The translations under genes and the position numbers were made by a program. Positions 1 through 64,000 of a stretch of DNA of 64,000 nucleotides are shown here, piece by piece. How positions within the stretch are numbered: position 1 is the stretch's first letter; every line of letters starts with the position of its first letter. Under the pieces are notes generated by a model, which was not told where the DNA came from, ran no database searches, and saw only the letters and a list, made by a program, of their open reading frames with translations. The stretch comes from Isoptericola sp. AK164 (GTDB taxonomy: Bacteria; Actinomycetota; Actinomycetes; Actinomycetales; Cellulomonadaceae): positions 2,790,001-2,854,000 of the forward strand of contig NZ_CP119106.1 in assembly GCF_029643425.1 (NCBI RefSeq). The letters are read 5' to 3'.

Positions 1-94
1 CGAGCAGGGTGCGGATGCCGATGGTCAGCGAGATGCTGTCCGCGCCGAGGAGATGTGCCACCGGAACAGGGTAGTCGCCGCCGCTCCCGGACAT
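1..94 (-). CDS. ABC-F family ATPase, N-terminal fragment (runs off the window)
   Basis: Reading the minus strand from an ATG at 94-92 gives 31 in-frame codons beginning MSGSGGDYPVPVAHLLGAD and continuing SISLTIGIRTLL. This is the usual opening of actinobacterial ABC-F proteins, soluble tandem-ATPase translation factors that act on the ribosome. A purine-rich Shine-Dalgarno stretch (complement of about 100-112) precedes the ATG. The gene is the expected next member after ispE in the actinobacterial metG-rpf-rsmA-ispE block, but here it is separated from ispE by an acetylxylan esterase gene on the other strand. Its ribosome-binding region forms one arm of an inverted repeat (92-154). Only the first 31 codons are visible, so the family call rests on N-terminal similarity and gene order. 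Confidence 0.6.
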   Translation of the reverse strand, partial: MSGSGGDYPVPVAHLLGADSISLTIGIRTLL

Positions 95-154
95 CGTGCG
101 TGCTTCCTTCTCCCTCATCGCGGCGCGGTCAGGGAGAAGGAGGCACGCACGATG
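92..154. repeat. Inverted repeat that duplicates an SD-plus-ATG region
   Basis: Arms 92-115 and 131-154 are complementary over 24 bp with one T/C difference, around a 15-nt loop. Each arm, read outward, contains a purine-rich Shine-Dalgarno sequence, a GCACGCACG spacer and an ATG. The left arm is the start of the ABC-F gene on the minus strand. The right arm starts a 9-codon ORF on the plus strand. Confidence 0.75.
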
Positions 155-181
155 GGCAAGAGGGGGGCCGCAAGCCGCTAG
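152..181 (+). CDS. Possible 9-residue leader peptide upstream of the acetylxylan esterase
   Basis: An ATG at 152 lies 8 nt after the Shine-Dalgarno sequence AAGGAGG (137-143) and opens a short frame, MGKRGAASR then TAG at 179-181. It ends 44 nt before the esterase start. The strong SD is seen directly. A role as leader peptide is inference, because the SD may only be the copied arm of the inverted repeat. Confidence 0.3.
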   Translation: MGKRGAASR

Positions 182-225
182 CCTCGGGGACGACGTCGCC
201 GTCCGCACCCAGGAGAGTCCCCCTC

Positions 226-1197
226 ATGGCCCAGTTCGACCTGCCCGTGACCGAGCTTGAGCAGTACCGTCCCACGGTCGAGGAGCCCGGCGACTTCGAC
301 GCCTTCTGGTCCGGCACGATCGCCGAGGCGCGCGGGTTCGGTGACGACGTGCGCATCGAGCGGGTGGACGCCGGGCTGACCGAGCTCACGGTCGACGACG
401 TCACCTTCCCCGGGTTCGGCGGGCACCCGATCAAGGCATGGCTCGTCCGACCGGCCCGGGTCGACGGTCCCCTGCCCGCCGTCGTGGAGTTCATCGGCTA
501 CGGCGGGGGCCGCGGGCTGCCGCACGAACAGCTCGGGTACGCCGCGGCCGGGTACGCGCACCTGGTCGTCGACACCCGCGGACAGGGTTCCGGCTGGGGC
601 TCCGGCGGCGACACCCCCGACCCGGTGGGACACGGCCCCGCCTCCCCCGGGTTCATGACCCGCGGCATCCTCGACCCGGCCGAGCACTACTACCGGCGTG
701 TCTTCACCGACGGCGTGCGGGCCGTGGACGCCGTGCGGCAGATCGACGGGATCGACCCGGCGCGAGTGGCCGTGGCCGGGACCAGCCAGGGTGGCGGCAT
801 CGCGATCGCCGTGGCAGGCCTACTGCCCGACGTCGTGGCCGCGGCGCCGAACGTGCCGTTCCTGTGCCACTTCCGGCGCGCCGTCCAGATCACCGACGCC
901 GATCCCTACGCCGAGATCACGCGGTACCTCGCGGTGCACCGGGAGCACGAGGACGCCGCCTGGCGCACGCTGTCGTACCTCGACGGGGTCTCGTTCGCGC
1001 GGCGCGCCCGGGCCGCCGGCCTGTTCTCCGTCGCGCTGATGGACACGATCTGCCCGCCGTCGACGGTGTACGCGGCGTTCAACGCGTGGGGCGGCACCGA
1101 CCGGGAGATCGACGTCTACCCGTACAACGGGCACGAGGGCGGTCAGCACTACCGGTTCGCGCCGACCCTGGCATTCCTGCGCAAGCACCTGGACTGA
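226..1197 (+). CDS. Acetylxylan esterase / cephalosporin-C deacetylase family (CE7, AXE1)
   Basis: A 323-residue alpha/beta hydrolase, the normal length for CE7 esterases, which remove acetyl groups from acetylated xylo-oligosaccharides and small esters. The nucleophile elbow GTSQGG is visible in ARVAVAGTSQGGG. The catalytic Asp is likely in MDTICPP and the His in YNGHEGG near the C-terminus. No signal peptide is seen, consistent with cytoplasmic deacetylation of imported oligomers. The start at 226 is preceded by AGGAGAG at 211-217, and an in-frame extension upstream has non-coding character. The gene sits alone on the plus strand between ispE and the ABC-F gene, which are normally adjacent, so it is probably an insertion into a conserved block. 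It fits functionally with xylA-xylB at 39-42 kb. Confidence 0.9.
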   Translation: MAQFDLPVTELEQYRPTVEEPGDFDAFWSGTIAEARGFGDDVRIERVDAGLTELTVDDVTFPGFGGHPIKAWLVRPARVDGPLPAVVEFIGYGGGRGLPHEQLGYAAAGYAHLVVDTRGQGSGWGSGGDTPDPVGHGPASPGFMTRGILDPAEHYYRRVFTDGVRAVDAVRQIDGIDPARVAVAGTSQGGGIAIAVAGLLPDVVAAAPNVPFLCHFRRAVQITDADPYAEITRYLAVHREHEDAAWRTLSYLDGVSFARRARAAGLFSVALMDTICPPSTVYAAFNAWGGTDREIDVYPYNGHEGGQHYRFAPTLAFLRKHLD

Positions 1198-1249
1198 GCA
1201 CTACCTCGCGGGGAGGTTGCCTACCTCGGCGGACGGTTGCCTACCTCGC
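1196..1249. repeat. 20-bp repeat array A (about 2.5 units), 3' of ispE
   Basis: Read on the minus strand, three copies of the core GCGAGGTAGGCAAC (or its truncated/variant form) are spaced 20 bp apart, starting about 10 nt after the ispE stop. Each unit can form a small CCNCG..CGAGG hairpin with its neighbour. The array lies between convergent ispE and the esterase gene. Same family as the arrays at 11031-11130 and 11717-11816. Confidence 0.85.
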
Positions 1250-1258
1250 GGGGCGGTG

Positions 1259-2191
1259 TCAGAGGACGCGGGCCCCCGCGGCCGGCGCCGTCGTGCACCA
1301 GACCGCGTCGGCGGCGTCCTCGGCGGTCCAGGTCGCGGCGATCGCCAGCGCGTGCTGGCGGGACCGGGCCAGCGCGGCAACGGTCGGCCCGGAACCGGAC
1401 ACCATCGCCCCGAGCGCACCGCCGTTGCGGGCGATCTCCAGGGTGCGCTCCAGCTCGGGGCGGAGCTCGAGCGCAGCCGGCTCGAGGTCGTTGTGCAGCG
1501 CCGCCCCGAGCGCAGTCGGGTCCCCGGCGCGCAGGGCCTGCATGAGGCCGTTGTCGTCGGCGACGTCGACCGGCGGGGCGGTCGTCCCGTACATCTCGTC
1601 GAACCGGCCGTACACCGCCGGGGTCGACAGCCCCTCGTCCCGCGTGGCGAACGCCCAGTGGAACTCGCCGCGGGACATCGCCGGGGTCAGCAGGTGCCCG
1701 CGGCCCGTGCCGACGGCGGTGTGCCCCAGCAGCGCGAAGGGCACGTCGGAGCCGAGCCGGGCCGCCAGCCCGGACAGCTCGGCCCGGGACAGCCCGGCCC
1801 CCCACAGCGCGTCGCACGCGACGAGGGTGGCGGCGGCGTCGGCGGACCCGCCCGCCATGCCGCCCGCGACGGGGACCCCCTTGGACAGGTGCAGGGCGAC
1901 GTCCGGCGACGTGCCGACGTGCTCGGCCAGCACCTCGGCCGCCCGCCAGGCGAGGTTCGACGCGTCCAGGGGGACCCGGTCGGCCTGCGGCCCGTCGACC
2001 GTCAGCGACAGACCCACGCCGTCGGCGACCTCGGTGGCCGTGACCTCCTCGTGCAGGGCCACCGCCTGGAACACCGTGACCAGCGGGTGGTAGCCGTCCT
2101 CCTCGACCGGACCGACCCGCAGGGACAGGTTGATCTTCCCCGGCGCTCGGACGCGGACGGACGGCGACGGGGCGGCAGCGAGACTGGTCAC
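1259..2191 (-). CDS. ispE: 4-diphosphocytidyl-2-C-methyl-D-erythritol kinase
   Basis: A 310-residue GHMP kinase that phosphorylates CDP-methylerythritol in the MEP isoprenoid pathway (cytoplasm). The N-terminal [11 protein letters not shown] substrate motif and the glycine-rich ATP loop [15 protein letters not shown] are both present, followed by the late [12 protein letters not shown] motif. The start is GTG at 2191, overlapping the rsmA stop by 4 nt (GTGA), so translation is probably coupled. Position after rsmA is the standard actinobacterial arrangement. A 20-bp repeat array begins 10 nt after its stop. Confidence 0.95.
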
Positions 2192-3060
2192 CCGTCCACC
2201 GTGCCAGCAGGGGCCGGAAGGTGCTCGGCGATCCGGGCGAAATCGGCGATCGAGAGACGTTCCCCACGCAGGCGCGGGTCGACGTCGGCGGCGCGCAACG
2301 CCTCCTCCGCGGCAGCACCGGACCCGAAGGTCCCGGACAGTGCGGCACGCAGCGTCTTGCGGCGCTGGGCGAAGGCGGCGTCGACGACGGCGAAGACCTG
2401 CTCGCGCGTCGCCGTCGTGACCGGCGGGTCGTGGCGCTCGATCGCCACGAGGGCCGAGTCGACGTTCGGCTCGGGCCAGAAGACGTGGCGCGAGACGTTC
2501 AGCGACCGCCGGGCGGCGCCGTACCAGGCGGCCTTGGCCGACGGCACCCCGTAGGTGCGCGACCCGGGGGGCGCGGCGAGCCGGTCGGCGACCTCGGCCT
2601 GCACCATCACGAGCACCGACCGCAGCGACGCGAAGCGCTGGAGGAAGGTCAGCAGCACCGGCACGGCCACGTTGTAGGGCAGGTTCGCCACGAGGGCCGA
2701 CGGCGGTGCGCCCGGCAGGTCGGTGACGTCCATCGCGTCGGCGGTGACCACCTCGAAGTCCGCGTCGGGGGCGTGGCGGTGCACCGTCTCGGCGATCTGG
2801 CCGGCGAGCACCGGGTCGATCTCGACGGCGACGACCGAGGCGCCCGCCTCGAGCAGTCCGAGCGTCAGCGACCCCAGCCCGGGCCCGATCTCGACGACCC
2901 GGTCGCCGGGCTGCACGCCGGCGGCACGGACGATCTTGCGCACCGTGCCGCCGTCGTGCACGAAGTTCTGCCCGAGCGTCTTCGTGGGGCGGACACCGAG
3001 GCGCCCTGCCAGCTCGCGGATCTCCGCAGGGCCGAGCAGGGCGCCAGGGGTGTTGGTCAT
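2188..3060 (-). CDS. rsmA: 16S rRNA (adenine1518-N6/adenine1519-N6)-dimethyltransferase
   Basis: A 290-residue KsgA/RsmA enzyme that dimethylates two adjacent adenines in the 3' hairpin of 16S rRNA during 30S maturation. Visible features: [11 protein letters not shown] near the N-terminus, SAM motif [11 protein letters not shown], acidic VEIDP, catalytic NLPYN, and the C-terminal helical domain with [10 protein letters not shown] at 3060 is chosen because it precedes the conserved [11 protein letters not shown] region by about 25 residues. No strong SD is visible. The gene lies 43 nt downstream of the last rpf-type gene and overlaps ispE by 4 nt. Confidence 0.95.
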
Positions 3061-3103
3061 GGGCGGCAGTATCGCCCGACCAGGGGGGTGGGTACCAGTC
3101 GGC

Positions 3104-4444
3104 TCAGTACCAGTTGTTCGCCTGCGAGTGGCTCCAGGCACCGCACGGCGTGCCGTAGCGGCCGGCGATGTAGTCCAGGCCCCAGGCGATCTGGGTGGCC
3201 GGGTTGGTCTGCCAGTCCGAGCCGTGGGAGGCCATCTTCGACCCCGGGAGCGACTGCGGGATGCCGTAGGCGCCCGAGGACGGGTTGGCGACGGTGTGCG
3301 ACCAGTTGGACTCCTTGGTCCACAGCGACTCGAGGCAGGACCACTGCGAGCCGGTCCAGCCGCGGGCGGCGGCCATCTGCTGACCGATCTGGCGGTTGGA
3401 GCCCGAGTAGGACGTGCTCGACCCGGACGACCCCGAGCTCGAGGAGCTGGAGGAGCTGGACGACGTCGCGGGCTCGGGCTCCGGCTCCGGCTCCGGCTCG
3501 GGGCGCGGCTTGGTGCCCTCGACCAGCACGCGGGTCCTCGGCTCCTTGGTGACCATCGAGGTGATCTTCTCGTTCGAGACCTCCTCGCCGTCGATCGTGG
3601 TGATCTCGCGCACGACGGTGCGGGAGCCGTCACGGCCCTTCTTCTTGACCTTCGGGTCGAGGTCCTCGTAGCGGTCGTCGCTCTGCTTGACCTTGACCTC
3701 ACGCTCGATCGTCTTGGTCTTGGTGACCCGCTCGACGTCGACGCGCTGGACGACGGCGGCGACGGCCGGCATCTCGGCGTCCTCGGGGAGCTCCTTGGCC
3801 GTGACGTCGGCGGTCGCGGCGTCGGTGACGGTGACGATGTCGTCGGCGTCGATCTCGACGTCCGCGGCACCGAGCACGGCGTTCAGGTCCTCGGAGCCGT
3901 CGACGACCTCGATCTCGTCGTCGGCGACGACGGCGACGTCCTGGCCGTCGTGGACGTCCAGCGGCAGCGCCGCACGGTCCTCGGAGCGCGACGCGACGAG
4001 GTGGACCTCGCTGCCGCGCTGGCTGAGCAGGTTCAGCGCCTCGTTGGCGTCGGCGGCGTTGATCCAGGTGGACGACTCCTCGCCGTCGACCTGGATGGCC
4101 ACCTGCTTGCCGGTGCGCACGACGACGTCGCTCCCGTCGTGCAGGGAGGTCGCGGCGGCCGGGGCGACGACGTCGCGGTCCCCGACCTCGACGCCCTGCT
4201 CGGCGAGCAGGCCCTCGATGTCGCCGGCGAAGGTGCCGACCGACCGGGTCTCGCCGTCGACGTCGAGCGTCACGGTCTTGTGGGCCTGGGAGACACCCAC
4301 CGCGGACCCGACACCGAGGGCGAGGGCGCCGACGGTGAAGGAGGCGATGAGGGTCCGCCGACGACGGACCCGGCGCGTGCGGGTGACGGCTCGGGTCTCG
4401 TCCGTGGTCGGCTGCGGCTCGAGGTTCTCGGGCACGGAGGTCAT
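3104..4444 (-). CDS. DUF348/G5-domain secreted cell-wall hydrolase with C-terminal transglycosylase-like domain (RpfB-like architecture)
   Basis: A 446-residue secreted or membrane-anchored protein. Residues about 20-45 form an Arg-rich start plus hydrophobic segment (signal/anchor). Three DUF348 repeats follow (first near [10 protein letters not shown]), then a G5 domain (about 230-320), a Pro-Glu and poly-Ser linker, and a C-terminal domain with [19 protein letters not shown] and [11 protein letters not shown]. That ending is the SLT/aggregation-promoting-factor type lysozyme fold, not the canonical Rpf domain. The probable role is peptidoglycan cleavage during growth or resuscitation. ATG 4444 is preceded by GGAGC. 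A 22-nt motif lies exactly 83 nt upstream, as in the next rpf gene, which supports both starts. It is the last of three paralogues before rsmA. Confidence 0.85.
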
Positions 4445-4526
4445 ACAGCTCCAAGTTCGTGCGTGGGGCCGGCCCCCTGCGGGCCGCGCTGTACAGCAGG
4501 ACTCATCGTTCGTCATGCAACGACGC

Positions 4527-4548
4527 TCGACCGTAACCATTCCGTGAT
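4527..4548 (-). promoter_or_regulatory. 22-bp motif shared with the rpf gene at 6156 (copy 1)
   Basis: Plus-strand reading TCGACCGTAACC-N4-CGTGAT. The copy at 6239-6260 matches at 18 or more of 22 positions, and the two copies are exactly 83 nt from their start codons. On the sense strand the pattern is ATCACG..GGTTACGG. MtrA is known to control rpf genes in mycobacteria through GTTAC-containing sites, so an MtrA-type response-regulator site is possible but not proven. Confidence 0.6.
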
Positions 4549-4695
4549 CCGTGGCAAGAGGGTCTACGTCACATCCGGGGCCGGGGTCACCGCTCTTTCA
4601 CAGGCCCTGCACACCCCGGTTCCGCCTCCGTCAGATCTACCGCCCCGCCCCCTCTCGGGTGACGCCGGAGCGCCGGGGCGGCCTGGGACGGACCA

Positions 4696-4792
4696 CGAGG
4701 GTCGAACCGGCCCGGACGCCGTCGTCATCCCCGGAGTGGAGCGCCCCCAGGGGCGCGTGAACGCGACGGTGTCCGGGCCGGTTCGACCCTCG
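4696..4792. terminator. Long inverted repeat with nested hairpin, 3' of the Rpf gene
   Basis: Arms 4696-4717 and 4771-4792 are perfectly complementary over 22 bp and extend inward to 29 bp with one mismatch. The 39-nt interior contains a perfect 7-bp hairpin, GCGCCCC-CA-GGGGCGC (4741-4756). It starts 12 nt after the stop of the upstream rpf gene. The position suggests a transcription terminator or RNA-processing structure, although there is no U-tract. Confidence 0.7.
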
Positions 4793-4803
4793 GAAGGATC
4801 GGA

Positions 4804-6156
4804 TCAGAGCAGCCCGAGCTTCGCGGCGCAGTGCGGCCACTGGCCCCACCCCGCCCGCGACTGCAGGATCTGCGCACGCTTCGTCTGCTCGGCGGCCGAG
4901 GCGTCGGACGGCAGCCCGGTCCCGCCGACCGACTGCCAGGTCGACAGCGAGAACTGGTACATGCCGTAGTACCCGTTGCCGGTGTTGGTGGTGGGGTCGC
5001 CGCCGGACTCGCACTGCGCCAGCGCGGCCCAGACCGAGCCGGACGGCGCGGAGCCGCCGGACGAGGAGCTCGAGCCGGACGATCCGGAGGAGGACGACGA
5101 GCTGCCGGTGTCGGCGGGCTGCGGCGCGGGCTCGGGCTCCGGCTCGGGACGCTCCTTGGTGCCCTCGACCACGACCTTGTCGACCGGCTTCGTCGTGACC
5201 TTGCTGGAGAGCTTCTCGCGGTTCGTCACCTCGCCGTCGACCCGGGTGACCTCCCAGGTGATGGTCCGCTCACCCTTGCTGCCCTCCGTGGCGACGTAGG
5301 AGCCCTCGTCGACGTAGCGGTCCGGGTCGGTCTTCGTCACGGTGTCGAAGTCGACCTTCTTGGTCTTGTCGACCTTCTTCACGTCGACGACCTGGACGAC
5401 GACCCGCACCGAGGGCTCGGACCCGTCGGCGGGCTCGACCTGCTCGACGTGGACGCGGTCGTCCGCGTCGAGCTCGACGCCCTCGGCGGCGAGCAGCTCC
5501 TCGAGGGTGACGGCGCCGTCGTCGACGACCGTCTCCTCGCCGCCCACGACGAGCGTGACCGGCTGGTCGGCGTCGAGGCGGATCGGCAGCGTGGCCCGCT
5601 CGGCGGACCGCGACGGCAGCAGCCGCACCTGGTCGGCGCGCTCGGCGAAGTCGGCGAGGGCCTCGTCGGCGTCGAGCGCCGCGACCCACACGTCCCGCTG
5701 CTCGCCGTCGGTCTCGACGGTGAGCTGGCGGCCGTACCGGACCTGGACGACGGCGCCGTCACGCAGCTGGTCGTCGGCCGCGGGGGTGACCTCGTCGTTG
5801 TCGCCGACGCGCACCCCCTCCTCGGCGAGCACGTCGTCGACGGTGGCGGCGTACGTGGTCACGGTGGTGAGGCGGCCGTCGACGTCGAGGGTGACGTCCT
5901 TGCGCAGCTGCTCCACGACGGCGGCGGAGACGCCACCCGCCACGACGAGGCTGAGCACGGCCACGGCGGTCACGAGCGGCCAGCGGCGTCGGCGCCGGCG
6001 CGTCGGGGTGCTGTCGCCCGGCGCGTCGCCCGGCGTCCCGGCACCACCGGCGGCGGTGCCGGCGGAGGCGCCGACGGTGGGGTCGTCGCTCACGTGGGCG
6101 AAGACGGGAACCGGCTCGGTCGAGGGAGCCACGTTGTCGAAAGGCCAGTCCTTCAT
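4804..6156 (-). CDS. rpfB: Resuscitation-promoting factor (DUF348-G5-Rpf domain)
   Basis: A 450-residue protein with an Arg-rich cytoplasmic start, one hydrophobic anchor (about 52-72), DUF348 repeats (first at KDVTLDVDGR), a G5 domain, an EPEPEP/poly-Ser linker and a genuine C-terminal Rpf domain: WAALAQCESGGDP, NGYYGMYQFSLSTWQ and GWGQWPHC. Rpf domains are lysozyme-like peptidoglycan hydrolases that restart growth of dormant actinobacteria. The conserved catalytic Glu is in CESGG and the disulfide Cys pair is present. ATG 6156 is preferred over an upstream TTG (6270) because it gives the usual short cytoplasmic tail and places the shared 22-nt motif at -83, as in the downstream paralogue. 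The SD is weak. Only this member of the trio has the true Rpf catalytic domain. Confidence 0.9.
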   Translation of the reverse strand: MKDWPFDNVAPSTEPVPVFAHVSDDPTVGASAGTAAGGAGTPGDAPGDSTPTRRRRRRWPLVTAVAVLSLVVAGGVSAAVVEQLRKDVTLDVDGRLTTVTTYAATVDDVLAEEGVRVGDNDEVTPAADDQLRDGAVVQVRYGRQLTVETDGEQRDVWVAALDADEALADFAERADQVRLLPSRSAERATLPIRLDADQPVTLVVGGEETVVDDGAVTLEELLAAEGVELDADDRVHVEQVEPADGSEPSVRVVVQVVDVKKVDKTKKVDFDTVTKTDPDRYVDEGSYVATEGSKGERTITWEVTRVDGEVTNREKLSSKVTTKPVDKVVVEGTKERPEPEPEPAPQPADTGSSSSSSGSSGSSSSSGGSAPSGSVWAALAQCESGGDPTTNTGNGYYGMYQFSLSTWQSVGGTGLPSDASAAEQTKRAQILQSRAGWGQWPHCAAKLGLL

Positions 6157-6238
6157 GGCGGTCCAGACGTCGTGCGGTCCGGGTTCGACGGCGGAGGCCC
6201 CGGCGCACGGTCGGGTCCGGGTCGGTCCGGCGATCCCG

Positions 6239-6260
6239 TCGACCGTAACCGCATCGTGAT
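6239..6260 (-). promoter_or_regulatory. 22-bp motif shared with the rpf-type gene at 4444 (copy 2)
   Basis: Plus-strand reading TCGACCGTAACC-N4-CGTGAT, located 83 nt upstream of the ATG at 6156. Sequence and spacing match copy 1 at 4527-4548. The two copies differ mainly in the central four bases. Probably a common activator site or promoter element; the binding protein is not identified. Confidence 0.6.
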
Positions 6261-6352
6261 GTTCAACCAAGCGCGACTGTGGTAAGAATGCGCGGTTGCG
6301 GGAGCCTATGCCCGAAAAGTTCCACCCGCCGATGTCGCGGACGTCACACCGA

Positions 6353-7585
6353 TCAGTACCAACCGACCGACATCGAGTGGTTCCAGGCCGCGCAGGGCGA
6401 GCCGTACCGCCCGCTGATGTAGTCCAGGCCCCACCGGATCTGGGTGGTGGGGTTCGTCCGCCAGTCCGAGCCGGCCGTGGCCATCTTCGACCCCGGCAGC
6501 GCCTGCGGGATGCCGTAGGCCCCGCTGGACGGGTTCTCGGCGTTCCAGCGCCAGTTCGACTCCTTGGTCCACAGCTTGTCCAGGCAGACGAACTGGTCGC
6601 TGCCCCAGCCGCGCTCGGCCGCCAGCGACCGCGCGACGGCCTTGGCCGACCCCGGGTCGACCTGGATGTCGGAGACGTCCAGCGTGCCGACCAGGACGAC
6701 CTCCGTGACCGGCTCCGTCGTGACCGTGCGGTCGACCACGGTGCGCTCCACCTCGGCGCCGTCGATGGTGCGCACCTCGTAGGTCGTCACCCGCTCACCC
6801 GGCACGCCGCGGGTCTGCACCACCTCGTGCCCGCGCGGCAGGTCGTCGGACTCCACCGTCTCGGTCTCGAACGGCACCACCTCGGTGACCAGGTCGGAAC
6901 CCGTCTGCCCGCGGTGGACCACGACGACCATGCCGTCGACCGCCGCCGCCCCCAGCGGGACCGAGGTGCCGTCCTGCGCCGCGAGGGTGATCCCGACCTC
7001 GGCGAGCACCTCGCGCACCGTGGCCTGCGTGGTGCGCAGCGGGAGGACGGACCCGTCCACCGAGACGTGGACGGTCTTGAGCGTCGAGACCCGGACCGGC
7101 GACCGTCCCAGCGGATCGCTGCGCGACGCCGTCGTGACCGCGCCCTCGCCCCGCGGCCCGAGCGCCGCGAGCAGCTCGCCCACGGTGTGCGCCGTCGTCG
7201 GGAACGTGACGGTCTCGCCGTCGATCTCCATCGTGACGTCCTTGCTGGTGCGGACCACGACCTCGCCGTCGTCCGGGGCCGACGCCGTCAGCGCGGGCTG
7301 GACCAGGTCGTCCGGTCCCGGCCTGACGCCGTTGAAGGCCAGCACGTCGGCGACCGTGTCGCCGTAGCCGTCGACGGTGCGCACCGCGCCGTCGACGTCG
7401 AGGGTGATCTCGGCGTGAGCGTCCACGACACCGGCGGCGCCGACGGCGACCGCTGCCACCACGGCGGTGCGGGCCACGAACCGGGTCGCGGCCGGGAGGG
7501 GGCCTCGCCGGCCCACGAAGGGTGCCGGGGCACGCCGACGACGGGGTACGGCCCGTCGGTTCGCCCTGGTCGTCGTCACTGCCAC
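6353..7585 (-). CDS. DUF348/G5-domain cell-wall hydrolase with C-terminal transglycosylase-like domain
   Basis: A 410-residue secreted protein with an Arg-rich N-terminus and hydrophobic segment (about 33-53), DUF348 repeats (first at AEITLDVDGA), a G5 domain (about 210-290) and a C-terminal LWTKESNW / [11 protein letters not shown] / WGLDYISGRYG domain. The C-terminal 80 residues closely match those of the protein at 3104-4444, so these two are paralogues. Unlike that one, it lacks the poly-Ser linker. GTG 7585 is used as start; a second GTG 6 nt later is possible. It begins 37 nt after the tatD stop and has no copy of the shared 22-bp motif, so it is likely read from the metG-tatD transcript. 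Confidence 0.8.
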   Translation of the reverse strand: MAVTTTRANRRAVPRRRRAPAPFVGRRGPLPAATRFVARTAVVAAVAVGAAGVVDAHAEITLDVDGAVRTVDGYGDTVADVLAFNGVRPGPDDLVQPALTASAPDDGEVVVRTSKDVTMEIDGETVTFPTTAHTVGELLAALGPRGEGAVTTASRSDPLGRSPVRVSTLKTVHVSVDGSVLPLRTTQATVREVLAEVGITLAAQDGTSVPLGAAAVDGMVVVVHRGQTGSDLVTEVVPFETETVESDDLPRGHEVVQTRGVPGERVTTYEVRTIDGAEVERTVVDRTVTTEPVTEVVLVGTLDVSDIQVDPGSAKAVARSLAAERGWGSDQFVCLDKLWTKESNWRWNAENPSSGAYGIPQALPGSKMATAGSDWRTNPTTQIRWGLDYISGRYGSPCAAWNHSMSVGWY

Positions 7586-7622
7586 CGCAGAGTAGTGGAG
7601 TGTCCCCGCACCGCGGAAGCCG

Positions 7623-8558
7623 TCACCACGTTCCGTAGACCGTCTCGGAGGTCGTCGACACCGCGGTGCACAGGTCCGTCAGCGGGAGCTCGAGCACCTC
7701 CGCCATCGCCCGGACGGTGTGCCCGGCGACGTAGGGCGCGTTGGGCCGGCCCCGGTAGGGATGCGGGGGCAGGTAGGGGGCGTCGGTCTCGACCAGGACC
7801 AGCTCGAGCGGCACGGTGCGCAGCGCGCCGCGCAGGTGGTCGTTCTTCGGGTAGGTGACCGGCCCGGCGAACGACAGGTACCAGCCGTGCTCGGCCGCCA
7901 GTGCCGCCATCTGCTCGTCGCCCGAGTAGCAGTGGAAGACCGTGCGCTCCGGTGCGCCGTCGGCGAGCAGGACCTCGATCACCTGCTCGTGCGCGTCGCG
8001 GTCGTGGATCTGCAGCGCCAGCCCGAGCTCCTTGGCCAGCGCCACGTGCGCCCGGAAGGACTCGCGCTGGGCGACCTCACCCTGCGGGCCGGTGCGGAAC
8101 AGGTCCATCCCCGTCTCGCCGATCGCCCGGACGCGCGGGTTGTCCCGGGCGACGTCGGCCACCCGGGCGATCGCGTCGTCGAGCGAGGTCGCGTGGTGCG
8201 CCTGCGGCGACGGCTCCAGCCCGTCCGGCCCCACCTCGCGGACGCCCGCGTGCAGCACCGCCTCGTTCGGGTGGATCGCCACGGCGCCCAGGAGGCGCCC
8301 GTCGTTCGCGGGGTCGCGCAGCAGGGCGTCGGTCCACGCGATCGACGGCAGCTCGCAGCCCACCTGGACCAACCGGTCCACCCCGACGGCGGCGGCCCGG
8401 TCGAGGTGGTCGGCGACGGTCGGGACCGGGGCGCCGCGCAGCGCCCGCTCGTCGAGCACGTCGGCGATGGCGTCCAGGTGGGTGTGGTTGTCCACGACCG
8501 GGACCGGCAGGGCCTCCGGGTCCGGAGGGAATCCCCGCTCGCGCTTCGAGCGTCCCAT
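7623..8558 (-). CDS. tatD: TatD family metal-dependent hydrolase/deoxyribonuclease
   Basis: A 311-residue TIM-barrel hydrolase. Metal ligands are visible: HTHLD near residue 25, GETGMDLFR, HDRDAHEQ, HCYSGD, and VETDAPYLPPHP near the C-terminus. TatD proteins are 3'-5' exonucleases acting on DNA or RNA, with roles in DNA repair and degradation. Its ATG (8558-8556) shares one base with the metG stop, so the two are almost certainly co-translated. Standard position between metG and the rpf genes. Confidence 0.93.
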   Translation of the reverse strand: MGRSKRERGFPPDPEALPVPVVDNHTHLDAIADVLDERALRGAPVPTVADHLDRAAAVGVDRLVQVGCELPSIAWTDALLRDPANDGRLLGAVAIHPNEAVLHAGVREVGPDGLEPSPQAHHATSLDDAIARVADVARDNPRVRAIGETGMDLFRTGPQGEVAQRESFRAHVALAKELGLALQIHDRDAHEQVIEVLLADGAPERTVFHCYSGDEQMAALAAEHGWYLSFAGPVTYPKNDHLRGALRTVPLELVLVETDAPYLPPHPYRGRPNAPYVAGHTVRAMAEVLELPLTDLCTAVSTTSETVYGTW

Positions 8559-10354
8559 CAGGCCTTCTCGCGCAGGCGTTCCAGCTCCTCCTCGACGATC
8601 GAGTCGTCGAGCTTGGTGAACACCGGTGTCGGCTTGGCGATCGGGGTGCCGGGGGTCACCGGCCGCGACTCCCACGACGGGAACTCGTAGCCGCCGTCGC
8701 GGTTGCCGGTGATGACCGGGTAGTGGCGCGAGTCGTCGTCGAGGTCGGTGACCTCCTCGATCACCGGCTGCGGCGCGAACTCGCCGGTCCCGCCGAGCAC
8801 CTCGTGCACCGACTGGGCCGAGTGCGGCAGGAACGGGGCGAGCAGCGTGTTGCAGTCGCTGACCGCCTGGGTGGTGGTGTGCAGCACGGTGGCGAGCCGG
8901 TCCGGGTCGGTCTTGAGCTTCCACGGCTGGGTCTCGGAGACGTACCGGTTGACCTCGCCGACCACCCGCATCGCCTCGGCGACCGCGGCCCGCTGCCGGT
9001 TGGACTCGATGAGCGAGCCGATCTTGCCGAACGCCTCGCCGGTGGTCGCGAGCACCTCGCGGTCGACGTCGGCCTGCTCGCCCGCGGTGGGGATCTCGCC
9101 GAAGTTCTTGTGCACCATCGAGGCCGTGCGGTTGACCAGGTTGCCCCAGCCGGCGACGAGCTCGTCGTTGGTGCGCCGCAGGAAGCTGTCCCACGTGAAG
9201 TCCACGTCCTGGTTCTCCGGCCCGGCCGCGGCCACGTAGTAGCGGAACGCGTCCGGCTGGTAGCGGGCCAGCATGTCGCGCACGTAGATGACCACGCCAC
9301 GCGAGGAGGAGAACTTCTGACCCTCGACGTTGAGGAACTCGCTGGAGACGACCTCCGTCGGGAGCTGGAGCGACCCGTACGGGCCGGGCTGCCCGCCGTG
9401 CGCGCCGCCGCCGTCGTAGGCCAGCAGCTCGGCCGGCCAGATCTGGGAGTGGAAGGTGATGTTGTCCTTGCCCATGAAGTAGAACGAGCGGGCATCAGGG
9501 TTGGTCCACCAGTCTCGCCAGGCCTCGGGGGTGCCGCGGCGGCGGGCCCACTCGATGGAGCTGGACAGGTAGCCGATCACGGCGTCGAACCAGACGTACA
9601 GGCGCTTGTTCGGGTTCTCGGACCAGCCGTCCAGGGGCACCGGGATGCCCCAGTCGATGTCGCGCGTCATGGCGCGCGGGCGGACGTCGTCGAGCAGGTT
9701 GCGGCTGAAGTTCAGCACGTTCTGGCGCCAGCCGGTGCGCGTCTCGAGCCAGGAGGCGAGCGCGTCGACGAAGGCCGGCAGGTCGAGGAAGAAGTGGTTC
9801 GACTCGACGAACTTCGGCGTCTCGCCGTTGATGCGGCTGCGCGGGTTCTTCAGGTCGATCGGGTCGAGCTGGTTGCCGCAGTTGTCGCACTGGTCGCCGC
9901 GCGCGCCGTCGTAGGAGCAGATCGGGCAGGTGCCCTCGATGAAGCGGTCCGGCAGCGTGCGACCGGTCGACGGCGAGATGGCGCCCATCGTCGACTTCTC
10001 CACCATGTAGCCGTTCTGGTGGACGGTGCGGAACATCTCTTGCACGACGGCGTAGTGGTTGCGCGTCGTGGTGCGGGTGAACAGGTCGTAGCTGAGGCCC
10101 AGGGAGGTGAGGTCCTCGACGATCACGCGGTTGTAGCGGTCGGCGAGCTCCTGGGGCGTCACGCCCTCCTGCTCGGCCTGGACCAGGATGGGCGTGCCGT
10201 GCTCGTCGGTGCCCGAGACCATCAGCACGTCGTGACCCGCCATCCGCATGTGACGGCTGAAGACGTCGGAGGGAACGCCGAAGCCGGCGACGTGGCCGAT
10301 GTGCCGCGGGCCGTTGGCATAAGGCCATGCCACGGCCGAGAGGATGTGGGTCAT
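8558..10354 (-). CDS. metG: Methionyl-tRNA synthetase
   Basis: A 598-residue class I synthetase that charges tRNA-Met. The HIGH signature appears as RHIGH near residue 18 and the KMSKS loop as KFSSSR. The zinc knuckle [13 protein letters not shown] is intact (four cysteines), and the anticodon-binding helical domain occupies the C-terminal third. No C-terminal EMAP/tRNA-binding domain is present, as usual for actinobacterial MetG. It starts at ATG 10354 and is the first gene of the minus-strand block metG-tatD-rpf-type genes-rsmA-ispE. Confidence 0.96.
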
Positions 10355-10466
10355 GGCCCGAATCCTACTGGTCCGGGCTACCGGGACGCCGGGGCGTCTC
10401 ACCCGCGCTCCCTCCCGCCGAGATCGATCTCGACATGCGGGGGGCGGATGGTGGCACAGTGGAGAC

Positions 10467-11039
10467 ATGAGTACGCGAGCACTCCTCGTCGTCGACGTCC
10501 AACCGACGTTCTGCGAGGGTGGCGAGCTCCCCGTGGAGGGGGGCCACCGCGTCGCGCAGGACGTGGCCGACTACGTCGCCGCCCACCGCGAGCGCTACGG
10601 CCTGGTCGTCACGACCCAGGACTGGCACATCGACCCGGGCGAGCACTTCAGCGACGACCCGGACTTCGTCAACTCCTGGCCGGTGCACGGCGTGGCCGAG
10701 TCCCCGAACGCCCGGCTCCACCCGGCCCTGGCCGACCTGGACGCCGACGTGGCGGTCACCAAGGGCCAGTACGACCACGGGTACTCCGGGTTCGACGGGG
10801 CCGACGCCGTCGGGCGATCGCTCGACCAGGTCTTGCGCGAGGCCGACGTCCGCGCCGTGGACGTGGTCGGCCTCGCCGAGTCGCACTGCGTGAAGTTCAC
10901 GGCGCTGGACGCCGAGCGGCACGGGTTCGAGACCCGGGTGCTGACGGACCTCACCGCCCCCGTCTCGGCGGAGCAGGGCGAGCAGGCCCACCGCGAGCTG
11001 ACCCGGGCCGGCGTCGAGCTGGCGACCTCCGCGAGGTAG
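10467..11039 (+). CDS. pncA: Isochorismatase-fold nicotinamidase-like amidohydrolase
   Basis: A 190-residue cysteine hydrolase. The catalytic triad is visible: Asp in VVDVQPTF, Lys in [13 protein letters not shown], and Cys in [12 protein letters not shown]. The metal-binding [13 protein letters not shown] typical of nicotinamidases is present. It likely deamidates nicotinamide to nicotinate in NAD salvage. ATG 10467 follows GGAGAC. It is divergent from metG. The last codons and stop (GCGAGGTAG) are the beginning of a 20-bp repeat array, so the protein ends ..SAR, exactly as rsmI does. Confidence 0.8.
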
Positions 11040-11130
11040 GCAACCCTCCGGCGAGGTAGGCAACCCCTCGGCGAGGTAGGCAAGTTCTCGGTGAGGTAGG
11101 CAACTGCCCCGCGAGGTAGGCAACTCCCCT
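11031..11130. repeat. 20-bp repeat array B (5 units), starts inside the stop codon of the nicotinamidase-like gene
   Basis: Five head-to-tail 20-bp units begin at 11031, 11051, 11071, 11091 and 11111. The core GCGAGGTAGGCAA is conserved (unit 4 has GTGAGG), followed by a variable pyrimidine-rich tail such as CCCCTCG. The TAG in unit 1 is the gene's stop codon. The junction between tail and next core (CCTCG/GCGAGG) can pair, so a transcript would fold into a row of short hairpins. Confidence 0.92.
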
Positions 11131-11210
11131 CGCGGGGCGACCGCGGACGGTCCCCGTGCAGCGGCCCGCGCCCCGCGCTACGTTGCAGGCAGGTCGACCC
11201 GGAGGTCCCG

Positions 11211-11720
11211 ATGCCGCTCCCCCCGCCCCCCGCCGGCTGGTCCCGGTACGTCCTCAAGAGCACGTTCGGCATGGGCCGCGACTTCGCCGTCCTCCACCCG
11301 GACACGGGCGACCAGTCGTGGTTCGTGGACGGCAAGGTCGGCATGCGCCCCAAGGCGGACGTCAAGGACCGGGACGGCGAGGTCGTCTACACGGTCACCG
11401 GCAAGATGTTCGGGATCCCGAAGCAGATGACGATCGCCGACGCCGACGGCACGGAGATCGCCGCGCTGCGCGCCAAGATGTTCTCCCCCGTCAAGGACCG
11501 CATGTCCATGCAGGTTCCCGGCGGTGAGCCGTGGAGTCTGGAGGGGTCGTTCATCGAGAAGGACTACGCGGTCACGGTCGGTGGACGGCACGTCGTCCAG
11601 ATCACCCAGAAGTGGGTGACCATCCGAGACGCGTACACGCTCGACGTCGCCGACGGGGTGGACGTGGGTCTGGCGCTGGCGGTCGTGTGGGCGATCGACC
11701 GCTGGGTCGAGCGCGACTGA
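11211..11720 (+). CDS. LURP-one-related / tubby-like fold protein
   Basis: A 169-residue protein with the repeated beta-strand pattern of the LURP-one-related (DUF567) family: YVLKSTFGMGRDFAVLHPD, SWFVDGKVGMRPKADVKD, VYTVTGKMFG, ITQKWVTIRDAY. The family has a tubby-C-terminal-like barrel. Its bacterial role is not established; phospholipid or membrane association is suspected. ATG 11211 is preceded by GGAGGT with ideal spacing. Its promoter must lie in or just after repeat array B. The stop codon touches the last degenerate unit of array C. Confidence 0.75.
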   Translation: MPLPPPPAGWSRYVLKSTFGMGRDFAVLHPDTGDQSWFVDGKVGMRPKADVKDRDGEVVYTVTGKMFGIPKQMTIADADGTEIAALRAKMFSPVKDRMSMQVPGGEPWSLEGSFIEKDYAVTVGGRHVVQITQKWVTIRDAYTLDVADGVDVGLALAVVWAIDRWVERD

Positions 11721-11816
11721 CGCCGGCCTACCTCACGGCAGAGTCGCCTACCTCGCCGAGGGGTTGCCTACCTCGCGGAAGAGTTGCCTACCTCGCCGAG
11801 GGGTTGCCTACCTCGC
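11717..11816. repeat. 20-bp repeat array C (4 clear units plus 1 degenerate), overlapping the rsmI stop
   Basis: Read on the minus strand from 11816 to 11717, units carry GCGAGGTAGGCAAC plus a variable tail at exact 20-bp spacing. The TAG of the first unit (11810-11808) is the rsmI stop codon. The last unit is degenerate and abuts the stop of the convergent LURP-one gene. Orientation relative to rsmI is the same as array B relative to its gene and array A relative to ispE. Confidence 0.92.
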
Positions 11817-12689
11817 GGAGGGGGCCTGGCGCGCGGCCAGCACCGCCTCGTACAGCTCGCGCTTCGACACACCCGACGCCGCCGCGACCTCCCCCGCGAC
11901 CACCTTGAGCCGCTCGCCCGCCTCGACGCGGGCGGCGACCTGCGGCACGAGCGCCTCGACGCTCGGCGCCTCCGGTGCCGGTGCCCCGCCGACGACGACG
12001 CAGATCTCGCCGCGCAGCGCCTGGCCGGTCTCTGCCCGCTCGCCCGCGAGCGCCGCCAGCTCCCCGAGCGACCCGCGCAGGACCTCCTCGTACACCTTCG
12101 TCAGCTCGCGGCAGACGGCGGCGGGCCGTTCGGGACCGAACGCCTCGGCCATGGCGGCCAGGGTGTCGACGATCCGGTGCGGCGCCTCGAAGAACACCAT
12201 GGTGCGGGGCTCGTCGGCGAGGCCACCGAGCCACCGCGACCGGTCCCCGGCCTTGCGGGGCACGAACCCGTCGAAGGTGAAGCGGTCGGTCGGCAGACCG
12301 GACAGCGCCAGCGCGGTCAGGACGGCGGAGGCGCCGGGCGCCGAGGTCACGGGCAGCCCGCGCTCGACAGCACGGGCGACGAGCCGGAACCCGGGGTCGG
12401 ACACCGCCGGCATCCCGGCGTCGGTGACGACGAGAACCGTGCCGCCGCCGTCGACGACGTCGAGCAGGTCGTCCGCCCGGTCGCGCTCGTTGTGCTCGTG
12501 GTACGACACGATCCGCCCGCCGACCTCCACGCCGAGCCGGGACGCGAGCGCGTGCAGCCGGCGGGTGTCCTCGGCCGCCACGACGTCGGCGTCGGCGAGC
12601 AGGCGCAGGAGTCGTGGAGAGGCGTCCTCGACGTTGCCGATCGGGGTGGCGGCCAGCACGACGGACCCGGCCTCGGGGACACGACTCAT
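11808..12689 (-). CDS. rsmI: 16S rRNA (cytidine1402-2'-O)-methyltransferase
   Basis: A 293-residue tetrapyrrole-methylase-fold enzyme that 2'-O-methylates C1402 in the ribosomal decoding centre. Signatures: LAATPIGNVEDAS at the N-terminus, AAEDTRRL, SYHEHNERDRADDLLD, VVTDAGMPAVSDPG and APGASAVLTALALSGL. ATG 12689 gives the canonical N-terminus. It is divergent from the O-mannosyltransferase gene, a pairing conserved from mycobacteria (Rv1003/Rv1002c) onward. The C-terminus ends ..SAR with the stop supplied by repeat array C. Confidence 0.95.
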   Translation of the reverse strand: MSRVPEAGSVVLAATPIGNVEDASPRLLRLLADADVVAAEDTRRLHALASRLGVEVGGRIVSYHEHNERDRADDLLDVVDGGGTVLVVTDAGMPAVSDPGFRLVARAVERGLPVTSAPGASAVLTALALSGLPTDRFTFDGFVPRKAGDRSRWLGGLADEPRTMVFFEAPHRIVDTLAAMAEAFGPERPAAVCRELTKVYEEVLRGSLGELAALAGERAETGQALRGEICVVVGGAPAPEAPSVEALVPQVAARVEAGERLKVVAGEVAAASGVSKRELYEAVLAARQAPSAR

Positions 12690-12737
12690 GGGGACAACTG
12701 TCCCACGCGGCCCCGTCGACCCCCTAGAGTGACCGAG

Positions 12738-14762
12738 GTGAGCGCCCACGATCCCGACGCCCCCGACACCGGAGAGCAGTCCGAGGTCGACACCGCACCG
12801 CCGAGTCGGCAGTACCCGTCCCGCCGCGAGATCCACGGTCACGAGCGCCGCACGAACACCCGCGGCATCCCCGTGGTGACCGGGGCGATCCGCGCGCTGA
12901 CCGGGTCGACCCCGACGGTCGGCACGGGTCCCGCGAGCAACGACGCGGCCCCGGCGGAGGGCGCCCCGACGGCGTCGCCGGCCGACGCCCCGGACCCACG
13001 ACCGACCACCGGGACCACGCCGACCGCGCACCCCGGGACCGGCCCGACGCCGGGCGCCCTGGAGAGCGCGCCGGTCCCGGTCGCGGCGGGCGGCACCGCG
13101 ACGGCGACCGCCGAGCGTCCACCCGCGCGGGACGACGACGGCTCGCACGACTCGCCGTCGGACACCGCGCCGGACGAGGGGGTCGGCACCGAGCGGTCGC
13201 TGCTGGTGCGCCTGCTGGGCGAACGGCGCCTGGCGCTGGGGGCGACGTGGCAGGCCCGCACGCTCGGGTGGGTCGGCGCCGCCGTCGTCACCCTGATCGC
13301 CGCCGTGGCCCGGCTGTGGGAGCTCGGCCGCCCCGGGTCGCTGGTCTTCGACGAGACGTACTACGTCAAGGACGCGTACACGCTCGGCAGCACCGGCGCC
13401 GAGCGCCAGTGGCCCGAGGACCCGAACCCCGCCTTCGAGGCCGGCGACGTCGACACCTACCTGGACCAGGCGGCGTACGTCGTCCATCCCCCGGTGGGCA
13501 AGTGGATGATGTGGCTCGGCATGGAGGCCGGGGGCGGCGCGACGAACCCGTTCGCGTGGCGGCTGGCCTCCGCCGTCGTCGGCATCCTCGCCGTCCTGCT
13601 GCTGGTCCGGATCGCGCGACGGCTGTTCGCCTCCACGACGATGGGGCTGGTCGCCGGCTTCCTGCTGGCGATCGACGGGCAGGCGATCGTGCACTCGCGC
13701 ACCGCGCTGCTGGACCAGTTCCTCATGTTCTGGGTGCTGGTCGCGTTCGGCTGCCTGCTCCTGGACCGGGAGTGGGCACGACGACGGCTCGCCACGCGGG
13801 TCGCGGCCGTCCTGGACGCGGGTGGCACCGTGGACAAGTACGGGCCCCGGCTCGGGATGCGGTGGTGGCGTCTCGCCGCGGGCGTCTCCCTGGGCCTGGC
13901 GTGCGGCGTCAAGTGGTCGGCGCTCTGGTTCGTCGCCGCGTTCGGCCTGCTCACCGTGCTGTGGGACGTCACCGCGCGGCGCCGCGCCGGGATCGGCCGC
14001 TGGTTCGAGGACGCCGTGCTGGCCGACGGCGTGCCGGCGTTCCTGCAGATCGTCCCGGTCGCGCTGCTCACCTACGTCGCCTCGTGGTGGCGCTGGATCG
14101 CGGGGTCGGAGGGCTACTACCGGGACTGGGCGTCGCAGAACCCGGAGCAGGCGGTGTCCTGGCTGCCCGACTGGCTGGCCAGCCTGTGGCACTACCACCA
14201 GCAGGTGTACCAGTTCCACACCGGCCTCGAGGCGGAGCACGCCTACGCGGCGGGCCCGCTCGGCTGGATGGTGCAGTGGCGGCCGACGTCGTTCTTCTGG
14301 GAGCGCCTGGATGCCGGCGACGGCGCCTGCCCCGCGGACACCGAGGGCGGCTGCGCCGTCGCCGTCACGGCCCTGGGCAACCCGCTGCTGTGGTACCTGG
14401 CGGCGATCGCCCTGGTCGTCACCGTGCTCCTCGGGATCTGGCTGCGGGACTGGCGGGCGCTGGCCGTCGTCTCCGGCACGGCCGCCGGCTGGCTGCCCTG
14501 GTTCCTGTACACGGACCGCACGATCTTCACCTTCTACACGATCGCGTTCACGCCGTTCGTCATCATGACGCTGGTCTACCCCATGGTCGTGGCGCTGGAA
14601 CGCACGCGATGGCGCCAGGGCAAGGGCGGCACCGCCGCGGTGATCGCCGTCGTCGTGGTGCTCGTCGCGCTGGTGTCGGCGGCGTTCTACCCGTTCTGGT
14701 CGGCGATGGCGGTGCCGTACGACTACTGGCGCGAGGTCATCCGCTTCCAGAACTGGATCTGA
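12738..14762 (+). CDS. pmt: Protein O-mannosyltransferase (PMT family)
   Basis: A 674-residue polytopic GT-C glycosyltransferase that transfers mannose from polyprenyl-phosphate-mannose to Ser/Thr of proteins during Sec export. The catalytic acidic motif is in LVFDETYYVKDAY, followed by about ten hydrophobic helices, and the loops carry VHPPVGKWM and HSRTALLDQFLMFW. The first ~160 residues are unusually long, Pro/Thr/Ala-rich and predicted disordered, so the true start could be further downstream. GTG 12738 is used because high-GC3 coding bias begins there. Substrates may include the Ser/Thr-rich linkers of the secreted hydrolases in this window. Confidence 0.88.
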   Translation: MSAHDPDAPDTGEQSEVDTAPPSRQYPSRREIHGHERRTNTRGIPVVTGAIRALTGSTPTVGTGPASNDAAPAEGAPTASPADAPDPRPTTGTTPTAHPGTGPTPGALESAPVPVAAGGTATATAERPPARDDDGSHDSPSDTAPDEGVGTERSLLVRLLGERRLALGATWQARTLGWVGAAVVTLIAAVARLWELGRPGSLVFDETYYVKDAYTLGSTGAERQWPEDPNPAFEAGDVDTYLDQAAYVVHPPVGKWMMWLGMEAGGGATNPFAWRLASAVVGILAVLLLVRIARRLFASTTMGLVAGFLLAIDGQAIVHSRTALLDQFLMFWVLVAFGCLLLDREWARRRLATRVAAVLDAGGTVDKYGPRLGMRWWRLAAGVSLGLACGVKWSALWFVAAFGLLTVLWDVTARRRAGIGRWFEDAVLADGVPAFLQIVPVALLTYVASWWRWIAGSEGYYRDWASQNPEQAVSWLPDWLASLWHYHQQVYQFHTGLEAEHAYAAGPLGWMVQWRPTSFFWERLDAGDGACPADTEGGCAVAVTALGNPLLWYLAAIALVVTVLLGIWLRDWRALAVVSGTAAGWLPWFLYTDRTIFTFYTIAFTPFVIMTLVYPMVVALERTRWRQGKGGTAAVIAVVVVLVALVSAAFYPFWSAMAVPYDYWREVIRFQNWI

Positions 14763-14780
14763 GACCCGGCCGAGGACGCG

Positions 14781-14854
14781 CGGCCCCGTGGACGACCGCG
14801 TTCACGGGCGCTGCGCGCCCTCCACTTCGGGGTGGACGGCCGTCCACGGGGCCG
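14781..14854. terminator. Inverted repeats between convergent pmt and hexosaminidase genes
   Basis: Arms 14781-14794 and 14841-14854 are a perfect 14-bp complement (CGGCCCCGTGGACG). Between them GGGCG-CTGCG-CGCCC (14806-14820) forms its own hairpin. The site is midway between two convergent stop codons. Likely a bidirectional terminator. Confidence 0.55.
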
Positions 14855-14886
14855 TGCGTCGTCGGCGTCCCTCGGCTCCTGTCAGC

Positions 14887-16338
14887 TCACTCCGGCCAGG
14901 CGACCTGCGGCGTGGGGTGGAACGCCCAGCCGCTGGCGCGCCAGGCGGGTGCCGACGCGGCGGTGCGGGCGGCGAAGGACTCCCAGTCCTTGCGCTCGGC
15001 CGCCGTCCAGGCCACCTCGGCGACGGCCCCGAGCCGCGGCAGCAGCATCGAGAACAGCTCGTCACGCGTCGTGAGGGTCTCGGTCCAGATCGCGGCGGAG
15101 ACACCCTCGACCGAGGACGTCGGCAGGCCGTCGATCACGATGGTCGGCTCCCAGTCGTAGGAGTCGCGCAGCTCGACGTGGCCGGCCCACTCCAGCCCCA
15201 GCGGGTGCTCAGGGGTGTACTTCATGTCGAGGTAGGCGTGGTTGCCGGGCGACATGATGAACCGCGCGCCGGCGTCGGCCGCGGCGACGAACCGGTCGAA
15301 CTCCTCGCCCTTGGGCTCCCAGTACTGCAGTAGCGTGCCCGGCTCGACGGGCCCGCGTGAGCCTTCCTGCCAGAAGATCGGCGTCTTGCCGTGCTCGCGC
15401 ACGATCCGCTGGGCCAGCTCGACGAACCGCGCGAACTCCTCGCGCTCCATCGTCAGCACCTCGTCACCCCCGACGTGCACCCACGGCCCGCGGGTCGTGC
15501 GGGCCAGGTCGCCGATGACGTCGCGCAGGAACGGCTCGGTGGCCGGGTTGTCGAACCAGAGCCGCGAGAACCCGACCTCGATGCCGTCGTAGGCGTCGGT
15601 GGCGACGCCGTCGGACGTCAGCGCGCCGTAGACGTGGGTGGCGGCGTTGACGTGCCCGGGCATGTCGAACTCGGGCACGATCGTGACGTACCGCTGCGCG
15701 GCGTAGTCCTGCAGCGCCGTGTAGTCCTCGACGGTGAGATAGCCGGCCGAGCCGCCGCCGACCTGGTTGTCGGACGCCTTCTCCAGCTCGGGACGGGACG
15801 GGATCTCGATGCGCCAGCCCTGGTCGTCGGTCAGGTGCAGGTGCAGCACGCGCAGCTTGAACGACGCGGCCAGGTCGACCACGGCCCGCAGGTCCTCGGG
15901 ACCGAACCAGTGCCGCACGACGTCGAGGCTCAGGCCGCGCCAGGCGTAGCGGGGCGCGTCGTGCACGACGACGGCCGGCACGGCGGCCGCGGCGCCATCG
16001 GTGCCGGGCACCACGAGCTGGCGCAGCGTACGGGCGGCGTGCAGCAGCCCGACGGGTGCCGCGGCGGTGGCGAGGATCTCGCCGTCGGCCACCCGCAAGG
16101 TGTACCGCTCGTCGGTCTCCGCGCCCGCGGGCCCGGCGGCGGGGTCGAGGCGCAGCGTGACCGTCACGGCACGAGCGTCGGTGACGTCGTCGGACACCGG
16201 GACGCCGGCGGCCTCGACCTGCGCGGCGACGAGCCGGGCGAGGGCCGGGTCCGGCGCGTCGACGCGGACCGCGGGCACGACGACGGCGGGGGCGTCGGTC
16301 GCGGTGACCTCGGTGGGCCACGGGATGAGGGGCAGCAT
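14887..16338 (-). CDS. Beta-N-acetylhexosaminidase (GH20)
   Basis: A 483-residue GH20 enzyme that removes terminal GlcNAc/GalNAc from chitin- or peptidoglycan-derived oligosaccharides. The N-terminal GH20b-like domain spans about 1-125, then the catalytic barrel begins at YAWRGLSLDVVRHWF. The catalytic Asp-Glu pair is in WVHVGGDEVL. The substrate-assisted tryptophans are likely those in FWQEGSRG and the C-terminal AAIWTETL. No signal peptide, so it probably acts on imported sugars. ATG 16338 follows AGGAGA. It lies 24 nt after the lipoprotein gene at 16363-17979, likely one operon. Confidence 0.92.
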   Translation of the reverse strand: MLPLIPWPTEVTATDAPAVVVPAVRVDAPDPALARLVAAQVEAAGVPVSDDVTDARAVTVTLRLDPAAGPAGAETDERYTLRVADGEILATAAAPVGLLHAARTLRQLVVPGTDGAAAAVPAVVVHDAPRYAWRGLSLDVVRHWFGPEDLRAVVDLAASFKLRVLHLHLTDDQGWRIEIPSRPELEKASDNQVGGGSAGYLTVEDYTALQDYAAQRYVTIVPEFDMPGHVNAATHVYGALTSDGVATDAYDGIEVGFSRLWFDNPATEPFLRDVIGDLARTTRGPWVHVGGDEVLTMEREEFARFVELAQRIVREHGKTPIFWQEGSRGPVEPGTLLQYWEPKGEEFDRFVAAADAGARFIMSPGNHAYLDMKYTPEHPLGLEWAGHVELRDSYDWEPTIVIDGLPTSSVEGVSAAIWTETLTTRDELFSMLLPRLGAVAEVAWTAAERKDWESFAARTAASAPAWRASGWAFHPTPQVAWPE

Positions 16339-16362
16339 GAGTCTCCTGTCAGGCCCGGCCGG

Positions 16363-17979
16363 TCAGGACCCGGTCACGAGCAACGGCGCGGGGTCCGTCG
16401 GCACGAGGTCGGTGGACCGGTAGTACTCCGGTTCCGGCCCCGCCCAGCCGGCGTGCACTCCGTCGGGCAGTTCGTCGGTCACTCGCCCCCACACCCACTC
16501 GGTCGTGGTCAGTCCGCCGGTCCGGTCGGCGACGAGCACGAGCTCGACGGCGTCGGTCCGGGCGGCCGTCCGGCCGAGCTGGTCACGGTCGACGACGGAC
16601 TCCGGTCGCGTCTGGTGCAGGACCACCATCGTCGGGGGCAGACCGTGATTAGTTACCACCCCTTCAATATAGGTGATCACGTCCCGCACCTCGGCCGCCG
16701 ACACCTGCCCCGGGGGCATCTCCCCGTCCGACCGCCGGTCCTCCGGGTGCAGCGCCACCCCCACCCCGGGCTGCGCGAGCAGGTCCTCCAGCGCCTCGAC
16801 CTCCTCCCGCAGGGTCGACATCCCGGCCCCGACGTCCAGCAGCACGTACTGCCCGGCCTCGCGGGCCGCCCGCACCAGCGGCCCCAGCTCGGCCGGCGGC
16901 TCCTCGGCGACCCAGTCGCCGTCCTCGCCCGGGTGCCCGGCCGCGGCGCTGGCCTGCACGACGACCGTGGGCACCACCGGCCCGCCGGCGAGCCCGTCGT
17001 AGGAGTCGGCCGCGGCCCGTGCCCGCTCGACCACGACGGCGGGGTCGTCGCGCCGACCGCCGGTCACCGTGACGTACCGCGCCGGCACCAGCTGCTGGGT
17101 ACCCGTGGGCAGCAGGTCGCCGCGCTCGGCGGCGGCCACGCGCCACGCGAGCTCCTCGGCGCTGCCGAAGCTCGGCCCGACGCCGATCACGGCCAGCGCC
17201 TGCGCGGTGTCCACGTGCTCGACGACCTCCGGAGCGCCCGCGATGTCCCCGCCCGGCACCTCGAGGTCGACCGCACCCGCGGCCCGCAGCGTCGCGATCG
17301 CCGCCTCCTGCCCGGGTCGCGGGTCGGTCAGCGCCAGGACCTCACGCAGGTGCGAGGGCGCCGACGACGGCGACGAGGCTCCCGCGCCCAGGGCGACGTC
17401 GACGCGGTCCTGCAGCCGCCGTGCGTCGTCCTCGGGCAACAGGTCGACGTCCGGGTCGCTGCCGGGCAGCGGGGCCGGAGCCTCGAGATCGACGACGGCG
17501 ACGCCCGCCGCGGCCGCGGCCTCCACGGCACCCGCGGCGGGGTCCGAGGCCTGCTCGTCCGGCAAACCGGCGGCTCGGACGACGACGGCGACGCGCGCGC
17601 CCAGGCGCTCGAGCTCGTCCCCGATCCCCCCGGGCGACACCCCGCCGCCGACGAGCAGCGCCGGCGCCCCCAGGCTCTCGGCCGCCGCTGCGTGCAGGGC
17701 TCGCACGACCCCGTCCGGCAGCTCGACGGTGGTCCCCGCCAGCACGGCGACGGGCGTGCGCTCGAAGACCTGCTGGCTCGCCGTCAGCGCCAGCTCGGCC
17801 GGGTCCGGCGACCCGAGCAGCACGGTGGACGCCGGTGCACGGACGACCGGGTGCACCGCCGGGCCATGGGTCGGCTGCGGACCTCCCTGGTCTCCGCAGC
17901 CTCCGACGAGGAGGACGACGAGCAGGGTCGACAGGACGAATGGGACGTTCCGTGCAGGCACCCCGACATCTTGGCCCAT
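16363..17979 (-). CDS. Putative lipoprotein of unknown function
   Basis: About 538 residues. The N-terminus has a short positive start, a hydrophobic core VPFVLSTLLVVLLVGG and a lipobox ending in Cys (VGGC), so export and lipid anchoring are expected. The rest is Ala/Val-rich with alternating alpha/beta character and no catalytic signature I recognise. The region from about residue 330 (GRRDDPAVVVERARAAADS to VLHQTRPESVV) may be barrel-like. ATG 17979 or GTG 17961 could be the start; the latter gives a more compact signal peptide. A patch near 16640-16680 uses rare AT-rich codons. It precedes the GH20 gene in the same direction, so a role in sugar scavenging at the envelope is possible. Confidence 0.6.
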   Translation of the reverse strand: MGQDVGVPARNVPFVLSTLLVVLLVGGCGDQGGPQPTHGPAVHPVVRAPASTVLLGSPDPAELALTASQQVFERTPVAVLAGTTVELPDGVVRALHAAAAESLGAPALLVGGGVSPGGIGDELERLGARVAVVVRAAGLPDEQASDPAAGAVEAAAAAGVAVVDLEAPAPLPGSDPDVDLLPEDDARRLQDRVDVALGAGASSPSSAPSHLREVLALTDPRPGQEAAIATLRAAGAVDLEVPGGDIAGAPEVVEHVDTAQALAVIGVGPSFGSAEELAWRVAAAERGDLLPTGTQQLVPARYVTVTGGRRDDPAVVVERARAAADSYDGLAGGPVVPTVVVQASAAAGHPGEDGDWVAEEPPAELGPLVRAAREAGQYVLLDVGAGMSTLREEVEALEDLLAQPGVGVALHPEDRRSDGEMPPGQVSAAEVRDVITYIEGVVTNHGLPPTMVVLHQTRPESVVDRDQLGRTAARTDAVELVLVADRTGGLTTTEWVWGRVTDELPDGVHAGWAGPEPEYYRSTDLVPTDPAPLLVTGS

Positions 17980-18016
17980 CCAGGGCGGTCGGGTCGACAG
18001 CGCCCGACCGACCGTC

Positions 18017-19210
18017 TCAGTCGAGCCGGCGGGCCGGCAGGTTCGCCACCCCACCCCGGCCGCCGCGTCGCGGCAGCGCGGGGGACGCCGCCGAGGCGGC
18101 CGACGTCGGCGGCACCCCGGGCACCGGGGCGGCAGGCGACGACTCGGCGGGGGCCGGGCCCGTCGCCGACGTCGTCGTGGCCACCTCGAGGGGCGCCCCG
18201 GCGTCCCGGGCGAGCCGCGCCTCGGCCTCGGCGACGAGCTCGTCGGGCGACGCCGCTCCGGCGACGGACCACACCACCGACGAGCGCAGGTCGGGCCAGA
18301 CCAGCTCGTCCAGGCCGCCCGAGGGCTCGGCCAACCGCCCCAGGACGTGCCGCCGGAGCTGGTCCGCGGAGGCCGCGGCATGGATGTCGTCCATGGCCGG
18401 CAGGGTGGCCAGCACGGCGAACCGGTCCCCGCCGACCCGGCCGGGCTCGCACCCGCGCGGCAGCCCGGTGCGCAGCCGGTGGGCGATCTCGACGAGCACG
18501 ACGTCCCCGGTCTCCAGTCCGTGCCGGGCGTTGAGAGCGGACATCCCGCGCACGTCGAGGAGCACCAGGACGGCCCGCGTCGCCGATCCGCGCACGAGCC
18601 CGCAGCGCCGCGACAACGAGTGGTAGGTCGTCGCGCGGGTGGGCAGACGCGTGTGCGGGTCCTGCGTCGTCCGCTCCGCCAGCGCGGCCACGAGGGCCCG
18701 CATGAGGTCGGCCGTCGCGGCCGTGCCCCAGTGGCTCCCGGCCACCAGGACGTCGTCGTAGCGGTGCGCCTCGGTGCGCTCCATGGCGCGAGTGGCGACG
18801 GTGGAGACGGCGTCGTCCGGCGAGACCGTCATGGGCGCCCAGTCCGTGACGGACGAGACGGGCTTGCGCTCCAGCACAGCACGGCCGTAGCCCAGGCGTC
18901 CCGTCAGCGCGGCGGTCAGCCCGGCACGCATCACCATGCCGGTGCGGGCCCCGCCCTCGTCGTCCTGCACGGCGACGCACGTCACCTCGGGACTGCGGAA
19001 CATGACCTCGAGCTGCCCGACGGGCATCGAGGACCCGACCACGGTGATGGGGCGGGCGAGGTCGGCGACGGTGCCGGCCAGCCGGGCACCGCCCCGGACC
19101 TGTCGGTGTCGGGCAACCTCGGAGATCTCGTCATGCACGGTGGTGAGTATCGCGGTGGACCGACCCGACATGTCGGACCATTCGGACGCCGTCGCCGAGT
19201 GTTCCGGCAA
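18017..19210 (-). CDS. CBS-pair plus degenerate GGDEF-domain protein
   Basis: A 397-residue cytoplasmic protein. Residues about 45-165 resemble paired CBS domains (PITVVGSSMPVGQLEVMF..; a second at PMTVSPDDAVSTVA). A GGDEF-type domain follows with DPHTRLPTRATTYHSL, LLDVRGMSALN and GRVGGDRFAVL. The signature is GGDRF instead of GG(D/E)EF, so diguanylate cyclase activity is doubtful; a nucleotide-sensing role is more likely. The C-terminal 60 residues are Pro/Ala-rich linker. A TTG start at 19210 is preceded by GAGGTGA; ATG 19171 is the alternative. It lies directly downstream of the cst operon on the same strand. Confidence 0.65.
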   Translation of the reverse strand: MPEHSATASEWSDMSGRSTAILTTVHDEISEVARHRQVRGGARLAGTVADLARPITVVGSSMPVGQLEVMFRSPEVTCVAVQDDEGGARTGMVMRAGLTAALTGRLGYGRAVLERKPVSSVTDWAPMTVSPDDAVSTVATRAMERTEAHRYDDVLVAGSHWGTAATADLMRALVAALAERTTQDPHTRLPTRATTYHSLSRRCGLVRGSATRAVLVLLDVRGMSALNARHGLETGDVVLVEIAHRLRTGLPRGCEPGRVGGDRFAVLATLPAMDDIHAAASADQLRRHVLGRLAEPSGGLDELVWPDLRSSVVWSVAGAASPDELVAEAEARLARDAGAPLEVATTTSATGPAPAESSPAAPVPGVPPTSAASAASPALPRRGGRGGVANLPARRLD

Positions 19211-19247
19211 CGTTCACCTCGTTCACCGGACGGACGCCGAGCGATGT

Positions 19248-19286
19248 CGGGACGGACCGGAGCACCGATCGCACCGGCCCGTCCCG
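19248..19286. terminator. Hairpin after the CstR-like gene
   Basis: Arms 19248-19260 and 19274-19286 pair over 13 bp with one mismatch around a 13-nt loop, starting 5 nt after the repressor gene's stop on the minus strand. No U-tract follows, as is common in high-GC actinobacteria. Confidence 0.5.
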
Positions 19287-19290
19287 GCTG

Positions 19291-20563
<1,273 letters not shown>

Positions 20564-20579
20564 GGTCGCCCCCCGCCGC

Positions 20580-21188
20580 TCAGGCGGCCTGCGCCGTGAC
20601 GGCCTGCGGCGCCACCGGGATGGACCGGATGGTGTTCTCGTAGGTCGGGCTGACCTCCGTGCGGTTCCACGGCATCCTGGACAGCGCCGCCGCCATGGCG
20701 CACGAGTTGGACAGGGCCGAGTAGGTCAGCCCGGCGCCGATCGCCCCGGCGAGGATCCCCACGCGCGGGTGGATCACCTTGCTGCCGACGAACCCGGCGA
20801 GCACGAGCGAGCCGGCGACCATCCGGACCTGCCGGTCCATGGCCCAGCGCTGCGCGCCGCGCACGACGGTCCCGCCCGCGGACTCGAAGGCGGAGATCCC
20901 GCCGGCGAGCACCTCGGCGCTGGAGACGCCGACGGACGACAGCCGGTCCTGCGCCTGCCCCGCGCGGACGCCGGACTGGCACACCAGCACGACGCGGCCT
21001 CCGAGCCGGTCGGCGAGGTCGTGGGTGTGCTCGGACAGCAGCGGCAGGGGCACGTTGTACGAGCCGCGGATGTGGACGGACTCGAACTCGGCGGGCGTGC
21101 GGACGTCGATGATCGTCAGCTCGTCGTCGGCCAGGCGCTGCTTCAGCTCGCCGGGCTCGATGGTCGTGACGGTGGCGGTGTGGGCCAT
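20580..21188 (-). CDS. Rhodanese with C-terminal DUF2892-type membrane domain
   Basis: A 202-residue protein. An N-terminal rhodanese domain (about 8-105) carries the active-site loop VCQSGVRA with the persulfide-accepting Cys. A C-terminal part (about 115-165, RQVRMVAGSLVLAGFVGSKVIHP..) matches the DUF2892 two-helix membrane module. Such fusions occur in sulfide-responsive operons and probably carry sulfane sulfur at the membrane. ATG 21188 is preceded by AAAGG. Transcribed between the dioxygenase fusion and the TauE exporter. Confidence 0.85.
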   Translation of the reverse strand: MAHTATVTTIEPGELKQRLADDELTIIDVRTPAEFESVHIRGSYNVPLPLLSEHTHDLADRLGGRVVLVCQSGVRAGQAQDRLSSVGVSSAEVLAGGISAFESAGGTVVRGAQRWAMDRQVRMVAGSLVLAGFVGSKVIHPRVGILAGAIGAGLTYSALSNSCAMAAALSRMPWNRTEVSPTYENTIRSIPVAPQAVTAQAA

Positions 21189-21229
21189 GGGTGAGGGGGT
21201 GCCTTTCGTCGGGCGGGTGGGGCGGGCGG

Positions 21230-22639
<1,410 letters not shown>

Positions 22640-22692
22640 GGGGAGTCTCTCCTTGAGGTCGGTTCCGCGATGCGGTGACCCCAGTCTGACGC

Positions 22693-22708
22693 ATACCCCC
22701 CAGGGTAT
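22693..22708. promoter_or_regulatory. CsoR/CstR operator 1
   Basis: ATACCCCCCAGGGTAT is a 16-bp imperfect palindrome of the CsoR-family type (C/G tract flanked by ATAC..GTAT), 54 nt upstream of the dioxygenase start. It overlaps a plausible minus-strand -10 (TATGCG), so bound repressor would block transcription. Confidence 0.85.
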
Positions 22709-22715
22709 TCAAGTC

Positions 22716-22731
22716 ACACCCCCCAGGGTAT
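22716..22731. promoter_or_regulatory. CsoR/CstR operator 2
   Basis: ACACCCCCCAGGGTAT, nearly identical to operator 1 and 23 bp from it centre to centre (about two helical turns). Paired sites suit cooperative tetramer binding. Differs at one position of the outer half-site. Confidence 0.82.
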
Positions 22732-22804
22732 GCACGGAACGCCCCCGAGCACCCGGTGACATGCAGGTCAGGGCGCTGCTGCCGGGATCGCCCCCCGAAC
22801 GCAC

Positions 22805-22840
22805 GCAGGGGCCCCTCCGAGAGCTCGGAGGGGCCCCTGC
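22805..22840. terminator. Strong hairpin after the aldo-keto reductase gene
   Basis: Arms 22805-22820 and 22825-22840 are perfect 16-bp complements (GCAGGGGCCCCTCCGA) with a 4-nt loop. It lies 56 nt downstream of the aldo-keto reductase stop (minus strand) and 74 nt beyond the outer CstR operator. Confidence 0.8.
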
Positions 22841-22895
22841 GGGACCGTGCTGCCGGCCGGCTCGCGCTGCCGCGCGGGCCGGCCGGTCGGCCGGA

Positions 22896-23750
22896 TCAGT
22901 TGCCGGCGTAGACCGGGAAGACGCTGTTCTCGCCGTAGTCGCGGAAGTGCACACCGCGCAGCGTGTCCATGTCCTCGTCCGAGATCTCGAAGTCGACCTC
23001 GGCGTTGCTGCGCATGTGCGCGGGGTTGGCCGTCTTCGGCACGGGGACCGTGCCGAGCTGCAGCGTGTAGCGGATGCACAGCTGCGGGACCGTCACGCCG
23101 TACTTCTCCGCCATCGCCGCGACGTTCGAGTCCTTGAGGATCTCGCCGTGCGCGATGGGCGAGTAGGCCTCGACGAGGATGCCGTGGCTCTCGCAGAAGT
23201 CGAGCAGCTCGAACGGGGTGTTGCCCACGTGCACGAGCAGCTGGTTCACGTGCGGCGTGACCGTGCTGCCCTCCAGCAGGTTCTCGAGGTCCTTCTGCTC
23301 GAAGTTCGACACGCCGATCGAGCGCAGCTTGCCGGCCTTGTAGGCGTCCTCGAGGGCCCGCCAGGCCTCGCGGTTGCCGTCGGCGTAGTCGCCGCCGCGG
23401 AAGTCGTCCCAGGGCTGCGGGCTGTGGATCAGCATCAGGTCGATGTAGTCCAGACCCATGGTCGCCAGCGACTCGTCGATCGACGCGGTCGCCTCGTCGT
23501 AGGACTTGACCTCGGCGGCCAGCTTGGTCGACACGAAGAGGTCCTCGCGGGCGACGCCGGAGGTCCGGATGCCCTCGCCGACGCCACGCTCGTTGCCGTA
23601 GGCCTGCGCGGTGTCGATGTTGCGGTAGCCGATCTCGACGGCGGCGCGGACGGCCTCGGCCACCGAGTCGTCGTCGATGAACCAGGTGCCCAGGCCCATG
23701 CGGGGGACGGCCACGTCGTTCGACAGGGTGTAGTTCTCGTTCAGCATCAT
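22896..23750 (-). CDS. Aldo/keto reductase (AKR5-like, 2,5-diketo-D-gluconate reductase family)
   Basis: A 284-residue NADPH-dependent TIM-barrel reductase. The catalytic tetrad is visible: Asp and Tyr in NIDTAQAYGNE, Lys in FVSTKLAAE, His in LMLIHSPQPW. The coenzyme region SIGVSNFEQ..AYSPIAHG and PVPKTANPAHMRSN is intact. It reduces small aldehydes or keto sugars; the exact substrate cannot be read from sequence. ATG 23750 (of a double ATG) follows AAGGAG. Monocistronic, with a strong terminator downstream. Confidence 0.9.
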   Translation of the reverse strand: MMLNENYTLSNDVAVPRMGLGTWFIDDDSVAEAVRAAVEIGYRNIDTAQAYGNERGVGEGIRTSGVAREDLFVSTKLAAEVKSYDEATASIDESLATMGLDYIDLMLIHSPQPWDDFRGGDYADGNREAWRALEDAYKAGKLRSIGVSNFEQKDLENLLEGSTVTPHVNQLLVHVGNTPFELLDFCESHGILVEAYSPIAHGEILKDSNVAAMAEKYGVTVPQLCIRYTLQLGTVPVPKTANPAHMRSNAEVDFEISDEDMDTLRGVHFRDYGENSVFPVYAGN

Positions 23751-23935
23751 GGTGGATCGCTCCTTCAGTTCGTGCGACGCAGTCCACGCTAGATCGGGCC
23801 GGGAGAAGCTGCGAGGCACCACTGGTACACCCCTCGGGCGCACACCCCAGGACGACGACCGGACCCGCGCACGCCGACGCACGACCCGCGAGCGTCCGCG
23901 CACGCCGTCGTGCGGGAACAGGGTCGGGACACGAC

Positions 23936-23969
23936 GAAGGCCCGGAACCGCGAACGGTTCCGGGCCTTC
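23936..23969. terminator. Terminator hairpin for tRNA-Ala
   Basis: Arms GAAGGCCCGGAACCG (23936-23950) and its exact complement (23955-23969) flank a CGAA loop. It begins 9 nt beyond the tRNA 3' end on the minus strand. Confidence 0.8.
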
Positions 23970-23977
23970 GTACCGGG

Positions 23978-24050
23978 TGGAGCTAGGGGGATTCGAACCC
24001 CCGACCTTCTCATTGCGAACGAGACGCGCTACCAACTGCGCCATAGCCCC
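23978..24050 (-). tRNA. tRNA-Ala (anticodon CGC)
   Basis: The 73-nt minus-strand sequence folds as a cloverleaf: acceptor GGGGCTA/TAGCTCC with one G-U pair, D-arm GCGC..GCGC, anticodon loop TTCGCAA giving CGC, and T-arm with GTTCGAATC. CCA is not encoded. Confidence 0.96.
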
Positions 24051-24159
24051 GTGAAGCGGTAGTCAGATTAGCACCCGGCCACCGCTTCCGGCCAAATCGG
24101 GTCGGCTCCGACGACGTGACGTGCGTCGCACCTGCTCCCGCGGCACGCACGGGACGGGC

Positions 24160-25341
24160 TCAGCCCGCCGCGCGACGCCGGGCCAGGATCTGCTCCAGCG
24201 GGAGCCCCAGCGTCTCCGACCGGGGTCGCGGCTCGTCACCGGCCGCGGGCTCCGGCGCCCCGCTCGGCGCCGCGTACGCGGAGTCCTGCGGCTCGGCCCG
24301 GTCCTCGACCGTCCACCGACCGCCCTCCCGGGGTGCCGACGTACCGCCCGTGCGGGGCGTCGTCGGGTCGGCGTCGGCCCCGGCGCGCGGGGCTTCCGGC
24401 TTGGTCACGTAGGTCGGCAGGGGCACCGGGACCGGGTCCCACGGCTCCCCACCGACGTGCCGGGAGTAGCCCGGCGCGAACTCGGCCGCCTGCTCGGGCG
24501 ACCCGCCGTCGCCATGCTGACCGGACCGGTCGTGATCGTCCGACGGCGCGGAGGAGTGCTCGGACGGCGATGCCGGCGCCCGGCGTTCGGGCTCGCCGTC
24601 GTCGGCCCGGTCCTCGGCACGCCCGGTGGCCCGGTCGGACGGCGCGGTCGTCGGCTCACGCCGCTCCCCCGTCGCCGCGGCGGTCCCCTGCTGCACGCGC
24701 GGGATCATCTGCGTGTGCGTGTCGGAGGGGTGCACGGCGTAGCCGGTGACGCGCGCCCGGTTACGCGGGGCGTACGGACCACCGTGCGCGAGCGTGCGAC
24801 GCTGCGTGGCCCGCTGCTGCTCGGCGCGACGCTCCGACCGCCACCGGGCGTCGGACCGGCGCGCCGTCAGCACGGCCAGCCGGCCGAGCACCAGCACCAC
24901 GAGCAGCAGCCCGGACGGCACGGCCGCCACGGGCCACGGCACGTACCCCAGGCCGACGGCCGTCCACGCGGCGGCGGTCAGCAGGGTCAGCAGGACCGTC
25001 AGCGTGAGCCGGCGACGTGCACGGGCGGCGCGGCGCTCGAGCACCGCCAGCCGCGAGGCGCGCACCTGCGGCGTCATGCCCGACGCCGGCCCGGCGGCCG
25101 ACGCGGTCACCCGCGGCGTGCTGCCGGTCGGCGGCGAGTGACCCGCCGCACGGTTCGTGGGCATCGGTCGCCCCTTCCCTGCTCCGTCCGCCACCGTCAG
25201 CATGCGCAGGCCGCCGGAGAACCGGTCGTCCACCCGGGCCGCCGCGAGCTCCGTGCGTCGCCGCAGCTGCAGCGGGACCCAGTAGCCGAGCCACAGCACG
25301 AACAGCGCGAGGGCTGCGAGTCCTGCCGGCGACGTGTCCAT
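24160..25341 (-). CDS. Actinobacterial membrane protein, GlpR/SepX-like divisome factor
   Basis: A 393-residue protein. Residues about 6-25 (LAALALFVLWLGYWVPLQL) form an N-terminal membrane helix followed by a basic RRRTELAAARVDDRFSGGLR stretch. Two further helices lie at about 118-160 (TVLLTLLTAAAWTAV.., VAAVPSGLLLVVLVLG). The rest is a long Arg/Pro/Ser/Asp-rich disordered tail ending LPLEQILARRRAAG. This layout and the neighbouring rimJ gene match GlpR/SepX proteins, which link to FtsZ via the gephyrin-like protein Glp. The usual moeA/glp gene is not adjacent here. ATG 25341 gives the conserved N-terminal helix. Confidence 0.6.
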   Translation of the reverse strand: MDTSPAGLAALALFVLWLGYWVPLQLRRRTELAAARVDDRFSGGLRMLTVADGAGKGRPMPTNRAAGHSPPTGSTPRVTASAAGPASGMTPQVRASRLAVLERRAARARRRLTLTVLLTLLTAAAWTAVGLGYVPWPVAAVPSGLLLVVLVLGRLAVLTARRSDARWRSERRAEQQRATQRRTLAHGGPYAPRNRARVTGYAVHPSDTHTQMIPRVQQGTAAATGERREPTTAPSDRATGRAEDRADDGEPERRAPASPSEHSSAPSDDHDRSGQHGDGGSPEQAAEFAPGYSRHVGGEPWDPVPVPLPTYVTKPEAPRAGADADPTTPRTGGTSAPREGGRWTVEDRAEPQDSAYAAPSGAPEPAAGDEPRPRSETLGLPLEQILARRRAAG

Positions 25342-25420
25342 TCCCCGACGGTAGGCGAGCCGGGCCGGAGCGGGCCGCACCACCGGGCGGCGTGTCCGCT
25401 ACCTGGACACCGTCGGAGCC

Positions 25421-26056
25421 TCAGGCGTCGTCGCGGGCCCGCTGCCAGCGCGCGAGCAACCCGCCCGGGACGTCCTCGGTCGTCAGCGCGAACGTCCGGT
25501 GGTCACGCCAGTCGCCCTGGATGTGCAGGTACCGCTCGCGGACCCCTTCGTCCCGGAACCCGAGCTTCTCCACCACCCGCAGGCTCGCGGTGTTCTCGGG
25601 CCGGATGTTGATCTCCACGCGGTGCAGCCCGACCACCTGGAAGCAGTAGTCGGTCGCCATCGCCACCGCCGTGGGGATGACGCCCCGCCCGGCGTGCTCG
25701 CGCGCGATCCAGTAGCCGATGCTCCCCGAGCACAGCGAGCCGTACTGGATCGAGGAGACCGTGAGCTGGCCGGCCAGAGCGTCGTCCAGGTCGACGACGA
25801 ACGGCAACGACGTGCCCGCCCGCGCCTGCGCGCTCAGCGCACGGACGTACTCGCCGAACGAGGACGCGCTAGGCCGTTCGCCCGGCGTCGTCGCCTCCCA
25901 GCGGTCCAGCCAGTCCGCGTTCGAGCGGCGCAGCTCCATCCAGGCGGTCCCGTCCCGCCGACGCAACGGGCGCAGCACGACAGCGCCCGACGACGTGTCC
26001 TCACGCAGCGTCACCGGCCACGGCTTGGTCACCGCCCACCTCTTCGTGTCGCTCAT
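25421..26056 (-). CDS. rimJ: GNAT acetyltransferase, RimJ/RimL-like
   Basis: A 211-residue GNAT enzyme that transfers acetyl from acetyl-CoA, probably to a protein N-terminus. Features: VVLRPLRRRDGTAW at the N-terminus, GYWIAREHAGRGVIPTA (the acetyl-CoA loop of the RimJ type), HRVEINIRPENTASLRVVEKLGFRDEG, and RYLHIQGDWRDH. ATG 26056. It is divergent from the 5-FTHF cycloligase gene and 79 nt upstream of the GlpR/SepX-like gene, an association conserved in actinobacteria. Confidence 0.88.
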   Translation of the reverse strand: MSDTKRWAVTKPWPVTLREDTSSGAVVLRPLRRRDGTAWMELRRSNADWLDRWEATTPGERPSASSFGEYVRALSAQARAGTSLPFVVDLDDALAGQLTVSSIQYGSLCSGSIGYWIAREHAGRGVIPTAVAMATDYCFQVVGLHRVEINIRPENTASLRVVEKLGFRDEGVRERYLHIQGDWRDHRTFALTTEDVPGGLLARWQRARDDA

Positions 26057-26120
26057 CCGACCCCCGTCCACGCCCGGCACGCCGGGCCCCTCGACTCCCG
26101 GACCCTGCCACAATGAGGGC

Positions 26121-26777
26121 ATGCACGGCGACCGCAGGCCCTCGACCGCCCCCCAGCCGTACCCGGTCGTCGCCGGGATGGAGACGGGGGACGCCAAGGA
26201 CGAGCTGCGCCGGGCGATCCGCCACCAGCGCCAGGACCGGTCCGCGCGCCTTCGCGAGCGGGCCGCCGCGGCCTTCGCCGAGGTGCTGGCCACGGTGCCG
26301 GCCGTGTCCGCCGCGGTCACCGTGGCGACCTACGCCGCCCGGCCGACCGAACCCGGCACGGGCGCCCTGCTGGACCAGCTCGCCGCACGGGGCGCCCGCG
26401 TCCTGCTGCCGGTGCTCGGCGCCGGGCTGGCCCGGGACTGGGCCGAGTACACCGGCCCGGGCGACCTGCTCGAGCGCGCCCCCGGCCGGCCGCCGGAACC
26501 GGGCGGCCGCACGCTGGGCGGGCAGGCCATCGCCGAGGCCGACGTCGTCATCGCCCCCGCGCTCGCCGTCGACAGCCACGGCGTCCGCCTCGGGCAGGGC
26601 GGCGGCTGGTACGACCGCTCGCTGAAGCAGGCCCGCCCCGGCGTCCAGGTGGTCGCCATGGTGTTCCCGGAGGAGTTCTACGACGCCTCCGAGCGGCCGC
26701 TGCCCGTGGAGGACCACGACGTGCCGGTGCACGCGGTGGCGACCCCGGACGGCTGGCAGCCGCTGCCGGTGGCCTGA
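26121..26777 (+). CDS. 5-formyltetrahydrofolate cyclo-ligase
   Basis: A 218-residue enzyme that converts 5-formyl-THF to 5,10-methenyl-THF with ATP. Signatures: KDELRRAIRHQRQDRS near the N-terminus, the middle folate-pocket region, and LGQGGGWYDRSL, the family's GxGGGYYDR loop. ATG 26121 is listed; the internal ATG at 26178 would give a protein starting just ahead of KDELRRAIR and is a real alternative. The family is normally next to galU, moeA and rimJ; only rimJ remains beside it here. Confidence 0.9.
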   Translation: MHGDRRPSTAPQPYPVVAGMETGDAKDELRRAIRHQRQDRSARLRERAAAAFAEVLATVPAVSAAVTVATYAARPTEPGTGALLDQLAARGARVLLPVLGAGLARDWAEYTGPGDLLERAPGRPPEPGGRTLGGQAIAEADVVIAPALAVDSHGVRLGQGGGWYDRSLKQARPGVQVVAMVFPEEFYDASERPLPVEDHDVPVHAVATPDGWQPLPVA

Positions 26778-26823
26778 GCGGCCGGGCCCGCCGCCGCGGC
26801 GGACCGGACCCGACCACCCGGGC

Positions 26824-29481
26824 TCAGGGCACGAGCGTGGCGGTGTCCTCCGCGTTCTCCTCGACGGCGTCGCGCGTGAACGGCCACGTGAACGTGTCCC
26901 CCGCCGCCCAGGAGTGCAGCTGGTCGTCGTAGTGGGACGAGGCCGGGTGCCCGGACGTGCCGGTGACCGTCACCCAGGTCGAGGCGTCCAGGTCGCCGAG
27001 GTCGACGACCATCCGCATCGACGGTCCCGTCGTCACCGCGAAGCTGCCCGTGGAGGCGTCCCAGCCGGTGGCGTTGACGATCGAGCTGCCGCCGGGCATC
27101 GGCACGGGGTGCGGGTTCACGTAGTCGCGCACGAGGCCCGGCACGTCGGGACCACCCAGCACGGGGTGCTGCAGCGACAGCTCGTGCAAGGCGCCCCAGC
27201 TCCAGTCGCCCGGGTCCTTGGACAGCTCGACCGTCAGGTCGTGGCGGGCCGTGACCAGGGCACGCGTGAGGATCTCGTCCCGCGTCTCGACGACGTTCAG
27301 CGTGGACCGGTCGTCCCAGAACGGGTCGTCGGGACGCTCCAGCATGTCGCGGACGACCACCAGCCAGCGCGAGCCGCCCGAGGGCAGGGCGTCGGCGGGC
27401 AGGTCGTCCCAGAAGGTCGCCGAGAGCAGGTTGCGCCACACCGCGTTGAAGTAGGCGGCGGCTGCGGAGTCCGCGCCGGTCCGGTAGTCCCACCCGGCCA
27501 GGAGCTCCTGGCCGGCGGCGTCGTAGGAGTCCTCGATCTCCATCTCCAGCAGCACCGGGACCAGGACGGCCGCGAACGGCGACCAGTCGTCGACCTGCAG
27601 GTCGTTCATGTCGGCGACGGTGAACGGCCGGCCCGCGCTGACCTGCTCGGTCAGCAGCGTGCGGATCCGTTCGGAACGGAACCCCTGGTCCCAGTCCTGG
27701 GACAGCTCGGGTCCGACGCCGTCGGGCAGCACGGCCTGGTTCGCCGCGACGACGAACCCCTCCTCGGGGTCGAGGGCGCGCGGCATCTCGGCGGGGTCGA
27801 CATACCCCTGCCAGTCGAACCGCGGGTCCCAGCCGGGTCGCGGCCAGGTGCCGTCCGAGGGGACGGGGCCCTCGACGTCCCGGCGCTGGGGGACCTTGCC
27901 CGGTGCCTGGTAGCCGATGTGCCCGTCCGTCGTGGCGAACACGATGTTCTGCGCCGGGACGTCGAACAGCTCGGCCGCCGCGGCGATCTCGTCGGCGTCG
28001 CTCGCGGACGCCATCGCGAACACGGCGTCGGCGGTGCGGCCCGGCTCGAGAGCGGTCCAGGCCAGCGAGACCGCGTACTCGCCGAACACGGTGCCGGTCT
28101 CCGTGGGGGCCCCGACGACGGCACCGACGTCGAGCACGTCGGAGACCACCGGCCCGTGGTCGGTGGACCGCACCCGCAGCTCGACCGGGGTGCCGCCGTT
28201 GACGCGGATCGTCTCGGTGCGGGTCTCCATGTCGACCCACTCCTCGGCGTCGGCGTCGCGCAGCCACGTGTCGTTGCGGACACGCTCGACGAAGAAGTCG
28301 GTGACGTCGGCGTTCATGTTCGTCAGCCCCCACGCCAGGTCGGCGTTGTGACCGATGATCACGCCGGGGAAGCCCGCGAACGAGAACCCGCTGACGTCGA
28401 ACGGGCAGGAGTCGTCGACCTGGTCGCAGTGCAGGGACACCTGGGACCACAGCCCGGGGGCCGCCAGGGAGAGGTGCGGGTCGTTGGCGAGGATCGGCGC
28501 CCCCGTGGCCGTCAGGTCGCCGGAGACGGCCCAGGAGTTCGACCCGGCGCCGTCGCCGCGCCCGACGAGGACCGGCACCGACTCCAGGGCCGTGGTGGCC
28601 GACTCGATGGCCGCGTCCAGCGCCGAGGTGCCCCACGGCAGCTCGGTCGACGTGCGGGCGACGGTGCGGGCGTCGACCGGCTCGAGGTCCTCCTCGGTGA
28701 GGATCGGCGTGTTCCCGCCGTCGGCGAAGGTGGGGAAGATCTCGTCGACCAGGTCGACGTCCTCCAGCGTGCTGTAGGCCTTGGCACGGTCGAGCTCGGT
28801 GTCGTAGTTGCCGCGCAGGTCCCAGGCCATCGCCTTGAGCCAGGCCAGCGAGTCGACCGGGTCCCACGGGTCGGGATCGGCGACGTCGACGGTCGCCCCG
28901 AGCACGGTGTACTCGACGGCGAGGTCCTCCGGGGCGCGGTCGGCCAGGTAGGCGTTGACGCCCTGGGCGTAGGCCTGCAGGTAGGAGCGCGACTCCGGGG
29001 AGACGAGGTTCCACTCCTCCTCGGCGACGTCGCGCCAGCCGAAGGTGCGGATCACCTTGTCGGCGTCGATCGCGGCCGGGACGTCCCCGACGAGCTCGGC
29101 GAGCCGACCGGCGGTGACGTGGCGGCGGTAGTCCATCTCGAAGAACCGGTCCTGGGCGTGCAGGTACCCCTGGGCGGCGAAGAGGTCCTCGGCCGTGCCG
29201 GCGTAGACGTGGGGCACGCCCTGGGCGTCGCGCTGGACCGTGACCTCGCCGCTCAGGCCGGGCACCTGCTCGGTCGAGGAGTGGTCGGGCAGCGGCCGGC
29301 GCGCGGTGACCACGGTGAACGTGATCGTCGCGACGAGCGCCAGCACGACGAGCACGGCGATCCCGACGGCGGTCCGGCGCAGGCGGGACCGCGCCGGCGG
29401 AGCGGCGTCCTCCTCGGGGGGTTCGTCGCCCTCGCGGGGCTGGTCGGGCTCGTGCGTGACGGGGTCGGTGCTCGCTGACAC
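26824..29481 (-). CDS. Penicillin acylase (penicillin amidase) family protein
   Basis: An 885-residue Ntn hydrolase. A cytoplasmic acidic tail (1-32) and one membrane helix (about 36-58) anchor it, so it acts outside the membrane. The alpha part begins VTVQRDAQGVPHVYA. The autocatalytic cleavage site is in GDGAGSNSWAVSG (about residue 315), where the Ser after Gly becomes the N-terminal nucleophile of the beta chain. Beta-chain signatures are NDPHLSLAAPGLW, GFPGVIIGHNADLAWG and the late NATGWDASTGSF..HSWAAG. These enzymes cleave amides such as acyl-homoserine lactones, beta-lactam side chains or lipids; the substrate is unknown. GTG 29481; no clear SD. Confidence 0.9.
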   Translation of the reverse strand: MSASTDPVTHEPDQPREGDEPPEEDAAPPARSRLRRTAVGIAVLVVLALVATITFTVVTARRPLPDHSSTEQVPGLSGEVTVQRDAQGVPHVYAGTAEDLFAAQGYLHAQDRFFEMDYRRHVTAGRLAELVGDVPAAIDADKVIRTFGWRDVAEEEWNLVSPESRSYLQAYAQGVNAYLADRAPEDLAVEYTVLGATVDVADPDPWDPVDSLAWLKAMAWDLRGNYDTELDRAKAYSTLEDVDLVDEIFPTFADGGNTPILTEEDLEPVDARTVARTSTELPWGTSALDAAIESATTALESVPVLVGRGDGAGSNSWAVSGDLTATGAPILANDPHLSLAAPGLWSQVSLHCDQVDDSCPFDVSGFSFAGFPGVIIGHNADLAWGLTNMNADVTDFFVERVRNDTWLRDADAEEWVDMETRTETIRVNGGTPVELRVRSTDHGPVVSDVLDVGAVVGAPTETGTVFGEYAVSLAWTALEPGRTADAVFAMASASDADEIAAAAELFDVPAQNIVFATTDGHIGYQAPGKVPQRRDVEGPVPSDGTWPRPGWDPRFDWQGYVDPAEMPRALDPEEGFVVAANQAVLPDGVGPELSQDWDQGFRSERIRTLLTEQVSAGRPFTVADMNDLQVDDWSPFAAVLVPVLLEMEIEDSYDAAGQELLAGWDYRTGADSAAAAYFNAVWRNLLSATFWDDLPADALPSGGSRWLVVVRDMLERPDDPFWDDRSTLNVVETRDEILTRALVTARHDLTVELSKDPGDWSWGALHELSLQHPVLGGPDVPGLVRDYVNPHPVPMPGGSSIVNATGWDASTGSFAVTTGPSMRMVVDLGDLDASTWVTVTGTSGHPASSHYDDQLHSWAAGDTFTWPFTRDAVEENAEDTATLVP

Positions 29482-29508
29482 GCAGGCGAGACTACCGCCC
29501 GAGTATGA

Positions 29509-29535
29509 TTGGCACTCGCATGATTCGAGTGCCAG
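29509..29535. promoter_or_regulatory. CIRCE operator (HrcA site) upstream of fmdB
   Basis: TTGGCACTC-N9-GAGTGCCAG is a 9-9-9 inverted repeat with 8 of 9 base pairs. This is the actinobacterial form of CIRCE, the operator of the heat-shock repressor HrcA. A -10-like TATGAT (29504-29509) overlaps its edge, so HrcA binding would block initiation. It lies 18 nt upstream of the fmdB start. Confidence 0.85.
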
Positions 29536-29552
29536 CCATCTGAGGAGACACC

Positions 29553-29867
29553 GTGCCCACGTACGCCTACCGGTGCGCCGACTGCGGCCACGCCTTCGAC
29601 ATCCGTCAGGCGTTCACCGACGACGCGCTCACCGTCTGCCCCGAGTGCGCCGGACGGCTGCGCAAGCAGTACGGCTCCGTCGGTGTGTCGTTCAAGGGGT
29701 CCGGCTTCTACCGGAACGACTCGCGGGCGGGTTCCGGCTCGTCCAGCGGCTCCTCGTCGAGCGGCTCGTCGTCCAGCGGCTCGTCGTCCAGCGGCTCGTC
29801 GTCGAGCGGTTCGTCGTCGGGCGGCTCGAGCTCGTCGACGGGATCTTCCCAGGCCGCCTCGGCCTGA
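29553..29867 (+). CDS. FmdB-type zinc-ribbon regulatory protein
   Basis: A 104-residue protein. The first 50 residues are the FmdB zinc ribbon: PTYAYRCADCGHAFD and CPECAG give two CxxC pairs at about positions 8, 11, 29 and 32. The C-terminal half is an SSGSSSSG-type repeat, encoded by 15-bp tandem DNA repeats (about 29738-29840), and is probably an unstructured tail. Function in actinobacteria is unknown. GTG 29553 follows GAGGAG. A CIRCE element directly upstream makes it a likely member of the HrcA heat-shock regulon. Confidence 0.85.
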   Translation: MPTYAYRCADCGHAFDIRQAFTDDALTVCPECAGRLRKQYGSVGVSFKGSGFYRNDSRAGSGSSSGSSSSGSSSSGSSSSGSSSSGSSSGGSSSSTGSSQAASA

Positions 29868-29972
29868 GCACCGGGGTAGTTCCCCACCCACCGAGAGCGC
29901 CGTCCACAGGCCCGCGCGTCCCGGTGCCGGACCGTCCGGAGCGCCCTCCCGGCCCGGCCTAGCGTGCCGGCC

Positions 29973-30626
29973 ATGGACCTCTCCGTGCACGGCCGGATCC
30001 GCGACCGGCTCCGCCTCGCCGCCTGGCGGTCCCGGTTCGTCGTGGCCGCCGTCTGCTGCGGCCTCGCCGCCTGGACCACGGTCGACGCCGTCCGCCCCGC
30101 CCCACCGGTGACCCGCGAGGTCCTGGTCACCGCACGTGCTCTGGACGGCGGCCAGCCCCTCGGGGCCGACGACGTCACCACGGTGCGCGTCGACGCCGGC
30201 CTGGCACCGGGTGCCCTGCTGGACGGTGCCGCCGACGTCGCCGGCAGCACCGCGGCCGTGGACCTGCCGGCCGGCACGCCGCTCTCCCCCGCGCTGCTCC
30301 GCCGCGGCGGTCCGGCCGCCGCCGCCCCGCCGGGGAGCGTCGTGGTGGCCGTACGCCTGACCGAGTCCGACTGGCTGCGCCCCGGCGACCGGGTCGACCT
30401 CGTCGCCACCGACGACGACGGCGCGCGGCTGGCACGTCGCGCCGAGGTCCTGCCGCCGCCCGACGAGGGGGCGGGAGCCGGCGACGAGGCCGACGCCGGG
30501 CTGCTCGGCTCAGCCACGGGCGGTGCCGCGGACCCGGTCACGCTGCTCGCCGTCTCGCCCCAGGAGGCCGCGGCCGTGTCGGCCGCCTCCGGATGGGGAG
30601 CGGTCGCCCCGGTCCTGGTGCCGTGA
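29973..30626 (+). CDS. SAF-domain protein (CpaB-like)
   Basis: A 217-residue protein with one N-terminal membrane helix (about 22-36, FVVAAVCCGLAAW). An SAF domain (about 48-110) follows: EVLVTARALDGGQPLGADDVTTVRVD..GAL..AVDLPAGTPLSPALL. A late segment carries AVRLTESDWLRPGDRVDLVAT, typical of CpaB/RcpC pilus-assembly proteins. No other tight-adherence pilus genes are nearby, so a pilus role is not supported here. ATG 29973 without a strong SD. Confidence 0.75.
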   Translation: MDLSVHGRIRDRLRLAAWRSRFVVAAVCCGLAAWTTVDAVRPAPPVTREVLVTARALDGGQPLGADDVTTVRVDAGLAPGALLDGAADVAGSTAAVDLPAGTPLSPALLRRGGPAAAAPPGSVVVAVRLTESDWLRPGDRVDLVATDDDGARLARRAEVLPPPDEGAGAGDEADAGLLGSATGGAADPVTLLAVSPQEAAAVSAASGWGAVAPVLVP

Positions 30627-30706
30627 CCGGTGTTGCGGTCCCGGGGACCGCTGCCGAGAATCGTCCCGGCCACCACACCCGCACCACGAAGGGACGCCGT
30701 CACATC

Positions 30707-31099
30707 ATGCTCACGGGCTTCAAGCAGTTCATCATGCGAGGCAACGTCATCGACCTCGCCGTCGGCATCGTCATCGGCGGCGCGTTCGCCACGGTGATCG
30801 CCGGGCTGAACGACGGCCTCCTCCTGCCGCTCATCGCCGCGGTCTTCGGCGAGCCGGACCTGACCCAGGTCGGCACCTTCATGATCAACGGCGCGCAGTT
30901 CAGCATCGGCCTCTTCCTCGACGCCGTGCTGAACTTCCTCGTGGTGGCGGCCGGTCTGTACTTCTTCGTCGTGATGCCGATGAACAAGCTCGCCGAGCGC
31001 CGGGCCCGCGGGCAGGAGCCGGAGCCCGAGCCGGTGCCGGACCCGGACATCGTGCTGCTCACCGAGATCCGCGACCTGCTCTCCGCACGCCGGCACTGA
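30707..31099 (+). CDS. mscL: Large-conductance mechanosensitive channel
   Basis: A 130-residue MscL subunit; pentamers open under membrane tension to release solutes in hypo-osmotic shock. The N-terminal helix GFKQFIMRGNVIDLAVGIVIGGAF is canonical, TM2 is in LDAVLNFLVVAAGLYFFVV, and the tail has an EPEPEP linker before the C-terminal helix DIVLLTEIRDLL. ATG 30707 follows GAAGGGA. A SAF-domain gene precedes it, an arrangement common in actinobacteria. Confidence 0.97.
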   Translation: MLTGFKQFIMRGNVIDLAVGIVIGGAFATVIAGLNDGLLLPLIAAVFGEPDLTQVGTFMINGAQFSIGLFLDAVLNFLVVAAGLYFFVVMPMNKLAERRARGQEPEPEPVPDPDIVLLTEIRDLLSARRH

Positions 31100-31144
31100 G
31101 GCCAGCGGCGGCGCAGGCACCGAGGCCGGCGTCGGCGCCGCCGG

Positions 31145-31366
31145 TCACCAGTGCGGGGGGACGTCCCCGCGCAGGCGCTCGTCGTTGGAGCCGTGCCCGC
31201 CGGACTCGTCGGTGCTGACCCCCCAGTGGGTCTCGCGCTCGGTCCCGCGGCGCACGGCCCGACGGGGACCGCGACGTCGCGGCGCGGCGTCGGGCGCGGG
31301 ACGCTGCGGGTCCCGGGCGTCCGGGTCGTCCTGGTCGGGGGCCGGGGTGTCGGCGTGCGGGGTCAC
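31145..31366 (-). CDS. Small acidic/basic hypothetical protein ending in PPHW
   Basis: A 73-residue protein rich in Asp, Pro and Arg, without a membrane segment. Its C-terminus SNDERLRGDVPPHW resembles the ending of a family of short actinobacterial proteins of unknown function. It begins (GTG 31366) 20 nt after the stop of the large helicase-like gene and is probably co-transcribed with it. Coding bias is strong across the frame. I cannot assign a role. Confidence 0.6.
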   Translation of the reverse strand: MTPHADTPAPDQDDPDARDPQRPAPDAAPRRRGPRRAVRRGTERETHWGVSTDESGGHGSNDERLRGDVPPHW

Positions 31367-31386
31367 CCCACCATTCTGCCCGGCGG

Positions 31387-34300
31387 TCAGTCCGCCGACG
31401 ACGCGTCCTGGTCCGCGGCGTCCGGGCCCGGCGCGGACGCCGCGGTGTCCGGGTCGCCGTCCTCGCCCAGCACCGGGACCACGACCCGCGGCGGCACGGG
31501 CACGCCGCCCGGGGTGCCGACGCGGTCGTCGCGTACCCGCTGCACGAGTCGCCGCACCCGGTCGGCCTCGCCGTCGGGATCGAGGAACACCGCCGCGGAC
31601 CAGACCTGCGTGACGGTCCAGCCGAGACGCTCGAGGCGCTGCGCGAGCTGGCGGTCGCGCACGCGCACCGACGGCTCGGCGACGTAGTCCTCGTCGTCGG
31701 TGAGCACCGCGACCAGCATCTCCCCGGGCAGGTCGGGGTGCCCCACGACCAGCGGGACGTGCTCGCCGTCCACGGTGCCGTAGTCGGTCTCGACCAGGTA
31801 GCCGAGCCGCCACAGCCGCTCGCCGAGGTCGGTCACCAGCCGGTCCGGGACGCGCCCCACGTCGACGCCGTTCCCGAGCTCGACCTGGTCGGCCGCCCCC
31901 GAGCGCCGCTCGGCCATCTCCAGCACCTCGCGCAGCAGCCGCGGTCCGGCACCCCGCAGGCGGTCGGGATCGAGCGCCGTGGCGTCGAAGCAGCTCACCA
32001 CGTGCAGCCGACGGCGGGTCGCGCCGAGCGCGCCCAGCAGCATCGCCTCGCCGCCGTCGTCGCCCAGCACGCCGAACCGGTGCAGCACCCGGCCGTGCGG
32101 CGTCCGGCCGAAACCGACGGACAGCAGGATGGTGTCCCGGGAGAGCCCGGCGACGCCGGTGATGTCGGCGACCACCACCGGTTCGGGCCGACGACCGGAG
32201 AAGAACGGCGCCAGCGCCGGGTTGGCACGGACCTCGGCCAGCAGCGCCTCGCGGATCCGGTCGGCGTGCGCGGCGGTGACGGTCACGATGCCGAGCGTCT
32301 CCTCGGGCCTCGTCATCGCGTGGTCGATGGAGGCCTCGATCACCCGGTCGACCTCGGCGCGGGTGCTCTGCACGGCGCCGGTGGACTGGTCGGGCATCCC
32401 GCTGCCGTCGACGAGGTCGAAGCGGACCAGCTCCTCCGCGCGCGGCACGGGGGCGGGGCGCAGCAGGCCGTCGTAGCCGTGGGCCGCGAGCAGCCGGGTC
32501 AGCGCGGGGTCGCGGCGGTTCTCCCGCGGCTGCAGGGTGAGGGTGGGCAGCAGCTCCGACAGCTCGGCCACGCTGGTGCCCGAGGCCGAGCGCGGGTCGC
32601 CGACCACGACGACCTGCCGGCCGCGGGCGAGCGCCGGCAGGACCACCTCGGTGGGCACGTGCTGGACGGCGTCCACCACGACGAGGTCCGCCGTGCGGTG
32701 GGCCGGCAGCAGGTGCGGCACCAGCGTGGGGGTGGCCAGGACGACCGGGCGCAGCCGCCGTGCCAGGTCGCCGTACCGGTCGACCAGGTCCCGCAGCGAG
32801 CTCATCCGCCCGCCGATGAGCTCGGCGAACAGGTCCTCGGCACCCTGGCGGTCCTCGCGCATCGCCGTGCCGAGGTGCGCCCGGGCAGCGACCCGCGCCG
32901 GCTGGGAGAGCGCAGCCAGGTGCCGGACGTCCAGGTCGCGGAAACGGCGGGCCAGGGCGTCGAGACCGGCCCCGTCCTGCCCGGCCAGCACCGGGTCCTC
33001 GACGAGGATCTGCTCGAACACCGTCGACCACCAGGACAGGTCCAGCTCGGCCGCGACCCGCTCCCCCGCCACGCGCCGGGTGGTCAGGTCGTCGACGAGC
33101 TCGCCGACGCCGGCCTCCCGGGCCCGCCGCAGCAGCGCCGTGCGCTCCGGCAGGGTCTCCAGGGCCTCCGGGTCACCGACGAGCTGGTGCAGGCGCTCGG
33201 CGAGGGCGTCCAGGTCGAGGTCGAGCAGGCGTCCGCCCTGCGTGGTCGGCGCGAGCACCGGCTCGAGCTCGGTGAGATCGATGCGCACCGCCTCGTAGGT
33301 GTCCTCGATCGTCGCCAGCCCCTCGGGCAGGGTCGGCCAGCCGCCGCGGGCCGAGTGCTCGGCCCACAGCTCGCGCTGCGCGGCGACCTCCTCGAGCGCG
33401 GCGTGCAGGTCGGTGACGCGCACCCCCGGGCGGACCATGTCGCGGGCGCGCTTGCGCAGCCGGCGCCGGGTGAACCAGCCCATCTCGATGCCGTGCTCGC
33501 GTCGCCACGCCCGCGGCGCCGTGGCCTGCACCAGGTCCGTGGCGGTGCGCTCGAACACCATCGGGTGGAAGACGTCCAGCGTGCTGCGCATCCCGGCGAG
33601 CATTCGCAGCTGGTCGCCCCACGCGCGGATCGTGCGCGGCACCTCCAGCCCGGTGACCTCGCCGGTGTAGGCGATCTGCCGGCGCAGCTGCGGCAGGGTC
33701 GCGTCCTTCAGCCGCCGGGCCCGCGCCAGGGCGTCGCGCGCGGCGTCCATGGTCAGCAGGTCCGCGCCGAACCAGGGCGTCCCGGACGGCCGCAGCGTGA
33801 AGGCGCCCAGCGCCGCCGCACGCTCCAGGTCGGCCGCGAGCCGCCGCCGTCGGGCCTCGTCCAGGCTCAGCGCCGTGCGCGCGTCGAGGCGTACCCGGGT
33901 CGACGGCGAGGGCCGCTCCGAGGTCAGGCGGGCCAGCTCCTGCAGCGCGTCGTAGGCGGACACGCCCCAGGGCGCGCGCCGGGCGTGCAGCGCGTCGATG
34001 TAGCCGGTGAGCTGCGCCCGCGCGCCGATCAGCGCGTCGCGGACCCCGGCGGGGCCGGCGGTGTCGACGTCCTCGGGCTCGCTGGCCATCGCGCTGAGCA
34101 GCCGCTGGGCCATGTCGTCGCGCCAGGTGGGCCGCGGGGTGACGTCCAACGAGAGGTTGCCCAGCCCGAGGTCCTCGAGCCGCTGGGCGAGGCTGTCGGC
34201 GGCCCGCCGGTGTCCCGTGACGTACAGCACCGACCGTCCGGCGGCGGCCGCCTCGGCGACGACCGCGGCCAGGGTCCCGGCGACGTCGGAGCCCACCGGT

Positions 34301-35553
34301 GCGTCGACGAACAGGTGGTGACCCGTCGCGGCCGCCTCGACCACGTGGCGCTGGTCGGGGTCCAGGTCGCCGACGCCGCGCTCGCGCACCGGGTCGGCGT
34401 CCGTGCGCCGCGGTGCGGGCAGCTCGACGCCCGCCACCCGACGGCGGGCCGGGTCGGCGCCGGCCAGGGCGGCCACCAGCTCGTGGCGGCCCAGGCCCGG
34501 GGCGAGCTCGTCCAGGTCGTCCACGAGCGCCTGCGCCGGGTGGACGAACGTGCCCGCGAGCACGCGGTGCTCCCAGGAGAAGTCGTCGAGGTGCTCCGCG
34601 GCGACCGTCGCGATCCGGTCCAGGACGTCGTCGGGGTCGAACCCCGCCGCCGTGAACGTCGCGTCCGCCAGCGCGGCCGCGTCGAGCCGGGCCCCGCGTG
34701 CCCGCAGGGTGCGCACGAGCTGCGGGTTCACCTCGACCGTCGGTTCCAGGGTCAGCTCGTAGTCGGTCTCGCCCTCGCCGCGCGGGGCGAGCATGACCGG
34801 GCGCAGCAGCACCGGGGCGTGCACGGTGCGGCTGCCTCCGCCCGCCTCGTCCGGGGCGCGCCGGGCGTCGGCCTCGCGCGCCGCGACGCTGACCACGGGG
34901 ATGGAGGTCGTCACGGCCTCCGGGGGCGAGGAGACGCTCGCTGCGGACGCCGCGCTGGCGCCCGACGCCGCGACGTCCGCGAGCGCCGTCAGCTTCCCGC
35001 GGCGCTCGGCGGTGGGCTCGCCGTCGGCGTCGACCGCCTCGGTCCAGGTGGCCACGCCGATCGCCAGATAGGTGGGCGCCATGCCGTACCGGGCGGCGTG
35101 CTCGGCCGACCGGACCATCACGGCCCGGGCCCGACGACGGGCGGTGGGGAACGCGGCGCCCTCGCGCACGAGGTTGGACAGGCGTGTGGCCCGGCCGGCG
35201 AAGAGCTGGGCGACGCCGGAGGGGTGGGCGGCGGAGAGGTCGACGACGGCCTCGCCGAGCAGCCCGACGTCGGCGACCCCGGCACCGCCGGCGGTCTCCA
35301 CGAGGCCTGCGCGCCAGCGGCGCACGGCGTCGACGAGCGGCGTCGTGGTGGTGGGACCGGCCGATGGCGCGCTGCGGGAGCTCGCGCCGTCGTCCTGCTC
35401 GTGGTCGACCGGCCGGTCCTCGGCCTGCTCGTCGGCGACGGGCTCCCGGGGGGAGCCGGCGTCCGCCGATCGGTCCGTCGGTCCGGTGGCGTCCTGCGGC
35501 GCGGCCGCGGACTGGGCCACGGTCGCGGCGGTGGATCGGCGCAACACTCTCAC
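31387..35553 (-). CDS. Large DNA/RNA helicase-like protein with degenerate P-loop and C-terminal nuclease-like domain
   Basis: A 1388-residue protein with a low-complexity start and Pro/Ala-rich N-terminus. A DUF4011-like segment follows, then a helicase core. The expected Walker A is DAPVGSDVAGT, without the Lys of GxxGxGKT. A Walker-B-like stretch reads ADLVVVDAVQHVP, then VVVGDPRSASGTS, where SF1 helicases have GDPxQ. Later motifs are DTILLSVGFGRTPHG and ATRRRLHVVSCFD. The C-terminal 110 residues (LWRLGYLVETDYGTV..PLVVGHPDLPGEMLVAVLTDDEDY..RDRQLAQRLERLGWTVTQVWS) resemble Vsr/RecB-type nuclease folds with the metal ligands replaced. It is probably an ATPase-dead family conserved in actinobacteria; function unknown. 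GTG 35553. Confidence 0.65.
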   Translation of the reverse strand: MRVLRRSTAATVAQSAAAPQDATGPTDRSADAGSPREPVADEQAEDRPVDHEQDDGASSRSAPSAGPTTTTPLVDAVRRWRAGLVETAGGAGVADVGLLGEAVVDLSAAHPSGVAQLFAGRATRLSNLVREGAAFPTARRRARAVMVRSAEHAARYGMAPTYLAIGVATWTEAVDADGEPTAERRGKLTALADVAASGASAASAASVSSPPEAVTTSIPVVSVAAREADARRAPDEAGGGSRTVHAPVLLRPVMLAPRGEGETDYELTLEPTVEVNPQLVRTLRARGARLDAAALADATFTAAGFDPDDVLDRIATVAAEHLDDFSWEHRVLAGTFVHPAQALVDDLDELAPGLGRHELVAALAGADPARRRVAGVELPAPRRTDADPVRERGVGDLDPDQRHVVEAAATGHHLFVDAPVGSDVAGTLAAVVAEAAAAGRSVLYVTGHRRAADSLAQRLEDLGLGNLSLDVTPRPTWRDDMAQRLLSAMASEPEDVDTAGPAGVRDALIGARAQLTGYIDALHARRAPWGVSAYDALQELARLTSERPSPSTRVRLDARTALSLDEARRRRLAADLERAAALGAFTLRPSGTPWFGADLLTMDAARDALARARRLKDATLPQLRRQIAYTGEVTGLEVPRTIRAWGDQLRMLAGMRSTLDVFHPMVFERTATDLVQATAPRAWRREHGIEMGWFTRRRLRKRARDMVRPGVRVTDLHAALEEVAAQRELWAEHSARGGWPTLPEGLATIEDTYEAVRIDLTELEPVLAPTTQGGRLLDLDLDALAERLHQLVGDPEALETLPERTALLRRAREAGVGELVDDLTTRRVAGERVAAELDLSWWSTVFEQILVEDPVLAGQDGAGLDALARRFRDLDVRHLAALSQPARVAARAHLGTAMREDRQGAEDLFAELIGGRMSSLRDLVDRYGDLARRLRPVVLATPTLVPHLLPAHRTADLVVVDAVQHVPTEVVLPALARGRQVVVVGDPRSASGTSVAELSELLPTLTLQPRENRRDPALTRLLAAHGYDGLLRPAPVPRAEELVRFDLVDGSGMPDQSTGAVQSTRAEVDRVIEASIDHAMTRPEETLGIVTVTAAHADRIREALLAEVRANPALAPFFSGRRPEPVVVADITGVAGLSRDTILLSVGFGRTPHGRVLHRFGVLGDDGGEAMLLGALGATRRRLHVVSCFDATALDPDRLRGAGPRLLREVLEMAERRSGAADQVELGNGVDVGRVPDRLVTDLGERLWRLGYLVETDYGTVDGEHVPLVVGHPDLPGEMLVAVLTDDEDYVAEPSVRVRDRQLAQRLERLGWTVTQVWSAAVFLDPDGEADRVRRLVQRVRDDRVGTPGGVPVPPRVVVPVLGEDGDPDTAASAPGPDAADQDASSAD

Positions 35554-35867
35554 GCCAGCACGGTAGTCCGCCGTCGGCTCTCGCCCGTGGCGGGCACGCC
35601 GAACCGACGGGGAATCACGAACGCCCCCTCGGTGGGGGTCCGAGGAGGCGCCGCCCGGCTCGGGAGCCGGGGAAGGACAGCGCGCACCGCGCAGGGGGCG
35701 GGCGGTGCGCGCTGCCATCGGAGAGTTTGCCGGTGGTGCGCTAACACGTCAATACACCTCGCGCACGTCGAAACGATTCGCGCAGGTCAGCAGCCCGACC
35801 CCCGGGTGCAGGTGAGGGGACGAAAACCACCTGGCGCACGGCCGGCGCGACGACCTACCATCCGGAG
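35554..35867. other. 314-bp divergent intergenic region (helicase-like gene / MFS gene)
   Basis: Two small hairpins are visible, CCCGGCT-CGGG-AGCCGGG (35654-35671) and a 10-bp stem with arms 35681-35690 and 35702-35711. The AT-richer segment 35720-35790 is the likeliest place for the two divergent promoters. No additional ORF with coding bias was seen. Confidence 0.5.
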
Positions 35868-37091
35868 GTGCGCCGGATGCTCGAGGCGATCGTCCCCGCC
35901 CGGATGGGACGCTCCTTCCGCTGGCTCATCGCCGCCAGCTGGACCAGCAACATCGGCGACGGCATCGCGCTGGCCGCCGGGCCGCTGCTCGTGGCCTCCC
36001 AGACCGACTCGGCGTTCCTGGTGGCGCTCGCCGCGCTCCTGCAGCGTCTGCCGTGGGTGGTCCTCGGCCTGTGGGCCGGCGCCCTGGCCGACCGCCTCGA
36101 CCGCCGTCGTCTGGTCATCGTGGCCAACGTGCTGCGGACCGTCGTCGTGGCCGTGCTGTGCGCGTTCATCGTCACGGGGAACGTGAACGTCACGGTCGTG
36201 CTGGTGGCGATGCTGCTCATGGGTGTCGCCGAGGTCTTCGCCGACACCACCGCGCAGACCCTGCTGCCGATGCTGGTCGCCTCGCGCGACCTCGGCACGG
36301 GCAACGCGCGGCTGCAGGCAGGGTTCCTCACCGGCAACCAGCTCGTGGGGCCGCCCGTCGGCGCCGCGCTGTTCGCCGCGGGTGCCGCCTGGCCGTTCCT
36401 GGTGCAGGTGCTCTGCCTGGCGCTGGCGATCATGCTGGTGAGCCGGATCGCGCTGCCTGCCGTACCGCGCGCGACGACGGCGGGCACCCGCGGCGAGATC
36501 CGCGACGGTCTGCGGTGGCTGTGGCACCACCCGCCGGTGCGGACGCTGGCGCTGGTGATCTTCACGTTCAACCTCACGTGGGCCGCGCCGTGGGGCGTGC
36601 TGGTGCTGTACTCCCTCGAGCGCGTCCAGATGGGCCCGGTCGGCTACGGCCTGCTCATCACGTCCTCCGCGGTCGGCGGGATCCTCGCCACGCTGGTCTA
36701 CGGACGCCTGGAACGCCGGTTCGCGCTGGCGACGCTGATGAAGGTCTGCCTGTCCGCCGAGGTCGCCTTCCACCTGGTGCTCGCCCTGACCACGACCGGC
36801 TGGGTCGCCATGCTCGCGCTGTTCGCGTTCGGGCTGTACACGTTCGTCTGGGGCACGGTGTCGAACACGGTGCGCCAGCGGGCCGTGCCGACCGAGTACC
36901 AGGGCCGCGTCGGGTCGGTGTACCTGCTGGGGCTCTTCGGCGGGATCGTCGTCGGCAACTTCATCGGCGGGCTGCTCGCCGAGTGGTGGGGCATCACGGC
37001 GCCGTTCTGGTTCGCGTTCGTCGGCGCCGGGCTGACGCTGGTCCTGGTGTGGCGCCAGCTCGCGCACATCGCGCACACCGAGGCCGCCTGA
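35868..37091 (+). CDS. MFS transporter (DHA3/enterobactin-exporter-like)
   Basis: A 407-residue membrane protein with about 12 hydrophobic helices. Between TM2 and TM3 is the MFS loop GLWAGALADRLDRRRLVI, and TM5-6 contain GNARLQAGFLTGNQLVGPPVGAALF, typical of the MFS_3 (EntS) exporter group. Likely proton-driven efflux of a drug or siderophore; substrate unknown. GTG 35868 is the first start in the coding-biased frame. A copy of the long hairpin element lies 8 nt after its stop. Confidence 0.88.
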   Translation: MRRMLEAIVPARMGRSFRWLIAASWTSNIGDGIALAAGPLLVASQTDSAFLVALAALLQRLPWVVLGLWAGALADRLDRRRLVIVANVLRTVVVAVLCAFIVTGNVNVTVVLVAMLLMGVAEVFADTTAQTLLPMLVASRDLGTGNARLQAGFLTGNQLVGPPVGAALFAAGAAWPFLVQVLCLALAIMLVSRIALPAVPRATTAGTRGEIRDGLRWLWHHPPVRTLALVIFTFNLTWAAPWGVLVLYSLERVQMGPVGYGLLITSSAVGGILATLVYGRLERRFALATLMKVCLSAEVAFHLVLALTTTGWVAMLALFAFGLYTFVWGTVSNTVRQRAVPTEYQGRVGSVYLLGLFGGIVVGNFIGGLLAEWWGITAPFWFAFVGAGLTLVLVWRQLAHIAHTEAA

Positions 37092-37098
37092 CCCCCTT

Positions 37099-37166
37099 CT
37101 CGTTGTGGGCATGAAATCTGCAGCCTCGCTGCGCTGCGGACCTGCAGATTTCATGCCCACAGCGAG
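37099..37166. repeat. Long hairpin element, copy H1
   Basis: Arms 37099-37123 and 37142-37166 pair over 25 bp with one G-T wobble; the core is TTGTGGGCATGAAATCTGC. It lies between the convergent MFS and DinB genes, 8 nt after the MFS stop. First of six copies in this window. Confidence 0.95.
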
Positions 37167-37220
37167 GGGTGGCTCGCGAGCGGGGGGCCGGTATCGGGTG
37201 CGGGGCGCTCCGTCCGCGGA

Positions 37221-37739
37221 CTACTCGCCGGTGGCGCCGTCGGCCAGCTCGCGCGCGACGTCGAGGTGCCCGGCATGGCGGGCGTACTCCTGGAGCACGT
37301 GGAAGCAGATCCACAGCGGGGTCGGCGGTTCCGCGGCGAAGCGTCCGCCGACGGCGGCCCTCTCGGCGAGGTCGTGCCCGGCCAGCACGGTGCGGGTCCG
37401 CTGGCCCCCGGCGCGCAGGGCGTCGAGCAGCGCGGCCACGGTGACGCCGTCGGGCACCTGCCAGGGGCCCTCGGGGTCGCCGTCGGCATGGTCGCCCCAC
37501 GGGTCGTCGACCTGCTCGCCGAGAAACCCCCACACGAACCAGCGCCGCTCCATGTGGACCAGGTGGATCAGCAGCTCGGCGGGCGTCCAGCCGGACGGCA
37601 GGGTGCTGGTGGCGAGCTGGACTTCGGTGAGCCCATCGAGCTTCCGCGCCACGACGGCCCGGTAGTAGTCGAGGTAGGCCGCGAACTGGGCGGACGGGTC
37701 GGTGGAGTCGAGGCGGGGTTCGACGTCGGAGAGCGGCAT
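37221..37739 (-). CDS. DinB/DUF664 family four-helix metalloprotein
   Basis: A 172-residue DinB-like protein. The metal triad is visible as His in LLIHLVHMERRW and two His in HVLQEYARHAGHLD. The family includes mycothiol- and bacillithiol-dependent transferases; in actinomycetes the usual cofactor would be mycothiol. The N-terminal RLDSTDPSAQFAAYLDYYRAVVARKLDGL and WTPAELLIHL fit the DUF664 subgroup. ATG 37739. Monocistronic, ending 55 nt from hairpin H1. Confidence 0.85.
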   Translation of the reverse strand: MPLSDVEPRLDSTDPSAQFAAYLDYYRAVVARKLDGLTEVQLATSTLPSGWTPAELLIHLVHMERRWFVWGFLGEQVDDPWGDHADGDPEGPWQVPDGVTVAALLDALRAGGQRTRTVLAGHDLAERAAVGGRFAAEPPTPLWICFHVLQEYARHAGHLDVARELADGATGE

Positions 37740-37790
37740 CGTCGCAGCGTACGACGCGCCGTCACCGATTTGACGACCTGTTGACCAAAG

Positions 37791-37863
37791 TGCGCCTGAG
37801 AGGATTCGAACCTCCGGCCTACCCTTTAGGAGAGGGTTGCTCTATCCACTGAGCTACAGGCGC
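37791..37863 (-). tRNA. tRNA-Arg (anticodon CCT)
   Basis: A 73-nt cloverleaf on the minus strand: acceptor GCGCCTG/CAGGCGC, D-arm GTAGCTCAGTGGATAGAGC, anticodon stem ACCCT/AGGGT with loop CTCCTAA (anticodon CCT), and T-loop GGTTCGAATCC. CCA is not encoded. Confidence 0.96.
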
Positions 37864-37948
37864 CCGCCGTCTCGAGGACGACGCGTCGCCGCAACCGAAG
37901 CCCCGACGACGCCCCACAGCCTAGCGTCCGAGCCCACCGGAGCAGGAA

Positions 37949-39205
37949 TCAGCCCCACGCCGCCGGGTCGGCGACCACCTCGCGCAGCACCTCGCGCGCT
38001 CCCCCGCTGAGCGCCGCGTGCACGCCGGCCCGCGCGGACCGGACCGCCACCGGCGCGAACGGAGCGGCCAGCACGCGCTCGGCCAGCCCCGCCTCGACCG
38101 GCTCCCGCAGCCAGGGCTCCAGGTCCGTGTACACCCCGCCGAGCACCACGGTCGAGACGCCGGTGAGGTTCACGAAGTCCGCGAGCGCTGAGCCGAGCGC
38201 CTGCCCGGCCCGCACGACGGCGGCACATGCCTGCTCGGCCGGGGCACCGTCGTCGGACCGCAGCAGCGCGGTCAGCGACTCCAGTGGCGCGTCGCCCGCC
38301 AGCCCGGCGGCCCGCAGGATCGCCTCCTTGCCCGCGTACTGCTCGAGGCAGCCGTGCGCGCCGCAGGTGCAGCGCGGCCCGGCGGGGTCGACGACGACGT
38401 GCCCGACCTCGCCGTTCCACCCGCGCTCGGCGAGGAACAGGGCACGGTCGACGACGATGCCGGCGCCGATGCCGACGTCCCCGGAGACGTAGAGGAAGGA
38501 GTCGGGGGTGTCGCCGGCGAGCTCGGCCAGCGCCGCGAGCTTGGCCTCGTTGGCGACCTGGACCGCGACGTCGGTCAGCCCGAGCAGCGCGACGGGGTCG
38601 AGGGACGACCAGCCCAGGTTGGGCGCGACCTCCAGCTCACCGGTGCGGGCGTCGACGAGTCCGGGCAGGGCGAGCCGGGCGCCGGCGACCCGCATGCCGT
38701 CGGCGTCGAGGCGGGCGACGGCGTCGGACGCGAGCGAGCCGAGCCGGCCGAGCACGGCGACGGGGTCGGAGTCGTGGAAGCTGCCGGCCTCGACGTGCTC
38801 GACGACGACGTCGCCCGCGAGATCGAGGCCGCGCACGCCGAGGTAGTCGACGTTCACCTCGAGCCCGAGGCCGACGACGGTCCGCGGGGCGGGGACCAGC
38901 GGCACGGCCGGGCGGCCGGCGCGCTGGGCGGGGACGGGGGGCAGCTCGGCGACGAGGCGTGCGGCGATGAGCCGGTCGACGAGCGTGGACACCGTCGCCC
39001 GGGTCAGCCCGGTGGCGGCGGCGACGTCCGCGCGGGACGGTGGGACGGCGTCGGGACGCTCCCCGGAGGCGGCCGCGGCGTCGTAGACCGCCCGCGCGAC
39101 GAGGCGCAGGTTGCGTTCGCGCAGGGTGTGCTGGCGCGACGCTCGTCCCCCGGCGCCCGCGGACACGCCGGTGGTGCGCTGCGTCGTCGTCGGTTCGGCG
39201 GTCAC
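37949..39205 (-). CDS. xylR: ROK-family transcriptional regulator, probable xylose repressor
   Basis: A 418-residue ROK repressor. The N-terminal winged helix-turn-helix is in [24 protein letters not shown]. The ROK sugar domain carries [30 protein letters not shown] and [12 protein letters not shown]. The zinc motif [12 protein letters not shown] is intact. It is divergent from xylA with 92 nt between the starts, the classical XylR arrangement, so it most likely represses xylA-xylB until xylose is present. GTG 39205 is preferred over the upstream GTG 39223 because AAGG lies just ahead of it. Confidence 0.85.
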
Positions 39206-39208
39206 GCC

Positions 39209-39255
39209 TTGACTGTAGCCCACCGACGCGCAATAGTTCAGCCGTACAACAAACG
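39209..39255 (+). promoter_or_regulatory. xylA promoter with overlapping possible ROK operator
   Basis: TTGACT (39209-39214), a 17-nt spacer, and AATAGT (39232-39237) form a sigma-70-like promoter on the plus strand. An imperfect dyad, TAGTT..AACAAA, spans 39233-39252 across the -10 and start site. The promoter spacing is good; the operator is inference from position and a partial match to ROK sites. Confidence 0.55.
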
Positions 39256-39297
39256 CCGTGGCCGTCGCCCGGCGACCGACTCGACGAGGAGAATCCC

Positions 39298-40461
39298 GTG
39301 AGCGACATCAAGTACTCCTTCGGCCTGTGGACCGTCGGCTGGCCCGCGAACGACCCGTTCGGCAGCGCGACCCGCCCGGACCTGGACCCGGCCGAGTCGG
39401 TCCGCAAGCTCGCCGACCTCGGCGCCTGGGGCTTCACCTACCACGACAACGACGTGTTCCCCTTCGGCGCCTCGGAGTCCGAGCGCCAGGCCGGCATCGA
39501 CGCCGTGAAGAAGGCCGCCCAGGAGTCGGGCCTCGTCTGCGAGATGGTCACCACGAACACGTTCAGCCACCCGATCTTCAAGGACGGCGCGTTCACCTCG
39601 AACAACCGCGACGTGCGCCGCTTCGGCCTGAAGAAGGTGCTGCGCAGCGTCGACAACGCCGCCGAGATGGGCGCGTCCACGTTCGTCATGTGGGGCGGCC
39701 GCGAGGGCACCGAGTACGACAACTCCAAGGACCTGCACGCCGCGCACGCCCGGTACGCCGAGGGCATCGACACCGTCGCCGCGTACATCAAGGCCAAGGG
39801 CTACGACCTGCGCATCGGCCTCGAGCCGAAGCCGAACGAGCCCCGCGGCGACATCTTCCTGCCGACCATCGGCCACGCCATCGCGCTGATCGACACGCTC
39901 GACAACGGCGACATCGTGGGCCTCAACCCGGAGACCGGGCACGAGCAGATGGCGGGCCTCAACTACACGCACGGCCTGGCGCTGGCGCTGTACTGCGGCA
40001 AGCTGTTCCACATCGACCTCAACGGTCAGCACGGCCCCAAGTACGACCAGGACCTCGTGTTCGGTCACGGCGACCTGCTCAACGCGTTCTTCACCGTCGA
40101 CCTGCTGGAGAACGGGTTCCCGAACGGCGGTCCGCGCTACGAGGGCCCGCGCCACTTCGACTACAAGCCGTCGCGCACCGAGTACCTCGACGGCGTGTGG
40201 GAGTCGGCCAAGGCCAACATGGAGACCTACGACATGCTCGCCGCCAAGGCGAAGGCCTACCGCGAGGACCCGGAGGTCCAGGCGGCGTTCGAGCACGCCG
40301 GGATCTTCGACCTCGGCGCGTCCACGCTGGCCGAGGGCGAGTCGTTCGACGCGTTCATGGCCGACACCTCGGTCGAGGGGATCGACGTCGACGCCACCGC
40401 CGAGAAGGACTACGGGCTGGTCAAGCTGCACCAGCTCGCGCTGAAGCACCTCATCGGCTGA
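39298..40461 (+). CDS. xylA: Xylose isomerase
   Basis: A 387-residue class I (actinobacterial-length) xylose isomerase, which interconverts D-xylose and D-xylulose and also glucose and fructose. Visible: WTFHDND-type region as [18 protein letters not shown], metal and substrate residues in [11 protein letters not shown] and HIDLNGQ, and [11 protein letters not shown] 39298 follows AGGAG at 39286-39290. Divergent from the ROK repressor and followed by xylulokinase; hairpin element H2 lies between xylA and xylB. Confidence 0.97.
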
Positions 40462-40471
40462 CACCCCTCCC

Positions 40472-40533
40472 GTTGTGGGCATGATTTCTGCAGCCCGCCT
40501 CCGGCGTGTCGCTGCAGAAATCATGCCCACAAC
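40472..40533. repeat. Long hairpin element, copy H2 (between xylA and xylB)
   Basis: Arms 40472-40494 and 40511-40533 are perfect 23-bp complements. Here the internal GAAAT of other copies is GATTT on the left and AAATC on the right, a compensated change. It lies 10 nt after xylA and 27 nt before the xylB ATG, inside the operon. Confidence 0.95.
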
Positions 40534-40560
40534 CCCTGCCAACCCTGACCTGGAGCGAAG

Positions 40561-42057
40561 ATGCCCCTCGTGGCCGGCGTGGACACCTCCACGCAGTCCT
40601 GCAAGATCGTCGTGCGCGACGCCGACACCGGCGCCCTGGTGCGCAGCGGGTCCGCCAAGCACCCCGACGGCACCGCGATCCACCCCGACCACTGGTGGGA
40701 CGCCTTCCTCGCTGCCGCTCGCGAGGCCGGCGGGCTCGACGACGTCGCCGCGCTCGCCGTCGGCGGCCAGCAGCACGGTCTGGTCGCCCTCGACGCCGAG
40801 GGGCGCGTGATCCGGGACGCGATCCTGTGGAACGACACCCGCTCCGCCCAGGCCGCCGAGGATCTGATCCACGAGCTCGGCGACGGCGACCGCGAGACAG
40901 GTGCCCAGCGCTGGGCCGACTCCACCGGTTCCGTCCTCGTCGCCTCCCTGACGATCACCAAGCTGCGCTGGCTGCGCGACGCCGAGCCCGACCACGCCGC
41001 CCGCGTCGCCGCCGTCGCGCTCCCCCACGACTGGCTGAGCTGGCGCATCGCCGGCTACGGCCCCGCCGACGAGTCCCCGCTCGGGCCGGACCTCGACGCC
41101 CTGTTCACCGACCGCTCCGACGCGTCGGGCACCGGGTACTACGACGCCGAGGCGCCCGGGGACGACGAAGGCACAACCGGCGCCTACCGTCGCGACCTGC
41201 TGCGGCTCGGGTTCGGCCGCGACGACGTCACGCTCCCCCGTGTCCTCGCCCCGGCGGAGCCGGGCGGCGTCGCCCACCCGTCGGTCGCCGGGGGCGCCGT
41301 GGACGGCGGCGCCCTGCTCGGCCCCGGCACGGGCGACAACGCGGGTGCCGCCCTGGGCCTGGGGATGCAGCCGGGCGACATCGCGATCTCGCTCGGCACC
41401 TCCGGCGTCGTCTCCGCCGTCGCGCCCCGGCGCACCGCGGACGGGTCCGGCGCGATCAACGGCTTCGCCGACGCCACCGGCAACGCCCTCATGCTGGCCG
41501 TGACGCTCAACGCGGCGCGCGTGCTCGACGCCGCCCGCAGCGTGCTGGGAGCGAGCTTCGACGAGCTCGCGGACCTGGCGCTCGCCGCGCCACCCGGGTC
41601 GGAGGGCCTCGTGCTGGTGCCCTACCTCGAGGGCGAGCGCACTCCCAACCGCCCCGACGCCACCGGGACGCTGCACGGCCTGCGCCTGGCGACGTCCACG
41701 CGCGAGCACCTCGCCCGCGCCTACACCGAGGGTATGCTCTGCGGGCTCGCCGACGGCCTGGACGCGCTCCGCGCCCAGGAGGTGCCGGTCGAGCGGGTGC
41801 TGCTCATCGGCGGGGCCGCCCAGTCCCCCGCCGTCCAGCAGGTCGCCACGCAGGTCTTCGGTCTGCCGATCTCGGTCCCGGAACCCGGCGAGTACGTGGC
41901 CGACGGCGCGGCGCGCCAGGCCGCCTGGGTGCTGGCGGCCGCGGAGGCGCCCGGCGCCGGGGCGCCGGAGTGGTCCGCCGCCGTGTCCCGGACGCTGGAC
42001 GCCGACCCACGCCCGGTCGTCCGCGAGCAGTACGCTGCGGTCCGCGACCTGGCCTGA
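40561..42057 (+). CDS. xylB: Xylulokinase
   Basis: A 498-residue FGGY kinase that phosphorylates D-xylulose to xylulose 5-phosphate for the pentose phosphate pathway. Signatures: [15 protein letters not shown] (phosphate 1), [18 protein letters not shown], the adenosine motif [10 protein letters not shown], and [18 protein letters not shown]. The catalytic Asp is in [18 protein letters not shown] 40561 follows GGAGCGAAG. Downstream of xylA; expression may be tuned by the hairpin between them. Confidence 0.96.
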
Positions 42058-42071
42058 CCGGCGGCCCGGCG

Positions 42072-44477
42072 TCAGTCGCCGGTCGCCTCGACCAGGGCGA
42101 GCACGCGCTCGCGGTCGGCCGGGCCGTCCAGCACGAGCACGTCGACGGCGACCTCCAGGGGCCGCTCCGGGGTGATCTCGAGGCGGCGGTCCACCGCGAG
42201 CGCCGGGCCGAACCCGGTGTACTTGCCGGTGCGCACGAACCACGGCAGCACCGGACCGCGCTGGACGGCCACCAGGCTCGCCACGTCGTCGCACAGCGCG
42301 AGCCAGGGCGAGGTGCCCCCGTGCGCGGCGTCCATGCCCTCGCCGTCGGCGACGAGCACCTGCGGGTCGCCGAACGGGGTGCGCCAGAACCAGCCCCCGT
42401 AGAAGGCCCCGGGGCGCCCGTTGGTGGCCGGGCTCCCGATGCTGACCCGCTCGGTGGGTGTCAGGGTCGAGCGCCAGCGCAGCCGCCAGGCGTCGTCGCG
42501 GCCGGGGAGCGGTTCGGCGACGACCAAGCGCTGCTCGCGGGCCATCTCCCGGCCCGCGGGATCCGTCCAGGCGATCGTGCCGGACCACCGGTCGTCGTCC
42601 GCGACCTGGTCGAGCACCGTCTGGCGGCCCTGGTTGGCCAGCATCGTCGACCCCTGGTCGCGCACGTAGGTGCGACCGCCCCAGAAGGTGACCCCGTCGA
42701 CGTCGGCGGGCGCCATCGAGACGCCGTGGTGGTGCAGGTGGTCGGTGGGCGCCACCTCGGTGACCGGCACGCCCGCCGTGGTGCGCACCGGGTGCAGGAA
42801 CGGCCGCGGGGCGTCCACGGTGCGCATCGAGCGTCCGTCGTCGAGCGTCGCGACGGGCTCGGCTCCCGCGCGCAGCCGCAACGGTGTCCCCGGGGTCCGG
42901 CCGGTCGCGAGCATCGGCACGCCCTGGTCGAGGCGGGCCTCGAGCGCGCCGAAGCGACCGGTCGCGGGCACGGCGCCGAGCGGGGCGCCGGCGAAGACCA
43001 CCAGCTCGGCCCCGACCCCGCGGCCGCGGGTCGCGGTCGTCTCCGGTCCGACCTGCTCCCACCCGGCGTCGCGGCGGATCCGGAACCGCACCCGGGCGGC
43101 CGTGTCCACGTCGAGGCCGACCGCGACCTCGCTCTGCGACGGCAGCCGGTCGAGCACGACCCGACGCTCGTCGCGATCGCCCTCGCCGCGGGTGGCCACG
43201 ACGAGGTCGCACCCGCCCTCGGTGCGCACCAGCCCGATCCAGCCGTAGTCCAGGCCGAGCACCCCGAGCCCGGCGCGGGACGCCGTCGGCCCGTCGAGGC
43301 GCACCGTCGTGGACAGGTGCACGCCCAGCGCGGGCAACGGCTGGCCGAGGACGCTGGGCAGGGTCCGCAAGTTGCCGGCGTCGGCCGCCGGACCCAGCAT
43401 CCGCAGCCGGCCCCCGGAGGCCTCGGCCCACTGCCCGGCGTCGGCCTGCCAGTGCCAGCGGGGGTCGAGCGGTCCGCGGAAGTCGTCCGCGGCCAGCAGC
43501 GACCGGGCACCCGCCGCGGTGCCGTGCGGGGTGGGGTGCTCGGCCACCGGCTGCCCCCAGGTCTGGCCCGGTACGGGGTCGCCCAGGACGGGCCAGCCGT
43601 CGCGCCAGGTCATCGGCTGCACGTGCAGGACCTGGCCGAAGGCGTCGGCGTCGCCGGCGTGCACGAAGAAGTCGTCACCGTCCGGGGTGTCGACCCAGGA
43701 GCCCCGGTGCGGACCGTGGTCGGGGGTGTCGCGGTGGGCGAGCACGACCCGGTGCTCGTAGGGACCGAGCGGGTCGCGGGCGCGCAGCACGGTCTGGACC
43801 CCGCCGGCGGCGCCCCCGGCCAGGGCGAAGATCCAGTACCAGCCGTCGCGCTCGTCGAGCGTGGGGCCCGCGAGGTCCCCCCGGCCGTCGATCTCCTCGG
43901 CGTCGACGATGACGCTCCCCGGGCCGAGCGGCCGCGTCAGCGCGGCGTCGACCTCGATCATCGTCAGTCTGTTCGTCACGCCGGCGCGGCTGCGCGCCCA
44001 GCCGTGCACGAGCCAGGTGCGGCCGTCGGCCGCCCACAGCGGGCACGGGTCGATGAGCCCCAGCCCGCCCAGCAGCAGGCGGGGCGGCGACCAGGGACCG
44101 GCCGGGTCGGTCGCGCTGGTGACGAAGATGCCCCGGTCCGGGTCCGCGTAGGCGATGTGGAACTGCCCGTCGTGGTGACGGATCGACGGTGCCCACACGC
44201 CGGCCCCGTGTCGCGGCAGCTCGCCGTACGAGTCCGGTGCGACGCGAGGAAGCGCGTGGGTCAGCAGGTGCCAGCTGAGCAGGTCGCGCGAGTGCAGCAC
44301 CGGCAGCCCGGGGCTGCGGTGGCGGCTCGAGGCGACCAGGTAGTAGTCCTCGCCGACCCGGACCACGTCGGGGTCGGGCCAGTCCTCCGCCAGCACGGGG
44401 TTGCGATACGTCGCTCCCGAGGACGGGGAAGCGCTGTCCTGCCCGCCGGGCGTGATGTTCTCGACGTTGAGAGCCAT
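42072..44477 (-). CDS. GH43-family glycosidase fused to a DUF6807 (PmoA-like) domain
   Basis: 801 residues in one uninterrupted frame. Residues about 20-310 form a GH43 five-blade propeller: YRNPVLAEDWPDPDVVRVGEDYYL (catalytic base Asp), LIDPCPLWAADGRTWLVHG, and DLAGPTLDERDGWYWIF. Residues about 330-520 resemble the concanavalin-like GH43 C-terminal module (DDFRGPLDPRWHWQ). Residues about 550-800 match DUF6807/methane-oxygenase-PmoA-like proteins: HLHHHGVSMAPADVDGVTFWGG, FYGGWFWRTPFGDPQV. GH43 enzymes cleave xylosides or arabinosides. The fused domain's role is unknown. No signal peptide. ATG 44477 lacks an SD and may be leaderless; a LacI-like operator lies just upstream. Confidence 0.8.
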   Translation of the reverse strand: MALNVENITPGGQDSASPSSGATYRNPVLAEDWPDPDVVRVGEDYYLVASSRHRSPGLPVLHSRDLLSWHLLTHALPRVAPDSYGELPRHGAGVWAPSIRHHDGQFHIAYADPDRGIFVTSATDPAGPWSPPRLLLGGLGLIDPCPLWAADGRTWLVHGWARSRAGVTNRLTMIEVDAALTRPLGPGSVIVDAEEIDGRGDLAGPTLDERDGWYWIFALAGGAAGGVQTVLRARDPLGPYEHRVVLAHRDTPDHGPHRGSWVDTPDGDDFFVHAGDADAFGQVLHVQPMTWRDGWPVLGDPVPGQTWGQPVAEHPTPHGTAAGARSLLAADDFRGPLDPRWHWQADAGQWAEASGGRLRMLGPAADAGNLRTLPSVLGQPLPALGVHLSTTVRLDGPTASRAGLGVLGLDYGWIGLVRTEGGCDLVVATRGEGDRDERRVVLDRLPSQSEVAVGLDVDTAARVRFRIRRDAGWEQVGPETTATRGRGVGAELVVFAGAPLGAVPATGRFGALEARLDQGVPMLATGRTPGTPLRLRAGAEPVATLDDGRSMRTVDAPRPFLHPVRTTAGVPVTEVAPTDHLHHHGVSMAPADVDGVTFWGGRTYVRDQGSTMLANQGRQTVLDQVADDDRWSGTIAWTDPAGREMAREQRLVVAEPLPGRDDAWRLRWRSTLTPTERVSIGSPATNGRPGAFYGGWFWRTPFGDPQVLVADGEGMDAAHGGTSPWLALCDDVASLVAVQRGPVLPWFVRTGKYTGFGPALAVDRRLEITPERPLEVAVDVLVLDGPADRERVLALVEATGD

Positions 44478-44491
44478 GACTGGACCATACA

Positions 44492-44504
44492 GGAAACCGG
44501 TTAC
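44492..44504. promoter_or_regulatory. LacI-type operator between divergent GH43 and serine-hydrolase units
   Basis: GGAAACCGGTTAC is a near-palindrome centred on CCGG, the CG-centred form bound by LacI/GalR regulators. It sits in the 39-nt gap between the GH43 ATG (44477) and the short ORF start (44517), so one regulator could control both directions. No lacI gene is in the window. Confidence 0.55.
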
Positions 44505-44516
44505 TAGCCTCGTCAC

Positions 44517-44621
44517 ATGGTCCGCACCCAGCCCGTCGGCAACGACGCCGACCTCCCGCCCACGACCTCCCCGGCGCGCGACGACATGCCGGGCACGCCC
44601 ACCACCGAGGACGCACGATGA
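44517..44621 (+). CDS. Short 34-codon ORF translationally coupled to the serine hydrolase
   Basis: ATG 44517 opens 34 codons of strongly GC3-biased, coding-like sequence (MVRTQPVGNDADLPPTTS..) ending in a TGA that overlaps the next ATG as ATGA. No SD is visible, so it would be leaderless or weakly initiated. It may be a real small protein or a leader that couples translation of the downstream gene. No similarity recognised. Confidence 0.4.
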   Translation: MVRTQPVGNDADLPPTTSPARDDMPGTPTTEDAR

Positions 44622-45979
44622 GCGGCGCGGACCTGCTGCGGGAGACAGCCGCCCAGGACATCGCCCTGCACACCGTCCAGGTGCTGCGGGGCGACGAGCT
44701 CGTCGTCGACGCCGGCTGCGCCCCCGTGACCGTCGACACCCCGCGACGCATGTACTCGGTGGCCAAGACGGTCACGGGCCTGGCCGTCGGCCTGCTCGCC
44801 GCCGAGGACCGCGTCGACCTCGACGACCCGGTGCTGCGGCACTTCCCGGAGATGGCACCCGTGCACCCCTGGGTGGAGGCGACGACGCTGCGCGACGTGC
44901 TGGCGATGCGCGGACCCCACCGCGCCACCACGTACCAGCGGTCCGCCGGACCCTGGGTCGAGTCGTACTTCCGGGTGCCGCCGACCCACCGGCCCGGCAC
45001 GGTGTTCACCTACGACACCAGCGGGTCGCACGTCCTGGCCGCCCTCGTCGAGCGGACCGCGGGGACGTCGCTCGTCGAGTACCTCCGGCCCCGGCTGCTC
45101 GACCCCCTCGGCGTGAGCGGTGCGTTCCGGTTCCTCACCGACCCGCAGGGCGTCGCCCAGGGCGGGTCCGGGCTCGTGTGCACCGCGGCGGACCTGCTGC
45201 GCCTGGCGCGGCTGCTGCGCGACGGCGGCACGCACGCCGGGACGGAGCTCCTGCCCCCGGAGCTCGTGCGGCAGGCGACCACCTGGCACACCGACACGAC
45301 CGTCCAGCCCTGGGGCGACCGGCTGCGCGGCGGCTACGGGCTGCAGCTGTGGTTGCCCCGGGGCGGAGGCGCGCTGATGTTCGGCATGGGCGGCCAGCTC
45401 GCCCTGGCCGACCCGGCGCGCGACCTGGCGATGGTGGTCACCGCCGACTCCCAGGCGTGCCCCGGCGGGGACCGCTGGCTGATCGACCGGCTGCTGGGCT
45501 CCCTCGACGACCTCGACGACCTCGAGCCGCCCAAGACCGGCCCGCTGTCGTGGCCCGCTCCGCGGCACGAGGACGCGGACGCCCGGCCGGTCACCGGCAG
45601 CTGGGAGCTCGAGCCGCCGGAGGCGCCTCCCGTGCGGCTCGAGCTGGACGTCGACGCCGCCGGCGGCCGGCTGCGCTGGGTGACCGCCACCGCGGACACC
45701 GAGCTGTCCCTCCGCTGCGACGGCCCGGTCACCTCGGGACCGCAGCACCCGGCGCGCACCGGGCTGTCCACGGTGACCGCGGGCTGGTCGGCACCCGGGA
45801 CGCTCGACGTCCGCCTCGCCGTCGTCGGCGACGAGGTGGCGACCGTCGCGCTCCGGGTCGTCGTGGCCGACGACGGGACGCCGACCGTGCAGTCCCAGGG
45901 CTTCGGCGAGGCGGTCGACCCGTCGTGGACCGTGGTCGCGACCGGCCGCCCGGTACCGGATCAGCCCCGACGGCGGTAG
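44618..45979 (+). CDS. Serine hydrolase, beta-lactamase/class C PBP fold
   Basis: A 453-residue protein. The SxxK motif is YSVAKTV and the second motif is YDTSG (normally YxN, so Asn is replaced by Thr). The late motif region GYGLQLW..MFGMGGQLAL replaces the usual HxG. Family members are esterases, D-aminopeptidases or carboxypeptidases; the altered motifs make beta-lactam hydrolysis unlikely. The C-terminal 130 residues form an extra beta-rich domain of unknown role. No signal peptide. ATG 44618 overlaps the stop of a short upstream ORF. It overlaps the convergent DHFR gene by 19 bp at the 3' end. Confidence 0.8.
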   Translation: MSGADLLRETAAQDIALHTVQVLRGDELVVDAGCAPVTVDTPRRMYSVAKTVTGLAVGLLAAEDRVDLDDPVLRHFPEMAPVHPWVEATTLRDVLAMRGPHRATTYQRSAGPWVESYFRVPPTHRPGTVFTYDTSGSHVLAALVERTAGTSLVEYLRPRLLDPLGVSGAFRFLTDPQGVAQGGSGLVCTAADLLRLARLLRDGGTHAGTELLPPELVRQATTWHTDTTVQPWGDRLRGGYGLQLWLPRGGGALMFGMGGQLALADPARDLAMVVTADSQACPGGDRWLIDRLLGSLDDLDDLEPPKTGPLSWPAPRHEDADARPVTGSWELEPPEAPPVRLELDVDAAGGRLRWVTATADTELSLRCDGPVTSGPQHPARTGLSTVTAGWSAPGTLDVRLAVVGDEVATVALRVVVADDGTPTVQSQGFGEAVDPSWTVVATGRPVPDQPRRR

Positions 45980-46512
45980 GTGCGGATGCGGAAGCGCAGG
46001 CCGTCCGGACCCGACGACGGCACCCAGCCGCCGTCGTCGGCTCCGGCCGGTTGCCACTCAGCGGGGTCGACGGCGGGCGCGAACGCGTCCCCGGCGACCT
46101 CCAGGTCGATCTCGGTGACGACGAGCCGGTCGGCCCGCGGCAGCGCGTCGGCGTAGACGCGCGACCCGCCCATCACCCACACCTCGTCCCCGCCGGGAGC
46201 CTCGGCCGCCGCAGCGAGCGCCATCGCGACCGAGCCGGCCACGCGGAGAGTCTCGCGCCGCTCGGGGACGGCGAGCGCCGAGACGTCGTCGGCCGGCCCG
46301 CGGGTGACGACGACGTTGGTCCGGCGCGGCAGGGGCCGCACGCGCTCCGGCAGCGACTCCCAGGTGCGCCGGCCCATGACGACGGGATGTCCCGCCGTCG
46401 TGCGCTGGAAGTGCGCGAAGTCCTCGGGCACGTGCCACGGGATACCGCCGTCGGCCCCGATGACGGGTCGCCCGGCGGCGTCGCGCGCCTGGGCCCAGAT
46501 CAGTCCGATCAT
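45961..46512 (-). CDS. folA: Dihydrofolate reductase
   Basis: A 183-residue DHFR that reduces dihydrofolate with NADPH to regenerate THF after thymidylate synthesis. Features: IGLIWAQARD, GGIPWHVPEDFAHFQRTT (active-site Trp and acidic residue), VVMGRRTWESLP, RTNVVVTR and VMGGSRVYADAL. ATG 46512. It follows thyA by 11 nt, the usual thyA-folA operon. Its last 19 bp overlap the convergent serine-hydrolase gene. Confidence 0.95.
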   Translation of the reverse strand: MIGLIWAQARDAAGRPVIGADGGIPWHVPEDFAHFQRTTAGHPVVMGRRTWESLPERVRPLPRRTNVVVTRGPADDVSALAVPERRETLRVAGSVAMALAAAAEAPGGDEVWVMGGSRVYADALPRADRLVVTEIDLEVAGDAFAPAVDPAEWQPAGADDGGWVPSSGPDGLRFRIRTYRRRG

Positions 46513-46523
46513 CGCCCGGCCCG

Positions 46524-47339
46524 TCAGACCGCGACGGGCGCCTTGATGCCCGGGTGGTGCTCGTACCCGAGGACCTCGATGTCCTCGAAGGTGTAGTCGA
46601 AGATCGAGTCGCGCGGCGCGAGCCGCAGCGTCGGGTACGGGTACGGGTCCCGGGCGAGCTGGCGCTCGACCTGCTCGACGTGGTTGTCGTAGATGTGGCA
46701 GTCGCCGCCGGTCCACACGAAGTCGCCGACCTCGAGACCGGCCTGCGAGGCGACCATGTGGGTCAGCAGCGCGTAGGAGGCGATGTTGAACGGGACACCG
46801 AGGAACAGGTCCGCCGAGCGCTGGTAGAGCTGGCAGCTCAGCCGTCCGTCGGCGACGTAGAACTGGAACATCACGTGGCACGGCGGCAGCGCCATCTGGT
46901 CGACCTCGGCCGGGTTCCAGGCGGTGACGACGTGCCGGCGGGAGTCGGGGTTGCTCCGGATCTGCTCGACGACGGCCGCGATCTGGTCGAGGTGGCGCCC
47001 GTCCGGCGTCGGCCAGGAGCGCCACTGCACGCCGTAGACGGGACCGAGCTCGCCGTCGGCGTCGGCCCACTCGTCCCAGATGGTCACGCCGCGCTCCTGC
47101 AGCCAGCGCACGTTGGAGTCGCCCCGCAGGAACCACAGCAGCTCGTAGGCGATCGAGCGCAGGTGCACCCGCTTGGTGGTGATCAGCGGGAACCCGGCGG
47201 ACAGGTCGTAGCGGAGCTGACGCCCGAACACGCTGCGGGTCCCGGTCCCGGTGCGGTCGCCCTTGGGGGTGCCGGTCGCGAGGACGTCGCGCAGGAGGTC
47301 CTCGTAGGGGGTGGGGATCGACTCCGGGGCTCCGCTCAT
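46524..47339 (-). CDS. thyA: Thymidylate synthase
   Basis: A 271-residue ThyA that methylates dUMP to dTMP using methylene-THF. Catalytic Cys in [13 protein letters not shown]. Other conserved segments: [59 protein letters not shown] 47339. First gene of the thyA-folA pair, divergent from a small membrane protein gene with 45 nt between. Confidence 0.97.
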
Positions 47340-47384
47340 GTGCGAGAGTCTACGGACGTCCTGTCGAGCCCGAGGGAGCCAGAG

Positions 47385-47987
47385 ATGCCGCGTCGCACGC
47401 TGCCCGGCCGAGGCCTGGCCACGGGCGGGCTGGCCGGGCTGGTCTCGGTGCTGATCGTGCTGCTGGTCCTGGCGCGGATCGGGCGCCGGCTGGACGAGCC
47501 GCGCGTGTGGCTGTGGCTCGCCGTGTTCGCCGTCGTCGCGGTGCTGGGCGTGCTGGCCTGGTTCGGCTTCGTCGCGGCCCGCGTACGGGGTCAGGTGCGG
47601 CACGTCGCCCGGCATCGCCCCGGTGCACCGCTGGTCGTGGGGCGTCCGACGACGGCACTGACGGCCGAGGCGCGGTCGTTGCGGGCGGGCACGCGCGGCC
47701 TGCCGCCCGACTGCCCGGACCGCGAGCACGTCGTCTACGCGTTCCTGCCGGACCGCGTCGAGCTGTGGGTGCGCGGGGACGACTCACCGCGCTGGTGGGT
47801 GACGCTGCCGGCGCCGGTCGCCACCGGCACCGTCCGGCCCGGGCGGCGCGAGCTGGCCACCCTGACCGTGCGCGACGCCGCGGCCCGGCTGCAGCTGGTG
47901 CCGACGTCGCACGAGGCGCGGGCGTGGGCGACCGCGTCGCACCGGGAGGCCGCCGTCGTCCGTACGCAGGAGCTGCTCGCGCGCTGA
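47385..47987 (+). CDS. Two-TM membrane protein of unknown function
   Basis: 200 residues. Two helices at the N-terminus (about 12-32, [20 protein letters not shown], and 43-65, [22 protein letters not shown]) are followed by a soluble domain with beta-rich character ([26 protein letters not shown]). No family recognised. ATG 47385 follows GAGGGAG. Separated by 18 nt from the OsmC gene. Confidence 0.65.
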
Positions 47988-48005
47988 AGGTGCGAGGATC
48001 GACCC

Positions 48006-48488
48006 ATGACCGATCAGACTTTCGAGGACGCCCCCGCCGCCGTCACCCCGTCGCCGACCGACCCGCTCTGGGTCGAGCGCACCGGCACCCGCACCTACCG
48101 CGGGTTCAGCGCGCGCGGCGCGACCGTGGAGGTCGGCCCGGCGTCCGAGGGCGCCGTGTTCACCCCGGGCGAGCTGCTGAAGATCGCGCTGGCCGCCTGC
48201 GCCGGCATGTCGAGCGACACCAAGTTCGCCCGCGTCCTCGGCGACGACTACGAGACCACCATCCGGGTCGAGGACCCCAAGGACATGGACGACGACCGCT
48301 ACCCGGTGCTGTCCGAGACCTTCGAGATCGACCTGTCCGGGCTCGACGAGAAGACCCGCGCCAAGACGCTGCTGCTCGCCCAGCGCTCCATCGACCGCGC
48401 CTGCACCGTGGGCCGCACCCTCAAGGTCGGCGCCGAGGTACCGGACGCCGAGTTCGTCCCGCCCCGGGACCGGTCCGAGGACTCATGA
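48006..48488 (+). CDS. OsmC/Ohr family peroxiredoxin-like protein
   Basis: A 160-residue OsmC-fold protein, expected to reduce organic hydroperoxides with a pair of cysteines. Both are visible: LAACAGMSSDT (peroxidatic) and DRACTVGRTL (resolving). The glycine-rich opening TRTYRGFSARGATVEVG fits the family. The stop overlaps the next ATG by 4 nt (ATGA), so the two genes are coupled. Confidence 0.9.
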   Translation: MTDQTFEDAPAAVTPSPTDPLWVERTGTRTYRGFSARGATVEVGPASEGAVFTPGELLKIALAACAGMSSDTKFARVLGDDYETTIRVEDPKDMDDDRYPVLSETFEIDLSGLDEKTRAKTLLLAQRSIDRACTVGRTLKVGAEVPDAEFVPPRDRSEDS

Positions 48489-48970
48489 GCGCGTACCGCG
48501 TCGAGGTCGCCCGCATCGTCCCGGTGCCGGCGAGCGTGGCGTTCGCCTGGGTCGCCGACCCGCGCACGCACCCGCGGTTCATCCCCCTGACGCACCTCCG
48601 CCCGGAGCCGACGGCGCCCCTCGGCGTCGGCGACGAGTTCACCATGGTCAGCGGCCCCGGCGTCGGGCGGGGCCGGCCGGGCTTCCCCGACCGCATGGTC
48701 ATCACCGCCGAGGAGCCGCCGTCGTCGCGCGCCGGCACCGTCGGGCGGAGTGCTGTACAGAAGAAGGGGCCGTACCTGTACGGCGACGCGGGCTTCGACG
48801 TCGTCCCCGTGGACGCCGACCGCACCCGGATCGTCTGGTGGGAGGAGGCCCGGCTCGCCGGGCCCTGGCCGCGACGGGCGAACGAGATGCTGGTGGGGCT
48901 CTTCCTGCGCGGGATGATGCACGTCTCCCTGTACCGGCTCGCCCGAGAGCTCTCGCGGCACGGCCGGTAG
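48485..48970 (+). CDS. SRPBCC/START-fold protein
   Basis: A 161-residue ligand-binding fold of the polyketide cyclase/dehydrase type: YRVEVARIVPVPASVAFAWVADPRTHPRF at the N-terminus, then beta strands and a long C-terminal helix (MLVGLFLRGMMHVSLYRLARELS). Ligand unknown. It is translationally coupled to the OsmC gene. Confidence 0.8.
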   Translation: MSAYRVEVARIVPVPASVAFAWVADPRTHPRFIPLTHLRPEPTAPLGVGDEFTMVSGPGVGRGRPGFPDRMVITAEEPPSSRAGTVGRSAVQKKGPYLYGDAGFDVVPVDADRTRIVWWEEARLAGPWPRRANEMLVGLFLRGMMHVSLYRLARELSRHGR

Positions 48971-48980
48971 AGTCCGAACG

Positions 48981-49808
48981 GTGACCACGCCGCACGACGC
49001 GCAGCCCGCCCAGGAGCTGGAGTCCTGGACCCGGTACCGGCCGACGCCGGTGCTGGACGCGCTGCTGACCAAGGCGGTCACGCTCCCCTCGGCCGCGATC
49101 CACCGGCACGTCGCCTCGGTGCGACGGCGCAACCCGGAGGCCGACCCCGCCGGCGTGATCCGGATCCTCGAGAAGGAGTACATCGCGCTGGTGTCGACGG
49201 CGGGCGGTGCGGTCGGCGCGGCCGCGGCGGCCCCGGCGGTCGGCACGACGGCGGCCGCGGCCCTGACCACCAGCGACATCGCGACGTTCTTCGCCTCCTC
49301 GGCCGCGTTCTCCCTGGGCGTGGCCAGCGTGCACGGCATCGCGATCGAGGACGTGGCCCGGCGCCGGGCCCTGCTGCTGGCCAGCGTGCTCGGCGAGGCC
49401 GGTGCCCGCGACGTCGAGAAGGCGGCGGCCGGGTCCCAGATGGCCTGGGGCAAGGTGCTGCTGACCTCGATGCCGCAGTCCACGCTCAAGCGCGTCAACC
49501 GGGTCCTGACGCACCGGTTCCTGCGCCGGCAGGTCGCCAAGCAGGGCTCGCTGGCCCTGGGACGCATGATCCCGTTCGGCGTCGGGGCGGTGGTCGGGTT
49601 CGCCGGCGGCCGTGCGCTCGGCCACGGGGTCGTGGCACAGTCGCGCAGCGCCTTCGGCGTCCCGCCCGGGCACTTCCCGCATCTGATCGAGCAGCCCCCG
49701 GCCCCGCTGCTCGAGGAGCCGGAGCCGGCGTCAGGTGGGCGTCGCCGCAGATTTCGGCATCGGAATCTGGGCGTTCCCGACGACGACGGCGGCAGCCCGG
49801 CCGCGTAG
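48981..49808 (+). CDS. Conserved actinobacterial protein with hydrophobic core
   Basis: 275 residues. A conserved N-terminal block (ALLTKAVTLPSAAIHRHVASVRRRNPEADP, then a GVIRILEKEY segment) precedes an Ala/Gly-rich hydrophobic stretch (about 70-100, STAGGAVGAAAAAPAVG) and another near 195-220 (GRMIPFGVGAVVGFAGGRALG). I recognise this as a common hypothetical family in actinomycetes, without known function. GTG 48981. The tail is Arg/Asp-rich. It ends 10 nt before the aminotransferase start. Confidence 0.7.
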   Translation: MTTPHDAQPAQELESWTRYRPTPVLDALLTKAVTLPSAAIHRHVASVRRRNPEADPAGVIRILEKEYIALVSTAGGAVGAAAAAPAVGTTAAAALTTSDIATFFASSAAFSLGVASVHGIAIEDVARRRALLLASVLGEAGARDVEKAAAGSQMAWGKVLLTSMPQSTLKRVNRVLTHRFLRRQVAKQGSLALGRMIPFGVGAVVGFAGGRALGHGVVAQSRSAFGVPPGHFPHLIEQPPAPLLEEPEPASGGRRRRFRHRNLGVPDDDGGSPAA

Positions 49809-49818
49809 GCTCGGACCC

Positions 49819-51105
49819 GTGAGTACCTCACCAGCCGACCATGCCGCCGTCGACCCTGCGCTCGCCGCCCGACTGCCGGAGCTGCGCGAGCAGTACGCCG
49901 CCCTGCAGGCCCGGGACCTCTCCCTGGACCTGACGCGGGGCAAGCCCTCCGCCGAACAGCTCGATCTGTCCGAGCCGCTGCTGTCGTTGCCCGGTGAGGG
50001 CCACCACACCGCGGCCAACGGCACGGACGTGCGCAACTACGGCGGGCTGGCCGGCCTGCCCGAGCTGCGCGAGATCTTCGCGGAGCTGCTCGGCGTCCCC
50101 ACGGACCAGCTGCTCGCCCAGGACAACGCCTCGCTGCGCCTCATGTACGACTGCGTCGTGCAGGCGATGCTGTTCGGCGCCCCGGGAGGCGAGGGTCCGT
50201 GGTCGCAGCAGGGCGAGATCACCTTCATCTGCCCGGTGCCCGGCTACGACCGCCACTTCGCGATCTGCGAGGAGCTCGGCATCCGGATGGTGACGGTGCC
50301 GATGACGCCGGACGGCCCGGACGCCGAGGCCGTCGCCGAGCTCGTCGCGCACGACCCCTCCGTCAAGGGCCTGTGGTGCGTGCCGACCTACGCCAACCCG
50401 GACGGCTCGGTGATCTCCGAGGCCGTGGCCCGTCGCCTGGTCTCCATGCCGACCGCCGCCCCGGACTTCCGCATCCTGTGGGACAACGCCTACGCGGTGC
50501 ACCACCTCACCGAGCACGAGACGAAGTCGGCGAACGCGATCGACCTGGCCGCCGAGGCCGGGAACCCGGACCGCGTGCTGATGTTCGCCTCGACCTCGAA
50601 GGTCACGTTCGCCGGCGCCGGGGTGTCGTTCCTGGCGTCCTCGCCGGCCAACATCTCCTGGTTCACGCAGCACCTGTCGTTCCGCGCCATCGGCCCGGAC
50701 AAGGTCAACCAGTTCCGGCACGCGATGTTCTTCGGCGACGCCGCCGGGGTGCGGGCCCACATGGACAAGCACCGCGAGATCCTGGCACCGAAGTTCCGCG
50801 CCGTGGTCGAGATCCTCGGCGACCGGCTCGCCGACACCGGGGTCGCGACCTGGACCGACCCGGCCGGCGGCTACTTCGTGTCGGTCGACGTCGTGCCGGG
50901 GACCGCCTCGCGCGTCGTCCAGCTCGCCGGCGAGGCGGGCATCAAGCTGACCCCGGCCGGGGCGACGTTCCCGTACGGCAAGGACCCGCAGAACGCCAAC
51001 ATCCGGCTGGCGCCGTCCATGCCGCCGCTTGACGAGGTCCGCGTGGCGATGGACGGCGTGGCGACCTGCATCCTGCTCGCCGCCGCGGAGTCCGCCTCCG
51101 CCTGA
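49819..51105 (+). CDS. aspT: Aspartate aminotransferase, class Ic (Rv3722c/AspT type)
   Basis: A 428-residue PLP enzyme. The opening DLTRGKPSAEQLDLS and RNYGGLAGLPELREIFAELLG are near-identical to the mycobacterial/corynebacterial class Ic aspartate aminotransferase family (PF12897), which interconverts aspartate and oxaloacetate with glutamate/2-oxoglutarate. The PLP lysine is in FASTSKVTFAGAG and the cofactor Asp in ILWDNAYAVHH. GTG 49819. Hairpin element H3 lies 9 nt after the stop. Confidence 0.9.
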   Translation: MSTSPADHAAVDPALAARLPELREQYAALQARDLSLDLTRGKPSAEQLDLSEPLLSLPGEGHHTAANGTDVRNYGGLAGLPELREIFAELLGVPTDQLLAQDNASLRLMYDCVVQAMLFGAPGGEGPWSQQGEITFICPVPGYDRHFAICEELGIRMVTVPMTPDGPDAEAVAELVAHDPSVKGLWCVPTYANPDGSVISEAVARRLVSMPTAAPDFRILWDNAYAVHHLTEHETKSANAIDLAAEAGNPDRVLMFASTSKVTFAGAGVSFLASSPANISWFTQHLSFRAIGPDKVNQFRHAMFFGDAAGVRAHMDKHREILAPKFRAVVEILGDRLADTGVATWTDPAGGYFVSVDVVPGTASRVVQLAGEAGIKLTPAGATFPYGKDPQNANIRLAPSMPPLDEVRVAMDGVATCILLAAAESASA

Positions 51106-51114
51106 CCCGCTGCC

Positions 51115-51177
51115 CGTTGTGGGCGTGAAATATGCAGCTGCGCCCGGGGTGCAGCTGCATATTTCATGCCCACAACG
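51115..51177. repeat. Long hairpin element, copy H3
   Basis: Arms 51115-51141 and 51151-51177 pair over 27 bp with one G-T wobble. In this copy AAATC of the core is AAATA with the matching T in the other arm, a compensated change. It lies 9 nt after the aminotransferase stop. Confidence 0.95.
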
Positions 51178-51261
51178 CCGAGGGGCGTGGCGTCGGGCAC
51201 AGCACAGAAACTCCCCGGATCCCCACCGGTGACCGCACAGTCGCTTCCTAGAATCACGGGC

Positions 51262-52236
51262 GTGACCGCCGCGACCAGCCCTCCCCCGACCGACGAGCGG
51301 ACCGCGCGCGTCCCCGCCGACGAGAAGGCTCCCGAGCCCACCAAGCTCTCGGTCACCCAGATCGTCGCGAGCGCGCTCGCCGCCGTCAGCACGACCGTCA
51401 TGCTGTCGTTCTTCGGCATCGCCGGCACCATCATCGGCGCAGGCGTCGCCAGCGTCCTGACCGTCGTGGCGAACTTCCTCTACACGCGCTCCATCGAGAA
51501 GACGCACGCCCAGCTCAAGCCCGTCGTCGGCCAGATGGTGCGGCCACGGCCCGGCGCCCGCGTGGTGCCCGACGGCGGCACCCCGACGGCGCAGGTCGCC
51601 GCCGCCCCGGGCACGACGACGGTCGGCACGGACGCAGCGGTCGGCGCGGACGCGGGCACCGACGAGGACGAGACCGACGGGACCTCCGAGACCCCGGCCC
51701 CACCGCGCAACGCCTGGCTGCGGATGATCGAGCGCCACGGCCGGGTCCGTGTTCTCGGCGCCTCGGCAGCCGTGGTGTTCGTGCTCGTCATGGGAGTCGT
51801 GCTCGTCGCCGAGCTGGTCCTCGGCAAGCCACTCGCCGATGCGGTCCAGGGCGTCGAGGGGTCCGGGACGAGTCTCAGCCGCACGGTCGAGCGCGACTCC
51901 GCCGACGTCGTGGGTTCCGGGAACCGGATCGTGGAGCACGGCGGCTCCGGTGCGACGACCGGTACCGACGGCTCGTCGGCGGGGACCGAGGACGAGGAGT
52001 CCGTCGAGCCGACCGAGGAGTCCAGCACCGGGACGGACGGGAGCACCGGCACGACGCCGGAACCGAGCCCTGATCCCTCTGTTCCGGTCGAACCCTCGGA
52101 TCCGGCCGAGCCGACCGATCCTGTCGAGCCCACAGAACCGACGGAGCCGACCGAGCCGACGACGCCCGAGGAGGGCACGACCTCCTCCGGGACGAGCAGC
52201 GATGCCGGCTCCGACGACACCGGCTCCTCCGACTAG
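51262..52236 (+). CDS. Membrane protein with Pro/Thr/Glu-rich external tail
   Basis: 324 residues. Helix-like segments at about 33-75 (IVASALAAVSTTVMLSFFGIAG..GVASVLTVVANFLY) and 165-190 ([23 protein letters not shown]) flank a disordered acidic loop. The C-terminal 120 residues are TG/EPTEPTEP-type repeats, a typical extracellular low-complexity stalk and potential O-mannosylation target. GTG 51262. A perfect terminator hairpin follows 8 nt after the stop. Function unknown. Confidence 0.65.
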   Translation: MTAATSPPPTDERTARVPADEKAPEPTKLSVTQIVASALAAVSTTVMLSFFGIAGTIIGAGVASVLTVVANFLYTRSIEKTHAQLKPVVGQMVRPRPGARVVPDGGTPTAQVAAAPGTTTVGTDAAVGADAGTDEDETDGTSETPAPPRNAWLRMIERHGRVRVLGASAAVVFVLVMGVVLVAELVLGKPLADAVQGVEGSGTSLSRTVERDSADVVGSGNRIVEHGGSGATTGTDGSSAGTEDEESVEPTEESSTGTDGSTGTTPEPSPDPSVPVEPSDPAEPTDPVEPTEPTEPTEPTTPEEGTTSSGTSSDAGSDDTGSSD

Positions 52237-52244
52237 CACGCACG

Positions 52245-52292
52245 ACGAACGGCCCGCCCCTCCCGGAATTCCGGGAGGGGCGGGCCGTTCGT
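52245..52292. terminator. 22-bp perfect hairpin terminator
   Basis: Arms 52245-52266 and 52271-52292 (outer bases ACGAACGGCCCGCCCC) surround an AATT loop. It separates the plus-strand membrane protein gene and the minus-strand ehu operon, so it probably works in both directions. Confidence 0.85.
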
Positions 52293-52364
52293 GCGAGTCC
52301 TGCGGGTCAGCCACGAACCTGCCGTGCGTCCGACCCGGCGACTCCGCTCCGGGCGAGCGCCTCG

Positions 52365-53153
52365 TCAACCGCCGAGCACGGCCTTGAGGAACTCCTTGGT
52401 GCGGTCGTGCGTCGGGTTCGTGAACATCGTCTCGGGGTCCGCCTCCTCGACGATCTGCCCCTTGTCGAACATCAGCACGCGGTCCGACACCTCGCGGGCG
52501 AACTGCATCTCGTGCGTCACGAGCAGCATCGTGATGTCCGTCGTCTCCGCGATCTCGCGCAGGACGTCCAGGACGTCGGCGACGATCTCGGGGTCGAGCG
52601 CCGAGGTGACCTCGTCGAGCAGCAGGATCTCCGGGTCCATCGCCAGCGCGCGGGCGATCGCCACACGCTGCTGCTGACCACCGGAGAGCTGGTTCGTGTT
52701 GAAGTCCCGCTTCTCGGACATTCCGACCTTCTCGAGCAGCCGTTCGGCATCCGCGATCGCGTCGGCCTTGGACTTGCCCAGGACGTGCACCGGCGACTCG
52801 ATGATGTTCTCGAGCACCGTCATGTTCGGGAAGAGGTTGAACTGCTGGAAGACCATCCCCACGCGGTTGCGCACCACGCGCCGCCGCTTCTCGGGGACGG
52901 CGACCCACTTCTCGCCCTTGTACTCGTGGGTGTACGGGTCGCCGTCGATGAGGATGAGGCCGCCGCTGAGCTCCTCGAGCGTCATCAGCAGCCGCAGGAT
53001 GGTGGTCTTGCCGGAGCCCGACGGACCGATCAGCGTGACGCGCTGGCCCTGCGGGACCGAGAAGTTGAGTCCGTCCAGGACGACGTTGTCGCCGAAGCGC
53101 TTGTCGACGTCCCGGAACTCGATGGCGGGCACGTCGCCCGAGGTGTTGGTCAT
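52365..53153 (-). CDS. ehuA: Amino-acid/ectoine ABC transporter ATPase (EhuA-like)
   Basis: A 262-residue ATPase. Walker A GPSGSGKTT, Q-loop VFQQFNLFPNMTVLENI, signature LSGGQQQRVAIARAL and Walker B ILLLDEVTSALDP are all intact. An insertion around GDPYTHEYKGEKWVAVPEKRRR, before the Q-loop, is like EhuA of the ectoine/hydroxyectoine importer. ATG 53153 follows AGAGAG; an upstream TTG (53189) would overlap the permease. Last gene of the operon. Confidence 0.85.
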   Translation of the reverse strand: MTNTSGDVPAIEFRDVDKRFGDNVVLDGLNFSVPQGQRVTLIGPSGSGKTTILRLLMTLEELSGGLILIDGDPYTHEYKGEKWVAVPEKRRRVVRNRVGMVFQQFNLFPNMTVLENIIESPVHVLGKSKADAIADAERLLEKVGMSEKRDFNTNQLSGGQQQRVAIARALAMDPEILLLDEVTSALDPEIVADVLDVLREIAETTDITMLLVTHEMQFAREVSDRVLMFDKGQIVEEADPETMFTNPTHDRTKEFLKAVLGG

Positions 53154-53181
53154 GGTCTGGCTCTCTGCGGAGTTGTTCGGG

Positions 53182-53829
53182 TCAGGCAAGGCGGATCTCC
53201 ATCCTGCGCACCAGCAGCGAGGTCGGGTAGCTCACCGCGAGGAAGAGCAGACCCACCATCGTCAGCGCCTCGATGTACGAGAAGGTGTTGGCACCGTAGT
53301 CCTGCCCCGCCTTGTACATCTCCGTGACGGAGATGGCGAACAGGAACGGCGTCTCCTTGAACATGGAGATCGCGTAGTTGCCCAGTCCGGGCAGGGTGTT
53401 GCGGATCGCCTGCGGCAGGATGACGGCACGCCAGGTGCGCCCCTTGGCCATGTTCAGCGCCGTGGCTGCTTCCCACTGCCCCTTCGGCACCGCCTCGATG
53501 CCCGCGCGGTAGACCTCGGACATGTACGTCGCGTAGTGCACGCCGAGCACGACGAAGCCGACGACGTAGCCGGGCACCCAGGTCAGCAGCAGGTAGACGA
53601 ACACGAGCTGCACCAGCAGAGGCGTCATGCGGATGAAGTCCACGACGAACTTCAGCGGAGTGGTCAGCCAGCGCGAGGGGGTCCGCATCGCCAGCGCGAT
53701 GAAGAGGCCCAGGACCGAGGCGATGATCATGCCGAGCACGGTCATCTGGATGGTGACCGAGAGGCCCTGGAGCAGGTCGGGAAGCACCTCCCAGGCACGT
53801 TCCCAGTCCCAGATGCTGTCGTTGTTCAT
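53182..53829 (-). CDS. ehuD: Amino-acid/ectoine ABC transporter permease (EhuD-like)
   Basis: A 215-residue inner-membrane permease with about five helices. The HisMQ-type signature with the EAA loop is YRAGIEAVPKGQWEAATALNM. The N-terminal WDWERAWEVLPDLLQGLSVTIQMT matches EhuD-type proteins. ATG 53829 overlaps the EhuC stop by 4 nt, so the permeases are coupled. Confidence 0.83.
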   Translation of the reverse strand: MNNDSIWDWERAWEVLPDLLQGLSVTIQMTVLGMIIASVLGLFIALAMRTPSRWLTTPLKFVVDFIRMTPLLVQLVFVYLLLTWVPGYVVGFVVLGVHYATYMSEVYRAGIEAVPKGQWEAATALNMAKGRTWRAVILPQAIRNTLPGLGNYAISMFKETPFLFAISVTEMYKAGQDYGANTFSYIEALTMVGLLFLAVSYPTSLLVRRMEIRLA

Positions 53830-54587
53830 GCGCCGCCACCCCCAGCCGGGGCTCCCGCGGTGTTGGCCAGCCTCGGGTTGGAGGCCGGCTTCAGGCCGAA
53901 CGTCTCACGCAGGGTGGGCCGCGTACCGCGGCCGAGCCGCCGCTTGGCGCGCTCCTCCAGGATGTTCATCCCCCAGGTCAGCAGGTAGGCGATGATGAAG
54001 TACACGATCAGACCGGCCGTGTAGCTGAAGAACGTGTCGGCCGTGGCCCGCCGCAGCTCGACGGTCCAGAAGTTCACGTCCTGCAGCGTGATGTAGTACG
54101 CCAGCGCCGACCCCTTGAGGAGCTGGATCAGCAGGTTGGCCAGCATGGGGATCATCAGCGCCCACGCCTGCGGGAAGATGACCCGCCGCACCTTGTGGAA
54201 CCACGTCATGTTCAGCGCGGTCGCCGCCTCCCACTGCCCCTGCGGGACCGACGCGATCGACCCGCGGACCACCTCGGAGGCGTAGGCGCCGTAGTTGAGC
54301 CCGAGCGCCACGATCGCCACGGCGAGCGCTTCCATCTTGAAGCCGAACACGGGCAACACGTAGAAGAGCCAGAAGAGCTGGACCACGAGCGACGTGCCGC
54401 GGAAGAACTCGACGACGACGCGGGACGGCCCGCGCACCCAGAGAGTCTGGGTGCGCGAGCCGAACCCGAGCAGCACAGCGATGACGACGGCGAGGAGAGC
54501 CCCGCCCACGGTCATCAGCAGCGTGACAAGAACCGCGTCCCCGAGGAGCGGGAGCCTCTCGACGAGGTCCTGGATGTCATCGGACAT
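53826..54587 (-). CDS. ehuC: Amino-acid/ectoine ABC transporter permease (EhuC-like)
   Basis: A 253-residue permease of the HisMQ family. The EAA loop is VRGSIASVPQGQWEAATALNM, almost the same as its partner's. FFRGTSLVVQLFWLFYVLPVFG and the Arg-rich C-terminal tail fit EhuC. ATG 54587; starts 4 nt after the binding-protein stop. Confidence 0.83.
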   Translation of the reverse strand: MSDDIQDLVERLPLLGDAVLVTLLMTVGGALLAVVIAVLLGFGSRTQTLWVRGPSRVVVEFFRGTSLVVQLFWLFYVLPVFGFKMEALAVAIVALGLNYGAYASEVVRGSIASVPQGQWEAATALNMTWFHKVRRVIFPQAWALMIPMLANLLIQLLKGSALAYYITLQDVNFWTVELRRATADTFFSYTAGLIVYFIIAYLLTWGMNILEERAKRRLGRGTRPTLRETFGLKPASNPRLANTAGAPAGGGGA

Positions 54588-54591
54588 GCGG

Positions 54592-55554
54592 TCAGGAGCC
54601 CATCCCCAGCTCTTCGGTGATGGCCTCGAGGTCGCCCTCGCACAGCATCTCAGCCGTCAGACCCTCCGGCGGGAACTCCGCCGCGCTGAAGCCGAACGGC
54701 TCCATGATCTCGAGCCAGGCGGCCTCGTCCGCGAGGATCGGGGCGAGGCCCTCGTTGTAGGCGTCGAGCAGCTCGGTGTCCCCCTGGCGGAAGACCTCGG
54801 CGCCGGCACCGATCTGGGACACGCCGTTGATCGTGGCGGTGAACGCCTCGGTCGCCTCGACGGGCTGGTCGGTCTCCTCGGCCAGCGCGCGCAGCGAGAT
54901 GCCGGTGAGCGCGTAGGCGTCGGCACGGCCGGACACCACGGCGTCCAGACCGGCCTGACGGTCCGGGACCTCCATGGCCTCGACGTCGGTCTCGTCGGCG
55001 TAGCCGGCCTCGATGGCACCCGAGGTAACGGCCAGCGTCAGCCCGCTGCCCTCGATCGACTGCCAGTCGGTCAGCCCCTCCGGGTTGCCCTCGGGGACGA
55101 GGAAGGCCGTGGTGTACATGATCGTGGGCTCGGCGAAGGCGACCTGCTCGCAACGCTCCGGGAGGATCGACATGCCGGCGCTGACGGCGTCGAACCGGTC
55201 GGCGTTGACGCCCGGGATGAGCGCCCCCCACTCGACCTGCGTGCCGGTGACCTCGTCGATGCCGAGCTCGCCGTAGATCTGGCGGCCGAGCTCGATGGTG
55301 GCACCGGTGAGCTCGCCGTCCTCCTCGTAGCTGTACGGCACCTCGCCGAAGAAGCCGACGTTGATCGAGCCGGCCTCCTGCAGGTCGGCGAGGGTCGACA
55401 TGGACTCGCCGTCGCCGCTGTCACCGCTGTCACCGCTGTCGGTGCTCTCCGAGCCGCCGTCGGTGCTCGAGCAGGCGGCCAGCGCGGTCAGGGCAAGGGC
55501 GGATCCGGCCGCGGCGAGTGCCCGGCGGCGGTTCGTGGTCCTGATGGATCGCAC
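54592..55554 (-). CDS. ehuB: ABC transporter substrate-binding lipoprotein (EhuB-like)
   Basis: A 320-residue binding protein. The signal peptide ends in a lipobox (LAAC at about residue 23-26), followed by an SGDSGDSGD linker. The ligand-binding part has INVGFFGEVPYSYEEDGELTG and ALIPGVNADRFDAVSAGMSILPERCEQVAFAEP, the pattern of the ectoine/hydroxyectoine protein EhuB. It is also close to other polar amino acid binding proteins, so the ligand is not certain. GTG 55554 follows GGAAGGAG. First gene of ehuBCDA, divergent from a GntR regulator. Confidence 0.82.
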   Translation of the reverse strand: MRSIRTTNRRRALAAAGSALALTALAACSSTDGGSESTDSGDSGDSGDGESMSTLADLQEAGSINVGFFGEVPYSYEEDGELTGATIELGRQIYGELGIDEVTGTQVEWGALIPGVNADRFDAVSAGMSILPERCEQVAFAEPTIMYTTAFLVPEGNPEGLTDWQSIEGSGLTLAVTSGAIEAGYADETDVEAMEVPDRQAGLDAVVSGRADAYALTGISLRALAEETDQPVEATEAFTATINGVSQIGAGAEVFRQGDTELLDAYNEGLAPILADEAAWLEIMEPFGFSAAEFPPEGLTAEMLCEGDLEAITEELGMGS

Positions 55555-55618
55555 GTGAGACTCCTTCCGTCGCCCCGGAGCACGCACGCCGCGGGGCTGG
55601 ATGTGCGGACGATTCGTT

Positions 55619-55648
55619 ACGGTAGCCCCGTTCCGAACGTTCCGACAA
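55619..55648 (-). promoter_or_regulatory. Putative ehu operon promoter
   Basis: On the minus strand TTGTCG (55648-55643), an 18-nt spacer and TACCGT (55624-55619) form a plausible sigma-70 promoter about 65 nt upstream of the ehuB start. Match is moderate. Confidence 0.35.
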
Positions 55649-55666
55649 TGGGCGTGTCGTCGCGTC

Positions 55667-55683
55667 TGATTGTCCTACAATCA
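55667..55683. promoter_or_regulatory. GntR-type operator between ehuB and the GntR gene
   Basis: TGATTGT-CCT-ACAATCA is a perfect 7-bp inverted repeat with the TNGT-N3-ACNA core of FadR/FCD-type GntR operators. It lies in the divergent intergenic region, upstream of the putative ehu promoter. Confidence 0.75.
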
Positions 55684-55794
55684 CAAGATCGGCGTGATCA
55701 CGCCCTTCGGCGCGGCAGACTTCACCCGGTGACATCTGTCTGCAACATCCGCCGGCCGGGATCGTTGTCGTGTCGTGACCTCGGAAGGAGCCCC

Positions 55795-56550
55795 ATGCAC
55801 CCGCCCCACCGGCCCGCACCCGGTGCCGCCCCGGCCCTCTCCCGCGTCACCCGACCCTCCACGGTGGACCTCATCACCGTGGAGCTGCGCAACGCGATCT
55901 ACACCGGCGCCCTGCGTGTCGGCGCGCCGATCCGTGAGATCGAGGTGGCCCGGCAGCTCGGCGTCAGCCGCGGCCCCTTCCGCGAGGCGGCGCAACGACT
56001 CGTCGCCGAGGGCCTCGTCGTCGCGACCCCGGGACGGGGCCTGTCCGTGCGCACCATCGGCAAGGACCGGATCCGTCCGCTGTACGCCGCGCGGACGATG
56101 GTGGAGACCACCGCGGCGCGCGTCGCGGTCGACACGGCGACGGCGGACCAGGTGGCCGCCGTGCGCTCGGCCCACGACGAGCTGGTGCGCGCCGACGCGG
56201 CCCACGACGCCCTGCGTGTCGGCGCCGCGGACCTCAACGTGCACTGGCAGCTCGTGGCCGCGAGCAGCAACCCGTGGCTCCTGCACTGGATGAGCACGCT
56301 GATCGTCGAGGTGCGCATCGCCAGCTTCACGGTCAGCGAGGAGTACGTCGTGCGCAAGGACGCCGCCGAGGCGCACGCCGACATCGTCGAACGGCTCGAG
56401 GCGCGGGACGCCGACGGCCTGGAGGCCGCGATCCGCGCGAACCTGGACGACGCGGTGATGCGCCTGCTCTCCCCGGAGCGGTTCGGCTCGGAGTCCCTGG
56501 AGGAGCCGCGGCCGCTGCCGCCGCCGCGGCTCGACCCCCTCCACCTCTGA
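55795..56550 (+). CDS. GntR family regulator (FCD subfamily)
   Basis: A 251-residue regulator. The N-terminal winged HTH is REIEVARQLGVSRGPFREAAQRLVAEGLV (about 35-65). A C-terminal all-helical FCD ligand domain (about 95-230) follows. It is divergent from the ehu operon and a GntR operator lies between them, so it probably controls that operon in response to the imported solute. ATG 55795 follows GGAAGGAG. Hairpin element H4 lies 20 nt after its stop. Confidence 0.88.
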   Translation: MHPPHRPAPGAAPALSRVTRPSTVDLITVELRNAIYTGALRVGAPIREIEVARQLGVSRGPFREAAQRLVAEGLVVATPGRGLSVRTIGKDRIRPLYAARTMVETTAARVAVDTATADQVAAVRSAHDELVRADAAHDALRVGAADLNVHWQLVAASSNPWLLHWMSTLIVEVRIASFTVSEEYVVRKDAAEAHADIVERLEARDADGLEAAIRANLDDAVMRLLSPERFGSESLEEPRPLPPPRLDPLHL

Positions 56551-56570
56551 CACCCCGCAGCGGCCATGAA

Positions 56571-56632
56571 GCTGTGGGCATGAAATCTGCAGCTCTGCCC
56601 CCAGGCTGAGCTGCAGATTTCATGCCCACAGC
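56571..56632. repeat. Long hairpin element, copy H4
   Basis: Arms 56571-56595 and 56608-56632 are perfect 25-bp complements. The outer GTTGT..ACAAC seen in H2 and H3 is GCTGT..ACAGC here, changed on both sides. It lies between the GntR and the convergent serine-hydrolase gene. Confidence 0.95.
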
Positions 56633-56687
56633 ACACGGATGCCGGTCGCCAGGGATCGGACGCCGCGCACAGGGAGCCGGCGATCGT

Positions 56688-58241
56688 CTAGCGGGAAGCG
56701 TGCGCCCGGCGCTGACGTTCGAAGTCGTCCGCGCGCCACGAGGTCATCCCGCCGACGACGGCGGCGGTCGGCCGGCCGTCGGCCTCCCGCAGGACCTGGA
56801 TCGGCTCACCGACCGGACCGAACCCGGCGTGCGGCTCCGGCCGCAGCACGTCGCCGTCGACCTCGAGGCGCTCGGCGCCGTCCAGCGGGTCCGCCCGCCG
56901 CGGGTCGACCGCCCACAACCGGTCCCCCAGTCGCGCCACGTCCGTCATGCCCCACAGGTTGGCGAACCGGCCCGTCCAGCGGTCCAGCGGGTGCGGGGCC
57001 ACGGTGCCGCCGTCGTCCGGCGACCGCTCGGCCGCATTCTCGCCGTCGTCCGGCGACTCGCCGTCCGGGGTGGCCGGCGCGACGAGGCCACCGCCGTCGT
57101 GCTGAGAACCGGCCCCGGCATGGGCCTCGAGACCCTCCAGAGCCGCCGTGACCAGCCCGAACATCCCGAGCGCGAGGGCGTCCGCCGGCCCGTCGATCGC
57201 GTTCGTCAGGACGGCGACGGCGATGCGCTCGGACGGGTCGAACCACGTCCGCGTGATCTGCCCCGGGAACCCGCCCGAGTGCCCGACCAGCCGGCGGCCG
57301 CCGACCTCGCGGGTCTCGAACCCGAGCCCGTAGCCCCGCCGCGGGCTGTGCGGACGGTCGATCACCGACTCGTCGCGCTGCAGCAGGCGACGCGTCGCTG
57401 GTCGCACCAGGGTCGAGCCGTCCGCGTGCGCGTCCGCCCAGCGCACCAGGTCGCGCGCCGTCGAGCAGAAGCCGGTCGCGGCCGACAACGCACCCGTGGT
57501 CACCGCCGCCACCGGCAGCCGGCCGTCCGCGAACATCGTCGCCAGCCCCGGAGCGGCGAGCGCTCGCGCGCTGTGCCCGACGACGGCGCGGCGGGCGACG
57601 TCGTCGTCCAGCTCCGGCGTGGTGTCGGCCAGGCCCAGCGGCTCGATCAGCTCGGTGCGCACGTGCTCGCTGTACCGGGTGCCGGTGATCTCCTCGATGA
57701 CCATCCCGAGCAGGCCGTAGGCGAGGTTGGAGTACTTGAAGTGCTCCCCGCGACCGAAGACCTCCCCGTGGCTGAGGACCTCGTCGAGCAGCGTGGCACG
57801 GTCCGGGAACGGGGTCGCGAGCTGCCAGTAGTCGGCGTCGTGGCCGTCGCGCAGCACGCCGCCGGTGTGCCCGAGCGCCTCGCGCACCGTCACGCGCCCG
57901 ACGTCGGAGCCGTCGAGCTCGGCGACGTGCCGGGACAGCGGGTCGTCGAGACGCAACCGGCCGGCATCGATGAGCCGGGCGACCGCCGTCGCGGTGAACG
58001 TCTTGGAGTGCGAGGCGACCCGGAAGACGTGGTCCGGGCGCAGCGGCGTCCCGGAGGTCAGATCCGTGACGCCCCACGCGCCGTCGAGGACGAGCTCGCC
58101 GTCGATGCTCACCGCGTACTGCACCCCGGGCAGACGGGCCAGACCGGCCTGCGTGGCCACCCAGTCGGCCAGGTAGGCGGTGTTCAGGCGGTCGGCGGTG
58201 GCGCCCGGGTGGTGCACGGGCTGCGCGGTGCGGGGGGTCAT
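56688..58241 (-). CDS. Serine hydrolase, class C beta-lactamase/PBP fold
   Basis: A 517-residue protein with an intact motif set: SxxK in RVASHSKTF, YxN in FKYSNLAYG, and HSG in LVGHSGGFPG. The C-terminal 130 residues (from about HPLDRWTGRFANLWG) form a lipocalin-like DUF3471-type domain after an Asp/Glu-rich linker. Likely a D-peptidase or esterase rather than a secreted beta-lactamase, since no signal peptide is seen. ATG 58241. It is divergent from the ABC exporter genes. Confidence 0.85.
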   Translation of the reverse strand: MTPRTAQPVHHPGATADRLNTAYLADWVATQAGLARLPGVQYAVSIDGELVLDGAWGVTDLTSGTPLRPDHVFRVASHSKTFTATAVARLIDAGRLRLDDPLSRHVAELDGSDVGRVTVREALGHTGGVLRDGHDADYWQLATPFPDRATLLDEVLSHGEVFGRGEHFKYSNLAYGLLGMVIEEITGTRYSEHVRTELIEPLGLADTTPELDDDVARRAVVGHSARALAAPGLATMFADGRLPVAAVTTGALSAATGFCSTARDLVRWADAHADGSTLVRPATRRLLQRDESVIDRPHSPRRGYGLGFETREVGGRRLVGHSGGFPGQITRTWFDPSERIAVAVLTNAIDGPADALALGMFGLVTAALEGLEAHAGAGSQHDGGGLVAPATPDGESPDDGENAAERSPDDGGTVAPHPLDRWTGRFANLWGMTDVARLGDRLWAVDPRRADPLDGAERLEVDGDVLRPEPHAGFGPVGEPIQVLREADGRPTAAVVGGMTSWRADDFERQRRAHASR

Positions 58242-58350
58242 GGGCGAAACCCTAACGACCCAGCGGGCGCCCGTCCGCCGAACGATGAATTCTCTGTCGG
58301 TGCCGCGTCCTACGTTCTACATTGGCAGCACACCCACCGAGGAGACCCTC

Positions 58351-59370
58351 ATGCGCGACGGGCCACAGCACGCGGTCGAGGCCACCGGCCTCGTCAAGCA
58401 CTTCACCTCCGGCAAGAAGACGACGAAGGCCGTCGACGGCGTCGACCTGGCCATCCCCACCGGCAGCGTGTACGGCCTGCTGGGGCCCAACGGTGCCGGC
58501 AAGACGACGGTCGTGCGGATGCTCGCCACGCTGCTGCGCCCGGACACCGGGACCGCGAAGGTCCTCGGCCACGACGTCGTGTCCGATGCCGACGCCGTCC
58601 GTGCCGCCGTCGGGCTCACCGGCCAGTACGCCTCGGTGGACGAGGACCTCACGGGGACCGAGAACCTGCTGATGCTGGCCCGGCTGTACGGGTTCCGCGG
58701 GCCTGCGGCACGGCAGCGGGTCGCCGACCTGCTCGCGGCGTTCAGCCTCACCGACGCCGGTGGACGACAGGTCAAGACCTACTCCGGCGGCATGCGGCGG
58801 CGCATCGACCTCGCCGCCTCCTTGGTGCTGTCCCCGCGCGTGCTGTTCCTCGACGAGCCCACGACCGGGCTGGACCCGCGATCGCGCAACCAGGTGTGGG
58901 ACATCGTGCGCGTGCTGGTCCAGGACGGCGCGACGGTGCTGCTGACCACGCAGTACCTCGAGGAGGCCGACCAGCTCGCCGACCGCATCGGCGTGATCAA
59001 CCACGGCCGGCTCATCGCCGAGGGCTCGCCCAGCGAGCTCAAGCACTCCGTCGGCCAGGGCGCGGTGACGCTGCGGCTCGCCGACGCCGGGCGACGGGCC
59101 GAGGCGGCCGCCGTCGTGCAGCGGGTGCTCGGGACCGAGCCGACGCTGCCCACCGACCCGTACGGCCTGACCGCCCGGGTGCCCGACGACGGCACGCACC
59201 GGGTGGCGCAGGTCCTCCCCGCGCTCGAGGAGGCCGGGATCGCGGTCCCGGAGTTCTCCCTCGGCCAGCCCAGCCTGGACGAGGTGTTCCTGACGCTGAC
59301 CGGCGAGCCGCTGCCGGAGGACGAGCAGGGCTCGGACGAGCCCGCCCTCGAGCAGGAGGTGTCCCGATGA
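58351..59370 (+). CDS. ABC exporter ATPase (DrrA/daunorubicin-resistance type)
   Basis: A 339-residue ATPase. Walker A GPNGAGKTT, Q-loop GLTGQYASVDEDLTG, signature YSGGMRRRIDLA and Walker B VLFLDEPTTGLDP are intact. The C-terminal extension with SLDEVFLTLTG is typical of the DrrA family, which drives export of drugs or lipids. ATG 58351 follows GAGGAGAC. Its stop overlaps the permease ATG by 4 nt. Confidence 0.92.
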   Translation: MRDGPQHAVEATGLVKHFTSGKKTTKAVDGVDLAIPTGSVYGLLGPNGAGKTTVVRMLATLLRPDTGTAKVLGHDVVSDADAVRAAVGLTGQYASVDEDLTGTENLLMLARLYGFRGPAARQRVADLLAAFSLTDAGGRQVKTYSGGMRRRIDLAASLVLSPRVLFLDEPTTGLDPRSRNQVWDIVRVLVQDGATVLLTTQYLEEADQLADRIGVINHGRLIAEGSPSELKHSVGQGAVTLRLADAGRRAEAAAVVQRVLGTEPTLPTDPYGLTARVPDDGTHRVAQVLPALEEAGIAVPEFSLGQPSLDEVFLTLTGEPLPEDEQGSDEPALEQEVSR

Positions 59371-60191
59371 CCGCCGTCGACATCAGCACCACCACGCTGC
59401 GCGAGGCCGTCGCGCTGGAGGAACGGCCGTCGCGCCCGTCGGCCGTCTCGACGTCGCTGACGTTCGGGTGGCGAGCGCTGCTCAAGATCAAGCACGTGCC
59501 GGAACAGCTCTTCGACGTGCTGGTCTCCCCCGTCGTCTTCACCCTGATGTTCACGTACCTGTTCGGCGGGGCCCTGGCCGGGTCGACGACGGCGTACATC
59601 CAGTTCCTGCTGCCCGGGATCCTGGTGCAGACGATCATCATCGTCACCGTCTACACCGGCTACACGCTGAACTCCGACATCACCAAGGGTGTCTTCGACC
59701 GCTTCCGCTCCCTGCCGGTCTGGCGGCCGGCACCGATCGTGGGCGCGCTGCTCGGGGACCAGGTGCGGTACACGATCGCGTCGGTCATGTGCATCGGGCT
59801 CGGGCTCGTCATCGGCTTCCGGCCGGACGGCGGTGTCCTCGGGGTGGTCGCGGGCGTCGCGCTGCTGCTGGTCTTCGCCTTCGCGCTGAGCTGGATCTTC
59901 ACCATCCTCGGCCTGCTGCTGCGGACCCCGAACGCCGTGATGGGCGTGTCGATGATGGTGCTCATGCCGTTGACGTTCGCGTCGAACATTTTCGTCGACC
60001 CCTCGACGATGCCGTCCGGGCTGCAGGCGTTCGTGGACGTCAACCCGGTCACGCACCTGGTCACGGCGGTCCGCGGCCTGATGGGCGGGGTCGTCGACGC
60101 CGGCGACATCGTCACCGTGCTCGTCTCGGCGGTGGTGATGACCGCGGTGTTCGCGCCGATCACGATGTACCTCTACCGCAACCGCCACTGA
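59367..60191 (+). CDS. ABC-2 type permease (DrrB-like)
   Basis: A 274-residue integral membrane partner of the preceding ATPase, with about six helices. Family segments: PEQLFDVLVSPVVFTLMFTYLFGGA, FLLPGILVQTIIIV, DRFRSLPVWRPAPIVGAL and the late FVDVNPVTHLVTAVRGL. Probable drug or lipid export. ATG 59367 is coupled to the ATPase gene. Confidence 0.92.
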   Translation: MTAVDISTTTLREAVALEERPSRPSAVSTSLTFGWRALLKIKHVPEQLFDVLVSPVVFTLMFTYLFGGALAGSTTAYIQFLLPGILVQTIIIVTVYTGYTLNSDITKGVFDRFRSLPVWRPAPIVGALLGDQVRYTIASVMCIGLGLVIGFRPDGGVLGVVAGVALLLVFAFALSWIFTILGLLLRTPNAVMGVSMMVLMPLTFASNIFVDPSTMPSGLQAFVDVNPVTHLVTAVRGLMGGVVDAGDIVTVLVSAVVMTAVFAPITMYLYRNRH

Positions 60192-60257
60192 CCCGGCACG
60201 TCCCTCCGTGCGCCACCCCACCCGCCCGGGCCGACCCGGCCGACCCGGCCGCCCCAT

Positions 60258-60321
60258 CGTTGTGGGTGTGAAATCTGCAGTCGACACGCCGAAGCCGGCT
60301 ACAGATTTCACGCCCACAACG
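60258..60321. repeat. Long hairpin element, copy H5
   Basis: Arms 60258-60280 and 60299-60321 pair over 23 bp with one wobble and one mismatch, the most degraded copy. The CAT/ATG of the core is CAC/GTG here, again compensated. It lies 66 nt after the permease stop and 34 nt from the DUF559 gene's stop. Confidence 0.9.
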
Positions 60322-60354
60322 GCGGGTGCCCCCGGAAGTCGCGGAGGTCGCCGA

Positions 60355-61339
60355 TCAGATCGTGGCGCGGTACGGCACGACGACGGTCTCCGGCGTGCCG
60401 TCCGGCACCGGTGTCGGAGCGCGATCGAGCAGCGGACGGACCCGTCCCACGACGCCGCCAGGACGCACACCACCGTTCCGCGTCAGGTCGTCGCCGACCG
60501 CGACGACCACCTCGTACCCGAGCTCCTGGACCCATCGGCGTCGACGCACGTCCTCCCGCCACTGCCCGCGGTCGGTGCGGTGCTGGTCGCCGTCGTACTC
60601 GATGACGACCCGATGCTCCGGGTAGAGCAGGTCGCACCGCTTGACGTAGGTGCCGTCGGCCAGCCGGATGGTCGCGTTGACCAGCGGGCACGGCAGGTTG
60701 GCGTCCGTCAGCTGCAGTCGTGTCCGGGTCTCCGTCACCGAGTCGGTGCCGGGACGCAGGCGCGGGATCTGGGCACGGACCTGCGCGATCCCCTTGACCT
60801 TCCGGGTGCGTGCGGCGAGCCGTGCCAGTTCCGTGGGGCTCGTGAGCTCGCGGGCGTGCCGCATCATCGCGTCACCCAGCACCACGACGTCATCCGGCGA
60901 CCGCAGACCCGCGGCGACGTGGACGAAGGTCTGGGCAGGCGTCGTCACGGGCAACCCGCGAATCGTCGTCGTGTCGAGGAGCTCCTGCCGGGTGCGCGAT
61001 CACGTCCTGACGCTGGGGACGGTCGGCCGCGGCGGCGGTGACCACGTGCGGTGCGGCGCCGTCGGCCGCCAGGTCTTCCAGCGTCCACGGGACGTCGACG
61101 CCGAACAGCCGCAGGGCCGTGACGTGACTGAAGACCACGCCGTCGCCCAGGACGGGGAGCAAGGCGCGACATCGCGCCTCGAGCCCGACCGTCGCCCCGG
61201 ACGCGACGCGCACGCCGTGGAAGGGGCTGTCGAACCGGCCCTGACGCAGCGTCGTCGGCTCCACGCCCTGCGCCTGGGCCTCGGCGACGCGAAAGGGCCG
61301 GTCCGGAAGGTCGTCGTCCTCAGGCAGTGATCGCGGCAC
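60355..61339 (-). pseudogene. DUF559 (Vsr/PD-(D/E)xK-like) protein with AbiEi-type N-terminus, split by a frameshift
   Basis: The N-terminal part (from GTG 61339; FRVAEAQAQGVEPTTLRQGRF, FSHVTALRLFGV) runs in one frame and the C-terminal part (LPVTTPAQTFVHVAAG.., DLLYPEHRVVIEYDGDQHRTDRGQW) in another. Deleting one base from the C run at 60990-60992 on the minus strand joins them as AH-RQELLDTTTIRGLPVTTPAQ, the expected family sequence. The whole protein would be about 327 residues: an AbiEi-like winged helix domain followed by a DUF559 nuclease-like fold with EYDGDQH. Either a recent frameshift or a sequencing error. Hairpin elements H5 and H6 lie on both sides. Confidence 0.8.
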
Positions 61340-61416
61340 GACATGACCGTGCCAGAGCCGTCAGCACCCGCGCCGACGTTATCCACAGCCCCCGGGTCAC
61401 CCACCCACCCCCCCCT

Positions 61417-61482
61417 CTGTTGTGGGCATGAAATCTGCAGTCGACACCGGGGTGTCGACTGCAGATTTCATGCCCACAACAG
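61417..61482. repeat. Long hairpin element, copy H6
   Basis: Arms 61417-61448 and 61451-61482 are perfect 32-bp complements with only 2 nt between, the longest copy. The extra length comes from TCGACACC/GGTGTCGA next to the loop. It lies 60 nt after the stop of the UspA gene, and on the other side it is 77 nt upstream of the broken DUF559 gene's start. Confidence 0.96.
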
Positions 61483-61541
61483 GAAACGGGGCAGGGGGGC
61501 AGGGTGCCGGCGAGCGGACCGGCGGGCCGCGGTACGCGCCG

Positions 61542-62492
61542 TCAGGCGGCGGAGTCGGCCTGCAGCTCCTCGTCGCACTTGCGCGTCACCACGAGGACCG
61601 GGCACTTCGAGTGGTGCAGAACCGCCTGGCTCGTCGACCCGAGCAGCAGGCCACGGAATCCTCCGCGGCCGCGCGACCCCACGACGACGAGGTCCGCGGC
61701 GCCGGAGAACTCCGTGAGCAGCTCGGCCCCGGACCCGTCCAGCACGTGCCGCTTGATGGTCAGCCCGAGATGCTCCGACGCGACCCGGTCGACGATGACG
61801 TCCAGCCCCGCGCGGACGTCGTCGAGGATCTGCTCGTGGTCGATCTGCGACGGCAACCAGGCGAGGACCCCCGCGCCGCTGCCCAGCGGGACCCCGGCCA
61901 CGGCCACGAGCTCGGCGCCCCAGGTCTCGGCCTGCTCGACGGCGTGCCGCAGCGCGACCTCGGCGGTCGGCGACCCGTCGACGCCGACGACGATGCGCCG
62001 CACGGCGTGCACGGCGGCACCGTCCCGGCGGTCCGGACCGTCGCCCTCCTCCGGGTCCGAGCGGTACGGCACGACGACGGTCGGGCAGTGGGCGTGCGCG
62101 GGCAGCGCCGACGAGACGGTGCCGAGCAGACGCTCGGTGAAGCCGCCCCTGCCGCGCGTCCCGACGACCGCCAGGCACGCGTCGGACGACATCTCGACCA
62201 GCACCCCGGCGGCGTCACCGGTGGCGACGGTCCCCTGGACCGGGACGCCGATGCCCTCGACACGGGCCGTGGCTTCGGCGAGCACCGCCTTCGCGCCCTC
62301 GGCGATCGCCGTGTCGTCCAGCGCCGCGTACCCGCCGTCCAGCGACGCGGCCGTGAACGACGGCAGCGAGTAGGTGCACACCACGTGCAGGCGCCAGCCG
62401 ACCCGTTCGGCATATGCCGCTGCCCAGTCCAGGGCGTGCAGGCTCGGCTCGGAGCCGTCGACCCCCACCAGGACGACCTCAGGACGTGTCAT
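61542..62492 (-). CDS. Tandem universal stress protein
   Basis: 316 residues, two UspA domains. Domain 1 (about 5-145) has VLVGVDGSEPSL and VVGTRGRGGFTERLLGTVSS; domain 2 (about 165-305) has IVVGVDGSPTAE and VVGSRGRGGFRGLLLGSTSQ. Both carry the GxxGxG-N9-G(S/T) ATP-binding signature. These proteins sense or buffer stress and, in actinobacteria, are often linked to hypoxia. ATG 62492 follows GGAGGCG. Confidence 0.92.
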   Translation of the reverse strand: MTRPEVVLVGVDGSEPSLHALDWAAAYAERVGWRLHVVCTYSLPSFTAASLDGGYAALDDTAIAEGAKAVLAEATARVEGIGVPVQGTVATGDAAGVLVEMSSDACLAVVGTRGRGGFTERLLGTVSSALPAHAHCPTVVVPYRSDPEEGDGPDRRDGAAVHAVRRIVVGVDGSPTAEVALRHAVEQAETWGAELVAVAGVPLGSGAGVLAWLPSQIDHEQILDDVRAGLDVIVDRVASEHLGLTIKRHVLDGSGAELLTEFSGAADLVVVGSRGRGGFRGLLLGSTSQAVLHHSKCPVLVVTRKCDEELQADSAA

Positions 62493-62698
62493 CTCGCGCC
62501 TCCCTCGTACGTCCGGACCTCGGCGTCCGGCGAACCGTGGTTCAAGCCTAGCGAAAGCAGGCCGCAAGACGCAGCAAAGCCGGGCCGTCGGGCGGGGACA
62601 GCGCCGAAGACAGCATCCGCGCCGCCACGTCCTGCGCAGAGCACGACGCCCCGGCACTCACGCGGAGTGCCGGGGCGTCGGGAGCCGTCGCGGGACGA

Positions 62699-63529
62699 TC
62701 AGCCGGTGACCCGCAGGAAGGTCGGGCTGGACTGCCAGAGGCTGGACTGACGGACGGTCCAGCCACCGGGGCGGGTGGCCTCGATCTGCTGGCCGTTGCC
62801 GATGTAGATCGAGATGTGCCCCGGGGACCAGATGAGGTCGCCCGGCTGCGCCTCGGAGGAGGAGATCTGCGTCGTGTTCGAGGCGCTGAGGATCGCGCTC
62901 GAGGAGTGCGGCAGCGAGACGCCGACCTGGGCGTAGACGTAGGTCACCAGGCCGGAGCAGTCGAAGCCGGACGGCGAGGCGCCGCCGACGACGTACGGGG
63001 TGCCGAGGTAGCGGGCCGCGATGGACACGACCTGCGAACCGCGCGAGCTGCTGGCCGCGGGGGCCGAGGAGGTCGTGGACTCGCTCGTGCTCGACGACGA
63101 GGAAGAGGACGACGAGGAAGAGGACGAGGTGGAGACCGGCTCGCGCTCGGCGGAGCGGGACGGCGTGGTCTCACGCACGGGCTCCGGCTCGGGCTCCGGC
63201 GCGGCCTTGATGTCGGCCTTCTTGGCGATCTTGGGGGTCACGCGCTCGACGGTGACCTTGGCCCCGGCGTCGACGGTGACCACCGGCGCGCTCTCGAGGG
63301 CCTGCTTGGCCTGGTCGGTCAGCGCACCCAGGTCCACGGTGCTCAGCTTCTTGGCCGCGTCCGAGTCCACCGGTGCCGCGTGCGCGGCGGTCGCGCCGCC
63401 GATCGTCGACACGAGCAGACCACCGGCCGTGGCCATCACGGCGGCGCGACGGCTGGCTGCGGCCGACGGTGCGGTGATGGGGCGGCGGGCGGCCCGGTGC
63501 CGACCGCGCGTGGTGTTGCGTGCGTTCAC
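62699..63529 (-). CDS. Secreted NlpC/P60 peptidoglycan endopeptidase
   Basis: 276 residues. The signal peptide (RRAAVMATAGGLLVSTIGGATAAHA) ends near residue 52. A helical and Pro/Glu-rich segment and a poly-Ser linker follow, then the C-terminal NlpC/P60 domain (about 170-276). The catalytic Cys is in SGFDCSGLVTYVY and the His in SPGHISIYIG. Cleaves peptide stems of peptidoglycan. GTG 63529 follows GGAGAGGG. A c-di-AMP riboswitch lies in the 5' UTR, so it is probably switched by cell-wall or osmotic state. A paralogue lies further upstream (63956 onward). Confidence 0.93.
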   Translation of the reverse strand: MNARNTTRGRHRAARRPITAPSAAASRRAAVMATAGGLLVSTIGGATAAHAAPVDSDAAKKLSTVDLGALTDQAKQALESAPVVTVDAGAKVTVERVTPKIAKKADIKAAPEPEPEPVRETTPSRSAEREPVSTSSSSSSSSSSSSSTSESTTSSAPAASSSRGSQVVSIAARYLGTPYVVGGASPSGFDCSGLVTYVYAQVGVSLPHSSSAILSASNTTQISSSEAQPGDLIWSPGHISIYIGNGQQIEATRPGGWTVRQSSLWQSSPTFLRVTG

Positions 63530-63545
63530 GTCTTCCCTCTCCTGT

Positions 63546-63709
63546 CCGCCTACGAAGTCAGCTGTCGGGTTCGGGTGGGAGAAATCACCCGGCCCCACGG
63601 TCCGAGAACCGTGGGACTTCACCCCGAGGACACCGTCTCCGGTGCCCAGAAGTGGGTCCCCCGCCCCTGCCTGGGTCTCGGTTCACGACCGGCGGCAGGG
63701 CTCGGCGTC
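63546..63709 (-). ncRNA. c-di-AMP (ydaO-yuaA) riboswitch
   Basis: The minus-strand sequence carries the conserved blocks in order: GCAGGGGCGGGGGACCCA, then GGGGTGAAG, then CCACCCGAACCCGACAGCTG and ACTTCGTAGGCGG. These are the landmarks of the ydaO class that binds cyclic di-AMP. The closing P1 stem pairs CGCC (about 63707-63704) with GGCG (about 63550-63547). It ends 17 nt before the NlpC/P60 start, right against the SD. In actinobacteria this class controls cell-wall hydrolases and usually turns expression off when bound. Confidence 0.88.
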
Positions 63710-63747
63710 CGGTCGAGGTCCGGCAGAATGCTCCACCGAACGCCTGA

Positions 63748-63776
63748 ACCGTATCTGATACGCGGCGCCATGTCAC
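63748..63776 (-). promoter_or_regulatory. Putative promoter of the riboswitch-NlpC unit
   Basis: On the minus strand GTGACA (63776-63771), a 17-nt spacer and TACGGT (63753-63748) resemble a sigma-70 promoter. A perfect palindrome CGTATC-T-GATACG (63750-63762) overlaps the -10, possibly an operator. Confidence 0.45.
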
Positions 63777-63893
63777 GTTTCGATCACGATCCCGGGCCGA
63801 GCGCGTTCCGCGGGCCCCGAATCGGCGTCTGGACGGCCCGCTGAGCGCTTCAGGGAGCGCTCGCGCCCCTGTCTCCGCGAGACCCCTGGACGG

Positions 63894-63941
63894 ACGACAG
63901 AGGGCCCTGTCGCGCTTCGGCGCGACAGGGCCCTCTGTCGT
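63894..63941. terminator. Terminator of the next NlpC/P60-like gene
   Basis: Arms 63894-63915 and 63920-63941 are perfect 22-bp complements with a TTCG tetraloop. It lies 14 nt after the stop codon of the partial gene on the minus strand. The gap from here to the putative promoter near 63776 shows nothing else. Confidence 0.9.
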
Positions 63942-63955
63942 GGAGTCCGGCTGCC

Positions 63956-64000
63956 TCAGCCGACCCGGATGAAGGTCGGGTTGGACTGCCAGATGTTGCG
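63956..64000 (-). CDS. C-terminal end of a second NlpC/P60-like protein (partial)
   Basis: The minus-strand frame ends RNIWQSNPTFIRVG and TGA at 63958-63956. This parallels the end of the NlpC/P60 protein at 62699 (..SSLWQSSPTFLRVTG). The rest of the gene lies outside the window. A tandem paralogue pair of secreted endopeptidases is the likely reading. Confidence 0.8.
   Translation of the reverse strand, partial: RNIWQSNPTFIRVG

Follow-up and report, generated by a model that had tools for sequence, protein, structure and literature searches.

Three arrays in the window and their genes

The window analysed here is a stretch of 64,000 nucleotides, positions 2790001–2854000 of the single 3,576,703-base contig of genome G000, whose closest named relatives by rsmI belong to Isoptericola (86% in I. 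chiayiensis). Three tandem arrays, A, B and C, lie where an earlier sequence-only reading of this DNA had placed them, and their units recur at exactly the 20-bp step that it had described. Array A (1198–1249, minus strand) comprises three units starting at 1249, 1229 and 1209, the last of them degenerate (GCGAGGTAGTGC). It follows ispE (1259–2191, minus strand), a GHMP kinase gene, with ten bases from the TGA stop to the start of the array, and a gene of the acetyl xylan esterase family (226–1197, plus strand) is convergent to ispE. Array B (11031–11130, plus strand) has five units, starting at 11031, 11051, 11071, 11091 and 11111, and stands behind a nicotinamidase-like gene with an isochorismatase domain (10533–11039, plus strand). 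Array C (11723–11816, minus strand) also has five units, starting at 11816, 11796, 11776, 11756 and, in degenerate form, 11736; it stands behind rsmI (11808–12659, minus strand, although the start may be 12689), which encodes a tetrapyrrole methylase domain. The first TAG of array B is the stop codon of the nicotinamidase-like gene (11037–11039), the TAG of the first unit of array C is the stop of rsmI, and both proteins end S-A-R, all as had been claimed. Genes were called here and throughout with a home-made codon-usage caller in place of a standard one.

A LURP-one-related gene (11211–11720, plus strand) lies between arrays B and C. In two further genomes, G042 and G141, the nicotinamidase-like gene is convergent to rsmI, the two being 177 and 266 bp apart and each having an arm behind it, and the LURP-one-related gene is absent from between these orthologous arms. 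Hence, judging from synteny, B and C probably belong together as opposite arms of a single convergent nicotinamidase/rsmI element, which in the window is interrupted by the LURP-one-related gene. Inspection by eye shows that rsmI of G000 and G042 carries extra residues past LAAR, where the protein ends in several relatives, and then reaches the first TAG; in I. cucumis (L075) and I. halotolerans (L072), also by eye, GAGGTAG is kept at the rsmI stop without an array.

Within the window, 28 matches were found when up to three mismatches were allowed, against a mean of 7.2 in 100 shuffles (sd 2.7, largest 13). An Rfam search of the window gave three matches, none of them at the arrays. Elsewhere in the window are a c-di-AMP riboswitch (ydaO/yuaA leader; 63532–63693, minus strand) and further tandem repeats at 22695–22746 (period 23) and 29739–29828 (period 15/45).

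A shared word and its genome-specific dialects

Across the whole of G000 (3.58 Mb) the word forms 116 exact tandem pairs, 65 forward and 51 reverse; a reversed control pattern forms none. In 645 kb of this genome, much of it picked around arrays, 143 of 144 exact 12-mers (GAGGTAGGCAAC) lie 19–21 or 39–41 bp from another unit, and the same sample holds 66 arrays of at least two units outside genes, nearly all spaced at exact multiples of 20 bp. Fifty-six of these sit behind a same-strand gene, whose stop is the first TAG of the array in 19 cases and the TAG of the second unit in one. Several arrays are separated from the gene by a hairpin. Most arrays belong to convergent elements with inverted arms. 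A search of a plasmid collection for relatives returned one record, with a match to rsmI only. On the chromosome, where dnaA lies at 403, arrays are nearly absent from the terminus side (G000:C1:1344247–2440595; one locus among those listed), and the 400 kb from 1.5 to 1.9 Mb contains no units despite 19 wide convergent gaps.

The word common to genomes is CGAG(G/A)TAG, and the next three to five bases form a genome-specific 'dialect' that is conserved, unlike the variable remainder of the unit. The six-nucleotide tail had been described as variable, which it is, but it is pyrimidine-rich and not random. Over 202 units of G000, positions 10–11 are GC at a frequency of 1.00 and positions 12–14 are AAC at 0.83, 0.87 and 0.68; over 119 units of G141, the extension is CGC at 1.00, 0.99 and 1.00. 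These bases played no part in unit detection, which does itself inflate the conservation of positions 1–9. The letters after TAG are GCAAC in G000 and G042, CGC in G141 and G156, of TTC type in G103, of T(A/G) type in G072 and of A(A/G)C type in genus g8, and G103 has two dialects within one genome. A GTAG tag is contained in the word of the GGTAG genomes, its place being taken by ATAG in G132, G149, G145 and part of G103; in these GAGATAG genomes the period is mostly 22 and sometimes 21, compared with 20 in G000. The pattern GCGAGRTAG at period 20 occurs in 31 of 200 genomes of the family and six of 25 genera, some with a single match, and its reversed control gives zero in family genomes except G103 and G090. 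A triple-unit pattern occurs in three of 297 genomes of the order, all of this genus.

Orthologous gene ends were compared for the presence and the spelling of arrays. Between G000 and G042, an array is present in both genomes at nine ends, in G000 only at three (one of which, at 1210148, is a doubtful ortholog pair, while another, at 2961308, faces a variant array in G042 that is counted only by a looser search), in G042 only at five and in neither at 152. Between G000 and G141 the corresponding figures are nine, five, eight and 121. The nine ends shared with G141 belong to seven junctions and carry sense arrays, where 1.7 are expected (nominal p 7e-7; the two sides of one junction count twice, and the ends are not independent). 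By eye, each genome has its own extension at all nine, and shared loci differ in unit numbers and tails. That each species among these related soil bacteria uses its own spelling at the same gene ends suggests that a component of the cell reads the word.

Dialects of this kind recall the DNA uptake sequences (DUS) of Neisseriaceae, and the arrays might be an uptake or recombination watermark whose receptor would need several sites in register. As described in PMC3630211, DUS share a short core whose flanking letters differ between genomes but are conserved inside each, a genome sometimes has two dialects, and inverted pairs stand at gene ends; all of this has counterparts here, including the two dialects of G103. 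Frame-respecting copies inside a coding region (dnaX, below) would also suit such a system, as would the presence of ComEC (PF03772), which is weak evidence, the family being widespread. The same paper (PMC3630211), however, describes DUS as single sites scattered in their thousands and frequent within genes, whereas the arrays are clustered in tandem at a fixed period: all but one of the 144 exact words belong to registered clusters, the sampled parts of G000 have roughly 40 such loci, and a stretch of 400 kb has none. We therefore consider an uptake watermark decidedly unlikely.

Placement behind genes and the history of the tails

Gaps between genes were surveyed in sampled parts of the three genomes, the window having been picked for its arrays and the G042 and G141 samples partly via arrays or synteny; particular arrays played no part in the choice of a 360 kb tail of G000 or of the 400 kb terminus stretch. 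Among gaps of more than 40 bp, ten longer than 900 bp being left out, arrays occur in 26 of 117 convergent, 22 of 328 codirectional and 5 of 172 divergent cases; the 336 gaps of up to 40 bp are all free of arrays. One-armed codirectional arrays are sense in 12 cases and antisense in two (p 0.013). The divergent gaps with arrays, each of which was inspected, are all from G141 (5 of 67). The earlier reading had proposed that arrays follow the 3′ ends of genes in the orientation of the gene, often supplying the stop, and had suggested a scan that might contradict this. The proposal was borne out, and a scan covering part of each of the three genomes upheld the 3′ pattern, the exceptions being the two antisense arrays of 14, the five divergent gaps of 172 and one array inside a gene. 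Orientation and 3′ linkage are thus strong but not absolute.

The intragenic array lies in the linker of dnaX in G141 (G141:C1:2984962–2985117), where eight units of GA(G/A)GTAGCGC stand in frame at period 21. Each reads E-V-A with the valine codon GTA, which accounts for just 47 of 13,820 valine codons in called genes. The word is absent from dnaX of G000 and G042, and the period-21 pattern of G141 comprises seven successive pairs in dnaX and four isolated ones elsewhere. As the word has been retained here, where its TAG does not serve as a stop codon and termination would be harmful, the dnaX array favours reading at the level of DNA.

The dnaX array also bears on the possibility that the TAG is a guard for translation, in which, with a TAG every 20 bases, three units would suffice to close every reading frame. 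TAG is part of the shared word. Unselected or syntenic parts of three genomes contain 84 arms, 64 of them close to the end of a same-strand gene, and in 23 of these 64 the first TAG terminates that gene; by comparison, TAG makes up 139 of the 1024 stops in those regions. Such a guard does not explain the conserved extension and its dialects, arms of two units, or the antisense and divergent arrays, and in dnaX the word is read in frame without a stop. A three-frame stop device is largely refuted by the conservation of the extension together with dnaX, and we give it next to no chance.

A more serious alternative is that the arrays are selfish or neutral repeats of the REP/BIME type, in which a putative mobilising enzyme would spread the word, tandem duplication would grow the arms, and copies would survive at convergent 3′ ends, where they do least harm. 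The order of placement, convergent above codirectional above divergent, fits this, as does an array inside dnaX. REP, BIME and REPIN elements, which include GTAG- and CGTC-tagged repeats, are described in PMC3733652 as extragenic and numerous, lying for the most part in convergent or codirectional gaps, often near each other in opposite orientation, in lineage-specific families and with clusters that are at times reiterated in tandem. The arrays resemble them in these traits of placement and arrangement, and differ in that their unit is not a palindrome with its own stem, the conserved part being an oriented word with free tails; in their fixed period; in the ATAG of some genomes; and in the Y1 transposase, for which PF01797 had no match in G000, the only genome searched (as a control, the profile was found in five of 14 known genomes).

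The tails preserve some record of how arrays have grown. Tails of adjacent units are more alike than those of random units, so tandem duplication does happen. Identical tails are shared between loci more often than in column shuffles, 150 against 84 (sd 14) in G000 and 23 against 9 (sd 3) in G141, with no clear excess in G042; some limited copying between loci is therefore possible. Where arms face each other, the innermost tails are identical in 5 of 23 cases in G000 and 2 of 11 in G042, about 0.03 being expected in each, and in 0 of 12 in G141, a central excess that depends on degenerate inner units and disappears without them. Perfect outer facing tails are no more frequent than at random (1 of 54 in G000, 0 of 12 in G042, 1 of 25 in G141), which argues against outer arms pairing with each other. 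G149 differs: facing arms form perfect palindromes with tails that vary between loci, and by eye 10 of 12 facing pairs among those listed have identical tails. Palindromes prevail in G149, as they do in other genera, and combined with locus-specific tails they suggest either local correction of arms or selection for pairing.

Likeness of neighbouring tails, tails common to different loci and inverted arms with identical innermost tails, those of G149 included, all speak for REP-type repeats. Against such an origin, copying should bring tails along, yet outer facing tails match at the random level, and the dialect has changed at orthologous ends while the position was kept. With the missing Y1 match in G000 added to these points, REP-type repeats seem to us an unlikely source of the arrays, if one with appreciable claims.

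Hairpins and a putative reader of the arrays

Rows of small hairpins at the junctions of units had been proposed from the window, and this proposal was not supported. When pairing with the next core, real tails have no advantage in stem length over shuffled or swapped ones (3.98 bp against 3.92 and 3.99 in G000; 3.60 against 3.61 and 3.56 in G141), nor is there a palindromic body in each unit of the REP type. The 40 sense arrays tested fold with a mean z of -0.52 relative to dinucleotide shuffles (sd 1.86; -0.45 in antisense), barely an improvement and not the stable stem-loop of an intrinsic terminator.

Pairing between arms is a separate matter, and could make the arrays bidirectional RNA terminators, the two arms forming a long hairpin and the outer tandem units serving as spare stems. 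Other genera (L166, L172, L170) have compact palindromes whose arms are one or two units long, some Isoptericola loci have a central perfect hairpin, and arrays are anticorrelated with other hairpins as reported below, all of which is consistent with such terminators. A stem from paired arms is possible only where both arms exist, however, and 14 of the 26 array-bearing convergent gaps are one-armed. In G000 (p 0.86) and G042 (p 0.36) the dialect is preserved equally well in arrays with one arm and with two, whereas one-armed arrays of G141 preserve it slightly less well (p 0.02). This comparison excluded arms lying deep inside genes and arms that lack a dialect-like unit (17/23, 25/30 and 39/43 kept); with arms deep in genes included, single arms looked worse in all three genomes. 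Pairing of arms is hence not what preserves the word in G000 and G042, where single arms stay conserved without folding. Since outer facing tails also mismatch, and central tails in G141 never match, a terminator made of RNA appears rather unlikely.

The arrays are a real, oriented, dialect-bearing repeat system that resembles REP repeats, uptake sequences and intrinsic terminators each in part and departs from each in the properties tested. The explanation that we tentatively prefer, while granting it somewhat less than an even chance, is that they are rows of binding sites for a putative sequence-specific factor, most likely a DNA-binding protein, that would probably insulate the 3′ ends of genes. 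We infer the factor, its binding of DNA rather than RNA and its insulating role from the word, its spacing, orientation and position, the dialects at orthologous ends and the hairpin anticorrelation. The factor would recognise CGAG(G/A)TAG together with the extension of its own lineage. With a period of 20, 21 or 22, neighbouring sites would be separated by two turns of the helix and so share one of its faces, and an occupied array at 3′ ends, above all convergent ones, could function as a polar insulator or terminator. In the iterons of plasmid origins a protein reads direct repeats at a similar spacing of roughly two turns, and oriented sites behind genes, bound by TTF-I, form the tandem Sal-box terminators of mouse rRNA genes. 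Those systems serve origins and rRNA genes, whereas the present arrays stand behind many unrelated genes and their reader is putative. Candidate proteins were sought with three profiles, PF01797, PF00308 and PF03772.

Several observations count against a factor. A transcription insulator would seem harmful both in the five divergent gaps of G141 and within its dnaX, with eight words; one-armed arrays of G141 are slightly less well conserved; identical tails recur between loci; several arrays stand past a hairpin behind the gene; a stem of at least 12 bp accompanies the array in six of the 13 orthologous pairs described below; and the array-free 400 kb of the terminus is not predicted by binding sites. 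A wider proposal, possible but in our view doubtful, is that a putative factor with drifting preference reads two-turn arrays as a lineage-wide cis code in Cellulomonadaceae, most arrays having been rewritten to the new dialect at unmoved ends. The arrays would then belong to a coevolving system for chromosome or 3′-end organisation, neither REP nor uptake sequence, and strong enough to put eight rare-codon words into the frame of dnaX.

Word and topic searches of the literature, in which the word lists were covered in part, gave no description of the arrays among the matches listed. The gene ends of high-GC Actinobacteria are poorly understood, and if a factor does read the word, the arrays would suggest that these bacteria close their transcription units in a manner so far unrecognised. 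The orthologous dialects would then amount to a set of natural mutants of the sites and of the system that reads them in DNA or RNA, and offer a direct way to ask how hundreds of sites per genome change together.

With the proposed factor bound, an array might do the job of the strong hairpin found at other convergent ends. In convergent gaps of more than 40 bp, stems of at least 12 bp occur in 71 of 89 gaps without arrays and 7 of 26 with them (p 1e-6; two gaps dropped for length), a count made with cores masked, so that possible hairpin sequence is removed and part of the anticorrelation may be artificial. Thirteen orthologous convergent pairs have an array in just one of their two members; such a stem is present in 12 of the members without the array and in six of those with it. 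These figures suggest that an array can take the place of a hairpin, although masking lowers the count. Recurrent long inverted repeats fill array-less convergent gaps of G000, one at 2992943 and 3240056 (GTTGTGGGCATGAAATCTGCAG) and a second at 3036212 and 3307433 (GAGCGTCTCTGTTCCTCAGG); the first, GTTGTGGGCATGAAATCTGCAG, is present in the terminus stretch too, and a related word occurs in G141.
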